Assembly: GCF_018599185.1 (NCBI RefSeq)
Contig: NZ_JAHFVL010000001.1
Span: forward strand, 2,108,001 to 2,172,000
Source: Rhodanobacter sp. LX-99
GTDB taxonomy: Bacteria > Pseudomonadota > Gammaproteobacteria > Xanthomonadales > Rhodanobacteraceae
Length of the DNA: 64,000 nucleotides
Direction of reading: 5' to 3'
Shown: piece by piece, positions 1 through 64,000 of the stretch
Position numbering within the stretch: the first letter of the stretch is position 1
Layout of the letters: every line of letters begins with the position of its first letter
Notes under the pieces: generated by a model
Databases searched by the model: none
What the model was told of the DNA's origin: nothing
The model's input: the letters and a program-made list of their open reading frames with translations, nothing else
Program-made: the position numbers and the translations under genes

Positions 1-67
1 GGGCATCGCGCCGGACCTGCACGAACATATCGACGGCCTGCAATCGGTGTGCCCGCGGCCGTTTTGA
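1..67 (+). CDS. C-terminal end of an unidentified protein (partial)
   Basis: An open frame enters from the left edge and stops at TGA 65-67, giving only about 21 residues ending in VCPRPF. Codon choice (ggc, atc, gcg, ccg, gac, ctg) matches the high-GC usage of the neighbours better than the alternative frames, which is the only support for it being coding. Nothing about function can be said from this fragment. Confidence 0.4.
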   Translation, partial: GIAPDLHEHIDGLQSVCPRPF

Positions 68-143
68 GCCATCTACCCAGTCTGCACATGATTTTCGTGA
101 TATTGCGTCAAATCCGGACGGCCAACGTGCCAAGGAGTCATCG

Positions 144-1082
144 ATGAACCGCGGGACACGAGTGACAAGGATGGGTACGCCACGCCTGGTCGCGGCACTG
201 CTGCTGGCGGCCTGCCTGGGCCTGCCCGCGGTGGCCGGCGCGCAAGTGGCGCAGGCCGCGTCGGCCGAGCCGGACCAGCCGGCCGACGTGCTGGTGCCCC
301 CCACCAGCGCCAGCGATTTCACCGCCTCGCAGCTGGACAGCGTGCTGGCCGGCAGCTGGCGCTCGCAGGCGAACCGCGCCCGCGACGTGTACCGCCACCC
401 CAAGGCCACCTTGCAGTTCTTCGGCGTGCGTCCGGACCGCACGGTGATCGAGATCACCCCCGGCGGCGGCTGGTATGCCGAGATCCTGGCGCCGCTGCTG
501 CATGACAACGGCCACTATGTCGCGGCGGAGAAGGCGCCCGCCGCCGACAGCGAGGCCCGCGACGACGACAGCGCCCTGCGCAGGAAATTCGCCGCCGACG
601 CAGCGCACTACGGCAACGCCCGCATCGTGCAGTTCGATCCGAAGGCGCCGGTGTTCGGCGCGCCGGCTTCGGCCGACATGGTGCTGACCTTCCGCAACGT
701 GCACAACTGGGTGATGGCCGGCACCGCGCCGGCGATGTTCAAGGCGTTCTTCGCCGTGCTCAAGCCCGGCGGCGTACTCGGCGTGGTCGACCACCGCGCC
801 GACGACAGCGCCTCGCTGGAAGCGGTGAAGCGCAGCGGCTACCTGCCCACCGGCTACGTGGTGAAGCTGGCCACCGAGGCGGGTTTCACGCTGGACGAAA
901 GCAGCGAGATCAACGCGAACCCGAAGGACACCAAGGATTACCCGAAGGGCGTGTGGACGCTGCCTCCCACGCTTACCCTGGGCGAACAGGATCGGGCGAA
1001 GTACCTGGCGATCGGCGAGTCCGACCGGATGACCCTGCGCTTCGTCAAACCCGTGGTGCCGGCAGCGGCTTCGACCCCCTGA
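144..1082 (+). CDS. Exported class I SAM-dependent methyltransferase-like protein
   Basis: A 312-residue protein starting at ATG 144, six bases after an AAGGAG ribosome-binding site (132-137). The first ~40 residues form a signal peptide: basic residues ([13 protein letters not shown]), a hydrophobic run [14 protein letters not shown] and an AxA-like cleavage region. The mature part has a degenerate methyltransferase motif I ([15 protein letters not shown]), an FRNVHNW segment and a [14 protein letters not shown] strand, the layout of the COG4798-type predicted methyltransferases. SAM is cytoplasmic, so an exported member is odd; it may bind another ligand or have lost catalysis. It lies 13 bp upstream of rluE on the same strand and may be co-transcribed. 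The fold assignment is fairly secure; substrate unknown. Confidence 0.75.
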
Positions 1083-1095
1083 CCCGACGCACGCC

Positions 1096-1632
1096 GTGCT
1101 GATTGCGCTGAACAAGCCGTACGGCGTGCTGTGCCAGTTCACCGACGATCGCGGCCGCGCCACGCTGGCGGATTTCGTCGGGCAAAAAGACGTCTATGCG
1201 GCTGGACGGCTGGACCACGACAGCGAGGGACTGCTGCTGCTGACCGACGACGGCCGGCTGGCGCACCGGCTCACCGACCCGCGCCACAAGCAGGCCAAGA
1301 CCTACCTGGCGCAGGTCGACGGTACGATCGATGCGGCGGCACTGCAGGCCTTGCGCCGCGGCGTGATGTTGAACGACGGGCCGACCCTGCCGGCCGAAGC
1401 CGAGTTCGCCAGCGAACCTGACTGGCTGTGGCCACGCGATCCGCCGGTGCGTTTCCGCAAGGCCATTCCCACCAGCTGGCTCAGCCTGACCCTGCGCGAA
1501 GGCCGCAACCGCCAGGTTCGCCGGATGACCGCGGCGGCCGGTTTCCCGACCCTGCGGCTGATCCGCGTGCGTATCGGCGAATACGCGCTGGACGGCCTGG
1601 CGCCGGGTGAGACGCGCGTGCTCTTGCGGTAG
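1096..1632 (+). CDS. rluE: 23S rRNA pseudouridine synthase, RluE type
   Basis: A 178-residue protein of the RsuA/RluB/E/F branch of pseudouridine synthases. The catalytic motif [14 protein letters not shown] supplies the invariant Asp; an N-terminal [11 protein letters not shown] and a C-terminal [14 protein letters not shown] segment are both family signatures. In E. coli RluE modifies U2457 of 23S rRNA; the same target here is inference from similarity. The GTG start at 1096 is chosen because the homologous N-terminus begins directly with LIALNKPYG. No N-terminal S4 domain is present, consistent with RluE rather than RluB/RluF. It ends 9 bp before the convergent tatD gene. Confidence 0.85.
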
Positions 1633-1641
1633 GGACGCGCC

Positions 1642-2439
1642 CTACGGAACGGGCGCCAAGCCGAAGAACGCCTCGGCCGTCGCCGTGCTGTTCGCCGCGG
1701 TGGTTTCCGCGCTCTCGCCGCGGTCGCGCGCGATCTCCTCGCAGATGTGCTTCAGGTACATCGGCTCGTTGCGCCGGTGCGCCGGTGGCGGCCGTACCGT
1801 GCGTGGCAGCAGGTAGGGCGCGTCGGTCTCGATCAACAGCCGGTTCGCCGGAACCGTGCGCACCAGTTCGCGCAGATGGGTGCCGCGGCGTTCGTCGCAG
1901 ATCCAGCCGGTGATGCCGATATGGCAATCCAGCGCCAGGTAGTCGCGCAGCGCCCCGCCGGTATCGGTGAAACAGTGCACCACCGCGCCGGGTACCTTGT
2001 CGCGATAGCGCCTGAGCAGCGCGACGAAGTCCGTGTGCGCGTCGCGCTGGTGCAGGAACAGCGGCATCTGCAGGTCGGCCGCGATCCGCAGCTGGCGTTC
2101 GAACACCTGCAGCTGCACGTCGCGCGGCGAATAGTTGCGGTTGTAGTCCAGTCCGGTCTCGCCGACCGCTCGTACCGCAGGATCCCGCGCCAGTTCGCGC
2201 AGCGTTGCATCGGTGGCGTCGTCGTAGTCGATCGCGTGGTGCGGGTGCACGCCGGCGGTGGCGAACAGCGTGCCGGGATGCGCCTTCGCCAGCGCCAGCG
2301 CATGCTCGCTGCCGTCGCGCGACGCACCGGTCACCACCATTCGCGTCACGCCCTGCGCGTGCGCACGCTGCAGCACGGCATCGAGATCGTGATGGAACGA
2401 CTCGTGGGTGAGGTTGGCGCCGATGTCGAGCAGTTGCAT
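1642..2439 (-). CDS. tatD: TatD-family metal-dependent 3'-5' nuclease
   Basis: A 265-residue TIM-barrel hydrolase. Family landmarks in order are DIGANLTH at the N-terminus, GVHPHH, VGETGLDYNRNYS, LFLHQRDAH and IETDAPYLLPR; the His, Glu and Asp residues in these motifs are the usual divalent-metal ligands. The LHQRDAH and APYLLPRT segments resemble TatD itself more than YcfH or YjjV. E. coli TatD is a 3'-5' exonuclease on single-stranded DNA and RNA, linked to repair of oxidative damage. The frame continues 34 codons upstream, but MQLLDIGANLTH (start at 2439) matches the family N-terminus. It is divergent from the secretion operon and convergent with rluE. Confidence 0.88.
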   Translation of the reverse strand: MQLLDIGANLTHESFHHDLDAVLQRAHAQGVTRMVVTGASRDGSEHALALAKAHPGTLFATAGVHPHHAIDYDDATDATLRELARDPAVRAVGETGLDYNRNYSPRDVQLQVFERQLRIAADLQMPLFLHQRDAHTDFVALLRRYRDKVPGAVVHCFTDTGGALRDYLALDCHIGITGWICDERRGTHLRELVRTVPANRLLIETDAPYLLPRTVRPPPAHRRNEPMYLKHICEEIARDRGESAETTAANSTATAEAFFGLAPVP

Positions 2440-2778
2440 GGTGGGTGACCGGTCATCGAAGACCGGCATTGTCCCAGACCCCGGCAGGCGCAGGCCACGG
2501 CTTCGGGCCCGGGAGGCGGCGCTGCGATGTCGTCGGAACAACTTGCGCTAGCCGCATCACACCCGCCGCGGACCGGGAAATTTTCCTAGGCCGCGGACGC
2601 CCATGAGGCCGGGTGCAGCCGTCACAATGGGCGTTCCCGGCAAGCGGGCTGCATGAACGGGCAGGATATGGCGGCGGATGATGCTCGCTTGCCGGTTGGC
2701 GTATGTGATAACAATGACGATCGCCGTTTTGCAGCAGGAGACGTCGGCGACTTTTGCAGGTATCGAGCGGGGTGGAGG

Positions 2779-4512
2779 ATGTCGGCAGCCATTGAGCCGG
2801 CGGTCAGCGGGGCGGGCATGGCCGTGAACGATCGCGAGGCGGAAGTCTGCGCGTGGCTGGTCGCGCGCGGCCGCCTGAAGGACAGCGACCTGGGTCGCGC
2901 CCGCCGCCTGCACGAGGAATCGGCCGAGGGCACGCTGACCACCTTGATGGCACGGCTCGGGCTGGTGTCCGAACGCGACCTGGCCGAGGCCTGGGCCGAT
3001 TTGCTGCAGGTGCCGCTGCTGGCGGCGCGCGACGCGCCGGAACTGCCGCCGGCCGACCTCGATGTATCGCTGCGCTTCCTGAAGCAGCAGCACGTGGTGC
3101 CGGTGCAGGACGACGAGCACGGATTGGCGTTGATCGTGGCCGATCCGGCCGATCCGTATCCGCTGCAGGCGGTCGAACTCGCCGCCGGTCGACCCGTGGC
3201 GTTGCGGGTCGGGCTGCGCTCGGAAATCGACGGCCTGATCGAACGCTATTACGGCAGCGGCCGTTCGGCGATGGGCACCATCGTGGAGAACCTCGACGGC
3301 AGCGCGGCGGAAGAGGACGACGTCGAGCACCTGCGCGACCTGGCGTCCGAGGCGCCGGTCATCCGGCTGGTGAATCTCATCCTGCAGCGCGCAGTCGAGC
3401 AGCGTGCGTCGGACGTTCACATCGAGCCGTTCGAGAACCGCCTGAAGGTGCGCTACCGCATCGACGGCGTGCTGCATGAAGTGGAAGCGCCGCCGTCGTC
3501 GTCCACCGCCGCGGTGATCTCGCGCGTGAAGATCATGGCGCGTTTGAATATCGCCGAGCGTCGTTTGCCGCAGGACGGCCGCATCCAGCTGCGCGTGCAG
3601 GGCAAGGAGCTCGACCTGCGCGTGTCGACCGTGCCCACCAGTTTCGGCGAGTCGGTGGTGATGCGCATCCTCGACCGCGAGTCGGTGGTGTTCGACTTTG
3701 CCTCGCTCGGCTTCACCGACAGCTTCCAGCAGCGCTTCGTCGACGTGCTGGAAAAGCCGCATGGCATCCTGCTGGTGACCGGCCCCACCGGTTCGGGCAA
3801 GACCACCACGCTGTACACCGCGCTGTCGCGGATCAATACCAACGACGTGAAGATCATCACCGTCGAGGATCCGGTCGAATACCAGCTCGAAGGCATCAAC
3901 CAGATCCAGGTGAAGCCGCAGATCGGTCTGGATTTCTCCGGCGCGCTGCGCTCGATCATGCGCCAGGACCCGGACGTGATCATGATCGGCGAGATGCGCG
4001 ATCTGGAGACCTGCCGCATCGCGATCCAGTCGGCGCTCACCGGCCATCTGGTGTTGTCCACGCTGCATACCAACTCGGCGGCCGGCGGCATCACGCGCCT
4101 GCTCGACATGGGCGTGGAGGACTACCTGCTCGGCTCCACCATCAATGGCATCCTGGCGCAGCGGCTGGTGCGCCGGCTCGACCCGGAAACGGCGATTCCG
4201 TACGAAGCGCTGCCGGAGGTGATCGCGCAATTCGAGTTGGAGAAGTACACCGACGAGCGCCCGATCCGCCTGTGGAAGCCGGGCAGCAGCGCGGCCAATC
4301 CCAGTGGCTATCGCGGCCGTCGCGCGATCATGGAGTTCCTCACCATGAGCGATCCGCTGCGCCGGCTGCTGATGCAGCGCGCCAGCGAAGGCGAGATCGA
4401 GCGGCAGGCGCGCGCCGAAGGCATGCGCACGATGTACGAGGACGGCATCGCCAAGGCCGTGGCCGGCATCACCACGCTCGAAGAGGTCCTGCGCGTCACG
4501 CAGGAAGGCTGA
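2779..4512 (+). CDS. gspE: Type II secretion ATPase GspE/XpsE
   Basis: A 577-residue cytoplasmic ATPase that powers pseudopilus assembly. An N-terminal T2SSE_N domain (about 20-170) binds GspL; the motor domain carries Walker A GPTGSGKTT near residue 335, an Asp box (ITVEDPVEYQLEGINQ), Walker B DPDVIMIGEMRD near 397 and a His box (HLVLSTLHTN). The region where many GspE proteins hold a tetracysteine zinc module (between SGILAQR-like and the C-terminus) has no Cys pairs here. Start choice is uncertain: the frame is open from ATG 2653, and MAVNDREAEV at 2818 is another option; 2779 gives a family-like N-terminus. First gene of an 11-gene operon; gspF follows one base after the stop. Confidence 0.93.
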   Translation: MSAAIEPAVSGAGMAVNDREAEVCAWLVARGRLKDSDLGRARRLHEESAEGTLTTLMARLGLVSERDLAEAWADLLQVPLLAARDAPELPPADLDVSLRFLKQQHVVPVQDDEHGLALIVADPADPYPLQAVELAAGRPVALRVGLRSEIDGLIERYYGSGRSAMGTIVENLDGSAAEEDDVEHLRDLASEAPVIRLVNLILQRAVEQRASDVHIEPFENRLKVRYRIDGVLHEVEAPPSSSTAAVISRVKIMARLNIAERRLPQDGRIQLRVQGKELDLRVSTVPTSFGESVVMRILDRESVVFDFASLGFTDSFQQRFVDVLEKPHGILLVTGPTGSGKTTTLYTALSRINTNDVKIITVEDPVEYQLEGINQIQVKPQIGLDFSGALRSIMRQDPDVIMIGEMRDLETCRIAIQSALTGHLVLSTLHTNSAAGGITRLLDMGVEDYLLGSTINGILAQRLVRRLDPETAIPYEALPEVIAQFELEKYTDERPIRLWKPGSSAANPSGYRGRRAIMEFLTMSDPLRRLLMQRASEGEIERQARAEGMRTMYEDGIAKAVAGITTLEEVLRVTQEG

Positions 4513-4513
4513 G

Positions 4514-5731
4514 ATGGCGCAGTTCCGCTACAAGGCGGTCAACGATGCCGGCGAGACGCTGCAGGGCCAGATGGAGGCCGCCAGTGTCGAGGAAGTGATC
4601 GGCCGCCTGCAGGACCAGGGCCACACGCCGCTGGAAGCCCTGCCGGCCGATGGCGCCGGCGGCGGCAGCGGCCTCGCCGCGCTGTTCAGGCGCGGTCCGT
4701 TCAGTGGCGACCAGCTGGCCCAGTTCACCCATCAGCTGGCGACCCTGCTTGGCGCCGGCCAGCCGCTGGACCGCGCGCTCGGCATCCTGCTCGAACTGCC
4801 CGAGGGCGAGCACGCGAAGAAGCTGGTCGAGCGCGTGCGCGATCGCGTGCGCGGCGGCAACAGCCTGTCGTCGGCGCTGGACGAGGAACATGGCGTGTTC
4901 CCCAAGCTGTACGTCAGCCTGGTGCGCGCCGGCGAGGCGGGCGGTTCGCTGGAAGAAACGCTGCGCCGGCTGGCCGATTATCTGGAGCGCGCGCAGCAGC
5001 TGCGCGGCAGCATCGTCAACGCGCTGATCTATCCGGCGTTCCTGCTGGTCGGCGTGCTCGGCTCGCTGGTGCTGCTGCTGGCCTACGTGGTGCCGCAGTT
5101 CGTGCCGATCTTCGAGGACATGCAGGTGCCGATCCCGTGGATCACCGCCGCGGTGCTGGCGCTCGGCAACGCGCTGCAATCCTGGTGGTGGCTGATCCTG
5201 CTGCTGCTCGGCGGCGGCCTGTTCGCCTGGCGCGCGCGGCTGCGCGACCCGGCGGCGCGGCTGGCCTGGCACGCCCGCCTGCTGCGGCTGCGCCTGGTCG
5301 GCCCGCTGCTGCTGAAGGTGGAGACCGCGCGCATCGCGCGCACGCTGGGCACCTTGCTGAAGAACGGCGTACCGTTGCTCAGCGCGTTGAGCATCGCGCG
5401 CCAGGTCACCGGCAACCGCGCGCTGGACGCGGCGCTGGACGCGGCGCACGAACAGGTCAAGGGCGGCGCGGGCCTGAGCCTGGCGCTGGGCCAGTCGAAA
5501 CTGTTCCCGCGGCTGGCGATGCAGATGGTGCAGGTCGGCGAGGAAGCCGGCCAGCTCGACACCATGCTGCTGAAGGTCGCCGACACGTTCGAGCTCGAGT
5601 CCAAACGCGCGATCGACCGCCTGCTGGCCGCGCTGGTACCGGCGCTGACCATCGTGATGACCGTGCTGGTGGCGATCATCATGGCCGCGATCCTGCTGCC
5701 GCTGCTCAGCCTGACCAGCAACATTCAATGA
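4514..5731 (+). CDS. gspF: Type II secretion inner-membrane platform protein GspF/XpsF
   Basis: A 405-residue polytopic protein with the tandem T2SSF domain pattern: two cytoplasmic helical repeats (about 70-190 and 270-390), each with a recognisable LVxxGExxGxLxxxL motif (SLVRAGEAGGSLEETL and MVQVGEEAGQLDTML). Three hydrophobic segments are visible near residues 167-195, 220-240 and 375-400. GspF couples the GspE motor to pseudopilin extraction. Length equals the family norm. The gene begins one base after the gspE stop and ends 15 bp before the gspG start. Confidence 0.95.
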   Translation: MAQFRYKAVNDAGETLQGQMEAASVEEVIGRLQDQGHTPLEALPADGAGGGSGLAALFRRGPFSGDQLAQFTHQLATLLGAGQPLDRALGILLELPEGEHAKKLVERVRDRVRGGNSLSSALDEEHGVFPKLYVSLVRAGEAGGSLEETLRRLADYLERAQQLRGSIVNALIYPAFLLVGVLGSLVLLLAYVVPQFVPIFEDMQVPIPWITAAVLALGNALQSWWWLILLLLGGGLFAWRARLRDPAARLAWHARLLRLRLVGPLLLKVETARIARTLGTLLKNGVPLLSALSIARQVTGNRALDAALDAAHEQVKGGAGLSLALGQSKLFPRLAMQMVQVGEEAGQLDTMLLKVADTFELESKRAIDRLLAALVPALTIVMTVLVAIIMAAILLPLLSLTSNIQ

Positions 5732-5746
5732 AACGTGGAGATAGTC

Positions 5747-6268
5747 ATGACTGAACAGATGACGGGATTCGGGAGTCGGGATGCGGGGTTCGGCAGGGTG
5801 CGCCAGCGCCGGCCGTCCGCTTTCACTAATCCCGACTCCCGAATCCCGACTCCCGGCCTGCGGCGCGCATCGCGCGCCGCAGGCTTCACCCTGCTCGAAA
5901 TGCTCGCGGTGATCGTGCTGATCGGCATCATCGGCGCGGTGGTGGTGACCCAGGTCGGCAAGAACGTCGACAAGGGCAAGTACGGCGCCGGCAAGGCGCA
6001 GCTGATGACCTTGAGCCAGAAGATCGAGAACTACGCGCTGGACAACGGCGCGCCGCCGCAGCAACTGGAAGGGCTGGCGGTGAAGCCGGCGAATGCGCCG
6101 AACTGGCAGGGCCCGTACGCGAAGGCGTCCGACCTGAAGGACCCGTGGGGCCACGCGTTCGGCTACCAGTATCCGGGCCAGCACGGCGGCTTCGACCTGA
6201 TCTTCTACGGCCAGGACGGCAAGCCGGGCGGCGACGGCTACAGCAAGGACGTGGGTAACTGGCAGTAA
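5747..6268 (+). CDS. gspG: Major pseudopilin GspG/XpsG with an expanded leader peptide
   Basis: The major pseudopilin. The prepilin cleavage site RAAG/FTLLEMLAVIVLIGIIGAVV, with Glu at +5, is followed by the conserved core (VGKNVDKGKYGAGKAQL, DLKDPWGHAFGYQYPG, GQDGKPGGDGYSKDVGNW) that binds calcium in homologues. ATG 5747 sits seven bases after GGAG (5737-5740) and is preferred over GTG 5735. This predicts a leader of about 46 residues, against the usual 6-20. The excess (roughly leader residues 6-35) is encoded by a repeat with 20-bp inverted arms (5763-5848). PilD-type peptidase, encoded elsewhere, must remove the whole leader. Mature protein is of ordinary length (about 127 residues). Confidence 0.95.
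   Translation: MTEQMTGFGSRDAGFGRVRQRRPSAFTNPDSRIPTPGLRRASRAAGFTLLEMLAVIVLIGIIGAVVVTQVGKNVDKGKYGAGKAQLMTLSQKIENYALDNGAPPQQLEGLAVKPANAPNWQGPYAKASDLKDPWGHAFGYQYPGQHGGFDLIFYGQDGKPGGDGYSKDVGNWQ
5763..5848. repeat. Inverted-repeat (REP-like) element inside the gspG leader sequence
   Basis: Two perfect 20-bp inverted arms, 5763-5782 (cgggattcgggagtcgggat) and 5829-5848, flank 46 bp. The arms are themselves built from short gggattc/gggagtcggg units, a style common to small intergenic palindromes of xanthomonads. It is read in frame as part of the GspG leader peptide, so it interrupts no conserved domain. Confidence 0.85.
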
Positions 6269-6272
6269 GCAT

Positions 6273-6731
6273 GTGAGAGTCTCGCGCGCCAACGGCTTCA
6301 CCCTGCTGGAAATGCTGGCAGTGATCCTGTTGATCGGGATCGCGGCGGCAGCGGTGTCGGTCTCGGTAACCCAGGGCCTGGCCAGTGCCCGCGTGCGCGC
6401 GGCCAGCAGCGAGCTGGCCGGCGCGTTGCGGGCCACCCGCGCGCAGGCGATCGTGCGCGGCGAGGAACAGCACTTCGACGTGGACACCCGCGCGAACAGC
6501 TACGACGGCGCGAAGCGGCAGGGCATGCGCCTGCCGAAAGGCCTGCGCGTGAGCATCACCAGCGCCAAGGAAGATCAGCCGAACGACCATACCGGGCGCA
6601 TCCGCTTCTTCCCCGACGGCAGTTCCACCGGCGGGCGCATCACGCTGCAGAGCGGCCGGCGCGAGTGGCACGTCAACGTGTCGTGGCTGACCGGCGAAGT
6701 GCGCGTGGTCGATGCGGTGGCGCAGCGATGA
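6273..6731 (+). CDS. gspH: Minor pseudopilin GspH/XpsH
   Basis: A 152-residue minor pseudopilin: short leader MRVSRANG then FTLLEMLAVILLIGIAAAAV with Glu at +5, followed by the GspH-type helix (TQGLASARVRAASSELAGALRATRAQAIVRGE) and a beta-rich C-terminus (RIRFFPDGSSTGGRITL). The start is GTG 6273; ATG 6271 in the same stretch leads straight into a stop. Four bases separate it from the gspG stop. GspH sits just below the pseudopilus tip and contacts the I-J-K complex in studied systems. Confidence 0.9.
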   Translation: MRVSRANGFTLLEMLAVILLIGIAAAAVSVSVTQGLASARVRAASSELAGALRATRAQAIVRGEEQHFDVDTRANSYDGAKRQGMRLPKGLRVSITSAKEDQPNDHTGRIRFFPDGSSTGGRITLQSGRREWHVNVSWLTGEVRVVDAVAQR

Positions 6732-7162
6732 AAGCCGGGATTCCCCATTCCCGGCATCAAGGCGGCTTCAGCCTGCTCGAAGTGATCGCCGCGATCATGC
6801 TGCTGGCGATCGCGTTCACCGCGCTGATGAAGGTGGCCGGCGCCTCGATCAACCTGACCCACAACGCGGCCGAACACAGCGAGGCGGCGATGTGGGCGCG
6901 CAGCCTGCTCGACAGCGCGTTCGTGGGCGAGCCGGTCAGACCGGGCAGCCGCTCCGGCCGCTTCGATCCGCAGTACCGCTGGCAACTCGACGTGACCCCG
7001 TGGAACCAGGCCGGGCCGGCGTTGCCGGGCGCGGCGCTGCAGCTGTATCAGTTGGACCTTGCCGTGTCGTGGGGGCCGTCGGCGCATCCGCGTTCGGCGC
7101 ACTTCCGCACGTTGCGGCTGGGTGGGCCGGTGCTTGCCGGCAATGCGCAGGCGTCCCCGTGA
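6728..7162 (+). CDS. gspI: Minor pseudopilin GspI/XpsI
   Basis: A 144-residue minor pseudopilin whose ATG overlaps the gspH stop (ATGA at 6728-6731). Leader of 13 residues ending in QGG, then FSLLEVIAAIMLLAIAFTAL with Glu at +5; the mature domain contains the GspI features HNAAEHSEAAMWARSLLDS and a C-terminal LAVSWG strand. Leader codons hold a short inverted repeat (gccggga 6734-6740 and tcccggc 6749-6755) in the same gggattcccc style as the gspG element. With GspJ and GspK it forms the pseudopilus tip. Confidence 0.92.
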   Translation: MKAGIPHSRHQGGFSLLEVIAAIMLLAIAFTALMKVAGASINLTHNAAEHSEAAMWARSLLDSAFVGEPVRPGSRSGRFDPQYRWQLDVTPWNQAGPALPGAALQLYQLDLAVSWGPSAHPRSAHFRTLRLGGPVLAGNAQASP

Positions 7163-7815
7163 AACGCGTCGCTGGCTTCACCTTGCTGGAAGTGCTGGCC
7201 GCGCTGGTGCTGCTGGCGTTGCTGCTGGTCGGGGTGTACTCGGGCATCCGCACCGCCACCCACAGCGTGCGCTCGGGCACCGCGGCGATCGAGCGGATCG
7301 ACCAGGTGCGTTCGGCCCAGCAGTTCCTGCGCCGTGAACTGGCGCAAAGCCTGACCCAGCCGATCGGCCATACCGATCATGGCGAGCCGGTTTATTTCGA
7401 GGGCAGCGCGCGCGAGATGCGTTACGTGGCGCCGCTGCCCGGTTACCTCGGCAAGCTGGGTCCGCAGCTGCAGCGGTTGCGACTGGTCGACGACGGCCAT
7501 GGCGGGCTGCGGCTGGAGTTGAGCCTGGCCCTGCTGCCGCCGGACGGCCAGCCGCCGCAGCCGCTGGGCGAGCCGCAGGTGCTGCTCGACCACATCAAGG
7601 CCGGCGGCTTCCACTATCGCGGCGTCGATCGGCAGGGCGCGGCGCTGCCGTGGTCGCCGATATGGGCCGATGGCCGCCTGCTGCCGCAGCTGGTGCGCGT
7701 CGAACTGCAGGTGCCGGACACGGTGGACTGGCCGCAACTGGACGTGCCGCTGCGGGTGAATCCGGCGCAGGCCGGCCTGCCGCAACTGGGCCTGCGCGGC
7801 GGGAGCCTGCGATGA
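7159..7815 (+). CDS. gspJ: Minor pseudopilin GspJ/XpsJ
   Basis: A 218-residue minor pseudopilin starting at GTG 7159, which overlaps the gspI stop (GTGA). The very short leader KRVAG precedes FTLLEVLAALVLLALLLVGVYSG with Glu at +5. The mature part shows the GspJ pattern: a long alpha-spine (RSAQQFLRRELAQSLTQPI), FEGSAREMRYVAPLP, and a late WPQLDVPLRVNPAQ. Length is typical. It forms the tip complex with GspI and GspK. Confidence 0.92.
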   Translation: MKRVAGFTLLEVLAALVLLALLLVGVYSGIRTATHSVRSGTAAIERIDQVRSAQQFLRRELAQSLTQPIGHTDHGEPVYFEGSAREMRYVAPLPGYLGKLGPQLQRLRLVDDGHGGLRLELSLALLPPDGQPPQPLGEPQVLLDHIKAGGFHYRGVDRQGAALPWSPIWADGRLLPQLVRVELQVPDTVDWPQLDVPLRVNPAQAGLPQLGLRGGSLR

Positions 7816-8681
7816 AGCGCGCACCGCGGCGGTCGTCGGCCAGCCAGCGCGGGGTCGCCCTGCTGCTGGTGCTGTGGGCGTGCACGCTGCTGGCGATCCT
7901 GCTCGGCGGCTACGCCGCGCTGGCGCGCACCGAAGGCCTGCAGGCACGCTACCAGTTCGCCCAGACCCAGGCGCATTACGCCGCCGAGGCCGGCCTGATG
8001 CGCGCCGTCTACGGCTTGCAGAGCCCGCAGCCGGAGCAGCGCTGGGTCGGCGACGGCCGGGCCTACACGTTCCGCTACGATGGCGCCACGGTCAGCGTGC
8101 GTGCGATCGACGAAGGCGGCAAGGTCGACCTCAACGCCGCTTCGCCCGACGTGCTGCTTGGCCTGTTCCAGGCCGCCGGGCTGAAGCCGGACAAGGCACA
8201 GGCCCTGGCCGACCGCGTGGTCGACTGGCGCAACCCGGTCGGCCTCGAAGGGGAGGCCGCCAGCCAGCGTGCCGCCTACGTGGCGGACGGGCGCGACTAC
8301 GGCCCGCGCAACGGCCCGTTCGCCAGCATCGAGGAATTGCAGATGGTGCTGGGCATGACGCCGGCGCTGTACCGGCAGGTGGCGCCGGCGGTGACGATCT
8401 GGGCAGGTGGTGCCAGCCCGGATCCGAACACCGCGCCGCCGCTGGCGCTGGCCGCGATCCCGGGGATGACGCCGGAGCAGCGCAAGATGGTCGAGGCGGC
8501 GCGGCAGCGGAACGCGAACGATCCGCGGCTGGTTCTGAACAACGGAACGACGCATAGTATCCGGTCCGAGGCTACGCTGGCCGACGGCACGCGTGCGGTC
8601 CTGCGCGCCACGATTCGCCTGCAGGCGGGGCAGGTGCAACCGTATACCGTGCTGCGCTGGCAGGAGGGGGAGGCAGAATGA
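7812..8681 (+). CDS. gspK: Pseudopilus tip protein GspK/XpsK
   Basis: A 289-residue tip pseudopilin overlapping gspJ by ATGA. The prepilin-like N-terminus QRG/VALLLVLWACTLLAILLGGYA lacks the +5 Glu, as is usual for GspK. It continues with AHYAAEAGLMRAVYGL, IDEGGKVDLNAASPDVLLGLF, WRNP (a D/W-rich calcium-site region in homologues) and SIEELQMVLGMTPALYRQVAPAVTIW. The missing Glu and large body explain its place at the extreme tip, where it blocks further upward growth. Confidence 0.92.
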   Translation: MKRAPRRSSASQRGVALLLVLWACTLLAILLGGYAALARTEGLQARYQFAQTQAHYAAEAGLMRAVYGLQSPQPEQRWVGDGRAYTFRYDGATVSVRAIDEGGKVDLNAASPDVLLGLFQAAGLKPDKAQALADRVVDWRNPVGLEGEAASQRAAYVADGRDYGPRNGPFASIEELQMVLGMTPALYRQVAPAVTIWAGGASPDPNTAPPLALAAIPGMTPEQRKMVEAARQRNANDPRLVLNNGTTHSIRSEATLADGTRAVLRATIRLQAGQVQPYTVLRWQEGEAE

Positions 8682-9850
8682 GTACGGCAACGCAGTCGCT
8701 GCAGCCGTGGGTGGATCGTGTACGCCGCGGCTGGCGTGCTTCGCCGTTGCCGGGATTCCTCGGCTGGTGGGGCAGCGAGCTGCGCGGCATGCTGCCGCCG
8801 CGCTGGCGCGGCTGGTTCGGCAGCGGCGCGGACTGGCATCTGCTGCAGCACGCCGGCGCGCAGTGGAGCCTGCGCCGCAGCGGCCACGGCGACGTGCTGG
8901 CGAACTGGGACGACGGCGCCGACATGGCCGCCGATGGCGTGCGCGTCCTGCCGGTCGCGCTGAACGCCGCCTTGCAGCGCGTGGATCGCGAGGACCTGCG
9001 GCTGGCGCTGCTGCTGCCGCCCGCGGTGGTGCTGCGGCGCACGCTGGCGCTGCCGCTGGCCGCGCGCGATAACCTGCTGCAGGTGGCCGGTTTCGAGATG
9101 GACCGGCAGACCCCGTTCGGCGTGGCGCAGGTGCATTACGCCGTGCGCGAGCTGGGCACGCCCGCCGCGCCCGGGCGCTTCAACGCGGAACTGGTGGTGG
9201 TCACCCGCGACGCGCTGGATCCCTTGCTGGCGCGCCTGCGCGCGCAGGACATCGAGGTCGACGCGGTGGACCTGGCGGTGGGCGACGGCCGTCTCGGCGT
9301 CAACCTGCTGCCGCCGGAGCAGGTGCCGCATCGCGCGCGTCCGCGCCGCCGGCTGAACCTGATCCTGGCGGCCGCGTGCGTGCTGTTGCTGGCCCTGGTG
9401 CTGGGCGAGTGGCTGCACAACCGGCAGGTGGCGCTGGCGCAGATGCAGGCCGAGGTCGAGGCGATGCGCGGCGAGGCACAGCAGGTGGCCGCGCTGCGCC
9501 AGCAGCTGCAGGACAACGCCGGTGCGGCCGGCTTCCTGGCCCAGCGCAAGAAGAACACGGTAGCCATGCTCAGCCTGCTGCAGGACGTCACCGCGCGGCT
9601 GCCGGACAGCGCGTGGCTGGAACGCTTCAGCGTCGACAACACCGGCCAGCTCGGCTTCCAGGGGCAGAGCCAGCAGGCGGCGAAACTGCTCGACGCGCTG
9701 AAGGATTCGAAACTGATCACCGACGCCAGTTTCCAGGGCAGCATCCAGCCCGACCCGACCACCGGCAAGGAGCGTTTCTACCTGACCGCGCGCGTGAACC
9801 AGCCGAAGCCGCCGGCAGCGACCCCGGCAACCGGCGGGAGTGCGCCATGA
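8678..9850 (+). CDS. gspL: Type II secretion assembly-platform protein GspL/XpsL
   Basis: A 390-residue bitopic inner-membrane protein overlapping gspK by ATGA. Residues 1-215 form the cytoplasmic actin-like domain that docks GspE; a transmembrane helix follows a basic stretch (HRARPRRR) at about 222-246; the periplasmic part is a coiled-coil-prone segment (residues ~245-290) and a ferredoxin-like PilN-type domain (LLQDVTARLPDSAWLERFSVDN...). Sequence conservation is low in this family, so identification rests on architecture and operon position. Confidence 0.88.
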   Translation: MSTATQSLQPWVDRVRRGWRASPLPGFLGWWGSELRGMLPPRWRGWFGSGADWHLLQHAGAQWSLRRSGHGDVLANWDDGADMAADGVRVLPVALNAALQRVDREDLRLALLLPPAVVLRRTLALPLAARDNLLQVAGFEMDRQTPFGVAQVHYAVRELGTPAAPGRFNAELVVVTRDALDPLLARLRAQDIEVDAVDLAVGDGRLGVNLLPPEQVPHRARPRRRLNLILAAACVLLLALVLGEWLHNRQVALAQMQAEVEAMRGEAQQVAALRQQLQDNAGAAGFLAQRKKNTVAMLSLLQDVTARLPDSAWLERFSVDNTGQLGFQGQSQQAAKLLDALKDSKLITDASFQGSIQPDPTTGKERFYLTARVNQPKPPAATPATGGSAP

Positions 9851-10494
9851 AGATGACCGCCCTGAGTCCGCGCGACAGCCGCATCGCGGCGATCCTCCTG
9901 TTGCTGCTGGCGCTGCTGCTGGCCTACTTCACGCTGCTGCACTGGTGGTTCGTGGCGCCGTTGCAGCAGGTGCGCAGCGAGATGGCCGACCTGCGCGACA
10001 CGCACAGCCGCTACGCCGCCGCGATCGCCGAGAAGCCGGCGCTGCAGCGGCGCATCGCCGCGCTCGGCGCCGGCCAGGCCGCCAGCAGCGCGTTCCTCGC
10101 CGCCGACGATCCGAACACCGCCGCGGCGGACCTGATGCAGCGCGTGGTCGACGTGGTCGCCGGCAACACCACGGGCGGGCGTTGCGTGGTGAGCCAGAAG
10201 ATGCCGTTGCCGAACCCGCCGGCCACCGCCGGCGAGCCGTATCGCAAGGCGGCGGTGAGCATCAGCCTGAGCTGCGACGTCGAGCCGCTGGCGGCGGTGC
10301 TGCAGGCACTGGAGCAGGGTACGCCGTATCTGTTCGTCGACGATCTCAGCATCTACCGCAACCCGGTCGCCGCGCAGCAGGACAGCGCCGCACCGCTGGA
10401 GGTGCAGTTCACCCTGTCCGGCTATGTGCGCCCGGCGCGCAATGCGCCGGCGCCGTCCAGCCGTTCGCCCGACGCCGCGGGAGCCGCGCCATGA
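9847..10494 (+). CDS. gspM: Type II secretion assembly-platform protein GspM/XpsM
   Basis: A 215-residue bitopic protein overlapping gspL by ATGA. A strong N-terminal helix (residues ~14-36, AAILLLLLALLLAYFTLLHWWF) anchors it; residues ~38-75 are coiled-coil-like, then a periplasmic ferredoxin-like domain with VSISLSCDVEPLAAVLQALE and PYLFVDDLSIYRNP, the latter characteristic of the GspM subtype II/PilO-like fold. GspM pairs with GspL. It has two Cys in the periplasmic domain (GGRCVV and LSCDV) that could form a disulfide. Confidence 0.88.
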   Translation: MKMTALSPRDSRIAAILLLLLALLLAYFTLLHWWFVAPLQQVRSEMADLRDTHSRYAAAIAEKPALQRRIAALGAGQAASSAFLAADDPNTAAADLMQRVVDVVAGNTTGGRCVVSQKMPLPNPPATAGEPYRKAAVSISLSCDVEPLAAVLQALEQGTPYLFVDDLSIYRNPVAAQQDSAAPLEVQFTLSGYVRPARNAPAPSSRSPDAAGAAP

Positions 10495-11225
10495 ACGCCG
10501 CCAATCAGCGTCAGCTGACCCCGCTGCTGATCGCGCTCGTGGTGGTGCTGGGGGCCGTGCTGCTGTTGCTGCTGGCCGGCATCGGCCGCGGCGCACAGTG
10601 GGACGAACCGCGACCGCTGGCGCCGCTGCCGCCGGCCGGCAATCCCGCCAACCTGCCGCAGCCGGTGCCGTTGCAGCAGTTCGCGCTGGTCTGGCAGAAG
10701 CCGTTGTTCAGCCCCGACCGCAAGCCCGTCGCGCGCGCCGCCGACGGCGGCAGCAATCTCGGCGATCTCGAACTGACCGGCATCATCCTCACCCCCGGCC
10801 TGCGCATGGCCTTGCTGCACGACCGCAACGGCGACAAGCAGGTGCGCCTGCGCGAAGGCGAGGCGCTGCCCGACGGCAGCGTGAAGCTGGTCGAGCTGCG
10901 CCCGCGCTCGGCGCTGTTCGACTCGCCGGCGGGACGCACCGAACTGAAGCTGCCGGCCGGCGCGCCGATCGATCAGCCGCGGGCCGGGCCGGACGCGCGC
11001 GGCCAGCCGGCCGGCGAGGCGGCGATGCAGGTCGCGCCAGGCGATGCCGGGGCGCCGCCGGCGGGTGAGCGCGCCGGCTCCGGCCGCGCCACGATCGTGC
11101 CGATGCGTCCCGCCCCGGCGGCCTCGCCGCAGCCTGCCGGGGAATCGGCCGCCGAGCGGCTGCGCAAAAACATCCAGAAACGTCGGGCCGCCCGTGCCGC
11201 CGCGGCCCACGAAGGAGTACGTTGA
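10491..11225 (+). CDS. gspN: Type II secretion protein N (XpsN), GspC-like
   Basis: A 244-residue bitopic protein overlapping gspM by ATGA. One helix (about 10-31) is followed by a Pro-rich linker, then WQKPLFSPDRKP and LELTGIILTPGLRMALLHD, which resemble the homology region of GspC, and finally a long Pro/Ala/Gly-rich and basic tail (AERLRKNIQKRRAARAAA). No separate gspC is present, and in Xanthomonas XpsN is reported to associate with XpsL/XpsM and the secretin, so it probably does GspC's job of joining inner and outer membrane parts. The C-terminal basic tail is unlikely to be structured. It ends 3 bp before gspD. Confidence 0.85.
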   Translation: MNAANQRQLTPLLIALVVVLGAVLLLLLAGIGRGAQWDEPRPLAPLPPAGNPANLPQPVPLQQFALVWQKPLFSPDRKPVARAADGGSNLGDLELTGIILTPGLRMALLHDRNGDKQVRLREGEALPDGSVKLVELRPRSALFDSPAGRTELKLPAGAPIDQPRAGPDARGQPAGEAAMQVAPGDAGAPPAGERAGSGRATIVPMRPAPAASPQPAGESAAERLRKNIQKRRAARAAAAHEGVR

Positions 11226-11228
11226 TCC

Positions 11229-13559
11229 ATGTCCCGCACGCTCACCCAGCAAATCCTGCGCACCGCCACGCTCGCCCTCGTCGTGGGCCTGGCCGGTTGC
11301 GCCAGCCTGCCGCAGCCGCACGACGACGGCGCACTGCAGCGCGAGGCGATGGCCGGCACGAAAAACCCGGTGCCGGCGCCGCTGCCGCTGAACAGCGACG
11401 GCGGCAGCCGCAGTGCAACCGCGGCGACCGCCGAGGTCAGCCACGGCAGCGGCCAGTTCATCCGCCCCGGCGCGCTGGCCACGCCGCGGCCGGCGGCCAG
11501 CGGCAACGGTGCGGTGACGTTCAACTTCGAGAACCAGCCGGTGCAGGCGGTGGTCAAGGCGATCCTCGGCGACCTGCTCAAGCAGAACTACACGATCGTG
11601 CCCGGCGTGCAGGGCAACATCTCGTTCTCCACTTCCGAACCGGTCGATTCGAGTCAGGCGCTGCCGATCCTGGAGACCCTGCTGGCGTGGACCGGCAACG
11701 CGCTGGTGCGCCGCGACGGCGGCTACGTGGTGATGCCGCAGAAGGATGCGGTGGCCGGCAACCTGGTGCCCAGCCTGGGCGCCGCCGCGCCGCAGGGCGG
11801 CCTGCAGGCGCGGCTGTTCCCGCTGCATTACATCTCCGCCACCGAGATGCAGAAGCTGATCAAGCCGTTCGCGCGGCCGGACGCCACCTTGCTGGTGGAT
11901 CCGGCGCGCAACCTGCTGGTGATGTCCGGCACGCCGCAGGAACTGGCCAACTACCAGAGCATGGTGCGCACGTTCGACGTCGACTGGCTGCGCGGCATGT
12001 CGGTGGGCGTGTTCAACCTGCAGTACGCGAACGTGGGCGAGCTGATGCCGAAGCTGGACGGCATGTTCGGCCCGCAGGGCAACACCCCGCTGGCCGGCAT
12101 GCTGCGTTTCATCCCGATCGAGCGCACCAACGCGCTGGTGGTGATCAGCACCCAGCCCGACTACCTGCAGGAAGTCGGCGACTGGATCGCCCGCATCGAC
12201 CGCGGCGGCGGCAACGAGCCGCAGCTGTTCGTCTACGACGTGCGCAACATCAAGGCGTCGGACCTGGCCAGGTACCTGGCGCAGATCTACACCAACGGCG
12301 CCGGCAGCGGCGGCGACAACGGCGGCCAGGTCGGGCCGGGCCTGGCCGGGGCTACCCTGGGCAGCGCCGAAAACGCCGGCGCGACCAGCATGGGCAGCAC
12401 CGCCGGCAGCTTCGGTAACCCGGCCGATGTCTCGCGCGGCGGCGGCCAGGTCAACTCTGGCATGGGCAGCAGCGGCCTCGGCGCCACCGGCGGTCGCGAC
12501 GGCGGTAATGCGGCCGGCGGTTTCGGCAGCAGCTCGACCGCTTTCGGCAGCAACCCGGCCGGCGGCGGCAACGGCGCGGCCAGCGAGCAGCAGTACAGCT
12601 CCAGCGACGGCAGCGTGCGGATCAGCTCGGTCGACGGCAGCAACCAGTTGCTGGTGCGCGCGCGCCCGTCGCAGTGGGAGGAGATCAAGGGCGCGATCAA
12701 CAAGCTCGACAACGTGCCGCTGCAGGTGCAGATCGAGACGCGCATCCTCGAGGTCAACCTCACCGGCGAATTCCAGTTCGGCGTGCAGTGGTACCTGGAA
12801 GGACTGACCGGCAGCACCGGCAGCACGTCGGACGGCACGTTCCAGCTAGGCCAGCCGTACCGGCATCGCCAGCTCGGCCTGGGCCAGGGCGGCAACGCGT
12901 TCGGCGGCGAACCGTTCTTCTACTCCTTCCTCAACAGCGACCTGCAGGTCGCCGTGCGCGCGATGGAGACCAGCGGCAACACCAAGACGCTGTCGGCGCC
13001 GTCGATGGTGGTGATGAACAACCAGGTGGCCAGCATCGCGGTCGGCAACCAGATCCCGATCAACCAGACCAGCGTGAACACCGGCATCGGCACGCCCACC
13101 AGCTACAGCCAGGTCAACTATCTGAGCACCGGCGTGATCCTCAACGTGCAGCCGCGGATCAATCCCGGCGGCCTGGTCTACATGAACATCAGCCAGGAAG
13201 TCAGCCAGGCCGACAAGTCGGTGCCGCTGGTCAACGGCAACCCGGCCATCTCGCAACGCAAGCTGGCCACCCAGGTCGCCGTGCAGAGCGGCCAGACCGT
13301 GCTGCTGGGCGGCCTGATCCAGCAGGCCGAGGGCAACACCGACACCGGCATCCCGGGGCTCAACCGCATCCCGGTGCTGGGCCGGCTGTTCGGCAGTACC
13401 AACCGCAGCCGCAACCGCACCGAGCTGATCGTGCTGATCACGCCGCGGGTGATCCGCGGCGGCGCGGACGCGAAGCAGATCACCGACGACTACCAGAGCA
13501 AGTTCGAATCGCTGGAGCCGCTGCGCGCACCGGCCGCTGCCGGCGCGAAGCCCAAGTGA
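11229..13559 (+). CDS. gspD: Type II secretin GspD/XpsD, predicted lipoprotein
   Basis: A 776-residue outer-membrane secretin. Signal peptide with lipobox VGLAGC (Cys24), as in Xanthomonas XpsD. Domains in order: N0 (VTFNFENQPVQAVVKAIL, from about 97), N1 and N2 (LFPLHYISATEMQKLI; GVFNLQYANVGELMPKL), an exceptionally Gly/Ser/Asn-rich linker at about 357-457, N3, then the beta-barrel secretin core (VQIETRILEVNLTGEFQFG; ALETSGNTKTLSAPS-like; VTLNVQPRINPGG-like; LLGGLIQQAEGNTDTGIPGLNRIPVLGRLFGS). The C-terminal tail (AAAGAKPK) shows no extended S-domain, fitting lipoprotein-based targeting. Last gene of the operon. Confidence 0.96.
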   Translation: MSRTLTQQILRTATLALVVGLAGCASLPQPHDDGALQREAMAGTKNPVPAPLPLNSDGGSRSATAATAEVSHGSGQFIRPGALATPRPAASGNGAVTFNFENQPVQAVVKAILGDLLKQNYTIVPGVQGNISFSTSEPVDSSQALPILETLLAWTGNALVRRDGGYVVMPQKDAVAGNLVPSLGAAAPQGGLQARLFPLHYISATEMQKLIKPFARPDATLLVDPARNLLVMSGTPQELANYQSMVRTFDVDWLRGMSVGVFNLQYANVGELMPKLDGMFGPQGNTPLAGMLRFIPIERTNALVVISTQPDYLQEVGDWIARIDRGGGNEPQLFVYDVRNIKASDLARYLAQIYTNGAGSGGDNGGQVGPGLAGATLGSAENAGATSMGSTAGSFGNPADVSRGGGQVNSGMGSSGLGATGGRDGGNAAGGFGSSSTAFGSNPAGGGNGAASEQQYSSSDGSVRISSVDGSNQLLVRARPSQWEEIKGAINKLDNVPLQVQIETRILEVNLTGEFQFGVQWYLEGLTGSTGSTSDGTFQLGQPYRHRQLGLGQGGNAFGGEPFFYSFLNSDLQVAVRAMETSGNTKTLSAPSMVVMNNQVASIAVGNQIPINQTSVNTGIGTPTSYSQVNYLSTGVILNVQPRINPGGLVYMNISQEVSQADKSVPLVNGNPAISQRKLATQVAVQSGQTVLLGGLIQQAEGNTDTGIPGLNRIPVLGRLFGSTNRSRNRTELIVLITPRVIRGGADAKQITDDYQSKFESLEPLRAPAAAGAKPK

Positions 13560-13577
13560 TGTTCTGATCGATCGGGG

Positions 13578-13599
13578 GCGGGCGCACGGCGGCGCCCGC
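13578..13599 (+). terminator. Stem-loop after gspD (weak terminator candidate)
   Basis: An 8-bp perfect stem (gcgggcgc 13578-13585 / gcgcccgc 13592-13599) with a 6-base loop lies 18 bp after the gspD stop. There is no T-tract, so Rho-independent termination is doubtful; it may only attenuate read-through into hrpB. Confidence 0.35.
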
Positions 13600-13603
13600 T
13601 ATC

Positions 13604-16147
13604 ATGCGCGCGATGAGCAGTGCGCCGCCCCCGTTCCCGATCACCCCGCTGCTGCCGCAGATCCGTGCGGCGCTGGCGGCACAGCCGCGGCTGGTGCTGG
13701 AGGCACCGCCGGGCGCCGGCAAGACCACCCAGGTGCCGCTCGCCCTGCTCGACGCGGCGTGGCTGGCCGGACAGAAGATCGTGATGCTGGAGCCGCGCCG
13801 GATCGCCGCGCGCGCCGCCGCGCAGTTCATGGCGCAGCAACTCGGCGAAGCGGTCGGGCAGACCGTCGGCTACCGCATCCGCTTCGAGTCGAAGGTGAGC
13901 GCGGCGACGCGCATCGAGGTGGTCACCGAAGGCATCCTCACCCGCCTGATCCAGCACGACCCGGAGCTGGCCGGCATCGGCGCGATCGTGTTCGACGAGT
14001 TCCACGAACGCCATCTCGCCGGCGACCTCGGCGCCGCGCTGGCGCTGGACGTGCAGGCCACGCTGCGGCCGGAGCTGCGCCTGCTGCTGATGTCGGCCAC
14101 GCTGGATGGCGAGCGCATCGCGGCGTGGCTGGATGCGCCGCGCCTCAGCAGTCCGGGCCGCAGCTTCCCGGTGCGCGTCGAATATCCCCCGGCGCGCGCG
14201 CAGGAAACCCTCGAACACCAGCTGGCTCGCGTCGCGCGGCAGGCGCTGGAAGAGAACGACGGCGACGTGCTGGCGTTCCTGCCCGGCCGGCGCGAGATCG
14301 CACGGGCGCAGGCGGTGCTTGGCCAGGTGCTCCCCTCTCCCTCCGGGAGAGGGGAAAGCGCGCGTATTGAAGTCGTCGCGCTGCACGGCGAGCTGTCGCT
14401 GGCCGAACAGCAGGCCGCGCTGGCGCCGGCCGAGCCGGGCGTGCGCAGGATCGTGCTGGCCACCAACGTGGCCGAGTCCAGCGTCACGGCGCCGGGCATC
14501 CGCGCGGTGATCGACAGCGGGCTCGCGCGCGAACCGCGCTTCGATCCGAACTCCGGCTTCACCCGGCTGGAGACGGTGGCCATCTCGCAGGCTTCGGCTG
14601 ACCAGCGCGCCGGCCGCGCCGGCCGCGTGGCCGAGGGCACGGCGTACCGGCTGTGGGCGCAGGGCCGGCGGCTGGAGCCGGCACGCACGGCCGAGATCAT
14701 GCAGGCGGAGCTGTCGGGCCTGGCGCTGGAACTGGCCGCCTGGGGCGTCACGGCGAGCAGCAGCGCCGGGCTGCCGTGGCTGGACCCGCCGCCGCCCGGC
14801 GCGCTGGCGCAGGCGCGCGAACTGCTGCTGGAGCTTGCCGCGCTGGACGCCGACGGCCGCATCACCGCGCTGGGCCGGCGCATGCTGGAACTGGGCGCCA
14901 CGCCGCGGCTCGGTGCCGCCGCCTTGCGCGCGCCGCCGGAGCTGCACGCGCTGGTCGCCGACCTGCTGGCTTTGATGGAGGCGCGTTCGCCGCTGCGCGG
15001 CGAGCGGGGCCGCAGCGACGACTTCCGCGAACGCGTGGCTGCGTTGCACGCCTGGCGCGATCGCCGCAGCCATGGCGCCGACGCCGGTGCGCTGGCCGCG
15101 ATCGAGCAGGCGTCGATGCGCTGGCGTCGTCGCCTGGACGTGCGCGGCGCCGCCAGCGGCACGCCGGACAGCCACGCGGTCGGCGATCTGCTGCTGCACG
15201 CCTTTCCCGACCGCATCGCGCGCCGCGACGAGGCGAACCCGCTGCGCTACACGCTGGCCAACGGCCGCGGTGCACGCCTGCACGAGAACACCGCGCTGCT
15301 GGGCGAGCCGTGGCTGGTCGCGCTGGACCTGCGCTTCGAGGCGCGCGACAGCCTGATCCTGGCCGCGGCGCCGCTCGATCCGCGCGTGCTCGAACGCGAC
15401 TATCCCGCGCAGTTCTCGCGCGAACGCACGCTGCGCTGGAACGACGAACGCGCCGCCGCCGAGGCGTTCGACGAACGGCGTTTCGGCGCGATCGTGCTGG
15501 AGCGCCGCAGCGTGCCGGTGAAGCCCGCCGATGCGCTGCCGACCCTGCTGGCCGCCGTGCGCGCCCGTGGCCTCGACGCGTTGCCGTGGAGCGACCATGC
15601 GCGGCGGCTGCGCGCGCGCATGCAGGCGCTGCGCGCGTGGATGCCCGAGCTGGGCTTGCCGGATGTTTCCGAGCCGGCGCTGCTCGCCTCGCTGGAGGAT
15701 TGGCTGGCGCCGTACCTCGACGGCAAGCACCGCTTCGACGCGCTGGGTGCGGAGGAGCTGTCGCAGGCGCTGGCGTCGCGCTTCGACTACGAACAGCGCC
15801 GCACGCTCGACGCGCAGGCGCCGGAAAGCCTGCTCGTGCCGAGCGGGCAGAGCCGCCGGCTCGAGTACGCCGAAGGCGAGCCGCCGGTGCTGGCGGTGAA
15901 GCTGCAGGAACTGTTCGGCCTGGCCGACACGCCGCGCATCGGCGGCGGGCGCATCCCGGTCACCCTGCACCTGTTGTCGCCGGCGGGCCGGCCGATCCAG
16001 GTGACCCAGGACCTGAAGGGCTTCTGGGAACGCACCTACCCGGAAGTGAAGAAGGAACTGAAGGGCCGCTACCCGCGCCACCCATGGCCGGACGACCCGT
16101 GGACCGCCACGCCGACCCACCGGGCGAAGCCGCGCGAACGGCGTTGA
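13604..16147 (+). CDS. hrpB: ATP-dependent helicase HrpB (DEAH/RHA family)
   Basis: An 847-residue putative RNA helicase, family length about 810-850. Motif I APPGAGKTTQVPL, Ia LEPRRIAARAAA, motif II DEFHERH, motif III MSATLDG, then ATNVAESSVT, motif VI QRAGRAGR, the HA2 region, and the family-specific HrpB_C domain (YEQRRTLDAQAPESLLVPSG; GFWERTYPEVKKELKGRYPRHPWPDDP). The unrelated hrpB regulators of type III secretion share only the name. Residues ~243-250 (PSPSGRGE) are encoded by a 25-bp palindrome (14331-14355) and look like an insertion between the helicase lobes. Start is ATG 13604 or 13613. Confidence 0.93.
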   Translation: MRAMSSAPPPFPITPLLPQIRAALAAQPRLVLEAPPGAGKTTQVPLALLDAAWLAGQKIVMLEPRRIAARAAAQFMAQQLGEAVGQTVGYRIRFESKVSAATRIEVVTEGILTRLIQHDPELAGIGAIVFDEFHERHLAGDLGAALALDVQATLRPELRLLLMSATLDGERIAAWLDAPRLSSPGRSFPVRVEYPPARAQETLEHQLARVARQALEENDGDVLAFLPGRREIARAQAVLGQVLPSPSGRGESARIEVVALHGELSLAEQQAALAPAEPGVRRIVLATNVAESSVTAPGIRAVIDSGLAREPRFDPNSGFTRLETVAISQASADQRAGRAGRVAEGTAYRLWAQGRRLEPARTAEIMQAELSGLALELAAWGVTASSSAGLPWLDPPPPGALAQARELLLELAALDADGRITALGRRMLELGATPRLGAAALRAPPELHALVADLLALMEARSPLRGERGRSDDFRERVAALHAWRDRRSHGADAGALAAIEQASMRWRRRLDVRGAASGTPDSHAVGDLLLHAFPDRIARRDEANPLRYTLANGRGARLHENTALLGEPWLVALDLRFEARDSLILAAAPLDPRVLERDYPAQFSRERTLRWNDERAAAEAFDERRFGAIVLERRSVPVKPADALPTLLAAVRARGLDALPWSDHARRLRARMQALRAWMPELGLPDVSEPALLASLEDWLAPYLDGKHRFDALGAEELSQALASRFDYEQRRTLDAQAPESLLVPSGQSRRLEYAEGEPPVLAVKLQELFGLADTPRIGGGRIPVTLHLLSPAGRPIQVTQDLKGFWERTYPEVKKELKGRYPRHPWPDDPWTATPTHRAKPRERR
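14331..14355. repeat. Short palindromic (REP-like) insertion within hrpB
   Basis: Two perfect 11-bp arms, tcccctctccc (14331-14341) and gggagagggga (14345-14355), around a 3-base loop. It encodes PSPSGRGE in frame at a position where neither flanking HrpB segment requires it. The sequence type is a common dispersed repeat in xanthomonad genomes (recalled knowledge, not tested here). Confidence 0.8.
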
Positions 16148-16199
16148 GTTCTGCCGACGGGCATCGTGACGGATGTGACGGTGCAACCACAACGCAGTT

Positions 16200-18932
16200 G
16201 TGTACCATTCGTGGTCACGGTATCGCGTGGTGGGCCCCTTGCCAGGAAACAAGGATTTCGACGAGTTTGATCCGCTGGCGGCGACGGACAGTCGCGGCGA
16301 GTCCGATCCCGCGATCCCGATGCCTTCGTCGTGGCGGCTGACGGCTTGGCTGTGGAGCCTGCTCGCCCTGCTCGCGGGACTGGCACTGGCACTGGCCGTG
16401 CACCATCAGCAGAAACAGCGGCAGGAGGCGGAACGGACCTTCCTCCGCGACGAGCTGGCCAACAAGACCTACGCCGGGTTGCAGAGCAAGCTGCATTCGG
16501 CGGAGTCGCTGCTGCGCGCGGTGCAGACCCTGTTCCTCGCTTCGGATGAAGTGACTGCGTCCGAGTTCAACAGCTTCTATACCAATCTGCATCCCCGCGA
16601 ACAGTTTCCCAGCCTGCTTGCGCTGGCCTATGCGCAGCGCGAACCGGGCCCCGATGGCGTGCGCTACGTGACGCGCTGGGTCGAGCCGATGGCGGGGAAC
16701 GAGGCGGTGGTCGGGCTCGACGTGGGCGCGCAGCCGAACAATCTCGCCGGGCTGCTGGCTTCGCGCGACAGCGACCGGGCAACCTTGTCGGCGCCGTTCC
16801 GGCCGGTGCAGCAGCCGGCCATCGCCGGGGCGGCTGACGGCATCACGCTGCGGCTGCCGGTATTCAGTCCGGGGAATCCGCCGCAGTCGGTCGGGGAGCG
16901 GCGGCAACGCATGCGCGGCTCGATCGCGGTGTCGTTCCGGGTGGGCCGCCTGATCGGCAATGCCTTGCCGGACGAGGCGGCCCACGAGTTGCGCCTGCGT
17001 CTCAGCGACGTCACCGATGCCCGGCACGTGCTGCCGCTGTTCGACTCGGATCCGGGCGTGGCGACGGCGACGGACGGCTACCGGTTCGAGCGCCGGCTGG
17101 CCTATGGCGGCCGGGTGTGGAACGTGTTGATGCAACCGCGCGATTCCCGCGCGCTCGCGATCGACTGGCGCCGGTCCACCTTGCCCGCCGGCCTGCTGGC
17201 GAGCCTGTTGCTGGCGTTGCTGGTGTACTCCATCGTGAGCACCCGCCAGCGCGCGCTCGAGCTCGGCTGGCGGATGAGCCGCCGCTTTCGCGAGAGCGAG
17301 GAGCGCTTCCGTGCGTTGAACGAATTGCTGCCGGCGCTGGTGCTGCTGGCCGAGGTCGATGGCGGGCAGATCACCTACGCGAACCAGGCCTCGCGCGACC
17401 GCCTCGGCGAGCACGTGACCGAACGGCAGCTGGCCGACCTGTTCGAGGACCAGGATCTGCGCACGCAGCTGCAGGACGCCGATACCCGCGGCTGCAGCCG
17501 GATCGAGGCGGCCCTGCACAACGGCGAAGGCGTCCGCTTCTGGGCCAGCGTGGCGATCTCGCGGGTGCTGCTGAGCGGTCGCGGCAAGCTGCTGATGGTG
17601 GCCGGCGACATCAGCGAGCAACGCCAGCTGACCGAGCTGCTGAGCCACCAGGCCAGCCACGACGCGCTGACCGAGCTGTACAACCGGCGCGAGTTCGAGC
17701 ACCGCCTGCACGGCGCGCTGACCGCGACCACCATCGGTACCCCGCCGGCCGTGCTGCTGTACATCGACCTCGACCAGTTCAAGCTGATCAACGACACCTC
17801 CGGCCACCTCGCCGGCGACCAGCTGCTGGCCCAGCTGGCGATCGTGATGCGCAAGCAGTTGGGCGGTACCGACATGCTCGCGCGGCTCGGCGGCGACGAG
17901 TTCGGCGTGCTGGTGACCGGCGTGGCCGATCGCGAGGAGGCCGAACGGATCGCCGAGCGCGTGCGCTGCTGCATCGACGGCTATGTATTCCTCTGGGAAC
18001 AGCGCAGCTACACCATCAGCGCCAGCATCGGCGGCGTCATGATCGACCGCCCCGGCATCCTGGTGAAGGACCTGCTGGCGCAGGCCGACACCGCCTGCTA
18101 CATGGCCAAGGAGCTCGGCCGCAACCGCGTGCATTTCTATTCGGAGCGCGACGACGAGACGGTGCGCCGTCACAGCGAGATGGAATGGGCGAACCGCCTG
18201 CGCTGGGCGGTCGACGAGCATCGCCTGGTGCTCACCTACCAGGAGATCTGGCCGCTGCCGCTGGCCGCCGGCGGCGATACCGACATCGAGATGCTGCTGC
18301 GCTTCCGCGAGGAATCCGGCCAACTGGTGGTACCCGGCGTGTTCATGCCGGCGGCCGAGCGCTACGGCCTGATGCCGGTGGTCGACCGCTGGGTGATCGA
18401 GACCACGCTGGCGAATTTCGCCCAGCTGCACCCGGCAGGCGGCGTGCTGCGCATGGTGGCGATCAACCTGTCCGGCGCCAGCGTCGAGGACGAGGAGCTC
18501 GCCGGCCTGATCATCGGGCTGTTGCGGCGCTACCGGGTCGAGCCGTCGCGGGTGTGCTTCGAGGTCACCGAGACCGTGGCGGTGCGCAACCTGTCGCAGG
18601 TGGTGCGCTTCATGGAGCAGCTGCGTGCAGTGGGCTGCCGCATCGCGCTGGACGATTTCGGCGCCGGCATGTCCTCGTTCACCTATCTGAAGAACCTGCC
18701 GCTGGACATCATCAAGATCGACGGCAGTTTCGTGCGCGACATGCTTACCGACCCGGTCAGCCACCTGATGGTCAGGGCAGTCACCGACATCGGCCACCGG
18801 CTCGGCCTGGAGGTGGTCGCCGAATGGGTGGCCGACGCGGAAACCGTGCAGGCGCTGGCGGCGCTGGGGGTGAACCGGGTGCAGGGTTTCAGCCTGCACC
18901 GGCCCGAACTGGCGCTGTTCCAGCGCGACTGA
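16200..18932 (+). CDS. CHASE-PAS-GGDEF-EAL cyclic di-GMP signalling protein
   Basis: A 910-residue membrane sensor. A transmembrane helix (about 43-66) and a second one (about 328-350) bracket a periplasmic CHASE domain (SLLALAYAQREPG, RDSDRATLSAPF). Then PAS (about 370-480), GGDEF and EAL. The cyclase motif RLGGDEFGVL is intact, with DLDQFKLINDTSGHLAGD; the inhibitory RxxD site upstream has Gly in place of Arg (GGTD), so product inhibition is probably lost. The phosphodiesterase domain keeps E-x-L (EMLLRF), INLSG, FEVTET, DDFGAG, IKIDGS and QGF, but the last acidic residue of the usual AEGVE loop is Ala (AEWVA). Either or both activities are possible. The start is uncertain: GTG 16200, GTG 16230 or ATG 16320. 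Confidence 0.88.
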   Translation: MYHSWSRYRVVGPLPGNKDFDEFDPLAATDSRGESDPAIPMPSSWRLTAWLWSLLALLAGLALALAVHHQQKQRQEAERTFLRDELANKTYAGLQSKLHSAESLLRAVQTLFLASDEVTASEFNSFYTNLHPREQFPSLLALAYAQREPGPDGVRYVTRWVEPMAGNEAVVGLDVGAQPNNLAGLLASRDSDRATLSAPFRPVQQPAIAGAADGITLRLPVFSPGNPPQSVGERRQRMRGSIAVSFRVGRLIGNALPDEAAHELRLRLSDVTDARHVLPLFDSDPGVATATDGYRFERRLAYGGRVWNVLMQPRDSRALAIDWRRSTLPAGLLASLLLALLVYSIVSTRQRALELGWRMSRRFRESEERFRALNELLPALVLLAEVDGGQITYANQASRDRLGEHVTERQLADLFEDQDLRTQLQDADTRGCSRIEAALHNGEGVRFWASVAISRVLLSGRGKLLMVAGDISEQRQLTELLSHQASHDALTELYNRREFEHRLHGALTATTIGTPPAVLLYIDLDQFKLINDTSGHLAGDQLLAQLAIVMRKQLGGTDMLARLGGDEFGVLVTGVADREEAERIAERVRCCIDGYVFLWEQRSYTISASIGGVMIDRPGILVKDLLAQADTACYMAKELGRNRVHFYSERDDETVRRHSEMEWANRLRWAVDEHRLVLTYQEIWPLPLAAGGDTDIEMLLRFREESGQLVVPGVFMPAAERYGLMPVVDRWVIETTLANFAQLHPAGGVLRMVAINLSGASVEDEELAGLIIGLLRRYRVEPSRVCFEVTETVAVRNLSQVVRFMEQLRAVGCRIALDDFGAGMSSFTYLKNLPLDIIKIDGSFVRDMLTDPVSHLMVRAVTDIGHRLGLEVVAEWVADAETVQALAALGVNRVQGFSLHRPELALFQRD

Positions 18933-18940
18933 GCCGTCGT

Positions 18941-18956
18941 TTCGCCGCGCGGCGAA
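18941..18956. other. 16-bp perfect palindrome ahead of the ArsR-type gene
   Basis: ttcgccgcgcggcgaa is self-complementary and lies 33 bp upstream of the regulator ATG and 8 bp after the preceding stop. It could be an operator for the regulator itself or a stem-loop ending the upstream transcript; it lacks a T-tract. Confidence 0.35.
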
Positions 18957-18989
18957 GCGTCCGGGCCATGCGCTGGCTAGACTGCACGC

Positions 18990-19676
18990 ATGGACGAGGC
19001 CGCGCCGCTCAATCGCTATCAACTGGCCGAACTCGGCAGCCTGCTGGCCGAGCCGGCGCGTGCGGCAATGCTGCTGGCTCTGGTCGACGGCACCGCGCGG
19101 CCGGCGGGCGAGCTGGCGCAGACGGCCGGGATCGGCCCGGCCACCGCCAGCGCGCACCTGCGCCGGCTGCTCGACGGCGGCCTGCTGGCGTTGCAGGCGC
19201 AGGGCCGGCATCGCTACTACCGGCTCGCCGACGAGCGCGTCGCGGCCATGCTGGAATCGTTGTCGCTGGCCCGCGCCCCGGCGCTGCACGCGCTGCCGGC
19301 CAAGGGCGATGCGCAACTGCGCCGTGCCCGTTGCTGCTATCGCCACCTTGCCGGCGCGCTGGGCGTGGCGTTCTGCGCCACGTTGCTGCAACGCGACTGG
19401 CTGCACACCGGGTCACGCGGCCTGCAACTGCTGCCGGCCGGCGTCGATGCGCTGGCCGGCAGCGGACTGTCGTTGCCGAACGTGGCCAGGCTGTACGGCC
19501 GCAGCTGCCTGGACTGGACCGAGCGGCGCATGCACCTGGGCGGCCCGCTCGGCGTGGCGCTGACCGCGGCGATGCTCGAGGCCGGCTGGTTGCGGCCGCT
19601 GCCGCGCAGCCGCGCGCTGCAACCCAGCGCCGACGGCCTGCACCGGCTCGGCCTGCTGGGCGTGCAGTTGGACTGA
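18990..19676 (+). CDS. ArsR-family winged-helix regulator with C-terminal extension
   Basis: A 228-residue protein. Residues ~10-95 are an ArsR/SmtB winged helix: LAEPARAAMLLALVDG, then the recognition part AGIGPATASAHLRRLLDGGLLALQAQGRHRYYRLAD. The other ~130 residues form an extra domain with RRARCCYRHLAGALGVAF and CLDWTERRMHLGGPLGVAL, a pattern found in a subgroup of ArsR-like regulators of unknown inducer. The Cys residues (CCYRHLAG, CLDW) could bind metal or sense redox, but the classic CxC motif of ArsR is absent. No obvious target gene is adjacent. It converges with the M28 peptidase gene; a 9-bp stem (19678-19686 / 19699-19707) lies between the two stops. Confidence 0.8.
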   Translation: MDEAAPLNRYQLAELGSLLAEPARAAMLLALVDGTARPAGELAQTAGIGPATASAHLRRLLDGGLLALQAQGRHRYYRLADERVAAMLESLSLARAPALHALPAKGDAQLRRARCCYRHLAGALGVAFCATLLQRDWLHTGSRGLQLLPAGVDALAGSGLSLPNVARLYGRSCLDWTERRMHLGGPLGVALTAAMLEAGWLRPLPRSRALQPSADGLHRLGLLGVQLD

Positions 19677-19697
19677 GCGGGCGCTGCCGGCGTTATT

Positions 19698-21101
19698 TCA
19701 GCGCCCGGCGCTGCCCGATGCCGCTGCCGGCGAACGCTCGAAGCTGCCGGCATAGCCGGGGAACACCACCGGGCTCTCGTAGCCGTCGGCCGAGACCGAC
19801 GACACGCCGAAGAACCAGTCGTCGATCACCACGTCCTGCAGCACCGCCTGGTCGACGTCGCCGACTGCGCGCGCGTGCTGCCATTGCGCCGCGGTGGTGT
19901 CGCGCCAGTGCACGCGATAGCCGGCGGCACCAGGCACCTTGTGCCAGCTGAGCGTGGTGTCGGTGGCCAGCGCGCCCTTGCTGTCGACGCCGGTCGGCGG
20001 CGCCGGCGCGCGGCTCAGCGCGGCCATGGCGATGGCGTTCAATGCGGTGACGCGGGCGAGGTAGCGGAAGTCGATGCCGTCGATGGTGTCGCCGTAGTGC
20101 ACGCCCCGATCCTGATCGGTACGTCCGCTGCGCAGGTCCTGGTGCTGCCGGGTGTAGTTCTCGTGCGCCTCGGTGACGCGCACGGCGGGGTAGCCCGCTT
20201 CGAGGAACGGCACCTGGTCGCCGCCGCGGCCGTAACGGTCGGTGCGGTAGACCATGCGCACCTGGAAGTCGGGAAGGTAGTTGTCGGCGAGGCGTTCGAT
20301 GTAGCGGGCGAGGTTGCGCGAGGGCGAATCCACCTCGCCGCCGTGGTAGCGGCGGTAGTCCGCCTGGGCCGCCGTCTCGTTGCTCTTGGTGCCCTCGGAG
20401 AACACCCTCACTGTGGTGTTGTCGATCACCCCGTTCTGGCCCTGGCTGTTGCCCACGATGTCGTTGTTGAGCTGGGCCTCGACCTGCCAGCCGTGCGCGA
20501 CCGCGTAGTCGGCCAGCACCTTGCCGCCGTACAGGCCCTGCTCCTCGCCGGACAGGGCGGCGAATACCAGGGTGGCGTCGTTGTCCTGCTTCGACAGCAG
20601 TCGCGCCGCCTCGATCAGGGCGGCGACGCCGGAAGCGTCGTCGTTGGCGCCGGGCGCGTCGCTGGTGGCGTTCATCACGTCGGTGACGCGCGAGTCGAGG
20701 TGGCCGGTCATCACGATCACCCGGTCCGGATCGCGCTTGCCGCGCTTGATCGCGACCACGTCCATCACCTCGGTCGGCTGCGGGATGCGCTTGCCGCTGA
20801 ACACCTGCGACGGCGTGACCACGTCGATGCAGCCGCCGCAGTCGCGCGAGATCGCCTCGAAGCGCGACTTCACCCAGCGCCGCGCGGCGCCGATGCCGCG
20901 ACTGTCGGACTTCGTGTCGGACAGGGTGTGGCGGGTGCCGAAACCGACCAGCGCGGTGATCGTCGCGCGCAGCTCCGCTTTGCTCGGGGCGTTGGCCAGT
21001 GCATGCAGTGCCGGCTGCTCGGACGGCGTGACGGCCGCTGCCTGGCTGGCGCCGGCTGCAGCCAGCAGCGAGAAGAAAAGGACCGGTATGGCTCGAAGCA
21101 T
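19698..21101 (-). CDS. Secreted M28-family zinc aminopeptidase
   Basis: A 467-residue exported metallopeptidase: signal peptide MLRAIPVLFFSLLAAAGASQAAA, then the M28 domain to about residue 370. The co-catalytic zinc site is complete: GHLDS (His), GANDDASG (Asp), SGEEQGL (Glu base and Glu ligand), NNDIVG (Asp) and HENYTRQHQD (His). The last ~90 residues resemble a fibronectin-type beta-sandwich (TLSWHKVPGAAGYRVHWRD). It resembles bacterial leucine-type aminopeptidases and, being exported and near the T2SS operon, is a plausible T2SS substrate. No propeptide is obvious. It follows the S53 gene on the same strand, but a strong terminator separates them. Confidence 0.9.
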   Translation of the reverse strand: MLRAIPVLFFSLLAAAGASQAAAVTPSEQPALHALANAPSKAELRATITALVGFGTRHTLSDTKSDSRGIGAARRWVKSRFEAISRDCGGCIDVVTPSQVFSGKRIPQPTEVMDVVAIKRGKRDPDRVIVMTGHLDSRVTDVMNATSDAPGANDDASGVAALIEAARLLSKQDNDATLVFAALSGEEQGLYGGKVLADYAVAHGWQVEAQLNNDIVGNSQGQNGVIDNTTVRVFSEGTKSNETAAQADYRRYHGGEVDSPSRNLARYIERLADNYLPDFQVRMVYRTDRYGRGGDQVPFLEAGYPAVRVTEAHENYTRQHQDLRSGRTDQDRGVHYGDTIDGIDFRYLARVTALNAIAMAALSRAPAPPTGVDSKGALATDTTLSWHKVPGAAGYRVHWRDTTAAQWQHARAVGDVDQAVLQDVVIDDWFFGVSSVSADGYESPVVFPGYAGSFERSPAAASGSAGR

Positions 21102-21274
21102 CGTTCGCGTCCTTCAGCGGGGAAGGAGGCACGATACAACGCCTGCGCAGGCCCCGGCAGCTTCGGCCGCGCTCGGGTCGCGTGTGCGGTGTCGCGCGGA
21201 TGCCCTGCACCCGCGCGGCCGTGGGCGTCAGGCTTCGTTCGCACCGCGCGTGTTCTCGTCCTGCCGGCGATGAA

Positions 21275-21302
21275 AAAAGCCCGGCCTCGCGGCCGGGCTT
21301 TT
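21275..21302 (-). terminator. Rho-independent terminator of the S53 peptidase gene
   Basis: Perfect 12-bp arms, 21275-21286 and 21291-21302, with a tetraloop. Read on the minus strand the stem is followed by six T (complement of a21273-21278), about 55 bp after the S53 stop; the plus-strand side has only four T. It isolates the S53 transcript from the downstream M28 gene. Confidence 0.88.
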
Positions 21303-21357
21303 CGTTGGGGATGACCGGCGGCGGCTTGCTCCGTGCAAGCCGCCAGGCCTCCCCGGT

Positions 21358-23709
21358 TTACTGCACGGTCAAGGTGACGTCGTCCAGCACGAACGAAGTC
21401 TGCAGCGAAGAATCTTCCGTGCCGGTGAACTTGATCGTCACCGTCTGGCCGATGTACGCGGCGAGGCTGTTCGTGTGCACCGTGTAGCCCGAGTTGGCGT
21501 TGAGGTTCGAGTAGGTCACCAGCGTCTTGAGCAGGGTGCCCGAGCTGTTGAACACCTGCACCTTCAGCTTGTCGTAGGCCGTCGTTGTCGTGGTTTCCGA
21601 AGTGTCGATATGCAGGCTGTACGACAGGTTGGCCGAGGTCTTGCCGCTCGGAATGGTCACCGACTGCGACACCGTGTCGGTGTGGGTCGTGCCATAGCCG
21701 TCCAGCCACGTGAACCAGCTGCCGGCATGGGCGACTTCACCCGTGCAGGTGCTGTTGCTGCACAGCGCGCCGGCGCTGATGGTCCACGGCGCGGCCGTGC
21801 CGCTCTCGAAGCCGGTGTTGCCGAGCAACTGCGACGAGCCGCCGCTGGAGACCGTCACCGACTGCGTCTTGGTGTTGGTCGCGCCGCCGTTGTCGGTCAC
21901 CGTCAGCGACACGCTGTAGGTGCCGGCGGCCGCATAGGTGTGGCTGGGGTTGGTGGCGGTCGAGGTGCTGCCGTCGCCGAAGTTCCACGAGCGCGAGGCG
22001 ATGGTGCCGTCGCTGTCGGTGGAGCTGTCGGTGAAGTTCACGGTCAGGCCGCTGGCCGAGTCGCTGAAGTTGGCGACCGGCGGCACGTTGGCCGGCGGCG
22101 AACCGCCACCGATGTCGCTGGCGGCCGCGCTGACGATCAACTCGCCGCGGCCGCTGGCCAGGTCGTAGCCGACGCCGGCAGTCTCGCCGCCGTTGTTGCC
22201 CGAGGTGATGTCGTGGAAGTCGGCGCCCGGCAGCTGGTACAGCAGCGGTGCGGCAAAGCCCACGGTGGAGCCCTTGATGGCGATGACGCGCGCCCAGGCG
22301 CCGGCGAACAGCGGAGCGGACAGGCTGGTGCCGCCGTACTGCTGGGTGGCGCCGTTGACGATGATCTTCGCGCCCGAGTTGGGATCGGCGTCATAGGCGA
22401 TGTCCGGCAGGCCGCGCGTGCTGCCCGGGGCCACGCCGTTCTGCCAGCTCGGCTGCGGCTCGAACGTGCTGGAGCTGCCGCCGCCGCTGACCCACACGGT
22501 GGCGCTGTTCCAGGTGGTCGTGGAGGCGTTCAGCGTGGTGCCGCCCACCGCGACCACGTACTGCGATGCGGCCGGCCAGCTCGGCGTGACGCCGCCGTTG
22601 CCGCACTCGTCGGCGCCGGAGTCGCCGGTGGAGATCGAGAAGGTCTGCCCCTGCGCCACCGCCTGCTGGAAGATCTGGTCCTGCGCCGCGGCCGATCCGT
22701 CGCCCTGCGCGCTGGTCTCGCACTCGCCCAGCGACACGTTGATGATCTTGGTGGCGTTGGCGTTGACGATGGTGTTGAAGTCGGCGGTGAGGTCGGCGTT
22801 GGACAGGGTCGGGATGTTGTAGAAGATCAGGCTGCCGACCTGGCCGCCGGCCATGCCGACGACATCCTGGCTGTCCAGGCTCCACTCGCCGAGGCCGCTG
22901 GTGTCGGTGCTGGTGCCGTTGGTGTTGACGGTCTGGGTGGTGACCGTGGGCAGGCCGTTCTGCGAGGTGAACGTGTTCAGGTCGGTGATGGTCTGGGTGA
23001 TCTTGCCCTGGGTGACGATGCCCACCGGCACGCCGGCGGCCGTGGCTACGCCGTTGCCGCCGTAGATCGAGGAAAACTCGGTCGGGTTGTGGCCGGTCAC
23101 CGCCTGGGTGGTGAAGCCAGCCTGCATGGGCTTGGCGAAGGTGTGCGCCTGGTGCACGTTCTGCAGGCCGATCACCGACAGCACGCTGTCCTGCAGCGCG
23201 GCCGGAATCTGCACGCCGCTGTTGTTCATGAAGGCCATGCGGCCTTCCTTGGTGCGGACCTTGGCGAAGCTGGTCTTGAACGCGGCCTGCGCGGTGTCGG
23301 CCCGGCCGTCCGCCGAGATCATCAGGCGGTTCGGCGCGATCGTGACGTTGGTGAAGCCGGCCGAGGTCAGCCACGCGGCGACCTTGTTGGCCTGGTCCGT
23401 GGTCGGCGAGTAGTTGGCGACGAACTGCTGGTTCGACATCCTGTGCTGCACCATCGCCAGGGTCGAGGTCTTGGCCGTGGCCAGGAAGGTGTGCAGTTGG
23501 TCCGGGTTGCGCAGCTTCAGCGCCACCTCGATGTGGATCGGCTGCGAGGTGGCCAGCGGGCCGCTGACCACGTCGCCCTGGCGCAGTTGGGTGGCGCGCT
23601 GATTCAGTGCGACGAAGGCCTGGCTGTTTGCCGACGTGGCGTTGGCCGACGCGATGGTGGCCATGCCGATGGCGGCGGTCAGCAGCGTGAGACGGAAATG
23701 ACTTGGCAT
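21358..23709 (-). CDS. Secreted S53 (sedolisin/xanthomonalisin-type) peptidase with PKD domain
   Basis: A 783-residue pepstatin-insensitive acid serine-carboxyl peptidase. Signal peptide (about 1-23), an activation prodomain to about residue 200 ([32 protein letters not shown]), then the catalytic domain with Glu275 and Asp279 (GEWSLDSQD), oxyanion Asp363 (STGDSGAD) and nucleophile Ser462 (GGTSLSAP). A calcium site near FHDITSG closes it. A PKD domain (about 548-624, [18 protein letters not shown]) and a beta-sandwich C-terminal domain (about 629-783, NTGFESG...) follow, probably for substrate binding. RBS GGGAG lies seven bases before the ATG. Likely T2SS-exported scavenging protease. Confidence 0.92.
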
Positions 23710-24536
23710 TTATAGCTCCCGAAAGGTTTTTTCGAGGCGAACGAAGCCGCTGGGGCCACGTGGACCTCATGAAGTGAGCGCCGTGGACAGGCACGGCACC
23801 ATTGGTTTTTTTGGATTGCCCAGCGATCCCGTGCGTACTGCGATCGACCCTCCCCCCGTCAATCCCTCCGGGTTGTCGCGCAGGTTTGTTTTGCCGCCGG
23901 ATAAATAAACGCCGGTGGTGTGACGTCATCACGGAATCATTCGTCAAGCTCCCCATTGGCGAACTGGTTGACGGTAGAGTTGGCGACCGAAAACCGTCAA
24001 TAGGATTTTTTCAGGGATCCGGTGATTGTCGTCACACAATTCACGGATTATGAAAAAGCCTGGATGGCGTAAATATCTACGATTTTCGAATGAGCGAATG
24101 AATCGCGGAGCAGACGCCTGCAGATGGCTCAGCACTGCGGGCTGTGCGATAAGGATTGCATGATGAATCCGGTTTTCTAGGAGAAAATCACACCGAGGCG
24201 GCATTATCTGGATATGCGCCGACGGCGCCCTTGCGTCGCATTTATTTCTCGGGCGTGGCTATTTATTGGCGTAATTAGTTACGTTTGGAACGATATTATT
24301 ATGGGTGCTCCGAAAGATATTGCTCGATACGCCACATTCCGTTCCCGGCATTTCAGCTCATGGCGGCCATGTCCGGTCATGTCTGATTCACCCTGAAATG
24401 CTCGGTGGCGTGGCGTTGCCCCGGGATCCAGTACCAGTAGTCGTGCAAGACAGGGCATGCGATCGGTTGCTCACTCGCCGCCGTGGCGGTGAAGCCGCCG
24501 GTTCATTCCGCACAGGCGGCATGCGACCATGCGCGG
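23710..24536. other. Gene-free, AT-richer interval with inverted repeats
   Basis: About 830 bp without a convincing gene. Reading frames of 60-86 codons exist on both strands (for example 23802-24053 plus, 23944-24204 minus) but lack ribosome-binding sites, domain character and the local codon bias. The part from about 23890 to 24330 is visibly AT-richer than the rest of the window. Structures seen: related motifs in opposite orientation at 23918-23932 (gtgtgacgtcatcac) and 24022-24037 (gtgattgtcgtcacac); an 8-bp inverted repeat ttgacggt 23968-23975 / accgtcaa 23993-24000 followed by a T-run at 24006-24011. The S53 promoter must lie at the left end. Confidence 0.6.
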
Positions 24537-25772
24537 ATGACCCGGACAGCCTTTCCCCGACTGGCGATCATCGGCGGCGGTCCGGCGGGACTGATGGCGG
24601 CCGAGGCCGCGTGCGCGGCCGGCGTGGCGGTGGACCTGTACGACGCGAAGGGCTCGGTCGGACGGAAATTCCTGCTGGCCGGCAAGGGCGGGCTCAACCT
24701 CACCCACGGCGAGCCCCGCGCACGTTTCGTCGAACGCTACGGCGCGCGCCATGACGAGGTGGGGCGCTGGCTCGACGCGTTCGATGCGGATGCGCTGCGC
24801 GCCTGGGCGCATGGACTCGGCGTGGAAACCTTTGCCGGCAGTTCCGGCCGGGTGTTCCCGCGCGATCTGAAGGCGGCGCCCCTGCTGCGCGGCTGGCTGC
24901 GCCGCCTGCGCGAATCCGGCGTGGCATTCCATATGCACCATCGCTGGCTGGGCTGGCAGGCGCACGACGCGCTGCACTTCGACACGCCGCAGGGCGCGCG
25001 CGCGGTGCCGGCCGGTGCGGTGGTGCTGGCGCTTGGCGGCGCCAGTTGGCCGCAGCTGGGTTCCGACGGCGCCTGGGTAGAACCGTTGCAGGAAGTGGGG
25101 ATCGACATCGCACCGCTGCAGCCGGCGAACTGCGGCTTCGAACTTGAGTGGAGCGACCATCTTTCCAGCCGCTTCGCCGGCGCGCCGCTGAAGCCGGTGG
25201 TGGCGCACTGGGTCGACCGCCACGGCGTGGCCCGCTCGCGCCAGGGCGAATTCGTGCTCAGCGAATACGGCATCGAGGGCAGCCTGATCTATGCGATCGG
25301 CGCGGAGCTGCGCGAGCAGATTCGCGAGTACGGCGAAGCGCTGCTGCAGCTGGACCTGGTACCCGGCTACACCGAAGCGGCACTCGCCGCGCGCCTTGCC
25401 GCGCCGCGCGGCAAGCACAGCATCGGCGACTGGCTGCGTCGCCGCGCCGGGCTGGACGCGGCGAAGTGCGCGCTGGTGTTCGAGCTCGCCGACAAGCCCA
25501 CCCTGGCCGATCCGTTTGCTTTGGCGGCGCGGCTCAAGGCCTTGCCGCTGCGCCTGCGCGCGCCGCGGCCGGTCGCCGAGGCGATCAGCACGGCCGGCGG
25601 CGTGCGGCTGGAAGCGCTGGATGAAAACCTGATGCTGCGCGCCCGTCCCGGCGTGTTCTGTGCCGGCGAGATGCTGGACTGGGAGGCGCCCACCGGCGGC
25701 TACCTGCTGACCGCCTGTTTCGCCAGCGGCCTGGTCGCCGGTCGCGGTGCGGCGCGCTGGCTGGGCGCGTAG
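24537..25772 (+). CDS. HI0933/TIGR03862-family FAD-dependent flavoprotein
   Basis: A 411-residue flavoprotein. The N-terminal dinucleotide fold AIIGGGPAGLMAAEAA binds FAD; VGRKFLLAGKGGLNLTH and VLALGGASWPQLGSDG are hallmarks of the HI0933-like (BaiN/YhiN-related) family; the C-terminal FAD contact is CAGEMLDWEAPTGGYLLTACFASGLVAG. Sequence features such as SSGRVFPRDLKAAPLLRGWL place it with the TIGR03862 subgroup common in proteobacteria. Substrate is unknown. ATG 24537 gives the nucleotide-binding fold at the N-terminus; an upstream in-frame GTG/ATG at 24483 would add 18 residues without family support. Confidence 0.85.
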   Translation: MTRTAFPRLAIIGGGPAGLMAAEAACAAGVAVDLYDAKGSVGRKFLLAGKGGLNLTHGEPRARFVERYGARHDEVGRWLDAFDADALRAWAHGLGVETFAGSSGRVFPRDLKAAPLLRGWLRRLRESGVAFHMHHRWLGWQAHDALHFDTPQGARAVPAGAVVLALGGASWPQLGSDGAWVEPLQEVGIDIAPLQPANCGFELEWSDHLSSRFAGAPLKPVVAHWVDRHGVARSRQGEFVLSEYGIEGSLIYAIGAELREQIREYGEALLQLDLVPGYTEAALAARLAAPRGKHSIGDWLRRRAGLDAAKCALVFELADKPTLADPFALAARLKALPLRLRAPRPVAEAISTAGGVRLEALDENLMLRARPGVFCAGEMLDWEAPTGGYLLTACFASGLVAGRGAARWLGA

Positions 25773-25783
25773 CCGCCCCGGTT

Positions 25784-26746
25784 TCAGCCGGCGATCAGGC
25801 CTGCCGGCGCGGGTTTCACGTTCTCGGCCAGCACGCCCTGCTGCGTGCGGCGCAGTACCTGCGGCATGTGCTGCGCCACGAACTCGATGAAGCTGCGCAG
25901 CGCCGGGGTGTGGCCGTGGCGCGAGGGGTACACCGCGTGCACGTTGCCCGCCGGCAGCGACCACGCCGGCAGCAGCGGCACCAGCCGGCCCTCGGCAATC
26001 GGTTCACGGCAGACGAACTGCGGCAGCTGCGCCGCGCCGACGCCGCCGATCACCGCCTGGTACAGCACCTGCAAGTCGTCGCTGGTCAGGCTGGGGTGAT
26101 GTTCCACCTGCTGGGTGCGGCCGTCGGCGGCCTGCAGGTGCCAGAAGTGCCGCCCTTCCGCGCTGATCAGGCCCACGCTGGAAAGACGCTTGAGTTCCAG
26201 CGGCTGGGTCGGTTGGCCCTGGCGCCGCAACAGTTCGGGGCTGGCCACCAATACCTGCGGGTCCATGCCGTAGCTGCGCATGACCAGGCTGGAATCCTTG
26301 AGCGAATCGTGCACGCGGAACGCGATGTCGTAGCCGCCGGCGATCACGTCGACCTGGTGGTGGCAGATGTCGAGGTCGACCTGCACCTCGGGATGGCGCC
26401 GCAGGAAGTCGACCAGGATCGGCGCCAGCAGCAATTGTGCGAACAGCACCGGGCAGGCCACGTGGATGCGCCCGCGCGGTGCGGCCTGGGCTTCGTCGAT
26501 GACGCGCTGGGTCTGCTCGGCGGCGGCCAGCAACTGCCGGCATTGCTCGTAGTAGCGCTGGCCGATTTCGCTGACATGCGAGCGCCGCGTGGTGCGCTGG
26601 ATCAGCCGCACGCCGAGGCTGGCCTCCAGCCGCGCCACCCGGAAGCTCAGCTGCGACTTGGCCACGCCCAGCGCCTTGCTGGCGGCGGTGAACGAACCCA
26701 GCTCCACCACCTGCACGAAGTAGTAAATGTCGTTGAGGTCCTGCAC
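25784..26746 (-). CDS. LysR-family transcriptional regulator
   Basis: A 320-residue LysR-type regulator. The N-terminal winged helix is clear (FVQVVELGSFTAASKALGVAKSQLSFRVARLEASLGVRLIQRTTRRSHVSEIGQ region), followed by a linker helix and a periplasmic-binding-like effector domain (RIHVACPVLFAQLLLAPILVDFLRRHPEVQVDL; GYDIAFRVHDSLKDSSLVMRS) of the CrgA/AaeR-like class. It is divergent from the multiheme cytochrome operon with 256 bp between start codons, so control of that operon, of itself, or both is a reasonable inference. Its effector is unknown. Confidence 0.92.
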   Translation of the reverse strand: MQDLNDIYYFVQVVELGSFTAASKALGVAKSQLSFRVARLEASLGVRLIQRTTRRSHVSEIGQRYYEQCRQLLAAAEQTQRVIDEAQAAPRGRIHVACPVLFAQLLLAPILVDFLRRHPEVQVDLDICHHQVDVIAGGYDIAFRVHDSLKDSSLVMRSYGMDPQVLVASPELLRRQGQPTQPLELKRLSSVGLISAEGRHFWHLQAADGRTQQVEHHPSLTSDDLQVLYQAVIGGVGAAQLPQFVCREPIAEGRLVPLLPAWSLPAGNVHAVYPSRHGHTPALRSFIEFVAQHMPQVLRRTQQGVLAENVKPAPAGLIAG

Positions 26747-26800
26747 GGCATGTCCTTGCGGCCGGGATCAGGCGGCTTGGATCAGGCTAGCGCGATACGG

Positions 26801-26839
26801 CGCAATGTCTTGTTGCGACGCACAATCATCAGGGATTGT
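26801..26839. promoter_or_regulatory. Candidate LysR operator palindromes
   Basis: Two interrupted palindromes sit 55-93 bp upstream of the LysR start in the divergent region: cgcaa-N7-ttgcg (26801-26817) and acaatc-N6-gattgt (26822-26839). A direct repeat of ttaac at 26857-26861 and 26876-26880 (19-bp spacing) follows toward the cytochrome gene. LysR proteins commonly bind interrupted dyads of this size between divergent promoters. Binding is inferred only. Confidence 0.4.
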
Positions 26840-27002
26840 TCTGTGGTCATGGACATTTAACGCAATCAAAAAGGCTTAACAATCTTTCACTTCCGGGTGA
26901 ATACTCCGGCTTGGGACAAGGCCGGCCGCCAGGGAGATCGTACCGGGCAGGGGCGCGCCGGCCGATTGCGGTTTGTTCACGCTAGCCAAGGGGCGTCAAG
27001 CC

Positions 27003-28136
27003 ATGCGTGTGATTTCGTTGTTTCCTGCCGCCTTGCTGTGTGTGGCGCTGGGTGCCGGTGGCATCCTCTCGGGGTGCGGGGTAGCGCAGGCCCAGCAGGC
27101 GACCGCCCCCGCGCCGGCGGATGCCGCGCACAGCCCGTCCAGCGCGCTCAGCCAGAGCGACATCGCGAAGATGCTGCCGGCCACCGACATGGGCGCAGGC
27201 GCGGCGCGGGCGAACCATCCGCACCTGCCGCCGGCCGGCGACAGCCCGGCCACGCCGTTCGACGCCGCTTCGATTCCGGCCAACCCGCTGGCGCCGCAGG
27301 CCGACGCGATCGGCGCGAAGAGTTGCGTGGCCTGCCACGCGCAGGAAAACGTGCAGGCCTCGCACACGCTGCACGTGGCCTCGTTCCGTGCCGGCGCGGC
27401 GAACACCGGCCCGCAGGCGGCCTGCGAAAGTTGCCACGGCCCGGGTTCCGAGCATGCCAAGGACCCCACCGCGCCGGGCCTGATCATCGCCTTCACCCAC
27501 GATGCGAAAACCTCGCCGCAGGTCCAGGCCGGGGTGTGCCTCGCCTGCCATGCCGGCGGCGCGCGCCAGCACTGGATCGGCTCGATCCACCAGAACCGCG
27601 GCCTGTCCTGCACCGACTGCCACAACCCGATGGCGCGGCTGTCGCCCGAAGGCGTGCTGGCGAAATCCTCGATCAACGAAGTCTGCTCGACCTGCCACCA
27701 GGACATCCGCGCCAAGTTCAACCGCCGCTCGCACATGCCGCTGCCGGAAGGGCAGATGGCCTGCACCGACTGCCACAACCCGCACGGCTCGATCACCAAG
27801 CCGCTGCTGAAGACCGATACGGTCAACGAGACCTGCTACACCTGCCACGCCGAGAAGCGCGGGCCGTTCCTGTTCGAGCACGCGCCGGTGCGCGCGAACT
27901 GCCTCAACTGCCACGACGTGCACGGCTCCAACCAGCAGACCCTGCTGGTCGCGCCGATCCCGATGCTGTGCCAGCAGTGCCACACCATGACGCTGCATCC
28001 GAACGATCTGCAGAGCGCGGCCGGACTCGGCACCGGCCCGCATCCGGACGAGCGGCTGATCGGGCGCGGCTGCCTGACTTGCCACAGCAATATCCACGGC
28101 TCGAACAATCCTTCCGGACCGAAGTTCCACAAGTGA
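27003..28136 (+). CDS. DmsE/MtrA-family decaheme c-type cytochrome
   Basis: A 377-residue periplasmic cytochrome with ten CxxCH haem sites (CVACH, CESCH, CLACH, CTDCH, CSTCH, CTDCH, CYTCH, CLNCH, CQQCH, CLTCH), first at residue ~108. This count, spacing and the CNNPHG-like context (CTDCHNPHGS, CHDVHGSN) match the DmsE/MtrA/PioA family, whose members thread an outer-membrane barrel and pass electrons through it. The export signal contains a lipobox-like LSGC (Cys25), so it may be a lipoprotein; AQAQQ downstream is an alternative ordinary cleavage site. Between signal and first haem are ~80 residues rich in Ala/Pro. ATG 27003 follows AAGGGG (26988-26993). First gene of a three-gene operon; the barrel gene begins 12 bp later. 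Confidence 0.93.
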   Translation: MRVISLFPAALLCVALGAGGILSGCGVAQAQQATAPAPADAAHSPSSALSQSDIAKMLPATDMGAGAARANHPHLPPAGDSPATPFDAASIPANPLAPQADAIGAKSCVACHAQENVQASHTLHVASFRAGAANTGPQAACESCHGPGSEHAKDPTAPGLIIAFTHDAKTSPQVQAGVCLACHAGGARQHWIGSIHQNRGLSCTDCHNPMARLSPEGVLAKSSINEVCSTCHQDIRAKFNRRSHMPLPEGQMACTDCHNPHGSITKPLLKTDTVNETCYTCHAEKRGPFLFEHAPVRANCLNCHDVHGSNQQTLLVAPIPMLCQQCHTMTLHPNDLQSAAGLGTGPHPDERLIGRGCLTCHSNIHGSNNPSGPKFHK

Positions 28137-28148
28137 CGGAGGCGGACG

Positions 28149-30764
28149 ATGCTTGCGCTGAAAGGAAATCGCACGACGCCCACAGCCTTGGCGCTGGCTC
28201 TGCTGTGCGGGCTGTTCGGCGCGCAGGGCGTGCGGGCCGGTGATACCAGCGGCACCATGCGCGTGGGCGACATGCAGTTCGGCAATGCGCTCGACCTGCG
28301 CGGCTGGACACCGATGCTGCAGCCGGCCGATCCCGACGGCATGTCCTACCTGCACGCCGGCATGCTGCGCACGCCGACCGGCGCGCTGTATCCGTATCCG
28401 CCGATGGTCGATCCGGGCAAGCCGCTGGGCCAGGGCGACTGGACCTACGCCGGGCTGATCGAGTTCGGTTACCTGCACGTCGGCGGCGACCGCAACGCGG
28501 AATACTTCCGCCAGTACGCCGACTGGAAAAGTGGCGCCGTGCTGGGCCTGTTCGCGCTCAACTTCGACAACCGCAAGACCGGCAACTACGTTGAGGTCCG
28601 CGGCAGCCGCCTCAGCGGCGACGACCAGTACTACCGCCTGCGCGCCGGCCGCTACGGCAGCTACCGCATCGAGGGCTTCTACCGCGACATGCCGCATACC
28701 GTGTCGACCAGCGCCTACCCGATCTGGAACGGCGTCGGCAGCACCGACCTGACCCTGCCCGCGCCGCTGGTCGCCGGCGCCAGCACGCCGGCGCAGGTGG
28801 CCGCCGCATCGGCCGCCACGCCACGGCGCAGCATCGGGCTCACCCGCACCCGCGCCGGGCTTAGCTACGAAGGCGTGCTGTACCGCAACTGGATCGGCTC
28901 CGCCGCGATCACCAACGAGAAGCGCAGCGGCACCCGCCTGTGGGGCGGCTCGATGTTCTTCAACTTCCCGTTCCCGGACGACGGCGGCATCCTGGAAACG
29001 GTGCGGCCGATCGACTTCCGCACCACCGACATCAACCTCAGCCTGCGCAACGTCGGCAAGGTATGGCGCTTCCTCGCCACCTACAACGGTTCGTTCTTCC
29101 GCAACCACAAGGACCACCTGAACTTCGAGAGCCCGTTCGCCCTGTACAACGTGGTCGGCACGCCGCAGGTGGCCGACATCAAGGACGGCCAGTTCTCGCT
29201 GGAGCCGGACAACGACTACCACAACGTGCGGCTGGACCTGTCGCGCGAGCTGAAGTGGAACGGCCAGTTCACCGTGGCCGGCGCGTGGGGCACGATGCGC
29301 CAGAACGATGCGCTGCTGCCGCCGACCACCTGCACCGGCACCGGCGGCATCTTCATCGCGCCGCCGGCCGACTACACCTTCCAGTGCGCGAACTGGAACA
29401 CCACCGCGGCGCTGGCGCAGAAGAGCGCGAACGCGCGCATCGACACCGGCCTGTTCGATGCGCGGGTCACCTTCCGTCCCACCCCCGCCTTCGGCTGGCA
29501 CGCCGGTTTGCGCTGGTATCGCGAGGACAACAAGACCCGCTACCTCGCCTACAACCCGCTCACCGGCCAGTACGGCTACATCTCCGAGAACGGCTCGCAG
29601 GGCAGCGTGGTGCCTGGCGAGACCGGCATCTTCGACCCGGCCAACCCGCTGTACTGGTCGCGCAACGTCACCGTGCGCAACGTGCCGTTCGGCTATACCG
29701 ACGCGATCCTCGAACTGGGCGCGGACTGGCAGCTCGGCCGCAAGAGCTCGCTCGGCGTCACCTACACCTACGACCACAACCGGCCGAAGTACCGCGAGCG
29801 CAAGCGCGTCGACGAGCAGCGCATCAAGTTCGACTGGGTCAGCCGCGACGTCATAGGCGCCACCGTGCGGTTGAGCTGGGAGTACGCCAGGCGCGACGGC
29901 GACAAGTACAACTACGATCCGTACGTGCCGTTCTTCTCCGAGTCGCTGCCCGGTTTCGTCGATCCGGCCAACGGCCTGCCGGCGCATACCGTCGCCGACA
30001 TGCGCAAGTACGACCTGTCCGACCGCACCGAGAGCAAGGCGCGCGCGATCGTCACCTACCCGTGGGGCGAGTCGGCCACGCTGTCGGCCACGTTCTACGG
30101 CAACCGCGACCAGTACGACGCCCTGATCGGCCGGCAGGACACCCGCACCACCGGCGCCACCTTGCAGTGGGACTGGCAGCCGACCCCGGCCACCACGATG
30201 AACGCCTACCTCGGCGCGGAAACCTCGCGCATGGGCATCTCCAACGTCAACGATGCCGACGGGCCGGACAACGGCGCCGTCTTCGGCACGCCCGACCAGG
30301 TCAACCCCGATCTCGGCGGGCCGCTGTATCCGTACGCGAACCAGTGGTGGGAGTTCGACCGCGAAAGCAACCGCAATGCGGGCTTGAGCTTCAGCCACGA
30401 CTTCGGTCGCGCGCGTGCCGATCTCAGCTACAACTACACCGGCTCGTTCGGTCATGTCGGCTACAACTACGCCACCATCGGCGCGCTGGCCTATCGCGAT
30501 CCTGCCGGCGTGGCCGCGGCCGCCAACGGCTTTCCCGACAACAAGTACCGCACCAACACGCTCGACCTGGGCCTGAGTTTCCGCGTCAACCGCAACGTCG
30601 GCGTGCGCCTGTACGGCCGCTACGAAACCGGCGCATTCAGCGACTGGCATTACGCCGGGCTGGACAACACGCTCAGCTACGACCACCGCCTCTACACCGA
30701 CAAGGGCGGCCAGTTGCACTACAACGTGAGCCTGGTCGGCGTCATGTTGAACCTGAAGTTGTAG
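28149..30764 (+). CDS. MtrB/PioB-family outer-membrane beta-barrel
   Basis: An 871-residue porin-like protein: signal peptide (to about residue 30), then continuous alternating aromatic/polar strands typical of a large beta-barrel (LGLFALNFDNRKTGNYVEVRG, WRFLATYNGSFFRNHKDHLNF, YRTNTLDLGLSFRVN) ending in a terminal amphipathic strand LHYNVSLVGVMLNLKL. Family members are decaheme-associated barrels that sheath an MtrA-type cytochrome. Length is near PioB (about 810) and longer than Shewanella MtrB (about 700). The N-terminal CxxC of Shewanella MtrB is not present. Placement directly after the decaheme gene confirms the pairing. Confidence 0.9.
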   Translation: MLALKGNRTTPTALALALLCGLFGAQGVRAGDTSGTMRVGDMQFGNALDLRGWTPMLQPADPDGMSYLHAGMLRTPTGALYPYPPMVDPGKPLGQGDWTYAGLIEFGYLHVGGDRNAEYFRQYADWKSGAVLGLFALNFDNRKTGNYVEVRGSRLSGDDQYYRLRAGRYGSYRIEGFYRDMPHTVSTSAYPIWNGVGSTDLTLPAPLVAGASTPAQVAAASAATPRRSIGLTRTRAGLSYEGVLYRNWIGSAAITNEKRSGTRLWGGSMFFNFPFPDDGGILETVRPIDFRTTDINLSLRNVGKVWRFLATYNGSFFRNHKDHLNFESPFALYNVVGTPQVADIKDGQFSLEPDNDYHNVRLDLSRELKWNGQFTVAGAWGTMRQNDALLPPTTCTGTGGIFIAPPADYTFQCANWNTTAALAQKSANARIDTGLFDARVTFRPTPAFGWHAGLRWYREDNKTRYLAYNPLTGQYGYISENGSQGSVVPGETGIFDPANPLYWSRNVTVRNVPFGYTDAILELGADWQLGRKSSLGVTYTYDHNRPKYRERKRVDEQRIKFDWVSRDVIGATVRLSWEYARRDGDKYNYDPYVPFFSESLPGFVDPANGLPAHTVADMRKYDLSDRTESKARAIVTYPWGESATLSATFYGNRDQYDALIGRQDTRTTGATLQWDWQPTPATTMNAYLGAETSRMGISNVNDADGPDNGAVFGTPDQVNPDLGGPLYPYANQWWEFDRESNRNAGLSFSHDFGRARADLSYNYTGSFGHVGYNYATIGALAYRDPAGVAAAANGFPDNKYRTNTLDLGLSFRVNRNVGVRLYGRYETGAFSDWHYAGLDNTLSYDHRLYTDKGGQLHYNVSLVGVMLNLKL

Positions 30765-30778
30765 GAGCCGTGATCGTG

Positions 30779-31486
30779 ATGACGTATCGCACCAGTCTCC
30801 TGTTGGCCGGCCTGCTGCTGTCGACCGCCGTGCTCGACGTCGCCGCGCAGCAACCCGCCACGACGGCGTCCGCCGCGCCGGCCGGCGTGCTGGATCTGCG
30901 CCGCGTGCAGCCGGTCAGCGGCGACGCCCAGGCCGGTGCCGGCAAGGCCGCGGTATGCGCGGCCTGCCATGGCGCGCAGGGCGTGGCGATCGCGCCGAAC
31001 TTTCCGAACCTGGCCGGACAATCGGCCACCTATCTGTACGTGCAACTGAAGGAGTTCCACGACGGTCAGCGCAGCGACCCGGTGATGAGCGGCCAGGCCG
31101 CCGCGCTGAGCGACGCCGACATGCGCGATCTGGCCAGCTACTACGCCGCGCTGGCGCCGAAGCCGGCGGGCCAGGCCGATGCAAATTCGCGCGGCGCGCA
31201 GTTGTATCTGGCCGGCGATCCGGCGCAGGGCATTCCGCCCTGCCAAGGCTGTCACGGCCCGGCCGGGCTGGGTCCGCAGCCGCACCCCAGCAGCGCGCCG
31301 CAGCCGCCGTGGGCGACCTTCCCGCATCTGCGTGGCCAGTCCGGCTTGTACGTGACCAAGCAACTGGGCGATTTCAAGAGCGGCGCACGCGCCGGCAGCA
31401 GCAATGCGAAGGTGATGCATGGCATAGCGGCCACGCTCGGCGACGACGACGTGCAGGCGCTGTCGACCTGGCTGAGCACGTGGTGA
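30779..31486 (+). CDS. Periplasmic diheme cytochrome c (c4-like)
   Basis: A 235-residue exported protein with two class I haem domains: CAACH near residue 60 and CQGCH near 155, with distal Met candidates (DPVMSGQA; AKVMHGIA). The repeated motif LAGQSATYLYVQLKEFHDGQRSDPVMSGQAAAL is the c4/soxA-like module used by periplasmic electron carriers. It closes the operon (14 bp after the barrel) and would shuttle electrons between the decaheme cytochrome and inner-membrane or terminal oxidase partners. ATG 30779 is used; GTG 30770 and 30776 are in frame, but AGGAG at 30763-30767 is best spaced for 30776-30779. Confidence 0.88.
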   Translation: MTYRTSLLLAGLLLSTAVLDVAAQQPATTASAAPAGVLDLRRVQPVSGDAQAGAGKAAVCAACHGAQGVAIAPNFPNLAGQSATYLYVQLKEFHDGQRSDPVMSGQAAALSDADMRDLASYYAALAPKPAGQADANSRGAQLYLAGDPAQGIPPCQGCHGPAGLGPQPHPSSAPQPPWATFPHLRGQSGLYVTKQLGDFKSGARAGSSNAKVMHGIAATLGDDDVQALSTWLSTW

Positions 31487-31507
31487 CGCCGCCGCCGCGG
31501 CACGGGT

Positions 31508-32284
31508 TCACGGTGCAGGCCGCTTCACCAGCTTGATCTCGAACAGCTGCGGCCAGCACTTGCCGGTGACGAACAGGCGCTTGTGCTCCGCATCCCAGGC
31601 GATGCCGTTGAGCACGTCGTCGACCGGGTTCGGCAGCCGGCTGACGTCGAGCAGGCCGGCGAGGTCGATCCAGCCCACGACATGCCCGCTGGCCGGGTCG
31701 ATCCGTGCGATGCGGTCGGTCAGCCATACGTTCGCGTAGATCTCGCCGTCGACCCACTCCAGCTCGTTGAGGTTGTTGACCGGCGCGCCGTCGGCAGTGA
31801 CCGTGATGCGGCGGACCACTTGCAGCGATTCCGGATCCAGCACGCGCAGTGTCGATGAACCGTCGCTCATGTAAATGTGTTGCTGGTCGCGGGTCAGCGC
31901 CCAGCCTTCGCCGGAGTAGCTGAAATTGCGCTGCGGCGTGAAGCTGGCCAGGTCGTAGACGAAGCCGGTCTGGCTCTGCCAGGTGAGCTGCACCAGCCGG
32001 TCCTTCCAGTCGACGATGCCCTCGCCGAAGTACTGCTTTGGCAGGCGGTGGCGCTGCACCACGTCGCCGCTCTCCAGCGCCACCTTGCGCACGGTCGACT
32101 GGCCGACCTGGCCGGTGCTCTCGTAGAGATAGCCGTCCTTGTAGAACAGCCCCTCGGTATAGGCACCGGTGTCGTGCGGGTAGGCGCGTACGACCTGGTA
32201 GCCGTAGACCGGGATGGCCGCCCAGGCCGGAGCGGCACAGGCGAGCAGGGCGAAGGCGAGGGTGCAGGTGGGCCAGCGCGGCAT
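31508..32284 (-). CDS. Glutaminyl-peptide cyclotransferase (plant-type glutaminyl cyclase)
   Basis: A 258-residue exported enzyme that converts N-terminal Gln to pyroglutamate, of the five-bladed propeller class found in papaya and Xanthomonas. Signal peptide MPRWPTCTLAFALLACAAPAWA; then YPHDTGAYTEGLFYKDGYLYESTGQVGQS, FGEGIVDWKDRLVQLTW, FSYSGEGWALTRD, LNELEWVDGEIYANVW and DVLNGIAWDAEHKRLFVTGK, whose Glu/Trp/Asn residues line the active site in the family. Pyroglutamate protects secreted proteins from aminopeptidases, fitting a genome with a large exported protease set. It converges with the cytochrome operon. Confidence 0.9.
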   Translation of the reverse strand: MPRWPTCTLAFALLACAAPAWAAIPVYGYQVVRAYPHDTGAYTEGLFYKDGYLYESTGQVGQSTVRKVALESGDVVQRHRLPKQYFGEGIVDWKDRLVQLTWQSQTGFVYDLASFTPQRNFSYSGEGWALTRDQQHIYMSDGSSTLRVLDPESLQVVRRITVTADGAPVNNLNELEWVDGEIYANVWLTDRIARIDPASGHVVGWIDLAGLLDVSRLPNPVDDVLNGIAWDAEHKRLFVTGKCWPQLFEIKLVKRPAP

Positions 32285-32313
32285 CGGGTCGGCTTCCGGA
32301 CGGGTTGGGCCGC

Positions 32314-33693
32314 TCAGCCTAGCGGACGCACGCGGAAATTGCGGCCCTTGATCTTGCCCGCGCGCAGGCGCTCCAGCGCCTTGTTCGCCAGTGCGCGGCC
32401 GATCGCCACGTAGGCGCGGGTGGCGAACACGTCGATCTTGCCGATGTCCTTCGCCTCCAGCCCGGCGTCGCCGGTGAGCGCGCCGAGGATGTCGCCGGGG
32501 CGCAGCTTGTCCTGCCGGCCGGCGTCGATCACCAGCGTCTTCATCGGCGCCAGGTGCAGGGTCTTGCCGCGCGGCGGCGTCACTTTCAGCGCACGCCACG
32601 GCAGCGGTGCGCCGCCGAGTTCCTCGATGTTCGCCGCCTTCGGCCGCTCGCGCGGCGTGCACAGGGTAATCGCCAGGCCCGCTTCGCCCGCGCGGCCGGT
32701 GCGGCCGATGCGGTGGGTGTGGGTGTCCGGGTCGTGCGCCACGTCGTAGCTCAGCACCAGCGGCAGCGCGACGATGTCGAGGCCGCGCGCGGCCACGTCG
32801 GTAGCCACCAGCACGTTGCAGCTGCGGTTGGCGAAGCGCACCAGCACCTCGTCGCGGTCGCGCTGCTCCATGTCGCCGTGCAGGGCCAGCGCGGAGTAGC
32901 CGCGGCGGTCCAGTTCCTGCGCCACTGCGTCCACGTCGCGGCGCATGTTGCAGAACACCAAGGCGTGCTGGCCGCGCTCGCCGGCCAGCAGCTGCGCCAG
33001 CGCATCGGGCTTCTGCGCTGGATCCACCTCGATGAACTGCTGCTCGATCGCCGGCTTCTGCTCGGCCGGCGCGTCCACCGTGACCACCACCGGGTCCTTC
33101 TGCACGCGCTGGCTCACCGCGCGGATCTCGTCCGGGTAGGTGGCCGAGAACAGCAGGGTCTGATGGTGTTTCGCGATGCGCCCGATGATGTCGTCGATCG
33201 CCTCGGCAAAACCCATGTCGAGCATGCGGTCGGCCTCGTCCAGCACCAGCACCTTGATCCCGCCGCCATGCAGGCTGCCGCGCTTGAGGTGTTCCTGCAC
33301 GCGGCCGGGCGTGCCGACCACGATGTGCGGATCGTGCGTCAGCGAGGCCAGCTGCGGCCCCAGCGGCATGCCGCCGCACAGGGTCAGCAGCTTCACGTTC
33401 GGAATGTTCGCGGCCAGCTTGCGGATCGCCTTGCTGACCTGGTCGGCCAGTTCGCGGGTGGGGCACAGCACCAGCGCCTGCAGCCGGACCGCGTCCGCGT
33501 CCAGCGTCTGCAGCAGGCTCAGCCCGAACGCCGCGGTCTTGCCGCTGCCGGTCTGCGCCTGTGCGATCACGTCGCGCCCTTGCAGCATCGGCGGCAGGCT
33601 TTGCGCCTGCACCGGGGTCATCTCGGCGTAGCCGAGCGTATCGACGCTGGCGAGCAGGGCGGGTTTGAGCGGGAGCGTGTTGAAGGCGGTCAT
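32314..33693 (-). CDS. dbpA: ATP-dependent RNA helicase DbpA
   Basis: A 459-residue DEAD-box helicase. Motifs in order: Q motif (MTPVQAQSLP), AQTGSGKT, PTRELADQ, TPGRV, DEADRMLD, SAT, ATDVAARGLDI and HRIGRTGRAG. The C-terminal ~75 residues (MKTLVIDAGRQDKLRPGDILGALTGDAGLEAKDIGKIDVF) are the DbpA RNA-binding domain that recognises hairpin 92 of 23S rRNA, defining DbpA against other DEAD proteins. It acts in large-subunit assembly. ATG 33693 matches the family N-terminus; the frame extends 11 codons further upstream. Divergent from folB. Confidence 0.93.
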   Translation of the reverse strand: MTAFNTLPLKPALLASVDTLGYAEMTPVQAQSLPPMLQGRDVIAQAQTGSGKTAAFGLSLLQTLDADAVRLQALVLCPTRELADQVSKAIRKLAANIPNVKLLTLCGGMPLGPQLASLTHDPHIVVGTPGRVQEHLKRGSLHGGGIKVLVLDEADRMLDMGFAEAIDDIIGRIAKHHQTLLFSATYPDEIRAVSQRVQKDPVVVTVDAPAEQKPAIEQQFIEVDPAQKPDALAQLLAGERGQHALVFCNMRRDVDAVAQELDRRGYSALALHGDMEQRDRDEVLVRFANRSCNVLVATDVAARGLDIVALPLVLSYDVAHDPDTHTHRIGRTGRAGEAGLAITLCTPRERPKAANIEELGGAPLPWRALKVTPPRGKTLHLAPMKTLVIDAGRQDKLRPGDILGALTGDAGLEAKDIGKIDVFATRAYVAIGRALANKALERLRAGKIKGRNFRVRPLG

Positions 33694-33789
33694 CCGCACA
33701 TGATCGCATGGCGGCCAGCGCGCCACAGGCTTGCATCCGGCGGCCGGCTCGCGGACCCTGTACGGCTATCGCCTCTCGTGATCATCGCC

Positions 33790-34149
33790 ATGGATACCGT
33801 TTTCATCGAAGACCTGCGCATCGACGCCGTCATCGGCATCTACGACTGGGAGCGCCGCGTGCGGCAGACGCTGTCGTTCGACATCGAGATGGCGTTCGAC
33901 AACACCGTGCCGGCGGGCAGCGACGACATCGCGCTGACGCTGAACTACAAGGACGTGTCGAAGCGCCTGATCGGCTACGTGGAAGCGTCCAGCTTCGGCC
34001 TGGTCGAAACGCTGGCCGAACGCTGCGCGGCGATCATCCGCGAGGAGTTCGGGGTCGGCTGGGTGCGCCTGAAGCTGTCCAAGCCGGGCGCGGTGCGCGG
34101 CGCGAAGGCGGTGGGCGTGCGGATCGAACGCGGCACGCGGCCGGACTGA
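33790..34149 (+). CDS. folB: Dihydroneopterin aldolase
   Basis: A 119-residue folate-pathway enzyme that cleaves 7,8-dihydroneopterin to 6-hydroxymethyl-dihydropterin and glycolaldehyde. Signatures: IEDLRIDAVIGIYDWERRVRQ at the N-terminus, LNYKDVSK, SSFGLVETLAERCA (substrate-binding Glu) and the catalytic Lys in LKLSKPGAVRGAKAVGV. Length matches the octameric FolB family. It is 3 bp upstream of folK, which performs the next step, so the two are almost surely co-transcribed. Confidence 0.94.
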   Translation: MDTVFIEDLRIDAVIGIYDWERRVRQTLSFDIEMAFDNTVPAGSDDIALTLNYKDVSKRLIGYVEASSFGLVETLAERCAAIIREEFGVGWVRLKLSKPGAVRGAKAVGVRIERGTRPD

Positions 34150-34152
34150 CTG

Positions 34153-34641
34153 ATGGCACGCGCTTATCTGAGCCTGGGCTCCAACGTCGAACCCCGGCGT
34201 CATCTGCCGGCGGCCATCGCCGCCTTGCGCGAGCGCTTCGGCGACATCGCGGTGTCGCCGGCCTATCGCAGCAAGCCGGTGGGTTTCGACAGCGCGGACT
34301 TCGTCAACCTGGCGGTGGGGCTGGATACCGAGTTGTCGCCCGAGGCGCTGAACGACTGGCTGCACGCGCTGGAGGATCGCCAGGGCCGCCGCCGCGACGT
34401 GCCGCGCTATTCGGACCGCACGCTGGACGTCGACATCGTGTTCTACGACGCGCTGGTGCTCGACGGTCCGGGCCACCTGCAGATTCCGCGCAAGGAGCTG
34501 CAGCACGCGTTCGTGCTGCGGCCGATCGCCGACATCGCACCAGAGTTCCGGCATCCCGTCGGCGGGTTGAGCATGGCCGAGTTGTGGGCGGCGTTTCCGG
34601 CCGGAAGCGAGCCGCTGCAGGTCGAATCGCTGCCGGACTGA
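34153..34641 (+). CDS. folK: 6-hydroxymethyl-dihydropterin pyrophosphokinase
   Basis: A 162-residue HPPK that transfers pyrophosphate from ATP to hydroxymethyl-dihydropterin. Family motifs are LSLGSNVEPR, FVNLAVGLDTELSPEALNDWLHALEDRQGR, RYSDRTLDVDIVFYD (the DxD metal pair) and IPRKELQHAFVLRPIADIAP. Follows folB by 3 bp; the pair covers consecutive steps of tetrahydrofolate synthesis. Confidence 0.95.
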   Translation: MARAYLSLGSNVEPRRHLPAAIAALRERFGDIAVSPAYRSKPVGFDSADFVNLAVGLDTELSPEALNDWLHALEDRQGRRRDVPRYSDRTLDVDIVFYDALVLDGPGHLQIPRKELQHAFVLRPIADIAPEFRHPVGGLSMAELWAAFPAGSEPLQVESLPD

Positions 34642-34711
34642 GCACTGTCGCACGCGCGCGGCGGGTGCTAGAAAGAGCGCACTCGCGATCCACGGATGAA
34701 GGGAGACACGC

Positions 34712-35572
34712 ATGGCCGGTAAATTTGCACGCAGTTGGGCGTTGTTGAAGGCGAGCGCGGCGGTGCTGCGTTCGGACAAGTCGTTGCTGGTGTTTCCGTT
34801 GCTCTCGGGGCTGTGCACGCTGCTGGTGGCGGCGAGTTTCCTGATCCCGGTCGGCGTGATGGTGATCGGCAACCAGCACGCCGGCGAGCAGTTCGAGCAG
34901 GGCATGTCCGCGGGTGTCTACCTGCTGATGTTCGGCTTCTACTTGGTGCAGTACTTCGTGATCATCTTTTTCCAGACCGCGCTGACCGGCGTGGCGCTGA
35001 TGCACCTGCGCGGCGAGCCGACCAGCGTAGGCACCGGCTTCGCGCTGGCCCGCGCGAAGCTGCCGCAGATCCTCGGCTACGCGCTGATTGCCGCCACTGT
35101 CGGCCTGCTGCTGCGGATGATCCAGGAGCGCCTCGGCCTGATCGGCCGGCTGGTGGTCGGCTTCATCGGCCTGGCCTGGACCGTGGCCACCTTCCTGGTG
35201 GTGCCGATCCTGGCCAGCCAGGACGTGGGCCCGGTCGACGCGGTCAAGCGCAGCGTGGAGCTGCTCAGGCGCAGCTGGGGCGAGAACCTGATCGGCAACG
35301 GCGGCATCGGCGTGGTGTTCGGCCTGCTGATGGTGCTGGCGGTGCTGCTCGGCGCGGTCCTGATCGGCGGCGCGGTCGCGTTGCAGTCGGCCGTGGCGAT
35401 CGTGCTGGCGGTGGCCGTGGTGGTGCTCGGGCTGACCCTGCTCGGCCTGGTCCAGGCGTCGCTGCAGGGCATTTACTCGGCCGCGCTGTACCGCTACGCG
35501 GAAGCGGGCGAGGCCAGCGTCGGCTTCGACCAGGCGCTGCTGCAGCAGGCCTTCGCGCCGAAGAAGAAATAG
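34712..35572 (+). CDS. DUF6159-like polytopic membrane protein
   Basis: A 286-residue membrane protein with about six hydrophobic helices (near 27-50, 62-88, 110-130, 140-165, 195-222 and 225-250) and a short basic C-terminus (FAPKKK). Motifs include FARSWALLKASAAVLRSDKSLLVFPLLSG and AVKRSVELLRRSWGENLIGNGGIG, both characteristic of the uncharacterised DUF6159 family. AGGGAGA lies seven bases before ATG 34712. Function unknown; it is separated from folK by 70 bp and may have its own promoter. Confidence 0.75.
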   Translation: MAGKFARSWALLKASAAVLRSDKSLLVFPLLSGLCTLLVAASFLIPVGVMVIGNQHAGEQFEQGMSAGVYLLMFGFYLVQYFVIIFFQTALTGVALMHLRGEPTSVGTGFALARAKLPQILGYALIAATVGLLLRMIQERLGLIGRLVVGFIGLAWTVATFLVVPILASQDVGPVDAVKRSVELLRRSWGENLIGNGGIGVVFGLLMVLAVLLGAVLIGGAVALQSAVAIVLAVAVVVLGLTLLGLVQASLQGIYSAALYRYAEAGEASVGFDQALLQQAFAPKKK

Positions 35573-35588
35573 CCGCGAGCCGCGAAAC

Positions 35589-36335
35589 TCACACCGACAA
35601 CGTGCGTCCGCCGTCCACGCGAATGATTTGCCCGGTGACATACGGCGCATCGCGCAGCAGCCACAGCACCGCGCCGGCGACATCCTCGGGCGTACCGGCA
35701 TGCTGCAGCGGCGTGCGCGCCAGCATCGTCTGCTGGTCGGCGTACGGCTTGCCGTCGCTGGGCCACAGCACGGCGCCGGGCGCCACGCCGTTGACGCGGA
35801 TCTCCGGGCCCAGCTCCAGCGCCAGCGAGCGGGTCATCGCGGCCAGCGCGGCTTTCGCCATGCAGTACAGCGGGTGCTCCGCCAGCGGCCGCTCGGCGTA
35901 GATGTCGACCATGTTGACGATGCCGCCGCGCGCTTCGCGCAGCGCCGGGATCGCCGCCTGGCTGAGGAAGAACGGCGCCTGCGCGTTGGAGGCGAACAAC
36001 GCGTCCCACTGCTGCGGCGTCGCCGTGCCCAGCGGCGTGGGGAAGAACGCCGAGGCGTTGTTGACCAGCGCGTCGAGCCGGCCGTAGTGCGCCAGTAGCT
36101 GTTCGATCATCGCCGGCAAGGCGGGCAGGTCGGCCAGTTCGGCCTGCAGCAGCAAGGTGCTGCCGCGGCGTTGCCGTTCCAGTTCGTCGGCCAGCGCACG
36201 GGCGTCGTCGGCGGAATGGCGGTAGTGCAGCGCCAGGTCGTAGCCGGCCGCGTGCAGCGCGCGCGCGGTTACCGCGCCGACGCGACGGCCGGCGCCGGTG
36301 ATCAGCGCGACGGGGCGATCATGGCGTGGCGGCAT
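35589..36335 (-). CDS. Pteridine reductase (PTR1/FolM-like short-chain dehydrogenase)
   Basis: A 248-residue SDR. The cofactor loop is TGAGRRVG, the Arg-containing version used by NADPH-dependent pteridine reductases; NNASAFF follows, and the catalytic set is Asp-Tyr-Lys (VDIYAERP... YCMAKAAL), with Asp in place of the usual SDR Ser, as in PTR1 and FolM. It likely reduces dihydropterins or dihydrofolate to tetrahydro forms; the nearby folB-folK pair supports a pterin role. It is transcribed toward DUF6159 (convergent, 16 bp apart). Confidence 0.87.
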   Translation of the reverse strand: MPPRHDRPVALITGAGRRVGAVTARALHAAGYDLALHYRHSADDARALADELERQRRGSTLLLQAELADLPALPAMIEQLLAHYGRLDALVNNASAFFPTPLGTATPQQWDALFASNAQAPFFLSQAAIPALREARGGIVNMVDIYAERPLAEHPLYCMAKAALAAMTRSLALELGPEIRVNGVAPGAVLWPSDGKPYADQQTMLARTPLQHAGTPEDVAGAVLWLLRDAPYVTGQIIRVDGGRTLSV

Positions 36336-36405
36336 GGGGCGACTCCGGCGGATATTCAGGTTCCAGCTTGCCGCAAAGCCCGCGTCGCGTCATCCGGCGC
36401 AACGC

Positions 36406-37158
36406 TCAGTCGGCGCCGGGTTTGCGTGGCTTCTTGTTGGCGGCCTTGCGTGCGGTACGGGCCACCTTGCGGGCGGCGCCGGCCACGGCCTTGTCGACCA
36501 GGCTGTCCACTACACGGCGGCGGGGCTTTGCTTTCGGCGTATCGGCATCGTTGCCCTCGAGCGCGACCTCGCCCTCGAACATGTCGATCGCGGTGCCGGC
36601 GACCTGCCCGGTGTCGTAGTACGCGTAGGCGCCCACGCCGAGTGCGCCGATCACCGGCAACCAGCGCGAGACGCCCTTGCTGAGCGTGCGCCGGGTCAGC
36701 TTGACGCCGACCTGTTTCGCCACGCGCTGGGCCACGCCGTAGGACATGCGCCGGAACACCAGCCGGTCGCCCATGCGCACCACCAGGTCGCGGAATGCCT
36801 GCGCCGCGGTATGGCGGAACAGGCACCACATCATCTGCTCGCGCCCCAGCGTGGCGTGGCGGCCGTAGGCGGCGGCGATGTCGCTGACCATTTGCGCCTG
36901 GATCTTCCAGATAGCGATCAGCTCCGGCAGCAGGGTCAGCCAGCCCAGCGGTCCCGGCGGCAGCGCGAGCGAGCCGGCGGTGAGCGCGGCGCGCTGGGCA
37001 GCGCGGTTGGCCAGCCGGCGTGCCTCGCCGGCGGGGTCCTGGCTGTTGCCGACCTTGCTGTCGGGCACCTGGCTGACGAAATCCAGGATCGCCTCGGTGA
37101 TCCGGCCATGCTCGACCGGTGCGATGACGGCGGGTACCTGCTGGCTGGACTGGGTCAT
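36406..37158 (-). CDS. EcsC-family protein
   Basis: A 250-residue protein with the EcsC-like core: LANRAAQRAALTAGSLALPPGPLGWLTLLPELIAIWKIQAQMVSDIAAAYG region, MMWCLFRHTAAQAFRDL, and VKLTRRTLSKGVSRWLPVIGALGVGAYAYYDTGQVAGTA, the last a hydrophobic helix-hairpin. The C-terminal ~45 residues are strongly basic (RRRVVDSLVDKAVAGAARKVARTARKAANKKPRKPG), suggesting contact with membranes or nucleic acid. EcsC function is not defined biochemically. It is 70 bp upstream of the pteridine reductase gene on the same strand. Confidence 0.72.
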   Translation of the reverse strand: MTQSSQQVPAVIAPVEHGRITEAILDFVSQVPDSKVGNSQDPAGEARRLANRAAQRAALTAGSLALPPGPLGWLTLLPELIAIWKIQAQMVSDIAAAYGRHATLGREQMMWCLFRHTAAQAFRDLVVRMGDRLVFRRMSYGVAQRVAKQVGVKLTRRTLSKGVSRWLPVIGALGVGAYAYYDTGQVAGTAIDMFEGEVALEGNDADTPKAKPRRRVVDSLVDKAVAGAARKVARTARKAANKKPRKPGAD

Positions 37159-37293
37159 GCGTGGCTCGGTGGAATGTATCGGGTGCCGGACGCGGCCTGT
37201 GTCCTTGCAGTCTAGAGCTGCCGCATGAAGCGGGGATCAACGGTTTCGCCGTCGGGCATGACTTCTGGCGCAGGCGTGACGGAAAACTTTTCG

Positions 37294-37311
37294 GTAATGT
37301 TATAACATTAC
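37294..37311. promoter_or_regulatory. Zur-box-like perfect palindrome
   Basis: gtaatgttataacattac is an 18-bp perfect palindrome placed 38 bp before the TonB-receptor start. It has the ATGTTATAACAT core of proteobacterial Zur operators and does not resemble a Fur box (no GATAAT-type repeats). Position over or just after the promoter fits repression by zinc-loaded Zur. Assignment by motif memory; Zur itself is not in the window. Confidence 0.65.
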
Positions 37312-37314
37312 AGA

Positions 37315-37353
37315 ATGAGAACCTCCTTCCACTCCTGCTGGAACTGCCGATGA
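37315..37353 (+). CDS. Possible 12-codon leader peptide overlapping the receptor start
   Basis: ATG 37315 begins a 12-residue frame (MRTSFHSCWNCR) that ends at TGA 37351-37353, overlapping the receptor ATG as ATGA. It begins only 3 bp after the palindrome and contains His and a CxxC pair. There is no clear ribosome-binding site, so translation is uncertain; if translated it would couple to, or regulate, receptor translation. Confidence 0.3.
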   Translation: MRTSFHSCWNCR

Positions 37354-39524
37354 AACCTTCCCTGCTCGCCTTGAGCCTTGCCGTTGCCCTGGGTACGACC
37401 GCCGTCCACGCCACCGACACGCCGCTGGCGCCGAATGCCGCCGCCACGAACGGGGACGATCCGACCGACGGCGGCAGCCGCAACAAGCAGCCGGCCAGGG
37501 TGCAGGACCTGGGTGCGGTCTCGGTCTCGGCCGCACTGGACCAGGCGCGCAATGCGCTGTCGCCGGATACCGGCAGCAGCCAGTACGTGATCGACCACAA
37601 GGCGATCGCGCAGCTGCCGCTGGGCGCCTCCACGCCGATGAACCAGGTGCTGCTGCAGGCGCCCGGCGTGGTACAGGATTCCTACGGCGGCCTGCACGTG
37701 CGCGGCGACCACGCGAACCTGCAGTACCGCATCAACGGCGTGATCATTCCCGAGTCGATCGGCGGCTTCGGCCAGAGCCTCGATGCGCGCACGATCGACA
37801 ACGTGAAGCTGCTCGACGGCGCGTTGCCGGCGCAGTACGGCCTGCGCACGGCGGCGGTGGTCGACATCACCACGAAGAGCGGCCATGACCTCGGCAACGG
37901 CGGCAGCGTCGGCATCACCGGCGGCAGCAACGGTACGCTCAATCCGAACGCGTCGGCCTGGGGCAGCAACGATCGCTGGAGCTGGTTCTTCACCGGCAAC
38001 TACATGGAAAACGATGCCGGCATCGAAAATCCCACGCCGAGCAGGAAGCCGATCCACGACCACACCAACCAGGTGAAGGGCTTCGGCGACATCAGCTACC
38101 TGATCGACAACGACACCCGCCTGAGCTTCCTGTTCGGCGTCGCCAACAACCGCTTCCAGATCCCGAACAACCCGAACCAGACGCCGCAATTCGGCTATCT
38201 CGATACGGTCGACTTCAACTCCGCCAACCTCGACGAACGCCAGCGCGAGAACACCCGCTTCGGCGTGCTGGCGCTGCAGGGCAAGCTGGGCGCGACCGAC
38301 TACCAGGTGTCGGTGGGCCAGCGCTACAGCCGCCTCGCCTATGCGCCGGACCGGATCGGCGAGCTGATGTTCAACGGCGTCGCCTCCGACGTCACCCGCA
38401 GCAATCGCGCCAGCACCTTGCAGGCCGACTTCGCCATGCCGCTGGGCGACCGCCACACGCTGCGCTACGGTGTCTACGGCAGCTTCGAGCGCGCGGTCAG
38501 CGGCAACGACGCGTGGGTATTCCCGGCCGACGCCGACGGCAACCAGGCCAGCACCACGCCGATCAACATCCTCGACAACAGCCGCCTCACCGCAAAGACC
38601 TGGTCCGCCTACGTGCAGGACGAATGGAGCATCGGCGACACGTGGACGCTGAACTACGGCCTGCGCGGCGACCGCTACCAGCTGGTGCGCGCAGAAAGCC
38701 AGCTGAGCCCGCGCCTGGGCCTGGTCTGGCAGGCCACCGGCAGCACCACCGTGCACGCCGGCTACTCGCGCTACTTCACCCCGCCGGCGACCGAGATGAT
38801 CGCCAGCAGCAACATCGCCAAGTTCGACGGCACCACCAACGCCGTGTCGGACATGGGCAACAACACGCCGCTGGCCGAGCGTTCGGACTATTTCGACGTC
38901 GGCGTCTCGCAGAACCTCGGCTCGGCCTGGACCGTCGGCGTGGACGCGTACTACCGCAAGGTGCAGCGCCTGCAGGACGAGGGCCAGTTCGGCTCCGCCC
39001 TGGTCTACTCCACCTTCAACTACGCCGCGGGCCGGGTGAAGGGCCTGGAGTTCACCGTCAACTACGAGCAGGGGCCGCTGTCCGCCTACTTCAACGCGTC
39101 GCTCGGCAAGGCGATCGGCAAGCGCATCATCACCAGCCAGTACAATTTCGCGCCGGACGACCTGGCCTACGTCGACAACCACTGGATCTTCCTCGACCAC
39201 GACCAGAAACTGACCTCGTCCGGCGGCATCAACTACGCCTTGAACGACAGCACCCGGGTCGGCGCCGACTACCTGTTCGGCAGCGGCCTGCGCAAGGACG
39301 GCGACGTGCCGAACGGCGCCTCGCTGCCGGCGTACTTCCAGTTGAACCTCAACCTGTCGCACGACTTCGCGTTCGAACGCCTCGGCAAGCTGCACACCCA
39401 GCTGGCCGTGCTCAACGTGCTGGACCGCACCTACGAGCTGCGCGACGGCAGCGGCATCGGCGTCGGCGCGCCGCAGTTCGGCCCGCGCCGCGGCGTGTAC
39501 CTGAGCGTGCAGAAGGATTTCTGA
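37350..39524 (+). CDS. TonB-dependent outer-membrane receptor, probably zinc-regulated
   Basis: A 724-residue TonB-dependent receptor. Signal peptide MKPSLLALSLAVALGTTAVHA; plug domain from about 60 to 190 (YVIDHKAIAQLPLGASTPMNQVLLQAPGV, LHVRGDHANLQYRINGV, VKLLDGALPAQYGLRTAAVVDI); then a 22-strand barrel ending in the terminal Phe strand GVYLSVQKDF. No N-terminal signalling domain. The Zur-box-like operator upstream points to zinc or a zinc carrier as ligand, analogous to ZnuD, but the loops are not markedly His-rich. ATG 37350 gives a normal signal peptide; the longer open frame from 37161 has none. DUF2938 follows 52 bp downstream. Confidence 0.9.
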   Translation: MKPSLLALSLAVALGTTAVHATDTPLAPNAAATNGDDPTDGGSRNKQPARVQDLGAVSVSAALDQARNALSPDTGSSQYVIDHKAIAQLPLGASTPMNQVLLQAPGVVQDSYGGLHVRGDHANLQYRINGVIIPESIGGFGQSLDARTIDNVKLLDGALPAQYGLRTAAVVDITTKSGHDLGNGGSVGITGGSNGTLNPNASAWGSNDRWSWFFTGNYMENDAGIENPTPSRKPIHDHTNQVKGFGDISYLIDNDTRLSFLFGVANNRFQIPNNPNQTPQFGYLDTVDFNSANLDERQRENTRFGVLALQGKLGATDYQVSVGQRYSRLAYAPDRIGELMFNGVASDVTRSNRASTLQADFAMPLGDRHTLRYGVYGSFERAVSGNDAWVFPADADGNQASTTPINILDNSRLTAKTWSAYVQDEWSIGDTWTLNYGLRGDRYQLVRAESQLSPRLGLVWQATGSTTVHAGYSRYFTPPATEMIASSNIAKFDGTTNAVSDMGNNTPLAERSDYFDVGVSQNLGSAWTVGVDAYYRKVQRLQDEGQFGSALVYSTFNYAAGRVKGLEFTVNYEQGPLSAYFNASLGKAIGKRIITSQYNFAPDDLAYVDNHWIFLDHDQKLTSSGGINYALNDSTRVGADYLFGSGLRKDGDVPNGASLPAYFQLNLNLSHDFAFERLGKLHTQLAVLNVLDRTYELRDGSGIGVGAPQFGPRRGVYLSVQKDF

Positions 39525-39576
39525 GCCTGATGACCGGCGAGGGCCGGGCTTCCCCATGAAGATGGAGTAGCGATGC

Positions 39577-40080
39577 ATGTCCGAGGGATGGGAACTGGCC
39601 GCACGCGTCGTGTTGATCGGTAGCGGCGCCACGCTCGCGACCGACCTGTGGGCGCGCCTGCTGAAGTACGCGTTCGGCGTCCCGCTGCCGGACTGGCGCA
39701 TGGTGGGCCGCTGGCTCGGTCACATGCCGGCTGGCCACTTCGTGTATAGGGGCATGGCCCGGGCCGCGCCGGTACGTGGCGAACGGGCTGTGGGCTGGGT
39801 CGCCCATTACGTGATCGGCATCGTTTTCGCGGCCATGCTGATCGCCATCGCGGGAGTCGCGTGGGCACGACAACCGACACCGGTGCCGGCGCTGCTGCTC
39901 GGATTGTCCACGGTGGCCTTTCCGTTCCTGCTGATGCAGCCCTGCATGGGCGCCGGGTTTGCCGCTTCGAACACGCCGTCGCCGAACCAAGCGCGCTTGC
40001 GCAGCGTGCTGAACCATGCCGTTTTCGGCGCGGGACTCTACGTCGCCGGGCTGCTCGTGGCGCGGTGGATGCCCGGCTGA
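39577..40080 (+). CDS. DUF2938 membrane protein
   Basis: A 167-residue membrane protein with four hydrophobic segments (about 8-28, 70-95, 98-122 and 140-162). Motifs SGATLATDLWARLLKYAFGVPLPDWRMVGRWLGHMPAGHF and PSPNQARLRSVLNHAVFGAGLYVAG identify the DUF2938 family. Function is unknown; its position after a metal-regulated receptor suggests a related membrane role. GGAG (39564-39567) precedes ATG 39577; ATG 39573 is in another frame. Confidence 0.8.
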   Translation: MSEGWELAARVVLIGSGATLATDLWARLLKYAFGVPLPDWRMVGRWLGHMPAGHFVYRGMARAAPVRGERAVGWVAHYVIGIVFAAMLIAIAGVAWARQPTPVPALLLGLSTVAFPFLLMQPCMGAGFAASNTPSPNQARLRSVLNHAVFGAGLYVAGLLVARWMPG

Positions 40081-40186
40081 GCTGTCGGCGTCGGCTGCGA
40101 TGGCAGGCATTTCGCGCCGCTCCCGTCCGGGCCTGCTGGCGAGGGCATCCGCTATGCTTGCCGCGTTTCGATGATCGGCAACCGCC

Positions 40187-41380
40187 ATGCCCTCCCGCCT
40201 CCCCGAACCCAGCGCCGACGAGCGCGCCCATTCCGACCGCCTGCTGCAGCTGCTGCGCGAACAGATCGCTTCGCATGGGCCGATGCCGTTCTCGCAGTAC
40301 ATGGAGCGCTGTCTGTACGCGCCGGGGCTGGGCTACTACAGCGCCGGCCGCACCAAGTTCGGCGCGGCCGGCGACTTCGTCACCGCGCCGGAGCTGGGTG
40401 GCCTGTTCGCCGGCTGCGTGGTGAATGCGGTGCAGCCGGTGCTGGCGATGCTCGGCGACGAGGCGGACTTCCTTGAATTGGGCGGCGGCAGCGGCGCCTT
40501 CGCCGAGGCGGCGCTGAACGCGCTGGCGGCCAGCGGCACGCTGCCGCGGCGGTATCTGATCCTGGAACCCAGCGCCGACCTGCGCGAGCGCCAGCGCGAA
40601 CGCCTGCATGCAAACCTGCCGGCGGAACTCAACGCCCGCGTGCAGTGGCTGGATCGTCCGCCCGAGCACGACTGGCGCGGCGTGCTGTTCGCCAACGAAG
40701 TGATCGACGCACTGCCGGCCACGCGCTTTGCGATGCGCCAGGGCGAGGTGTACGAGGAACACGTGGCGCTCGACGGCGAAGGCCGCCTGATGCGCGTCGA
40801 CCGCCCGGCCGATGCGCTGGTGTCCGCCGCCGTGCGCCATGTCGAGCGCGACCTCGGCGTCGACTTCGTCGATGGCTACCGCTCGGAGATCCTGCCGCAG
40901 CTGCCGTACTGGATCCAGGCGGTCGCCGGTACGCTGGTCGCCGGGCTGATGCTGTTCGTCGACTACGGCTACGTGCGCCGCGAGTTCTACCTGCCCGAGC
41001 GCGACGACGGCACCTTGATGGCGCATTACCGCCACCACGCGCACAGCGACCCGCTGTACCTGCCGGGCATGAACGACCTCACCGCCTCGGTCGACTTCAC
41101 CGCGCTGGCCGAGGCCGGCAACAGCGCCGGCTTCGGCGTGGCGGGCTACCTGCCGCAGGCGCAGTTCCTGATCGGCGCGGGACTGCAGGACGTGTTCGAG
41201 CGCGAGCACGCGGCGATCGCCGACGAGCATGGCCGCTACCGGCTGGCGCAGCAGGCGAAGCGGCTGATGCTGCCCGAGCAGATGGGCGAACGCTTCCAGG
41301 CGATGCTGCTGGTGTGCGGCCTCGAGGCGCTGCCGCTGCCGGCCGAGCTGCTCGCCGCCGACCAGGGAGAGCGGCTTTGA
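40187..41380 (+). CDS. MidA/NDUFAF7-family SAM-dependent methyltransferase
   Basis: A 397-residue protein of COG1565. Signatures in order: PMPFSQYMERCLYAPGLGYYSAGRTKFGAAGDFVTAPELGGLF (family N-terminus), motif I FLELGGGSGAFAEA, ILEPSADLRERQ, VLFANEVIDALPATRF, and LFVDYGYVRREFY. The mitochondrial homologue NDUFAF7 dimethylates an arginine of a complex I subunit; whether the bacterial member does the same to NuoD/NuoCD is inference. The downstream VanZ-like gene overlaps its stop. Confidence 0.9.
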   Translation: MPSRLPEPSADERAHSDRLLQLLREQIASHGPMPFSQYMERCLYAPGLGYYSAGRTKFGAAGDFVTAPELGGLFAGCVVNAVQPVLAMLGDEADFLELGGGSGAFAEAALNALAASGTLPRRYLILEPSADLRERQRERLHANLPAELNARVQWLDRPPEHDWRGVLFANEVIDALPATRFAMRQGEVYEEHVALDGEGRLMRVDRPADALVSAAVRHVERDLGVDFVDGYRSEILPQLPYWIQAVAGTLVAGLMLFVDYGYVRREFYLPERDDGTLMAHYRHHAHSDPLYLPGMNDLTASVDFTALAEAGNSAGFGVAGYLPQAQFLIGAGLQDVFEREHAAIADEHGRYRLAQQAKRLMLPEQMGERFQAMLLVCGLEALPLPAELLAADQGERL

Positions 41381-41799
41381 CTGAGCGCGAGACGGTTCGG
41401 ACGTCCGGACGGCTGCGCTGGCATCGCGCCTGGGTCGCGCTGGGTAGCACGATCATGCTGTGGGTGCTGTGGATGGCGCTGCGCCCGGACCCCGGCGTCA
41501 CGCTGGATGTCCCGTACGGCGACAAGCTGCTGCACGCCACCACCTTCACCTGCCTGATGGGCTGGTGGGGCAACGTCTATCGCGAGCGCCGTGCGCGCGG
41601 CTGGGCCGCGCTGGGCTGTCTGGCTTTCGGCGTCTTCATCGAGTTCGCGCAGTGGCTGGACCCGCCGCGCGACGCCGACGCGCTGGACGTGCTCGCCGAT
41701 GGCGTCGGCATCGTCATCGCGCTGTTGCTGCTGCGCACATCGCTCGCCAGCGTGCTGGCGAGCGTGGAAGCGCGCTCAGTGCGCCGGCGCGGGGGCTGA
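41377..41799 (+). CDS. VanZ-like membrane protein
   Basis: A 140-residue protein read from TTG 41377, which overlaps the methyltransferase stop (TTGA) and follows GGGAGAG (41366-41372). Three to four helices and the VanZ pattern: LRPDPGVTLDVPYGDKLLHATTFTCLMGWWG, GCLAFGVFIEFAQWLDPPRDADALDVLADGVGIVIALLLL, where the DKxxH and E/D residues are conserved. Probably a small integral membrane protein of unknown role; the vancomycin connection of VanZ is not implied. Its last 24 bases overlap the convergent LTA-synthase-like gene. Confidence 0.8.
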   Translation: MTERETVRTSGRLRWHRAWVALGSTIMLWVLWMALRPDPGVTLDVPYGDKLLHATTFTCLMGWWGNVYRERRARGWAALGCLAFGVFIEFAQWLDPPRDADALDVLADGVGIVIALLLLRTSLASVLASVEARSVRRRGG

Positions 41800-43986
41800 G
41801 CCGGCCGCTGCCGGCGCCGCCGTCGAGCTGGCCGGTGCCAGTGCCGCGGCGGGTTCCGCCGGCAACGGTTCCACCGGCGTCGCATCGGCCGGGCGGCGTG
41901 CCAGCTGGCCGCGCTTGAACAGCTCGCTGGCGACCTGGTAGTAGGCGACCGCCTGGGCGATCTGCTCCTGGTTCTGCGGCGCGATCGGGGTAGCGTCGCC
42001 GCTGGCGTAGTCCGGCTTCATCTGCTCCAGCTTGCGTTGCGGCTCCAGCACGGTGAGCACGTCGTCATGCAGGTAGCCGAGCTTCTCGTAGGTGGCCGGG
42101 AACGCGCGCTCGCGGCCGGGTTCCAGCTGGAACAGGTCGTAGCCGAAGAAGCGCGAGCGGTAGCTGAAGTTGAGCAGGCCGAGCAGGGTCGGTGCGATGT
42201 CGACCTGTCCCATCAGGCGATCCACGCGCTGCGGCGGGATGTGCTTCGGCGCGTAGATCCACAGCGGCACGTGGTAGCGGTTCACCGGCACGCTGGTCTT
42301 GCCCGCGCTGGAGGCGCAGTGGTCGGCGGTGATCACGAACACGGTGTCGTCGAAGTACGACTTCTCCCGCGCGCGCTTGATGAAATCGCCGATCGACCAG
42401 TCGGTGTACGCCACCGCGCCCTGGCGGGTACCGTTGGCCTGCTTCACGCGGCCTTCCGGGAAGGTGAACGGCCGGTGGTTGGAGGTGGTCATGATGTGCA
42501 GGAAGAACGGCTTGCCTTCGGCGTGGATCTGATCCATCTGGCCCAGCGCCAGCGTGTAGAGGTCCTCGTCGGCAACGCCCCACACGTTCTCGCTGTGGAT
42601 CGTGGCGGTCTTCGGGATGTCGCGCCGGTCGACCGCGCGGTAGCCGTTGTGGCTGAAGAAATAGTTCATGTTGTCGAACTCGCCGTAGCCGCCGTAGACG
42701 AAGTCCGACTGGTAGCCGCGGTCGTTGAAGATGCCGGCCAGCGAGAACAGGTTCTCGTTGTTGTGCTCCTTCAACAGCGAGTCGCCGGGCGTGGGCGGCA
42801 CCGACAGCGACAGCGCTTCCAGCCCGCGCACGGTGCGCGTGCCGTTCGCGTACAGGTTGTCGAAGAACAGGCTCTGGCCGACCAGCGAATCGAGATACGG
42901 CGTGATGTGGTCCTGGTTGCCGAACGTGCCCAGGTAGTCGCCGGACAGGCTCTCCACGCTGATCAGCACCACGTTGAGGCGCTTCTCCGGGCCGACCCGG
43001 CGGATCGCGCGGGTGAGGTCGTGCGGGTCGTCGCTGACGTAGGTCGCTTCCGGCGTCTTCAGCATCTCGCGCACGCGGCGGAACGCCTCGTCGTCCGGCA
43101 GCGTGCGGTAGAACTTCGCGTAGTCGAGGTGGCTGCTGCGGAACGCGTTGAAGAACTGGTAGATGCCGTTGCCGGCCAGCTCGTTGACGTAGTTGTTGCC
43201 GGTGCGGTCCTTCATGCCGCCATTCACCGCGGCGACCGAAATGACCGTCAGCACCAGCCACAGCAGCGCCACCTTGCCGCGCTGCCAGAAGCGGCTGCCG
43301 TCGTCGCGCACGCGCAGGGCGCGCCGGCCGAGCGCGAACAGGACCAGAGCGACCACCGCCAGCAGGGCCAGCCAGCGGCCGATCGGATAGGACTCGCGGA
43401 TGTTGCCGATCACCTCGTTGGTGTAGACGAGGTAGTCCACCGCGATGAAGTTGAAGCGCACGCTGAACTCGTTCCAGAACACCAGCTCGGACGCCGCCAC
43501 GAACAGCAGTCCGTACAGCAGTACCAGCGCCAGCCCGTACAGCGCCCACTGGCCGGCGCGCGAAACGTAGGCGAAGGCCGGCAGCGGCAGCAGCAGCAGG
43601 AACGGTAGCACCAGCGGCCAGGTCATGCCCAGGTGGGCGCGGTAGTGCAGGTACAGCGCGGCTAGGCACAGCGCATACACCAGCGCCAGCGCCAGCAGCC
43701 AGGCCAGCCAGCGCGCCAGCCCTGACACCGTCGCGTGCCGCGTCGGCACGATCCACAGGAACAGCACCAGCGGCCACGCCACGTAGATGCAGGTGACCAG
43801 GTCGTAGCCCAGCCCCACGCCGAACGCGTACAGCAGGTTCAGCGGCGTGTGCGGCACCTCGCTGCCGGACATCACCAGCAGCACCACGCGGGTGGCGAAC
43901 GAGATCGCCAGGTAGGTGATCGCCAGCCACAGCAGCGGACGGAAACGTTGACGCAGGGGAGAGGTCGGGGTGAATGCACTCGACAC
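41776..43986 (-). CDS. LTA synthase-like membrane sulfatase/phosphoglycerol transferase
   Basis: A 736-residue protein: five N-terminal transmembrane helices (within residues ~10-235) and a large periplasmic alkaline-phosphatase-type domain. Active-site elements are LISVESLSGDYLG (metal Glu), ANGTRTVRGLEAL (nucleophile Thr), and ITADHCASSAGK (Asp-His metal ligands). Gram-negative members transfer phosphoglycerol or phosphoethanolamine to periplasmic glycans. The C-terminus is a Pro/Ala-rich tail (~40 residues). GTG 43986 follows GGAG (43993-43996, minus) with good spacing; TTG 44001 is an alternative. Its 3' end overlaps the VanZ-like gene by 24 bp. Confidence 0.85.
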   Translation of the reverse strand: MSSAFTPTSPLRQRFRPLLWLAITYLAISFATRVVLLVMSGSEVPHTPLNLLYAFGVGLGYDLVTCIYVAWPLVLFLWIVPTRHATVSGLARWLAWLLALALVYALCLAALYLHYRAHLGMTWPLVLPFLLLLPLPAFAYVSRAGQWALYGLALVLLYGLLFVAASELVFWNEFSVRFNFIAVDYLVYTNEVIGNIRESYPIGRWLALLAVVALVLFALGRRALRVRDDGSRFWQRGKVALLWLVLTVISVAAVNGGMKDRTGNNYVNELAGNGIYQFFNAFRSSHLDYAKFYRTLPDDEAFRRVREMLKTPEATYVSDDPHDLTRAIRRVGPEKRLNVVLISVESLSGDYLGTFGNQDHITPYLDSLVGQSLFFDNLYANGTRTVRGLEALSLSVPPTPGDSLLKEHNNENLFSLAGIFNDRGYQSDFVYGGYGEFDNMNYFFSHNGYRAVDRRDIPKTATIHSENVWGVADEDLYTLALGQMDQIHAEGKPFFLHIMTTSNHRPFTFPEGRVKQANGTRQGAVAYTDWSIGDFIKRAREKSYFDDTVFVITADHCASSAGKTSVPVNRYHVPLWIYAPKHIPPQRVDRLMGQVDIAPTLLGLLNFSYRSRFFGYDLFQLEPGRERAFPATYEKLGYLHDDVLTVLEPQRKLEQMKPDYASGDATPIAPQNQEQIAQAVAYYQVASELFKRGQLARRPADATPVEPLPAEPAAALAPASSTAAPAAAGSAPAPAH

Positions 43987-44067
43987 GGGCAACTCCAGCA
44001 AAAGGTGATCGGATGCCCGCGACGGGCTGAGGTCATCCGGGCTTTATACCGCGGATCCGCTTGGCTG

Positions 44068-44403
44068 AGAGCCTGTTCATGATCTCCAAGTGCCCCGCGT
44101 TGTCATCGAGTGGCCGCCAGGTGGTAGTGCGTGGCGCAGCGCCTGACTGGCCGTCAGAGCCTGCCCCTGCGAAGGCAGGGGCCAAGCCGCGCGCTGCCGC
44201 ATGGCGGCCACTCGATGGCAACCCGAAGGGCCGGGTCTGTTTGCCCGCATGCCGGCGTCATCACTCGGTCGTGGACGGACGTCCACTCCTCGCTCCTCAA
44301 AGCCGAGTCCATCCATGGACTCTCCCCGCGTGCCCTCGTTCTTCCTTGGCCTGCGCGCAAACAGCTCCCGGCGCGGGGTACTTGGAGATCATGAACAGGC
44401 TCT
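44068..44403. mobile_element. MITE-like element with 32-bp terminal inverted repeats
   Basis: Terminal arms 44068-44099 and 44372-44403 are inverted copies matching at 31 of 32 bases (outer end agagcctgttcatgatctcc). A nested inverted pair, 44104-44118 and 44203-44217 (catcgagtggccgcc and its complement), and a hairpin gcccctgc 44163-44170 / gcaggggc 44175-44182 lie inside. No transposase is encoded in the ~336 bp, and no clear target duplication is visible. The right end supplies the final AG of the cca stop codon. Confidence 0.75.
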
Positions 44404-45628
44404 AAGGATGAGTTTTCAGCGCGGCGATGGCGTGCATCCGCGCCGTTTCCATCGCCTGGCCTATCGCCGGGCCGGCCAGGCCACGGGCGACGAAGTCGGC
44501 GGACTCGACCGCGGCGGCGGCGGCGCGCGCCTCGCGCAGGTAATCCGCCTGCGGGTAAGCGTCGTGCTCGTGGCCGCGCCGGCCGCGCTTGTCCGCCTCG
44601 CAGGCCGCGAGGAAAAGCTCCAGCCGCGCCGGCCGGCGCAGGGCGTCCAATGCGCCCAGCAGCTTCAGCACCGTAGCCGGCTTCAGCTCGAACGCGCGGT
44701 GCACGTTCAGGTGTTCGCGGCAGACCAGCTCGGCCAGCGCGGCGTGTTCGGTCGGCACCTTCAGCCGCGCCGCCAGCGCGCGAAGCGGCGCCACGCCGCG
44801 ATGCTCGTGGCCGATGTGGCGCGGCAACTCATCGGCTGGCGTCAACGCCTTGCCGAGGTCGTGGGTCAGCGCGCAGAAACCCACCACGTCGTTGCCCGGC
44901 GCGAGCCGCGCCGCCGCGTCCAGCACCATCTCCACGTGCACGCCGGTGTCGATCTCCGGGTGGAACTCCGCGCGTTGCGGCACGCCGTACAGCGCGTCGA
45001 CTTCGGGAAACAGCACGGCCAGCGCGCCGCATTCGCGCAGCACGCGCAGAAACATGGACGGCTGCGGCTCGGCCAGCGCCTTGCGCGTTTCCGTCCACAC
45101 GCGCTCCGGCACCAGGTGGTCGACCTCGCCGTCGGCCACCATCTGCCGCATCAGCGCCATGGTTTCCGCGGCCACGCTGAAACCCAGCGGCGCAAAGCGC
45201 GCGGCGAAACGCGCCACCCGCAGCACCCGCACCGGATCCTCGACGAACGCCGGCGACACGTGGCGCAGCATGCGCGCCTCGATGTCGCGCACGCCACCGA
45301 ACGGATCGGTCAGCGCGCCGTGCTCGTCCTCGGCGATCGCGTTGATGGTGAGGTCGCGCCGGGCCAGGTCCTGCTCCAGCGTGACCGTCGGGTCGGCCTG
45401 GAACACGAAGCCGTGATAACCGCGCCCGCTCTTGCGCTCGGTGCGCGCCAGCGCGTACTCCTCGCTCGTCTGCGGGTGCAGGAACACCGGGAAATCCTTG
45501 CCCACCGGCTTGTAGCCCAGCGCCAGCAACTCCTCCGGCAATGCGCCGACCACCACGTGATCGTGGTCGACCACCGGGCGGTCCAACAGTTTGTCGCGGA
45601 CCGCGCCGCCGACCAGATAGATGTGCAT
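44402..45628 (-). CDS. cca: CCA-adding tRNA nucleotidyltransferase
   Basis: A 408-residue class II CCA enzyme of the multifunctional E. coli type. N-terminal [18 protein letters not shown], catalytic DHD ([10 protein letters not shown]), [12 protein letters not shown], the ERxxxE-like [13 protein letters not shown] motif, then an HD domain ([13 protein letters not shown]... [10 protein letters not shown]... EHRG) giving phosphohydrolase activity. It repairs and builds tRNA 3' CCA ends. Start 45628 matches the family N-terminus. The TAG stop straddles the end of the adjacent MITE-like element, so the last codons may have been altered by it; total length is close to the E. coli enzyme (412). 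Confidence 0.94.
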
Positions 45629-45742
45629 GGGGGGATTCTGCCATGCGTGGCCGGGCTGGGATGGCATGGCGGCGCTTTATGCCGCCGCCCCGCTCACGTA
45701 AGCTGGCGATTGAAACCGACGGCAGGCAGGGGATCCTCGACC

Positions 45743-47332
45743 ATGGTGGCAAAGCAGGCTCATCCGCTGCTGCGGGACCGTGCCGCGGGTTTGTCGCCGG
45801 AGGCGGTGCAACTGCTCGAGGAAGCCAGCGGCGCGATGGCCGACGGCGAGCTGGATCGTGCCGAGGCAGCCCTGGCGGCGGTGCTGGCGCTGGCGCCCGA
45901 TGGCGTGGAGGCACTGCGCCTGTCGGGCCAGCTGCAGCAGTTGCGCGGCAACTACGCGCAGGCGGTGGCGATCCTGCGCCAGGCGCTGGCGAAGGATCCG
46001 CGCGATGCCCTGGTGCACATCAACCTGGGTGTTTCGCTGCAGGCCCAGGGCGAGAACGAGGCGGCCTTGTCGGCGCTGCAGCGGGCCTGCGAACTTGCGC
46101 CCGACTTTGCGCCGGCGTGGTTCAACCTGGGGCGGATGTTCCAGTTGCAGGGCCGGCCGGCCGGAGCGATCACCGCGCTGCATCGTGCGCTGGATATCGA
46201 TCCGGACCATATCGCGGCGCGGCTGGTGCTGGCCTCGGCGCAGACCGGCCTCGGCGCCGAGGCCCAGGCGGCCGCGAACTACCGCGAGGTGCTGCAGCGC
46301 CAGCCCGGCCATCCGGAAGCCTGGAGCGGCCTGGCCGGACTGGACACCGAGCGCTTCGGCAGGGACGACGTGGCCCAGCTGCAGCGCGCCTTGCAGATGC
46401 CGCAACCGGCACCGCTGGCGCGCATCCGGCTCGGCTTCGCACTGGCGCGTGCGCTGGAAGACCAGGCCGACTATCGCGCGGCCTTCCGTGCCTTGCGCAA
46501 GGCCAACGCATGGCGGCGCCGGCAGCTGAACTGGAACGCGGCGGCCATGCGGGCGCGCGCCGACGCCATGCTCGCGGCGTTCGCCGGGCCGCTGGCCGGT
46601 GCCGCGGATGCCGCGCTGGGCGAGCAGGTGATCTTCCTCATGGCGCTGCCGCACGCCGGTGCCGGGTTGACCCGGCAGATCCTTGCCGCGCACCCGTACG
46701 TGGGCGGCGTCGACGAGTCGCCCGACCTGCAGCGGGTGATCAGCGACGAATCGGCCCGGCGCGGACAGCCGCTGTTGCAGTGGATCGGCTCGGCCACGCC
46801 GGCGGACTGGGCGCGCCTGGGCCAGGACTACCTGGCGCGGACCGCGCATTGGCGCCGCGGCCTGCCGCGCTTCATCGATGCGAACCGGCTGAACGGGCGC
46901 GTGGTGGGCGTGGCGCTGGCGATGCTGCCGGGCGCACGGGTGGTGCACTGCCGGCGCGACGCCCTCGAAACCTGTTTCGCCTGCTACCGCCAGCTGTTCG
47001 TCAGCGGCCACGACTTCAGCTACGACCTGGACGACATCGTCAGCTACTGGCGCGACCATGAGCGGCTCGGCCGGCACTGGCAGCGGCTGTTCCCGCAGCG
47101 TTTCCTCGAATACGACCATGAGGCCTTGCTGGCCGATCCCGAGACCCAGGTGCGCCGGCTGCTGGCGTTCTGCGGGCTTGAATATGACCCGGCCTGCCTG
47201 GGCTTCCAGCACGAGCCGACGGAGGCGCGCACGGCACTGCGCACGCGCCAGCCCTGGTTGCGCGAGCCGGCCCTGGCCGCGCGCTACGGCGCCGAGCTGG
47301 ATCGCTTGCGGCTGCTGTTGGGCGTGCGCTGA
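45743..47332 (+). CDS. TPR-repeat sulfotransferase-family protein
   Basis: A 529-residue protein. Residues ~20-250 hold about six tetratricopeptide repeats (YAQAVAILRQALAKDPRDALVHINLGVSLQAQGENEAALSALQRA region), and residues ~295-525 a sulfotransferase fold (VIFLMALPHAGAGLTRQILAAHPYVGGVDESPDL; ARVVHCRRDALETCFACYRQLFVSGHDFSYDLDDIVSYW; FLEYDHEALLADPETQVRRLLAFCGLEYDP). The PAPS 5'-phosphosulfate loop is degenerate (LPHAGAGLTRQIL against the usual PRSGTTLL), so activity is uncertain; the 3'-phosphate region RDALETCFACYRQ looks normal. An open frame extends far upstream, but ATG 45743 begins the first coherent domain. Confidence 0.82.
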   Translation: MVAKQAHPLLRDRAAGLSPEAVQLLEEASGAMADGELDRAEAALAAVLALAPDGVEALRLSGQLQQLRGNYAQAVAILRQALAKDPRDALVHINLGVSLQAQGENEAALSALQRACELAPDFAPAWFNLGRMFQLQGRPAGAITALHRALDIDPDHIAARLVLASAQTGLGAEAQAAANYREVLQRQPGHPEAWSGLAGLDTERFGRDDVAQLQRALQMPQPAPLARIRLGFALARALEDQADYRAAFRALRKANAWRRRQLNWNAAAMRARADAMLAAFAGPLAGAADAALGEQVIFLMALPHAGAGLTRQILAAHPYVGGVDESPDLQRVISDESARRGQPLLQWIGSATPADWARLGQDYLARTAHWRRGLPRFIDANRLNGRVVGVALAMLPGARVVHCRRDALETCFACYRQLFVSGHDFSYDLDDIVSYWRDHERLGRHWQRLFPQRFLEYDHEALLADPETQVRRLLAFCGLEYDPACLGFQHEPTEARTALRTRQPWLREPALAARYGAELDRLRLLLGVR

Positions 47333-47344
47333 TCCGCGCGGTGC

Positions 47345-48283
47345 TCAGCGTCGCGGCGAACGTGCCGCGGCCAGCCGGCGGTGCCGCGGCGGTTCGCCGA
47401 GCAGCACCGGCAGCCACGGCGTGAACGGTTGCGGCACGATGCCGAGCGCGGCGTAGCCGTCGAGCTTGCCGACCGAATCGGTGCGCAGCGAACGGAAGTT
47501 GTCCAGCGAAAAAGGCTTGCCGGGCAGCAGCTCGGCGAACTGCGCCTGCAGCCGGCCGAGGCTGTCGGGCAGCGCGACGATCGGCGTGCGCAGGCCGGCG
47601 GCGGCGCGGATCTTGCGCACGATCTCGCCCAGCGTGAGCACCTCGGGGCCGTACAGTTCGAAGCTGCGCCGCTGGCCCAGCGTCGCGTGATCGACGCAGC
47701 GGGCGATCGCTTCGGCCACGTCGCCGACCCAGGTGGGCGCCATCCGCGCCTGCGCGCGCGCCAGCGGCAGCGCAGGCATCTGCCGCAGCAGCTTGGCGAA
47801 GCGGCTGACCAGGCCGTCGCCGGGGCCGAAGATCACGCTGGGCTGGTAGATCGTCCAGTCCAGCGCGGACGCCCTGACCAGCGCCTCGGCTTCGCCGCGG
47901 GTCTTCAGGTACTGCGACAGGCCCTGGCCGGCCTTCAGCGAGCTCATCTGATGCAGGCGACCGACGTCGCTGGCGTGGCACGCGGCGATCAGCCGGCGCG
48001 CCAGTTCCACGTGCGCGCGCTGGAACGTGTGCCGGCCGCGCGGGTTGAGGATGCCGACCAGGTTGATCACCGCGTCGGCGCCGGCCAGCTGCCGGCGCAG
48101 CACGTCGTCGTCGTAGATGTCGGCATTGCGCACGCTGACCGTGGGCAGCACGCCGAACTCGCGGTGCTGCTCGCGGTTGCGGCTGAGCAGCACGATGCGG
48201 TGGCCGTCGGCGGCCAGGCGCGGCACCAGGTGGCTGCCGACGAAACCGGTGCCGCCGAGGATGACGAGTTGCTGTGCGCTCAT
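47345..48283 (-). CDS. NDUFA9-like NAD(P)-binding atypical SDR
   Basis: A 312-residue extended/atypical short-chain dehydrogenase. N-terminal nucleotide fold LVILGGTGFVGSHLVPRLAADGHRIVLLSRN; then NLVGILNPRGRHTFQRAHVELARRLIAAC, LHQMSSLKAG, SQYLKTRGEAEALVRASALDWTIYQPSVIFGPGDGLVSRFAKLLR, PTWVGDVAEAI. This is the NDUFA9/UbiX-neighbour class often placed in complex I-related or quinone metabolism, function unproven. Start 48283 follows AAGAGGG; six further codons upstream are open. It is transcribed after slt with 18 bp between. Confidence 0.85.
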   Translation of the reverse strand: MSAQQLVILGGTGFVGSHLVPRLAADGHRIVLLSRNREQHREFGVLPTVSVRNADIYDDDVLRRQLAGADAVINLVGILNPRGRHTFQRAHVELARRLIAACHASDVGRLHQMSSLKAGQGLSQYLKTRGEAEALVRASALDWTIYQPSVIFGPGDGLVSRFAKLLRQMPALPLARAQARMAPTWVGDVAEAIARCVDHATLGQRRSFELYGPEVLTLGEIVRKIRAAAGLRTPIVALPDSLGRLQAQFAELLPGKPFSLDNFRSLRTDSVGKLDGYAALGIVPQPFTPWLPVLLGEPPRHRRLAAARSPRR

Positions 48284-48301
48284 GCGAAGGCCCTCTTGCA
48301 C

Positions 48302-50341
48302 TCAGGGCGTGGCGGACGCCGCACTGACCGCTGCCGCCGGCGCGACGGCCGGCGAACAAGCGACCGCACGCCGCGCCGTCGCGGCGGTCGGCAGTGCATA
48401 CGACTGGCCGATCGGGCCCATGCGGGTGGCCAGCGGCACCACCGTGTCGCCGCTCAGGCGCCAATCGTAGATCACGCTGAACGCCATTACCCGCGCCACG
48501 TACTCGCGGGTTTCCCGGTACGGGATGGTGGCGACGAACAGGTCCGGCGCCAGTGTGCCGCGCATGGCCAGCCATTGGTCGACCTTGTTCGGGCCGGCGT
48601 TGTAGGCGGCGCTGGCCAGCCACGGCGAACCGTTGAAGCGCGCGGCCATCTGCGCCAGGTAGCGCGTGCCCAGCGCGATGTTGGTGATCGGGTCGTACAG
48701 CGTGTCGCCGCCGCCCCAGTCGAGCCCGTTGCGCTTCGCCACCAGCGCGGCGGTGGCCGGCAGCAGCTGCATCAGGCCGCGCGCGTCGGCGCCGGACTGC
48801 GCATCGCTCATCCAGGCGCTTTCCGCGCGCAGGATGCCGTAGGCCCAGGCCGGCTCGACCCCGGCCTGTTCGGCCTGCGGCACCAGTCCGTCCTGGCTGG
48901 CCAGCGGGAAGCGCAGGTCGTACAGCCGCAGTGCGTCGCCGCTGCTCATGGTGAACACGGCACGGTCGTACCAGCCGCGGCGGTTGGCCATGTCGGCGGC
49001 AATTCGTTGAGTGGCCGGGTCGGCATCCTGCAGTGCGCGCGTCCATTCGCGCCGCGCCAGCTTCGGCAGGTCCACCGCGTACAGCTCGAACGCGCGCAGC
49101 AGGCCGGGGTTGGCCAGCAGGGCCTGTTCGCGCTGCGGGTCGTCGGCCAGGGTCAGCGGGCAGATCGCGTACGGCTGGTCGAGCCGGTCGGCGGACAGGA
49201 AGCCGAAGAAGGTGGGCTTGTCGGCCTGGGCCTCGAACAGCTGGCGGGCCTCGTCGTCATGGCCCAGCGCGGCCAGCGCGCGGGCGCGGAAGTACTGCCA
49301 TTCGCCGTCCTGCCGCTGGCTGGCGGGCATCGCGTCGATGCCGGCCAGCACCGCGCTCCAGTCCTGCTGCGCCAGTGCCGCGCGCACCCGCCATTCGCGG
49401 GTGCCGTCGGTCTGCGCGGCGGCGGGCAGGGCGATCAGCCGGGCCAGTGCGCCGTCGTCGAAATCGGTGGCGTGGTACAGCGCCAGGGTCTGCAGGACCC
49501 GGTTGCGTTGTGCTTCGCTGAAACGGAAGCGTGATTGCAGTTTCTGCCAGGCGGCATCGGCGCTGCTGGCCTGGCGCCGGGCCAGCCGGGTCAGCGCCAG
49601 CGTGGCGGCTTGCCGCTGGCGCGTGCCGTCGGGCCAGTCGGAGGCGGCCGCCAGCGCGGCGGCCGGATCGCGCAGCGCCAGTAGCAGTTGCTGCGCGGTG
49701 GCACGTTCGGCTGGCGGCACCCAGGCGACGAGGTTGGCGATGGTGCCGGCCTGGCCGGCATCGGCGGCGCGGTCGATCCGCGTCCACAGGCGCGCATCGG
49801 TCAGCAGGCCCTGGTTGTGCGCGGCGGCAAGCACCGGGTCGCAGGCGTCGGGCAGGTTCGGCTTGGCCCACAAGGCGGCCAGGTCGTGCTCGAAATCCAG
49901 CGTGCCGCCGCCGGCCAGGCGCGCCTGCAAGGCGTCGCAGGCCAGCGTGTCGCCGAGGCCGGGCTGGTACAGCGCGAGGAACGTGCCCCAGTCCTGCCGG
50001 CGCGCCAGTTCCCGCAGGAATGCGCGGCGCAGGTCGGCGGCGGGAATCCAGTCCGGATATTGCGCGAGATACGACTCCACGCTGGCGCGGTCGATCTGCT
50101 GGATGTCGTGTTGCAGCGCCGCGGCCTGCAGGTACGGATACAGCGGGTAGTCGCGCAGGCCGCTGGCCAGGCTGCGCCAGCCGTCGCCGCCTTGCTGGGC
50201 GGCGGCATAGGCCTGTTTGAAAGCGGCGCGCTGGGCAGCGTCGGGTTCGGCGGCGTGCGCCATCGCACTGGCCAGCAGCCAGCCGGCGGCCAACAGCAGC
50301 CAGGCCAGCGGAACACGCCGCGATGAAGCGGAAACAGACAT
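48302..50341 (-). CDS. slt: Soluble lytic murein transglycosylase (Slt70 type)
   Basis: A 679-residue exported muramidase. Signal peptide VPLAWLLLAAGWLLASAMAHAA; a long alpha-superhelical U/L-domain (to about 480); then the goose-lysozyme-like catalytic domain with Glu507 in ILRAESAW, SGADARGLMQLLP, YDPITNIALGTRYLAQM and AYNAGPNKVDQWL. It cleaves the MurNAc-GlcNAc bond with 1,6-anhydro ring formation in the periplasm. The last ~45 residues are an Ala-rich tail absent from E. coli Slt (645 residues). Divergent from the GH17 gene. Confidence 0.93.
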   Translation of the reverse strand: MSVSASSRRVPLAWLLLAAGWLLASAMAHAAEPDAAQRAAFKQAYAAAQQGGDGWRSLASGLRDYPLYPYLQAAALQHDIQQIDRASVESYLAQYPDWIPAADLRRAFLRELARRQDWGTFLALYQPGLGDTLACDALQARLAGGGTLDFEHDLAALWAKPNLPDACDPVLAAAHNQGLLTDARLWTRIDRAADAGQAGTIANLVAWVPPAERATAQQLLLALRDPAAALAAASDWPDGTRQRQAATLALTRLARRQASSADAAWQKLQSRFRFSEAQRNRVLQTLALYHATDFDDGALARLIALPAAAQTDGTREWRVRAALAQQDWSAVLAGIDAMPASQRQDGEWQYFRARALAALGHDDEARQLFEAQADKPTFFGFLSADRLDQPYAICPLTLADDPQREQALLANPGLLRAFELYAVDLPKLARREWTRALQDADPATQRIAADMANRRGWYDRAVFTMSSGDALRLYDLRFPLASQDGLVPQAEQAGVEPAWAYGILRAESAWMSDAQSGADARGLMQLLPATAALVAKRNGLDWGGGDTLYDPITNIALGTRYLAQMAARFNGSPWLASAAYNAGPNKVDQWLAMRGTLAPDLFVATIPYRETREYVARVMAFSVIYDWRLSGDTVVPLATRMGPIGQSYALPTAATARRAVACSPAVAPAAAVSAASATP

Positions 50342-50465
50342 GGGAACTCCTGCAATGGATCACTGGCAGTGTAGTCGATGCTTCCGGCCGGCTTGTCGCG
50401 ATTCGGTGAGTGCGGACGCGCCTGCTAAGCTGGCACGCTTCATCTTCAGCATCTCCGGGATCGGC

Positions 50466-52064
50466 ATGTCGCCAGCAGCTTCGCCTGTTTTTCGTCGCGT
50501 CTGGCCGGCGTGGCTGGCGCTGATGCTGGCGGCGCTGGCCGGGGCGACCTGGTGGTGGGCGATCGGCCGGCCGGTGGCGCTGCCGGATGCGCCGTCGACG
50601 CGGATCGCCTGCGTCTCGTACGCGCCGTTCCGCCTGGCCGGCGAGACGCCGCTGGACGTGAATGCCTACATCAGCCCCGAGCGCATCGACGCGGACCTGC
50701 GCGCGTTGTCGCAGCGCTTCGACTGCGTGCGCACGTACTCGCAGGGACAAGGCCTCAGCGCGGTGCCCGGGATCGCCGAGCGCTACGGCATGAAGGTGCT
50801 GCTGGGGATCTGGCTGGGCGGCGACGCGAAGGCGAATACGCAGCAGGTCGCGCTGGGCATCGCCACCGCGAACAAGTATCCGCAGGTCTTGCGCGGGGTG
50901 GTCGTGGGCAACGAGGTGCTGCTGCGCGGCGATCTGTCGTCGGCGCAACTGGCCGGTTATCTGCGCCAGGTGCGCGCGGCGGTCCACGTGCCGGTGACGT
51001 ATGCCGACGTGTGGGAGTTCTGGCTGCGCCACCCCGAGCTGGCCGGCTCGGTGGATTACCTCACCATCCACATCCTGCCGTACTGGGAAGACCAGCCGGT
51101 GCCGCCCGAACGCGCCGTGCAGCACGTGGCGGCGGTGTACGCGCAGGTGCAGCAGGCGTTTCCCGGCCGCCGCGTGATGATCGGCGAGACCGGCTGGCCC
51201 AGCGCCGGGCGACCGCGCCAGGCGGCCAGCGCCAGCGTGGTCAACGAGGCGCGCTACCTGCGCGAATTCCTGCGCTACGCGACCACCGTGCACATGCCGT
51301 ACAACGTGATCGAGGCGTTCGACCAGCCGTGGAAGCGCGCGCAGGAGGGCACCGTGGGCGGCTACTGGGGGATCTTCGACGTGCAGGCGCGGCCGAAGTT
51401 CGCGATGCAGGGCCCGGTGACCGAGGAACCGCACTGGTGGGCCGGCTGGCTTGCCGGCGCGGCCGGTGCCGCGCTGTTTGCGTTGATCGGCGCATGGCGG
51501 CGCCGCTGGCACGGCGGACGCGGCTGGAGCGCGCTGGCGCTGGCCGGCGCGGCCAGCGGCTGCGCGTTGGCGTGGCAGTACCGGCAGATGCTGTACGCCT
51601 GCCGCGACGGCTGGGAGTGGGCGGTGTCGCTCGCCGCCTGTGCGCTGGCCTTGCTCACCGCACTGCAGCTGGCCCGTTGGATCGCCGCGCGACTGGCCGG
51701 CATGGTCGCGCCTGCCGCGCCGCCGCGCTGGCTGCGGCTGGGCTGGCTGTTCGGGCTGGCGTTCTACGGGCTGTTGCTGGTGGTCGATGGCCGCTACCGG
51801 GATTTCCCGCTGGGCCTGTTCCTGCTGCCGTGCGTCGGCTATGCGCTGTTCGGCTGGCTGGGCGACCGGCGCGTACCGGCGATGCCGTGGCTGGAGGAGC
51901 GCTTTCTCGCGAGCTGGCTGCCGCTGCTGGCGGCGGCCGTGCTGGTGCAGGAGGCCGGGCTCACCGCGGTGGCATGGCTATGGCTGGGAATGAACCTGCT
52001 GCTGGCCGTGCCGGTGTTGGTCGACTGGCAGCGTGCGCGTCGCCTGCAGCCGCAGCAGGCGTAG
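50466..52064 (+). CDS. Membrane-bound GH17-family glycoside hydrolase/transglycosylase
   Basis: A 532-residue protein. One N-terminal helix (about 14-32), a periplasmic GH17 TIM barrel (about 45-325) and six or more C-terminal helices (from about 328). Catalytic residues are in place: acid/base Glu150 in VVVGNEVLL and nucleophile Glu241 in MIGETGWPS. Bacterial GH17 enzymes of this layout are linked to beta-1,3/1,6-glucan or cyclic glucan synthesis or remodelling. It probably acts on a periplasmic glucan; acceptor and linkage cannot be told from sequence. ATG 50466 starts the membrane helix correctly. Its 3' end overlaps the opposing small gene by 87 bp. Confidence 0.85.
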   Translation: MSPAASPVFRRVWPAWLALMLAALAGATWWWAIGRPVALPDAPSTRIACVSYAPFRLAGETPLDVNAYISPERIDADLRALSQRFDCVRTYSQGQGLSAVPGIAERYGMKVLLGIWLGGDAKANTQQVALGIATANKYPQVLRGVVVGNEVLLRGDLSSAQLAGYLRQVRAAVHVPVTYADVWEFWLRHPELAGSVDYLTIHILPYWEDQPVPPERAVQHVAAVYAQVQQAFPGRRVMIGETGWPSAGRPRQAASASVVNEARYLREFLRYATTVHMPYNVIEAFDQPWKRAQEGTVGGYWGIFDVQARPKFAMQGPVTEEPHWWAGWLAGAAGAALFALIGAWRRRWHGGRGWSALALAGAASGCALAWQYRQMLYACRDGWEWAVSLAACALALLTALQLARWIAARLAGMVAPAAPPRWLRLGWLFGLAFYGLLLVVDGRYRDFPLGLFLLPCVGYALFGWLGDRRVPAMPWLEERFLASWLPLLAAAVLVQEAGLTAVAWLWLGMNLLLAVPVLVDWQRARRLQPQQA

Positions 52065-52394
52065 GCAGCCGACCAGTACGGCCAGCGCGCCGCTCTCGAA
52101 ACAGTACAGCTGCAGCGCGATGATGCCGAGCGCGGCGGCCAGCCAGGCCAGCCAGGCGCGTTTCCACAGCAGCGCCAGCACGGTCGCGGCGAGCGCCGCG
52201 ATGCCGTAGACGTCGTGCAGGAAACCCAGTACCAGCCACTGCCGCCACTGGCACCACCACGGTGCATGGCCGCCACCGCACCGCTGCGCCATCGCGGAGG
52301 GCTCGATCACGCCGTAGCGCAGGCACGCCGCGAGCAGCGCCACCAGCAGCAACAGCAGCCACGGCCATGCCCGTTGCCATATCGTCGTGGTCAT
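51978..52394 (-). CDS. Small uncharacterised membrane protein
   Basis: A 138-residue protein starting at ATG 52394, which overlaps the stop of the EEP-phosphatase gene (ATGA), evidence of translational coupling. Three hydrophobic helices (about 9-28, 52-75, 80-108) and a polar, Gln/His-rich tail (TLPVDQHRHGQQQVHSQP). No family recognised. The C-terminal 28 codons lie antisense to the end of the GH17 gene. It is real as judged by the coupled start and the membrane pattern, but the tail may be less constrained. Confidence 0.6.
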   Translation of the reverse strand: MTTTIWQRAWPWLLLLLVALLAACLRYGVIEPSAMAQRCGGGHAPWWCQWRQWLVLGFLHDVYGIAALAATVLALLWKRAWLAWLAAALGIIALQLYCFESGALAVLVGCLRLLRLQATRTLPVDQHRHGQQQVHSQP

Positions 52395-53203
52395 CGCCTG
52401 TGCCCCGGCGCGGCCTTGCCGCCGACGTGCGCCGGCAGACGGATTTCCGCCGCCAGCGGCAGATGGTCGGAGAACGCCTGCGGCAGCGCCCAGGTCTTCT
52501 CCAGGTGGATCGCCGGCGAGGTCAGGATGTGGTCCAGCGCGCGCCGCGGCTTCCAGCTGGGGAACGTCGGCGTCGGCTGTGCCGGCGGCTGCAGGGTGGA
52601 CTTGGCGAACAGCTGCTGCATCTCGGCACTGCCTGGTTCGGTGTTGAGGTCGCCCATCAGCACGGCGTGCGGGAAATCCTGCAGCAGTTCCGCGATGAAG
52701 CCGAGCTGGCGCGCGCGCGCGGGTGCGCTCAGCGACAGGTGCGCGATCATCACCGCCAGCGCGTTGTCGCCTTCGCCGAACTGGGCCAGCAGCGCGCCGC
52801 GGCCAGGGATGCGGCTGGGCAGTGGGTAGTCCAGTACCGAGTGCGGCTCCAGCCGGCTGATCAGGCCGTTCGCCGAGTGCGCCAGCCTGGCCATCGCGCG
52901 GTTCGGCTGGTGGCTCCAGAACGGCAGGCCGGCGGTCTCGGCGAGGTAGCGGGTCTGGTTGAGGAAGCCCGAGCGCAGGCTGCCGGCGTCGGCTTCCTGC
53001 AGGCCGATCACGTCGAATTGCGACAGCACCTCGGCGAGCCGGTCGAGGTTGTCCATCTTGTTGCGCCCCGGCAGCACCGCGTTGATGCTGCGGGTGACGT
53101 ATTCGCGGTAGCGCTGCACGCTGGCGCCGGCCAGGATGTTGCAGCTCAGCAGGCGCAGGCGGCGCTCGGCAGGGGCGGCTTGGGAGGTGGCGGCGCGGGT
53201 CAT
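52391..53203 (-). CDS. Endonuclease/exonuclease/phosphatase-family protein
   Basis: A 270-residue protein of the EEP fold. Motifs: RLLSCNILAG, VIGLQEADAG (metal Glu), NRAMARLAHSANGLISRLEPH, MIAHLSL (His), AVLMGDLNTEPGS (Asp/Asn) and FSDHLPLAAEI (Asp-His). All catalytic positions are present. Members hydrolyse phosphodiesters of nucleic acids, phosphoinositides or sphingolipids; no substrate can be assigned. No signal peptide, so cytoplasmic. Followed by the coupled membrane protein gene, and both face the GH17 gene. Confidence 0.82.
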   Translation of the reverse strand: MTRAATSQAAPAERRLRLLSCNILAGASVQRYREYVTRSINAVLPGRNKMDNLDRLAEVLSQFDVIGLQEADAGSLRSGFLNQTRYLAETAGLPFWSHQPNRAMARLAHSANGLISRLEPHSVLDYPLPSRIPGRGALLAQFGEGDNALAVMIAHLSLSAPARARQLGFIAELLQDFPHAVLMGDLNTEPGSAEMQQLFAKSTLQPPAQPTPTFPSWKPRRALDHILTSPAIHLEKTWALPQAFSDHLPLAAEIRLPAHVGGKAAPGHRR

Positions 53204-53339
53204 TGCAACACACTACACGGGAAGGGGGTGCCGGCGCCCATGTGCATGGATCATGCTCATGGGCCGGATGCGGCGGCCAGCATGATCCACCGGACGTGAA
53301 TAGTGCACCAGCCGTGTTGCCGAACGCCGCGTGCGACGC

Positions 53340-53987
53340 TTATTTGCCGGCCAGTTCGCGCTTGACCAGCCATTGCGTCACCGCAACCATCTCGTCGAAC
53401 GAGTGCACCGCGGCCACGCGGTACTTGCCGTTGACCACGATGGTCGGCGTGCCGTCCACCTGCCACTTCTGGATCAGCGCGAGATCTTCCTTCAGTTTCG
53501 CGGTGGCCTCGGGCGACGTGGCGATGCGCAGGAACTCGGCGCGGTCGACGCCCTCGCGGGCGTAGAAGTCGGCGAGTTCGTCCATCGAGTTGATCGGGTA
53601 GTGCTGGGCGAACTTGGCGTCGAACAGCGCCATGTGGGTACGCTCGACCACGCCGAGCTGCTTCGCCGCGTAGTACGCCCGCGCGTACGGCAGCCACTCG
53701 GCGCTGAACGGCGCCGGCAGCAGCTTGAACGCCACGCCGGCCGGCAGCTGCTTGCGCAGCTTCTCGGCGGCCGGCGCGAACTGCGCGCAGTGGATGCAGC
53801 CGTAGGAAAACACCTCGACCACCTCCACCTTGCCCTCGCTGCCGAGCCGCTGCTGCGGGGCGGGCAGGGTGACGTACTCGTTGCCTTCGGTGTACGGCGC
53901 CGTGCTGGATTGCGCGGTGCAGGCGCTGGCCAGCAGCAGGCCGACGAGCAGGGTGAGTACGCGCAGATGGGCGAATCGCTTGGACAT
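53340..53987 (-). CDS. dsbA: DsbA-type thiol:disulfide oxidoreductase (CIHC)
   Basis: A 215-residue periplasmic thioredoxin-fold oxidant. N-terminal signal with a lipobox-like LASAC (Cys23). Active site FSYGCIHCAQF, an unusual Ile for the Pro of CPHC, and the cis-Pro loop DGTPTIVVNGKYRV. The helical insertion domain (PAPFSAEWLPYARAYYAAKQLG...) is complete. DsbA introduces disulfides into exported proteins and is recharged by DsbB. Its partner 61 bp upstream encodes a second DsbA-like lipoprotein. The CxxC dipeptide affects redox potential, so the two paralogues may differ in oxidising power. Confidence 0.9.
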   Translation of the reverse strand: MSKRFAHLRVLTLLVGLLLASACTAQSSTAPYTEGNEYVTLPAPQQRLGSEGKVEVVEVFSYGCIHCAQFAPAAEKLRKQLPAGVAFKLLPAPFSAEWLPYARAYYAAKQLGVVERTHMALFDAKFAQHYPINSMDELADFYAREGVDRAEFLRIATSPEATAKLKEDLALIQKWQVDGTPTIVVNGKYRVAAVHSFDEMVAVTQWLVKRELAGK

Positions 53988-54048
53988 GGGGTCTCTCTTC
54001 GCGTGGTGGCGGTGGGGTCGCCGTGCGGGTCAGATTAACCGAAGCGGC

Positions 54049-54936
54049 TTACTTGCCGGCGCTTTCCTTGGCGACCAGCCACTGGGTCAACTCGATCGAC
54101 TGCGCGTAGCCGCCGGCGGAGCTTGCCGTGAAACGGTACTTGCCGTTGACGATCATGGTCGGCGTGCTGTCTACCCCGTAGGCCTTCATCAGGTCGTCGG
54201 CACGCTTCATCTTGGTGTTGACGGTGAACGAGTTGGCGACGCCGACGAATTCCTTCGGGTCGACGCCGTACTTGGCGTAGAACTTCGCCGCGTCCTCGAT
54301 GGTCGGCCATGCCGAATGCGGCTTCAGTCCGCTGGCTTTCAGGTTGTAGGTGGACAGCTCGCCGCTCTTCCACACCGCGTCGAACATCGCGTCATGGGTC
54401 TTGCCGACCAGGTTCAGCGCCTGCGCCGCGTAGAACGCGCGCTGGTACATCGGCCAGTTCTCGTCCGGACGGAACGCGGCGGCCAGGTAATTCATCACCG
54501 CGTTCGGCGGCAGGCTCCTGGCGATCTGGTCGGCGGTGGAATGGAAGCCGTTGCAGGCCGGGCAACCGTAGGAGAACACCTCGGTCACCTCGATCTTGCC
54601 GGGATGGCTGGTCGGCTGCGCCGGATCGATCAGGAAGTAGTTCTTGCCTTCGACCCACTTGCCGTTGTCGACGAACGGCACCGCGGCCGCGGCCGGGGCG
54701 GGCGCGGCGGAGGTGGTCGCAGCCGGTGCGGCGGCGACCGTGCCGGTGGCGGCGGGTGCCGCGCTGCCGGCCGTTGCCGGTGCGGTGCTGCTGGCCGTGG
54801 TGCTGGCCGGCGCGGCTTCGGCGCTGCTGGTGACGGCGGGCGCGGCCTGCCGGGCAGCACTGCCGGTGTCGCTGTCATGGCTGCAGGCGGCAAGCGCGAG
54901 CAGGGCGGCACACAGGAACGGCAGACGCTTCAACAT
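54049..54936 (-). CDS. DsbA-like lipoprotein with long Ala/Thr/Pro linker (CPAC)
   Basis: A 295-residue protein: lipobox ALAAC (Cys18), an unstructured linker of about 75 residues rich in Ala, Ser, Thr and Pro, then a DsbA domain with VFSYGCPACNGFH (CPAC), FRPDENWPMYQRAFYAAQALN and cis-Pro STPTMIVNGKYRF. Tethering by lipid and linker would let it reach substrates at the inner or outer membrane. ATG 54936 places the lipobox correctly; an upstream ATG adds eight residues. Part of the c4-dsbA-dsbA block that is conserved in xanthomonads. Confidence 0.9.
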   Translation of the reverse strand: MLKRLPFLCAALLALAACSHDSDTGSAARQAAPAVTSSAEAAPASTTASSTAPATAGSAAPAATGTVAAAPAATTSAAPAPAAAAVPFVDNGKWVEGKNYFLIDPAQPTSHPGKIEVTEVFSYGCPACNGFHSTADQIARSLPPNAVMNYLAAAFRPDENWPMYQRAFYAAQALNLVGKTHDAMFDAVWKSGELSTYNLKASGLKPHSAWPTIEDAAKFYAKYGVDPKEFVGVANSFTVNTKMKRADDLMKAYGVDSTPTMIVNGKYRFTASSAGGYAQSIELTQWLVAKESAGK

Positions 54937-54999
54937 GGCAGACCTCGAGAGGCGGAACACAAAACGACAGCGCCGACACTTCGGTCGGCGCGGATTCGA

Positions 55000-55770
55000 T
55001 CAGGGCGTGGCGGCCGGCTGGCTGTCGGCGCTGTGCAGGCCCTCGATGTAGCTGGCCAGGGCAGCGATGTCGTCGGCGCTCAGCTGCTTGGCGATCGCCG
55101 GCATGATCTGCGCGTGGGCATCGTCGCCCCAGGTGGTGCCGTCGTGCCAGGCCTTCAGCGTGGCTTCGATGTACTGCGCGTGCTGGCTGGTCAGCTGCGG
55201 ATACATCGCGCCCGGATTGCCGCGGCCGTCGATGCTGTGGCACGCCATGCAGGCGGGGATGCCGCGCGTGGCGTCGCCCTGGCGGAACAGCGTCTGGCCG
55301 TGCTCCACCAGCGCCTGGTCGGCTACGCCGGGCAGTGCGGTCTTGCTGGCGAAGTAGGCGCCGACGTCGTGCATGTCCTGGGTGGACAGCGGCGCGGCCA
55401 TGCCCATCATGATCGGGTTCTGCCGTTTGCCGGATTTGAAGTCGGTCAGCTGGCGCACGATGTACTGCTCGCTCTGGCCGGCCAGCTTCGGGTACTGCGC
55501 ATCGGCGGAATTGCCGTCCATGCCGTGGCAGGCGCCGCAGACCGCGGCCTTGGCCTGGCCCGCGGTGGCATCACCGGGCTTCACCGCGGCTGCGGCAACA
55601 GCCGTGGCAGTGGCCGCGCTGGCGGGCGTTGCCGCGGTGCTGGCGGCGGCTGGCGTGGCAGTCTCCGGCTTGGCGTCTTGTGCCGTCACGGCGCCGGCGG
55701 ACAGCGCCAGCACAAGGGCCAGGGCAGACCCGAGAACCGTGGGTCGAAAACCAGCGGACCGAAAACTCAT
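55000..55770 (-). CDS. Cytochrome c4 (diheme)
   Basis: A 256-residue exported cytochrome. Signal peptide to about residue 29 (LALVLALSAGAVTAQ), an Ala-rich spacer, then two class I haem domains: CGACHGMDGNSADAQYPKLAGQ and CMACHSIDGRGNPGAMYPQLTSQ, with Met ligands in NPIMMGMAAPL and AQIMPAIAKQL. Cytochrome c4 carries electrons from the bc1 complex to terminal oxidases at the periplasmic face. ATG 55770 places the signal sequence properly. Divergent from engB, as in other gammaproteobacteria. Confidence 0.93.
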   Translation of the reverse strand: MSFRSAGFRPTVLGSALALVLALSAGAVTAQDAKPETATPAAASTAATPASAATATAVAAAAVKPGDATAGQAKAAVCGACHGMDGNSADAQYPKLAGQSEQYIVRQLTDFKSGKRQNPIMMGMAAPLSTQDMHDVGAYFASKTALPGVADQALVEHGQTLFRQGDATRGIPACMACHSIDGRGNPGAMYPQLTSQHAQYIEATLKAWHDGTTWGDDAHAQIMPAIAKQLSADDIAALASYIEGLHSADSQPAATP

Positions 55771-55885
55771 ACACTTGACTCCCGAGAGACTTGCGAACAC
55801 TGCCAGGGATTGTGGCCATGCGGCCTGCAACAGGCAGAAACCTCAGAATTATCCCGTGCCACCCTACCTTGGTCAAACCATCCCC

Positions 55886-56593
55886 ATGCTCAATCCCCTG
55901 CAGGGCGCGCAATTCGTGCTCGCCGCCCACCGCATCAGCCAGCTTCCCGCCGACCGGGGCGCCGAGGTGGCGTTTGCCGGACGCTCGAATGCCGGCAAGT
56001 CCAGCGCGCTGAATGCTCTGACCGGGCACAAGGGGTTGGCGCGTACTTCCAAGACCCCCGGCCGCACCCAGCAGATGGTCGCGTTCAGCCTGCCGCCGTA
56101 CAGGGATGCACCAGTGCCGCGGGCGCAGGATGCGCAGGAGCGATCGCCTGCCGCAACCGCCGGCGAGTCGGCGCTGGAGCTGCGCCTGATCGACCTGCCC
56201 GGCTACGGCTACGCGAAGGTGCCGCTGGAGATGCGCGAGCACTGGAAGCTGGAGATCGATGCCTACCTGCACCAGCGCCGCAGCCTGCGCGGGCTGGTGC
56301 TGATCGTGGACATCCGCCATCCGCTGAAGGAATTCGACCGGATGATGCTGGAGTTCTGCTTCGCCACCCAGCTGCCCTGCCACCTGCTGCTGACCAAGGC
56401 CGACAAGCTCTCCCGCGGCCAGGCCACCCAGGCGCTGGCCGCGCTGCGCAAGCAGTTCGCCGCCGAAGGCCTGCATGCCACCGCGCAGATATTCTCGTCT
56501 TCCGCCGGCACCGGTGTGGACGAGGCGCGTCAGGCGGTGATCGCCTTGCTGCAGCAACCGCGCGAAGGCGCGCACCAGACGCGCGAGCGCTGA
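55886..56593 (+). CDS. engB: Ribosome-biogenesis GTPase EngB/YihA (YsxC)
   Basis: A 235-residue GTPase required for large-subunit assembly. G1 FAGRSNAGKSSALN, G2 Thr in TSKTPGRTQ, G3 LIDLPGYGYAKVP, G4 LTKADKL and G5 FSSSAG are all present. Between G2 and G3, at about residues 72-96, there is a 20-25-residue insertion (PPYRDAPVPRAQDAQERSP...) not needed by the fold; E. coli EngB has only a short turn there. The DNA of the insertion includes gcaggagcgatcgcctgc, a near-palindrome of a dispersed-repeat type. ATG 55886 matches the family start. Confidence 0.92.
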   Translation: MLNPLQGAQFVLAAHRISQLPADRGAEVAFAGRSNAGKSSALNALTGHKGLARTSKTPGRTQQMVAFSLPPYRDAPVPRAQDAQERSPAATAGESALELRLIDLPGYGYAKVPLEMREHWKLEIDAYLHQRRSLRGLVLIVDIRHPLKEFDRMMLEFCFATQLPCHLLLTKADKLSRGQATQALAALRKQFAAEGLHATAQIFSSSAGTGVDEARQAVIALLQQPREGAHQTRER

Positions 56594-56639
56594 AGTTTGT
56601 GCGGGCGCGACACGGACTGCCTCGTCGGAGGCAGGGCGA

Positions 56640-57131
56640 TCAACCGTGCACGGATTCCATGAACACCATGCATAGCGCTTCCATCCCGGCGCGGTCGTCT
56701 TCGTCGAAGCGGTCGGTGACCGGGCTGTCCACGTCCCACACGCCGAGCAGGCTGCCGTCGGGCTTGATCAGCGGCACCACGATTTCCGATTGCGAGGCGG
56801 CGTCGCAGGCGATGTGCCCGGCGAACGCGTTGACGTCGCGCACCAGCTGGGTTTCGCGCGTCTGCGCGGCGGTGCCGCAGACGCCGCGGCCGAGCGCGAT
56901 GCGGATGCACGCCGGCTTGCCCTGGAACGGGCCGACCACCAGCTCGGTGCCGTCGTACAGGTAGAAGCCGGCCCAGTTGAGCTGGGGCAGGCTGTGGTAG
57001 ACCAGCGCGCCGAAGTTCGCCGCATTCGCGATCAGGTCGCGCTCGCCGGCGAGGATGCCGCGCGCCTGCTGCACCAGGTCTGCGTAGTGCTCGCGCTTGC
57101 TGGCGTACGTATGGGCTTTCAGTTCGAACAT
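56640..57131 (-). CDS. msrC: Free methionine-(R)-sulfoxide reductase (GAF domain)
   Basis: A 163-residue GAF protein. Three Cys at 75, 85 and 109 have the same spacing (10 and 24) as the catalytic trio Cys84/94/118 of E. coli fRMsr, within KPACIRIALGRGVCGTAAQ and GHIACDAASQSEIVVPL. It reduces free methionine-R-sulfoxide using thioredoxin. Cytoplasmic, no signal peptide. Divergent from bioD with 138 bp between start codons. Confidence 0.92.
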   Translation of the reverse strand: MFELKAHTYASKREHYADLVQQARGILAGERDLIANAANFGALVYHSLPQLNWAGFYLYDGTELVVGPFQGKPACIRIALGRGVCGTAAQTRETQLVRDVNAFAGHIACDAASQSEIVVPLIKPDGSLLGVWDVDSPVTDRFDEDDRAGMEALCMVFMESVHG

Positions 57132-57269
57132 GCGGCGTGTCCTGCAGCAAAGCCCGTATTATGCGCCGAGCGATCATGACGAGTAATGCAATGTGAGCCT
57201 GGCTGGACAGCGCGAAGACCATCGAATCGCCGTGGCGGCGAACCGTTTCGACCGGCGCAGCACGCAGGC

Positions 57270-57965
57270 ATGACGGCTGCGCTGTTCATTGCCGGCACCG
57301 ACACCGGCATCGGCAAGACCCATGCGGCGTGCACGCTGCTGCATGCGCTGCGCGCGGCGGGCTACCGCGCCTGCGGCATGAAGCCGGTCGCCAGCGGCTG
57401 CATGGAAACCGCCGACGGCCTGCGCAACGACGACGCACTGGCGCTGCTGGCGGCGGGCAGCGACGCGAACCTGCCGTATGCGCTGATCAACCCGGTGGCG
57501 CTGCGCGATCCGCTGTCGCCGCATCTGGCGGCGGCGCACGACGGCGTGGCGATTTCTCTCGCGCCGTTGCGCACGGCGTTCGATCAGTTGAGCGCCGGCC
57601 ATCAGCGCGTGGTGGTCGAAGGCGTGGGCGGCTGGCTGGTGCCGCTGGCGCCGGAGCTGTTGGCGGCGGATATCGCGAAGCAGTGGCGATTGCCGGTGAT
57701 CCTGGTGGTTGGGCTGCGGCTGGGCTGCCTCAACCATGCCCTGCTCAGCGCACGCGCGATCACGGCCGATGGCTGCCGCCTGCTGGGCTGGATCGGCAAC
57801 CGGGTCGATCCGGCGATGGACGCGCCGGAGGAAAACCTGGCCACGCTGCGCGAACTGCTGCCGGCGCCGTGCCTGGGCGTGCTGCCGCACGGGGTGGCGC
57901 CGGCCGCGGCGGCCGGTGAGTTGGCGGCGGCGGTGTCGGCCTTCACATCGGGCGTGCTTGGATAG
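57270..57965 (+). CDS. bioD: Dethiobiotin synthetase
   Basis: A 231-residue ATP-dependent carboxylase that closes the ureido ring of dethiobiotin. P-loop GTDTGIGKTHA (residues 9-19), the catalytic Lys in GMKPVASGC, RDPLSPHLAA, and the second nucleotide region VVVEGVGGWLVPL. Other biotin genes are not in the window, so bioD stands alone as it does in several gammaproteobacteria. ATG 57270 is chosen; an upstream open stretch to 57186 lacks family similarity. Confidence 0.93.
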   Translation: MTAALFIAGTDTGIGKTHAACTLLHALRAAGYRACGMKPVASGCMETADGLRNDDALALLAAGSDANLPYALINPVALRDPLSPHLAAAHDGVAISLAPLRTAFDQLSAGHQRVVVEGVGGWLVPLAPELLAADIAKQWRLPVILVVGLRLGCLNHALLSARAITADGCRLLGWIGNRVDPAMDAPEENLATLRELLPAPCLGVLPHGVAPAAAAGELAAAVSAFTSGVLG

Positions 57966-57992
57966 GCGTCGGTCCCCACCGCCGGAGGCAAC

Positions 57993-58340
57993 ATGGCCCG
58001 CAACCACTACTACCTTTCGATCGCCGACCTGGCTCACGCGCGCGGCGCCGATCCGCGCTTTGCGTACGACGGCGCCGGCCCGAACGATTTCGCCGCGGCG
58101 CTTCAGCAGGCCTTGCGCGACGACGGCCTGTTCCAGCGCTGGCGCGCGGCGCAACCCGATCCGGATGCGGTGGACGGCAGCCTCGGCGCCACCGACCCGG
58201 CGGCGCAGGTGAACGCCCGGGTCGCCGACTTGCGTACCGACGTGGACCTGGTCACCGACCTGCCGATGAGCGTGGTGCGTCACCGGCTGTACCTGCTGAT
58301 CGGCGCGGCGTGGCAGCTGCGCGACCTGCGCGCGGCCTGA
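57993..58340 (+). CDS. Uncharacterised small protein
   Basis: A 115-residue acidic protein starting at ATG 57993, preceded by GGAGG (57980-57986 region). It begins MARNHYYLSIADLAHARGADP and is predicted mostly helical; the C-terminal YLLIGAAWQLRDLRAA could be a hydrophobic helix. No family recognised. The ribosome-binding site and strong codon bias support it. It lies 27 bp after bioD and probably shares its transcript. Confidence 0.7.
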   Translation: MARNHYYLSIADLAHARGADPRFAYDGAGPNDFAAALQQALRDDGLFQRWRAAQPDPDAVDGSLGATDPAAQVNARVADLRTDVDLVTDLPMSVVRHRLYLLIGAAWQLRDLRAA

Positions 58341-58440
58341 GCGCAGGATCCTGCGCCGTTTGGAAAGTGCCCGCGCTGTCGGTACAGTCGGCGGCTACGA
58401 CTTCCGTACCCGGCAACGGGCACACCACCTGGGGAACCCG

Positions 58441-60636
58441 ATGTTTCGTCTGCGCATGATTGTGATCGCCACCACGATGGCCCTGGCCGCCTGCTCGCAG
58501 TCGCCGAACGAGGCCGCCAACCCACCTGCGCCGGCAGCCTCGACCGCGTCCGCGGGCAGTACCGCATCGGCCACCACCGCCATGACCAACAACCCGTTCT
58601 ACGCCGCCAGCACGTTGCCGTTCCAGGCGCCGCCGTTCGACAAGATCCATGACGGCGACTACCAGCCCGCGATCGAGGAGGGCATGAAACAGCACCTGGC
58701 CGAGATCGAAAAGATCGCGGACAACCCGGCACCGCCCACGTTCGAGAACACCTATGTGGCGATGGAGAAATCCGGCGCCATGCTGCATCGCGTGATGGCG
58801 GCGTTCAACGCCGTCACCGGCGCGAACACCAACGACGTGCTGCAGAAGGTGCAGGAAGAGGAAGCGCCGAAGCTGGCCGCGCATCAGGATGCGATCCACC
58901 TCAACGGCAAGCTGTTCCAGCGCGTCGAGACGGTCTACAACCAGCGCGACACGCTCAAGCTCGATGCGGAATCGGCGCGCCTGGTCGAGGTGGTCTACAA
59001 GGACTTCGTGCATGCCGGCGCGAAACTCTCCGACGCCGACAAGGCGAAGCTGAAGGACCTCAACAAGGAAGAGTCGACGCTGAGCACCGCGTTCACCAAC
59101 AAGCTGCTGGCCGCCACCAAGGACGCCGCGCCGGTGATCGCCGACAAGGCGAAGCTGGCCGGCCTGTCCGACGCCGAGCTGGCTGCGGCGGCCCAGGCCG
59201 GCAAGGACCGCAAGCTGGATGGCAAGTACGTGCTGTCGCTGCAGAACACCACCCAGCAGCCCGAGCTGCAGGACCTGACCAATCGCGCCACTCGCCAGGC
59301 GCTGTTCGAGGCCTCGTGGAACCGCGCCGAAAAGGGCGACGCGAACGACACGCGCAAGACCATCGAACGGCTGGCGCAGATCCGCGCCGAACAGGCCAAG
59401 CTGCTCGGCTTCCCGAACTACGCGGCATGGAAGCTGGACGACCAGATGGCGAAGACGCCGCAGACGGCGCTGAAGTTCATGCAGGACCTGGTGCCCGCGG
59501 TCACCGCCCGCGCGAAGGTCGAGGCGGGCGACATCCAGGCGCTGATCGACAAGCAGCACGGCGATTTCAAGCTTGAGCCGTGGGACTGGAACTTCTACGC
59601 CGAGCAGGTGCGCAAGGCGAAGTTCGACCTCGACGAGAACCAGATCAAGCCGTACTTCGAGTTGGATGACGTGCTGCAGAACGGCGTGTTCTACGCCGCC
59701 AACCAGCTGTACGGACTGACCTTCAAGGAACGCCACGACATCCCGGTGTATCAGCCGGACGTGCGCGTGTTCGAGGTGTTCGACAAGGACGGCCGCTCGA
59801 TGGCGCTGTTCTATACCGACTACTTCAAGCGCGACAACAAGAACGGCGGCGCCTGGATGGACAACCTGGTCACCCAGTCGAAGCTGCTCGGCACCAAGCC
59901 GGTGATCTTCAACGTCGCCAACTTCAGCAAGCCGGCGGCGGGCCAGCCGGCGCTGCTCTCGTTCGACGACGTGGTCACCATGTTCCACGAGTTCGGCCAT
60001 GCGCTGCACGGCATCTTCGCCGACGAGCAGTACCCGACCCTGTCCGGCACCAACACCGCGCGCGACTTCGTCGAGTTCCCGTCGCAGTTCAACGAGCACT
60101 GGGCGACCGATCCGAAGGTATTCGCCCACTACGCGAAGCACTACCAGACCGGCGCGCCGATGCCGCAGGCGCTGGTCGACAAGATGAAGAAGGCCGGCAA
60201 GTTCAACAAGGGCTACGAGATGACCGAGCTGGTCGCCGCGGCCCTGCTCGACATGAACTGGCACATGCTCGGCGCCGATGCGCCGCTGCAGGATGCCGAC
60301 CAGTTCGAGGCCGCCGCGCTGAAGAAGGACAAGATCGACCTCGGCTACGTGCCGCCGCGCTACCGCTCCAGCTACTTCCAGCACATCTGGGGCAACGGCT
60401 ACGCGGCCGGCTACTACGCCTACCTGTGGACGCAGATGCTGGCCGACGACGCGTTCGTGGGCTTCAAGGAGCACGGCGGCCTGACCCGCGAGAACGGCGA
60501 CCGCTTCCGCGCGATGGTGCTGTCGCGCGGCAACACCGAGGAGTTGGCGAAGATGTACAAGGACTGGCGCGGCCACGACCCCGAGATCGAGCCGATGCTG
60601 GAGAACCGCGGGCTGAAGGACGCGCCGAAACAGTAA
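58441..60636 (+). CDS. dcp: Exported M3-family metallopeptidase (Dcp type)
   Basis: A 731-residue peptidyl-dipeptidase-like enzyme. Lipobox ALAAC (Cys18) and a Ser/Ala/Thr-rich spacer precede the M3 fold; zinc motif HEFGHALHGIF at 516 (His516, Glu517, His520), with downstream RDFVEFPSQFNEHW supplying the third ligand Glu. C-terminal YRSSYFQHIWGNGYAAGYYAYLWTQMLADDAF and MVLSRGNTEELAKMYKDWRGHDPEIEPML are M3 hallmarks. As a lipoprotein it degrades peptides in the periplasm. A strong terminator follows its stop by 22 bp. Confidence 0.92.
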   Translation: MFRLRMIVIATTMALAACSQSPNEAANPPAPAASTASAGSTASATTAMTNNPFYAASTLPFQAPPFDKIHDGDYQPAIEEGMKQHLAEIEKIADNPAPPTFENTYVAMEKSGAMLHRVMAAFNAVTGANTNDVLQKVQEEEAPKLAAHQDAIHLNGKLFQRVETVYNQRDTLKLDAESARLVEVVYKDFVHAGAKLSDADKAKLKDLNKEESTLSTAFTNKLLAATKDAAPVIADKAKLAGLSDAELAAAAQAGKDRKLDGKYVLSLQNTTQQPELQDLTNRATRQALFEASWNRAEKGDANDTRKTIERLAQIRAEQAKLLGFPNYAAWKLDDQMAKTPQTALKFMQDLVPAVTARAKVEAGDIQALIDKQHGDFKLEPWDWNFYAEQVRKAKFDLDENQIKPYFELDDVLQNGVFYAANQLYGLTFKERHDIPVYQPDVRVFEVFDKDGRSMALFYTDYFKRDNKNGGAWMDNLVTQSKLLGTKPVIFNVANFSKPAAGQPALLSFDDVVTMFHEFGHALHGIFADEQYPTLSGTNTARDFVEFPSQFNEHWATDPKVFAHYAKHYQTGAPMPQALVDKMKKAGKFNKGYEMTELVAAALLDMNWHMLGADAPLQDADQFEAAALKKDKIDLGYVPPRYRSSYFQHIWGNGYAAGYYAYLWTQMLADDAFVGFKEHGGLTRENGDRFRAMVLSRGNTEELAKMYKDWRGHDPEIEPMLENRGLKDAPKQ

Positions 60637-60658
60637 GCGGCACGCCGTCTTTGCATGC

Positions 60659-60693
60659 AGACCAGGCCCGCCTCGTGCGGGCCTGGTCTTTTT
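60659..60693 (+). terminator. Rho-independent terminator after the M3 peptidase gene
   Basis: Perfect 13-bp arms, agaccaggcccgc (60659-60671) and its complement (60677-60689), with a 5-base loop and then TTTTT on the plus strand. Strong by composition and position, 22 bp after the stop. Confidence 0.92.
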
Positions 60694-60784
60694 CGGCAAC
60701 CCGTCATGGAAATGGTGTGGGTATGCCGTGCGGTCATGCTTCGCGTGGAATAATCGGCCATCGCCGATCGGAGTCGCCCAGCGC

Positions 60785-62620
60785 GTGGACAGCCATCATT
60801 TCCTGCAGACCGCGGTGGTGTTCCTGCTTGCCGCGGTGATCGCGGTGCCGCTGACCAAGCGCTTCCGGCTGGGCGCGGTGCTCGGCTACCTGATCGCCGG
60901 CGTGGCGATCGGGCCGCAGCTGCTGGGCCTGGTCAGCGATACCGAAGGGGTCGCGACGATTTCCGAGTTCGGCGTCGAGCTGATGCTGTTCGTGATCGGC
61001 CTGGAGCTGTCGCCGCAACGCCTGTGGGTGATGCGCCGCTCGGTGTTCGGCACCGGCCTGCTGCAGGTGCTGGCGACCAGCGTGGCGATCGCGGCGGCCG
61101 GCTATTTCCTGTTCGGCCTCACCGGCAAGGGCGCGGCGATCGTGGGCGGCAGCCTGGCGCTGTCGTCCACCGCGTTCGGCCTGCAGATCCTGGCCGAGCG
61201 CAAGGAGGCCGGTTCCGCCTACGGCCGCCAGGTGTTTTCGATCCTGCTGTTCCAGGACCTGGCGGCGATCCCGCTGATCGCCGCGGTGCCGCTGCTGGCT
61301 TCCTCCACCGCGCAGGATTTCAACCTGTTCGCGGTGCTGCGCACGGTCGGGGTGATCGTGGCGGTGATCGTGGGCGGCCGCTACCTGTTGCGCCCGGTGT
61401 TCCGTTTCGTGGCGAAGGCCGACTCGGTGGAGGTGTTCACCGCCACCGCGCTGCTGGTGGTGATGGGCGTGGCCCTGCTGATGGAACTGGCCGGCGTCTC
61501 GGCCACCCTGGGCGCGTTCCTGGCCGGCATGCTGCTGGCCGATTCGGAGTACCGGCACGAGCTGGAATCGAACATCGAGCCGTTCAAGGGCTTGCTGCTG
61601 GGGCTGTTCTTCATCAGCGTCGGCATGTCGATGGACTTGTCGCTGCTGTTGCACCGGCCTGGGTTGATGTTCGGCCTGGTCGGCGCGTTGCTGCTGCTGA
61701 AAAGCGTGCTGCTGTGGCCGCTGGGGCGGCTGCTGGGCGGGCTCAACCGCTCCGATACGCTGCGCCTGGTGGTGCTGCTGGCCTGCGGCGGCGAGTTTGC
61801 GTTCGTGGTGCTGCGCCAGGCGGCCGAGCAGCGTCTGATCGGCGTGGCCCAGCGCGACGCGTTGGTGCTGGCGATCACCTTGTCGATGGCGCTGACCCCG
61901 CTGCTGGTGGTGCTGGCGGCGAAGGCGCTGAACGTGAGGCCGAACAAGCCGACGCGCGAGTTCGACACGATCGAGGCCGACACGCCGCGGGTGATCATTG
62001 CCGGCTTCGGCCGGGTCGGCCAGATCATCGCCCGCGTGCTGCGCGCGCAGAACATCCCGTTCGTGGCGCTGGAGCATTCGGCCGACCAGGTGGATCAGTC
62101 GCGCCGCTTCGGCAGCGTCAACCTGTTCTTCGGCGACCCGGCGCGACCGGAACTGCTGCGCGCGGCGCGGGCCGACAAGGCCGAGGTGTTCGTGCTGGCC
62201 ACGGACGACCCGGAGGCGAACCTGCGCACCGCGCGCCTGGTGCGGCGGCAGTATCCGCACCTGAAGATCATCGCCCGCGCGCGCAACCGCCAGCACGTGT
62301 TCCGGCTGATGGACATGGGCGTCGAGGAGCCGATCCGCGAGACGTTCCACTCCAGCCTCAAGATGACCCGCAAGACGCTGGAAGCGCTGGGCCTGCCGCA
62401 CGAACTGGCGGCCGACCGGGTCGAGCGCTTCCGCCGCTACGACGAGGAATTGCTGAAGAAGCAGGCGCTGGTGTACGACGACGAGACCAAGCTGATCCAG
62501 AGCACGCGCGACGCGCTGGTCGATCTGCAGCGGCTGTTCGAGGCGGATGCGGAGCGCAGCGCGGAACGCGAACGCCAACGCGATGCGGCCACGCCGCTGA
62601 CGAGCGAAGAAGAGGAATAG
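60785..62620 (+). CDS. Kef-type CPA2 monovalent cation:proton antiporter with RCK domain
   Basis: A 611-residue antiporter. About twelve transmembrane helices (residues ~8-375) with the CPA2 core (LGYLIAGVAIGPQLLG, ELMLFVIGLELSP, LALSSTAFGLQILAE, VFSILLFQDLAAIPL, ATLGAFLAGMLLADSEYRHELESNIEPFKGLLLGLFFISVGM) and a cytosolic RCK/TrkA-N domain (VIIAGFGRVGQIIARVL). The RCK Gly-rich loop is intact, the later TrkA-C domain absent. It resembles KefB/KefC, which are glutathione-gated potassium efflux systems, but the gating residues were not verified. GTG 60785 has GGAG 11 bases ahead; the earlier GTG 60728 would add an unlikely cytosolic stretch. Confidence 0.88.
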   Translation: MDSHHFLQTAVVFLLAAVIAVPLTKRFRLGAVLGYLIAGVAIGPQLLGLVSDTEGVATISEFGVELMLFVIGLELSPQRLWVMRRSVFGTGLLQVLATSVAIAAAGYFLFGLTGKGAAIVGGSLALSSTAFGLQILAERKEAGSAYGRQVFSILLFQDLAAIPLIAAVPLLASSTAQDFNLFAVLRTVGVIVAVIVGGRYLLRPVFRFVAKADSVEVFTATALLVVMGVALLMELAGVSATLGAFLAGMLLADSEYRHELESNIEPFKGLLLGLFFISVGMSMDLSLLLHRPGLMFGLVGALLLLKSVLLWPLGRLLGGLNRSDTLRLVVLLACGGEFAFVVLRQAAEQRLIGVAQRDALVLAITLSMALTPLLVVLAAKALNVRPNKPTREFDTIEADTPRVIIAGFGRVGQIIARVLRAQNIPFVALEHSADQVDQSRRFGSVNLFFGDPARPELLRAARADKAEVFVLATDDPEANLRTARLVRRQYPHLKIIARARNRQHVFRLMDMGVEEPIRETFHSSLKMTRKTLEALGLPHELAADRVERFRRYDEELLKKQALVYDDETKLIQSTRDALVDLQRLFEADAERSAERERQRDAATPLTSEEEE

Positions 62621-62640
62621 ACCGGCGCTTCCGGGCGTCT

Positions 62641-64000
62641 CTAATCCGACGGCTGTGCCGGCTGGCGCAGGGTCTGCCGCACGCTGGGGATCGCGCTGCT
62701 GCGTGCGGCCAGCTCATGGGCGATGTCGACGTAGCCCAGCTGCCGCGCCACGTCGGCCGCGGTGCGTCCGAACGCGTCGGCCGCGTTGCGGTCGGCGCCG
62801 CGCGACAGCAGCACGCGCGCCGGCGGCAGCAGCGCGTGCATGGCGCAGGCGTGCAGCGCGGTGACGCCGCGCTGGTCGGCGTGTTCCGCCCTGGCGCCGG
62901 CATCCAGCAGCAGCGGCACCAGCGCACCGATGTGGGTGGCGTCGCATTCGCTGCCCGGGCGCAGCTGTGCGCCGAGCAACAGCAGCAGCGGCGTCTTGCC
63001 TTCGCTGTCCGCATGGTTGATGTCGGCGCCGCGCTTGAGCAGGCCGTCGAACAGGCGCCGCGCGCGCAGGCTGTCGTTGTGTTCGAAGCCGAACTGGGCG
63101 GCCGCGTGCAGCGCGCTGCGGCCGGCGTCGTCGACCGCGTTGACCTCGGCGCCGGCGTCCAGCAGTTGTTCGGCGATGTCCGGATAACCCATGGCCGCGG
63201 CCACCATCAGGGCGGTGGCCTCGTTCGGCAGGCGCTGGTCGACCGCGACTTCATGTTGCAGCAGCAGCGCGACCAGGGCCTCGCGGCGCGCGGCCACGGC
63301 GGCGGCCAGCGGGGTCACGCCGCTGCGCGCGGCCAGCGAAGGATCGGCGCCGGCGTCGAGCAGGCAGGCGGCGATGTCGCGATGGCCGGCGCCGCACGCA
63401 TGCAGCAACGCGGTGGCATCTTGGCTGTCGCGGGTGTCCACGGCGAAGCCCAGTTCCAGCAGGCGTTGCACGCTGGCCAGCGCGCCGGCCTTGGCGGCGG
63501 CAGGCAGGTCTTCGGCGCGCAGCGCACGATTCGGCCGCGGCCAGTCGCGCCAGTCCAGCCAGCGCTCCACCGCCGGATGCTCCAGTGCCAGGCCCAGCGG
63601 GGTTTCGCCGTTCGCGTCGGCCGCTTCGGGATTCGCGCCGTGGGCGATCAGCGCGCGCACCAGCGGCAGCGCCTGCGCGCCATGTTCCAGCGCGGCGAAC
63701 AGCGGCGTGCGGCCGTCGCGGTCGCGCGTGTTCGGATCGCAGCCGCGGGCCAGCAGGGCCTGCAACAGCGGCAGTTGCGCGTTGACCACGGCCAGCTGCA
63801 GCGGGGTGCGTTCGCGGGCGTCCGCGCCGAACGGATCGGCGCCGCGTTCGAGCAGGTTCAGCGGCAGCGCGGCGCCCTGGGCGGCCCCGTTCAAGCGCAC
63901 CAGCGCCTGCGCCAGCAGGCCGGTGCCGGCCGGGCTGGCACCGGCCTGCAGCAGGTCGTCCAGTGCTTCGGTGGCGTCCGGCAGTTGCTGCAGTAAGGCG
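62641..64000 (-). CDS. Ankyrin-repeat protein (partial, 5' end outside window)
   Basis: An open frame running off the right edge, about 453 codons visible. Residues form twelve or so ankyrin repeats of the TPLxLAxxxGxxxLVxLLLxxGADPN type (GADPFGADARERTPLQLAVVNAQLPLLQALLARGCDPNTRDRDGRTPLFAALEHGAQ region), ending in LGYVDIAHELAARS. There is no signal peptide in the visible part. Ankyrin stacks mediate protein-protein contacts; the partner is unknown. GTG 63900 could start a shorter version, but the frame stays open to the edge with in-family residues (LLQAGASPAGTGLL), so the gene continues upstream. Confidence 0.88.
   Translation of the reverse strand, partial: ALLQQLPDATEALDDLLQAGASPAGTGLLAQALVRLNGAAQGAALPLNLLERGADPFGADARERTPLQLAVVNAQLPLLQALLARGCDPNTRDRDGRTPLFAALEHGAQALPLVRALIAHGANPEAADANGETPLGLALEHPAVERWLDWRDWPRPNRALRAEDLPAAAKAGALASVQRLLELGFAVDTRDSQDATALLHACGAGHRDIAACLLDAGADPSLAARSGVTPLAAAVAARREALVALLLQHEVAVDQRLPNEATALMVAAAMGYPDIAEQLLDAGAEVNAVDDAGRSALHAAAQFGFEHNDSLRARRLFDGLLKRGADINHADSEGKTPLLLLLGAQLRPGSECDATHIGALVPLLLDAGARAEHADQRGVTALHACAMHALLPPARVLLSRGADRNAADAFGRTAADVARQLGYVDIAHELAARSSAIPSVRQTLRQPAQPSD

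Follow-up and report, generated by a model that had tools for sequence, protein, structure and literature searches.

We found that the soil bacterium Rhodanobacter sp. LX-99 carries a three-gene cassette, mtrA-mtrB-c4 (27003-31486; all positions are those of the window, the whole 64,000-nucleotide stretch of DNA that was analysed), which likely encodes, at a probability that we put at roughly 0.6, a high-potential, Pio/Mto-like conduit through which a heterotroph takes up electrons across its outer membrane. MtrAB conduits are already known, and the cassette of the window is a cousin of the wires of metal-breathing bacteria that is linked to high-potential carriers. It is this link that suggests an inward flow of electrons.

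First, the family matches of both MtrA and MtrB agree with a conduit spanning the outer membrane, as originally predicted. The mtrA gene (27003-28136, plus strand; ATG at 27003, alternative TTG at 26973, stop at 28136) does encode ten CxxCH motifs in a single protein, with the first Cys at residues 108, 141, 179, 203, 228, 254, 278, 300, 323 and 357. This MtrA/DmsE-family decaheme cytochrome scored 256.6 bits against TIGR03508, the model of DmsE-family decahemes (cut-off 192.2), and matches the MtrA chain of PDB 6r2q (E = 1.2e-63). The long beta-barrel gene announced 12 bp further on is mtrB (28149-30764, plus strand, ATG at 28149), whose product of 871 residues matches the MtrB_PioB family PF11854 with 323.2 bits (cut-off 23, E = 4.7e-96) as well as the MtrB sequence of 6r2q; with TIGR03509 it reached 231.4 bits, slightly below the cut-off of 240.05. 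In its predicted structure (pLDDT 75.8, pTM 0.74), the barrel is made of 26 strands, none shorter than 10 residues, which is also the strand count of MtrB.

The MtrA of the window also has an N-terminal extension, with around 70 residues separating the signal peptide from the first haem motif. Near LPATD in this extension, a loose pattern matches 43/50 MtrA rows of the lineage and 0/14 outside it. The signal peptide itself carries a lipobox (LSGC). We dropped the idea of MtrA being a lipoprotein because, among the 21 sequences listed, the only other one to match the pattern came from locus L011 (VVAC, further upstream) and the aligned Cys was unshared. For the MtrA counts, L041 was excluded by a length filter, and L106, which repeats the contig of L037, was left out.

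Second, the two-haem cytochrome predicted 14 bp after the barrel gene turned out to be a diheme cytochrome c4 (30779-31486, plus strand; ATG at 30779, alternative start GTG at 30770), an identity that had been missed. The protein has two cytochrome c domains (PF00034) and matches the cytochrome c4 of PDB 6q2u (E = 5.4e-42). The conserved Met103 and Met213 are its probable sixth ligands, Met being found at both positions in 40/40 aligned sequences. By comparing 47 related loci, mostly from Rhodanobacteraceae, we observed c4 after mtrB in 45 of them, the remaining two ending at contig edges. Since the same gene order recurs in relatives, the mtrA-mtrB-c4 arrangement is not due to chance. The LysR-family gene also said to diverge from the cassette lies at 25784-26746 on the minus strand (PF03466 and PF00126), and such a gene is divergently upstream of mtrA in 23/44 related loci, those with more than 1 kb of upstream sequence. 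An alignment of 12 intergenic sequences revealed conserved blocks in the region between the two genes (26747-27002), including an imperfect dyad (26810-26826) and another block (26835-26859), within which a LysR site may lie. Judging from its position, the LysR protein probably controls mtrA-mtrB-c4.

Third, two of the ten probable distal haem ligands of MtrA are Met, while almost every other MtrA protein in the comparison has His there. The corresponding codons are those of Met210 (27630-27632, plus strand) and Met245 (27735-27737, plus strand), both assigned by alignment. Residue 210 is Met in 119/120 of the relatives listed and His in 120/120 controls; residue 245 is Met in 120/120 of the relatives listed. 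The MtrA lineage with these Met residues forms one clade. Outside it, Met245 also occurs in locus L104, and locus L101 has the mtrA-mtrB-c4 order but His210. As for position 245, the adjacent His244 could be the haem ligand instead of Met245. Two MtrA haems would then be His/Met-ligated, which may shift part of the chain to a higher potential. For comparison, the titration ranges given in the available part of PMC12203936 are -400 to -100 mV for MtrA, -400 to +100 mV for MtoA and -400 to +250 mV for PioA. The two Met positions, which we consider the main clue, had been overlooked in the original prediction.

Its lean to oxidation is supported by these two positions and by the adjacent c4, together with the carriers found in relatives and the partners missing from the genome. 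A HiPIP and/or cupredoxin gene is present in the cluster of 12/47 relatives (HiPIP nearby in 7/47, cupredoxin in 9/47), all on the Dokdonella/Tahibacter branch, and none adjoins the operon of the window; outside the lineage the same queries found HiPIP in 0/42 loci and cupredoxin in 0/41. Searching the genome with TIGR03507 for MtrC/OmcA gave no match, in line with the predicted absence of an MtrC-like surface cytochrome, and neither did a search with PF03264 for CymA/NapC at E 0.001. The fetched flanks of the 47 related loci contain no surface-type multiheme gene and, beyond the decahemes, no closed ORF of at least 80 residues with at least four CxxCH, hence no tetraheme partner. Export fed by CymA/NapC was rejected: the partner is missing here, and strong NapC/NirT-type tetrahemes, found in 10/52 mtrB-positive and 10/95 mtrB-negative family genomes, are not significantly tied to mtrB (p = 0.21). 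The 10 mtrB-positive genomes that do have one nevertheless count against electron uptake, as does the lack of a link between mtrB and RuBisCO described below.

These same results bear on the opposite direction, in which electrons would flow at high potential from bc1 through c4 and MtrA to an external acceptor such as Mn(IV), oxidised phenolics or peroxide, giving the cell an overflow outlet whenever O2 runs short. The part of PMC8805035 available describes MtrAB conduits as reversible and names the control of their direction as an open question. Moreover, c4 alone cannot fix direction because c4-like genes are also near some MtrCAB clusters: we found them near MtrAB in 8/41 loci outside the lineage (L098 being a fragment at a contig edge), five of which (L092, L098, L099, L151 and L156) also have a large decaheme. 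Met ligands would likewise bring MtrA nearer to the potential of c4 whichever way electrons go. However, the failure of the MtrC/OmcA and CymA/NapC models to match in the genome speaks against outward flow, as does the addition in relatives of HiPIP and cupredoxin, carriers known from Fe(II)-oxidation chains, so that we regard it as unlikely.

For the electron-uptake conduit, we propose a path whose direction, donor and potentials we infer. The MtrB barrel, given its family and predicted fold, would enclose the decaheme MtrA so that it spans the outer membrane. Electrons would enter MtrA at its exposed end, the likeliest extracellular donors being Fe(II), minerals in reduced form and reduced humics or phenolics. 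The two probable His/Met haems would lift part of the MtrA chain, as reportedly in PioA. From MtrA, electrons would reach the c4 of the operon in the periplasm and go on to an oxidase of the aa3 or cbb3 type or to some other reductase in the periplasm; the genome does contain CtaD-like aa3 and CcoN cbb3 subunit I genes. We rejected autotrophy, as no RuBisCO match was found in this genome and RuBisCO is not linked to mtrB in the family (2/52 mtrB-positive versus 10/95 mtrB-negative genomes, Fisher p = 0.21). Without RuBisCO, the conduit would rather serve as a supplementary energy source during heterotrophic life.

The patchy presence of the system (6/11 same-genus genomes) and the missing RuBisCO link would also fit a redox safety valve or metal defence, by which metals are oxidised or reduced outside and kept from the periplasm with no gain of energy; another HiPIP of R. 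palustris is tied to the divalent-metal response in the accessible text of PMC10304953. Yet the conserved operon has a c4 of its own, which indicates respiratory coupling, and no metal-resistance gene directly adjoins mtrA-mtrB-c4; we therefore hold this role to be quite improbable. Slightly less probable still is a DmsEF-like delivery, in which the conduit would serve an exported enzyme of its own whose gene lies in another part of the genome: the TIGR03508 score and the missing surface cytochrome would suit it, but that model takes in MtrA-type proteins too, the adjoining genes (LysR, an HI0933-like flavoprotein and a glutamine cyclotransferase) include no DmsAB molybdoenzyme, and no recurring exported oxidoreductase was recognised among the neighbour clusters of 46 loci. 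Those examined further, of 25 listed, comprise redox carriers, ccm genes, regulators, an S8 peptidase and FolE2, leaving the extracellular oxidoreductase partner suggested earlier unsupported in this neighbourhood.

Several known systems resemble the cassette. PioABC, from Rhodopseudomonas palustris TIE-1, likewise has an MtrAB-type pair without MtrC, a dedicated high-potential periplasmic carrier and an inward flow, the latter being presumed for the window. His/Met haems may be a further similarity: two distal ligand residues of the decaheme are Met by alignment here, and Li et al. (2020) reportedly described such haems in PioA. The hosts of window-type cassettes are not known to be phototrophs. 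Both decahemes also have an N-terminal extension, although it is about 70 residues here versus about 200 in PioA (PMC6831781, in the part available), and the third gene encodes c4 here but a HiPIP there, the carrier type of PioC as described in part of PMC10304953. Similarly, Sideroxydans lithotrophicus ES-1 has in MtoAB, which is accompanied by MtoD and ImoA, a pair of MtrAB homologues without MtrC (PMC8805035, available text), and one of its periplasmic cytochromes may supply an oxidase (PMC13390432), whereas the operon of the window has neither a tetraheme inner-membrane partner nor the monoheme MtoD. The Shewanella MtrCAB complex shares MtrA, MtrB and the 26-strand barrel, predicted here, but no MtrC or CymA model match was found in the genome studied here, and the 20 haems of that complex are bis-His, as stated in the part of PMC7198977 at hand, in contrast to the two Met ligand positions of the window. 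Finally, c4 and the cupredoxin of some relatives recall the Cyc2-rusticyanin-Cyc1 (c4) pathway of Acidithiobacillus, where the outer-membrane part is the fused Cyc2 instead of MtrAB; Cyc2 homologues also occur in Rhodanobacteraceae (both per the accessible portion of PMC10654088).

A broader proposal, to which we give slightly less than an even chance, is that these conduits form a separate high-potential MtrAB class, recognisable by two His-to-Met ligands and interchangeable c4, HiPIP or cupredoxin, with which ordinary soil heterotrophs of the Rhodanobacteraceae would draw on Fe(II) or reduced humics and supply their oxidases directly with electrons, bypassing quinones and carbon fixation. 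Met at two otherwise-His ligand positions provides a sequence marker open to testing by a swap of only these two residues. MtrB of this type was found in 52/147 sampled Rhodanobacteraceae genomes, and likely electron uptake in such common soil heterotrophs would widen the range of participants in iron and humic redox cycling.

By checking the open reading frames of the window, we could confirm the placement, in the original prediction, of the decaheme (mtrA, 27003-28136, +), barrel (mtrB, 28149-30764, +), diheme (c4, 30779-31486, +) and divergent LysR (25784-26746, -) genes. In profile searches, the decaheme scored above the TIGR03508 cut-off, and the barrel matched PF11854 (E 4.7e-96) and scored slightly below the TIGR03509 cut-off. 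The diheme matched cytochrome c4 chains of the PDB (6q2u, E 5.4e-42), and profiles identified the operon's flanking genes as encoding an HI0933-like flavoprotein and a glutamine cyclotransferase. Another c4-like diheme gene (55000-55830, -), 42% identical to the operon c4 across the matched part, adjoins a gene with a DSBA domain, the pair spanning 54049-55830. This second gene is probably the housekeeping c4 and the operon c4 an additional copy. The closest MtrA to that of the window is from Rhodanobacter sp. Soil772 (98% across 280 columns). Within 27003-27100, the MtrA signal peptide carries a lipobox-like LSGC, absent at that place in the relatives listed.

The barrel was modelled with AlphaFold2 from 62 aligned sequences, namely the window MtrB and 61 of 120 listed matches. 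The model (pLDDT 75.8, pTM 0.74) has 26 long strands, with strands 2 to 4 shorter and short turns that mostly alternate with long loops; strands 1 and 2 are separated by a short helix. Confidence is low for residues 1-90 and for some of the outer loops. These predicted features look much like those described for MtrB in PMC7198977.

Across the genome (3.83 Mb, 6 contigs), we found a single PF11854 match and three Paired_CXXCH matches, all inside the window decaheme. At E 0.001, no match was found to the MtrC/OmcA model TIGR03507, to the CymA/NapC family PF03264 or to the RuBisCO large subunit. Three oxidase genes contain PF00115: one has CtaD as its best model (629.9 bits over a 442-aa stretch, below the cut-off of 670.75) and another is CcoN of the cbb3 type, above the cut-off.

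We found the window-type MtrB in 52 of the 147 Rhodanobacteraceae genomes sampled, covering 15 of 26 genera (48/135 when good-quality genomes are counted), and in 6 of 11 genomes of the same genus. By homology search we assembled 47 related loci (the lineage loci) with at most 8 kb of flanking sequence, less in ten; one locus, L045, is partial. The c4 gene follows mtrB in 45 of the 47, and the other two, L025 and L051, are truncated at contig edges. Among closed ORFs of at least 80 aa, none with four or more CxxCH was found in these loci besides the decahemes. In L037 (6.8-15.6 kb) and L044 (6.7-16.1 kb), the complete mtrA-mtrB-c4 unit is duplicated in tandem. The flanking genes of the window operon are common to eight Rhodanobacter loci (L005-L010, L012, L018) and mostly missing from the others, indicating that the cassette sits at different genomic places in different genera.

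For comparison, we used 42 loci carrying 43 decahemes from class- and phylum-wide samples, some sharing one genome and a few being short. L150, from the same order, groups with the window's lineage in both its cassette and its place in the tree, leaving 41 outside loci. First, an extra ORF of more than 550 aa with at least nine CxxCH occurs in 22/41 outside loci versus 0/47 lineage loci. Second, a same-strand ORF of about 200 aa with four CxxCH lies downstream of the MtrAB pair in L102, L103, L104 and L137. Third, 8 of the 41 have c4-like genes in the vicinity of MtrAB (that of L098 being a fragment at a contig edge), accompanied by a large decaheme in L092, L098, L099, L151 and L156. The order mtrA-mtrB-c4 recurs in L101, an outside MAG contig with a protein named from a Chromatiales bacterium. 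Judged from these loci, c4 beside MtrAB evidently had more than one origin. Since outside loci also have c4 near MtrAB, c4 alone is no marker of direction, which counts against a Pio/Mto-like uptake of electrons from an outside donor through MtrA and c4 to an oxidase. A same-phylum clade (L139-L142, L144-L148) holds another MtrAB variant, in which the pair is followed downstream by a protein of about 660-690 aa with nine CxxCH.

In an alignment of the first 14 outside decahemes, ten non-CxxCH His columns showed conservation of at least 93%, with an eleventh reaching 86%. We take the ten as the putative distal haem ligands, assigned by conservation and not from coordinates. An apparent shift of the first distal His (column 130 versus 121/124 in smaller alignments) vanished once more sequences were included, this His then aligning at 124 in both sets. 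Two of the ten putative ligand positions are Met in the lineage. Residue 210 is Met in 50/50 lineage rows versus 42 His and one Met (L150) among the 43 others; residue 245 is likewise Met in 50/50, versus 41 His and 2 Met, and Met245 also occurs in L104, outside the lineage. Database lists covered the best 120 of 6376 and the best 120 of 7979 matches, close relatives of the two queries. Among the best 120 listed relatives of window MtrA, Met210 was found in 119 (one Arg) and Met245 in all 120, and among those of L101 MtrA, His stood at both positions in 120/120. His244 was kept in 120/120 and 108/120 of these two lists, respectively, and being so widely kept in both, it could ligate instead of Met245. 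Near Met210, the alignments contain no conserved His apart from the haem's own.

The tree groups the 51 Met210 rows together on one side of a branch supported at 100/100; its stem measures 1.18 changes per column, and the program cautioned that this is where long branches, L104 among them, come together. PioA reportedly has His/Met haem ligation. The haems of Shewanella MtrCAB are bis-His according to PMC7198977, and PMC12203936 gives upper titration limits of +250 mV for PioA versus -100 mV for MtrA. We infer a raised redox potential in the MtrA of the lineage.

Neighbouring genes were clustered for 46 loci, and carriers were searched for in the full set of 47, up to 4.5 kb from the operon. 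A HiPIP gene was found in 7/47 lineage loci and a cupredoxin gene in 9/47, one or both being present in 12/47. One gene of each kind was borne out by Pfam (PF01355, E 2.2e-23 in L039; PF00127, E 3.9e-6 in L048). All 12 sit on the Dokdonella/Tahibacter branch (19 tree rows, 17 loci; L041 is outside the tree). Six HiPIP genes start at most 157 bp after c4 and the seventh lies 2.8 kb off; five cupredoxin genes separate mtrB from c4, and the remaining four follow c4. With the same queries, which divergent carriers could escape, the 42 comparison loci gave no HiPIP and a single weak cupredoxin match, in L150 (E 4e-4). Cytochrome c maturation genes (ccmE and/or ccmF, ccmG) adjoin the cassette in L035, L038, L040, L041, L042 and L047, and in L150.

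Upstream of mtrA, a divergent LysR gene was present in 23/44 loci and was replaced by ECF sigma and anti-sigma genes in 10, nine of which also have an S8 peptidase gene. This arrangement of sigma, anti-sigma and S8 subtilase genes with no divergent LysR was seen in L020, L024, L030, L033, L034, L039, L046, L048 and L049. An S8 protease beside a decaheme with an N-terminal extension is reminiscent of PioA processing. In L020 (5663-6715) and L024 (5630-6691), a FolE2-type GTP cyclohydrolase gene lies immediately upstream of mtrA.

Our literature searches turned up no title on MtrAB in Rhodanobacteraceae, most subscription papers being beyond the search's reach. In PMC5566968, Rhodanobacter is named for Cyc2 and a porin-MCO cluster; Rhodanobacter, Dyella and Xanthomonad- do not occur in the available text of PMC8805035. 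Every single part of the window's conduit is already known. For the combination that the sequences suggest in the lineage, namely Met at two ligand positions together with c4, joined in relatives by HiPIP or cupredoxin, and without MtrC, we found no published description; in this genome, the same variant is also without a CymA/NapC match. We give a probability of about 0.6 to electrons flowing inward through this conduit, to the oxidases.
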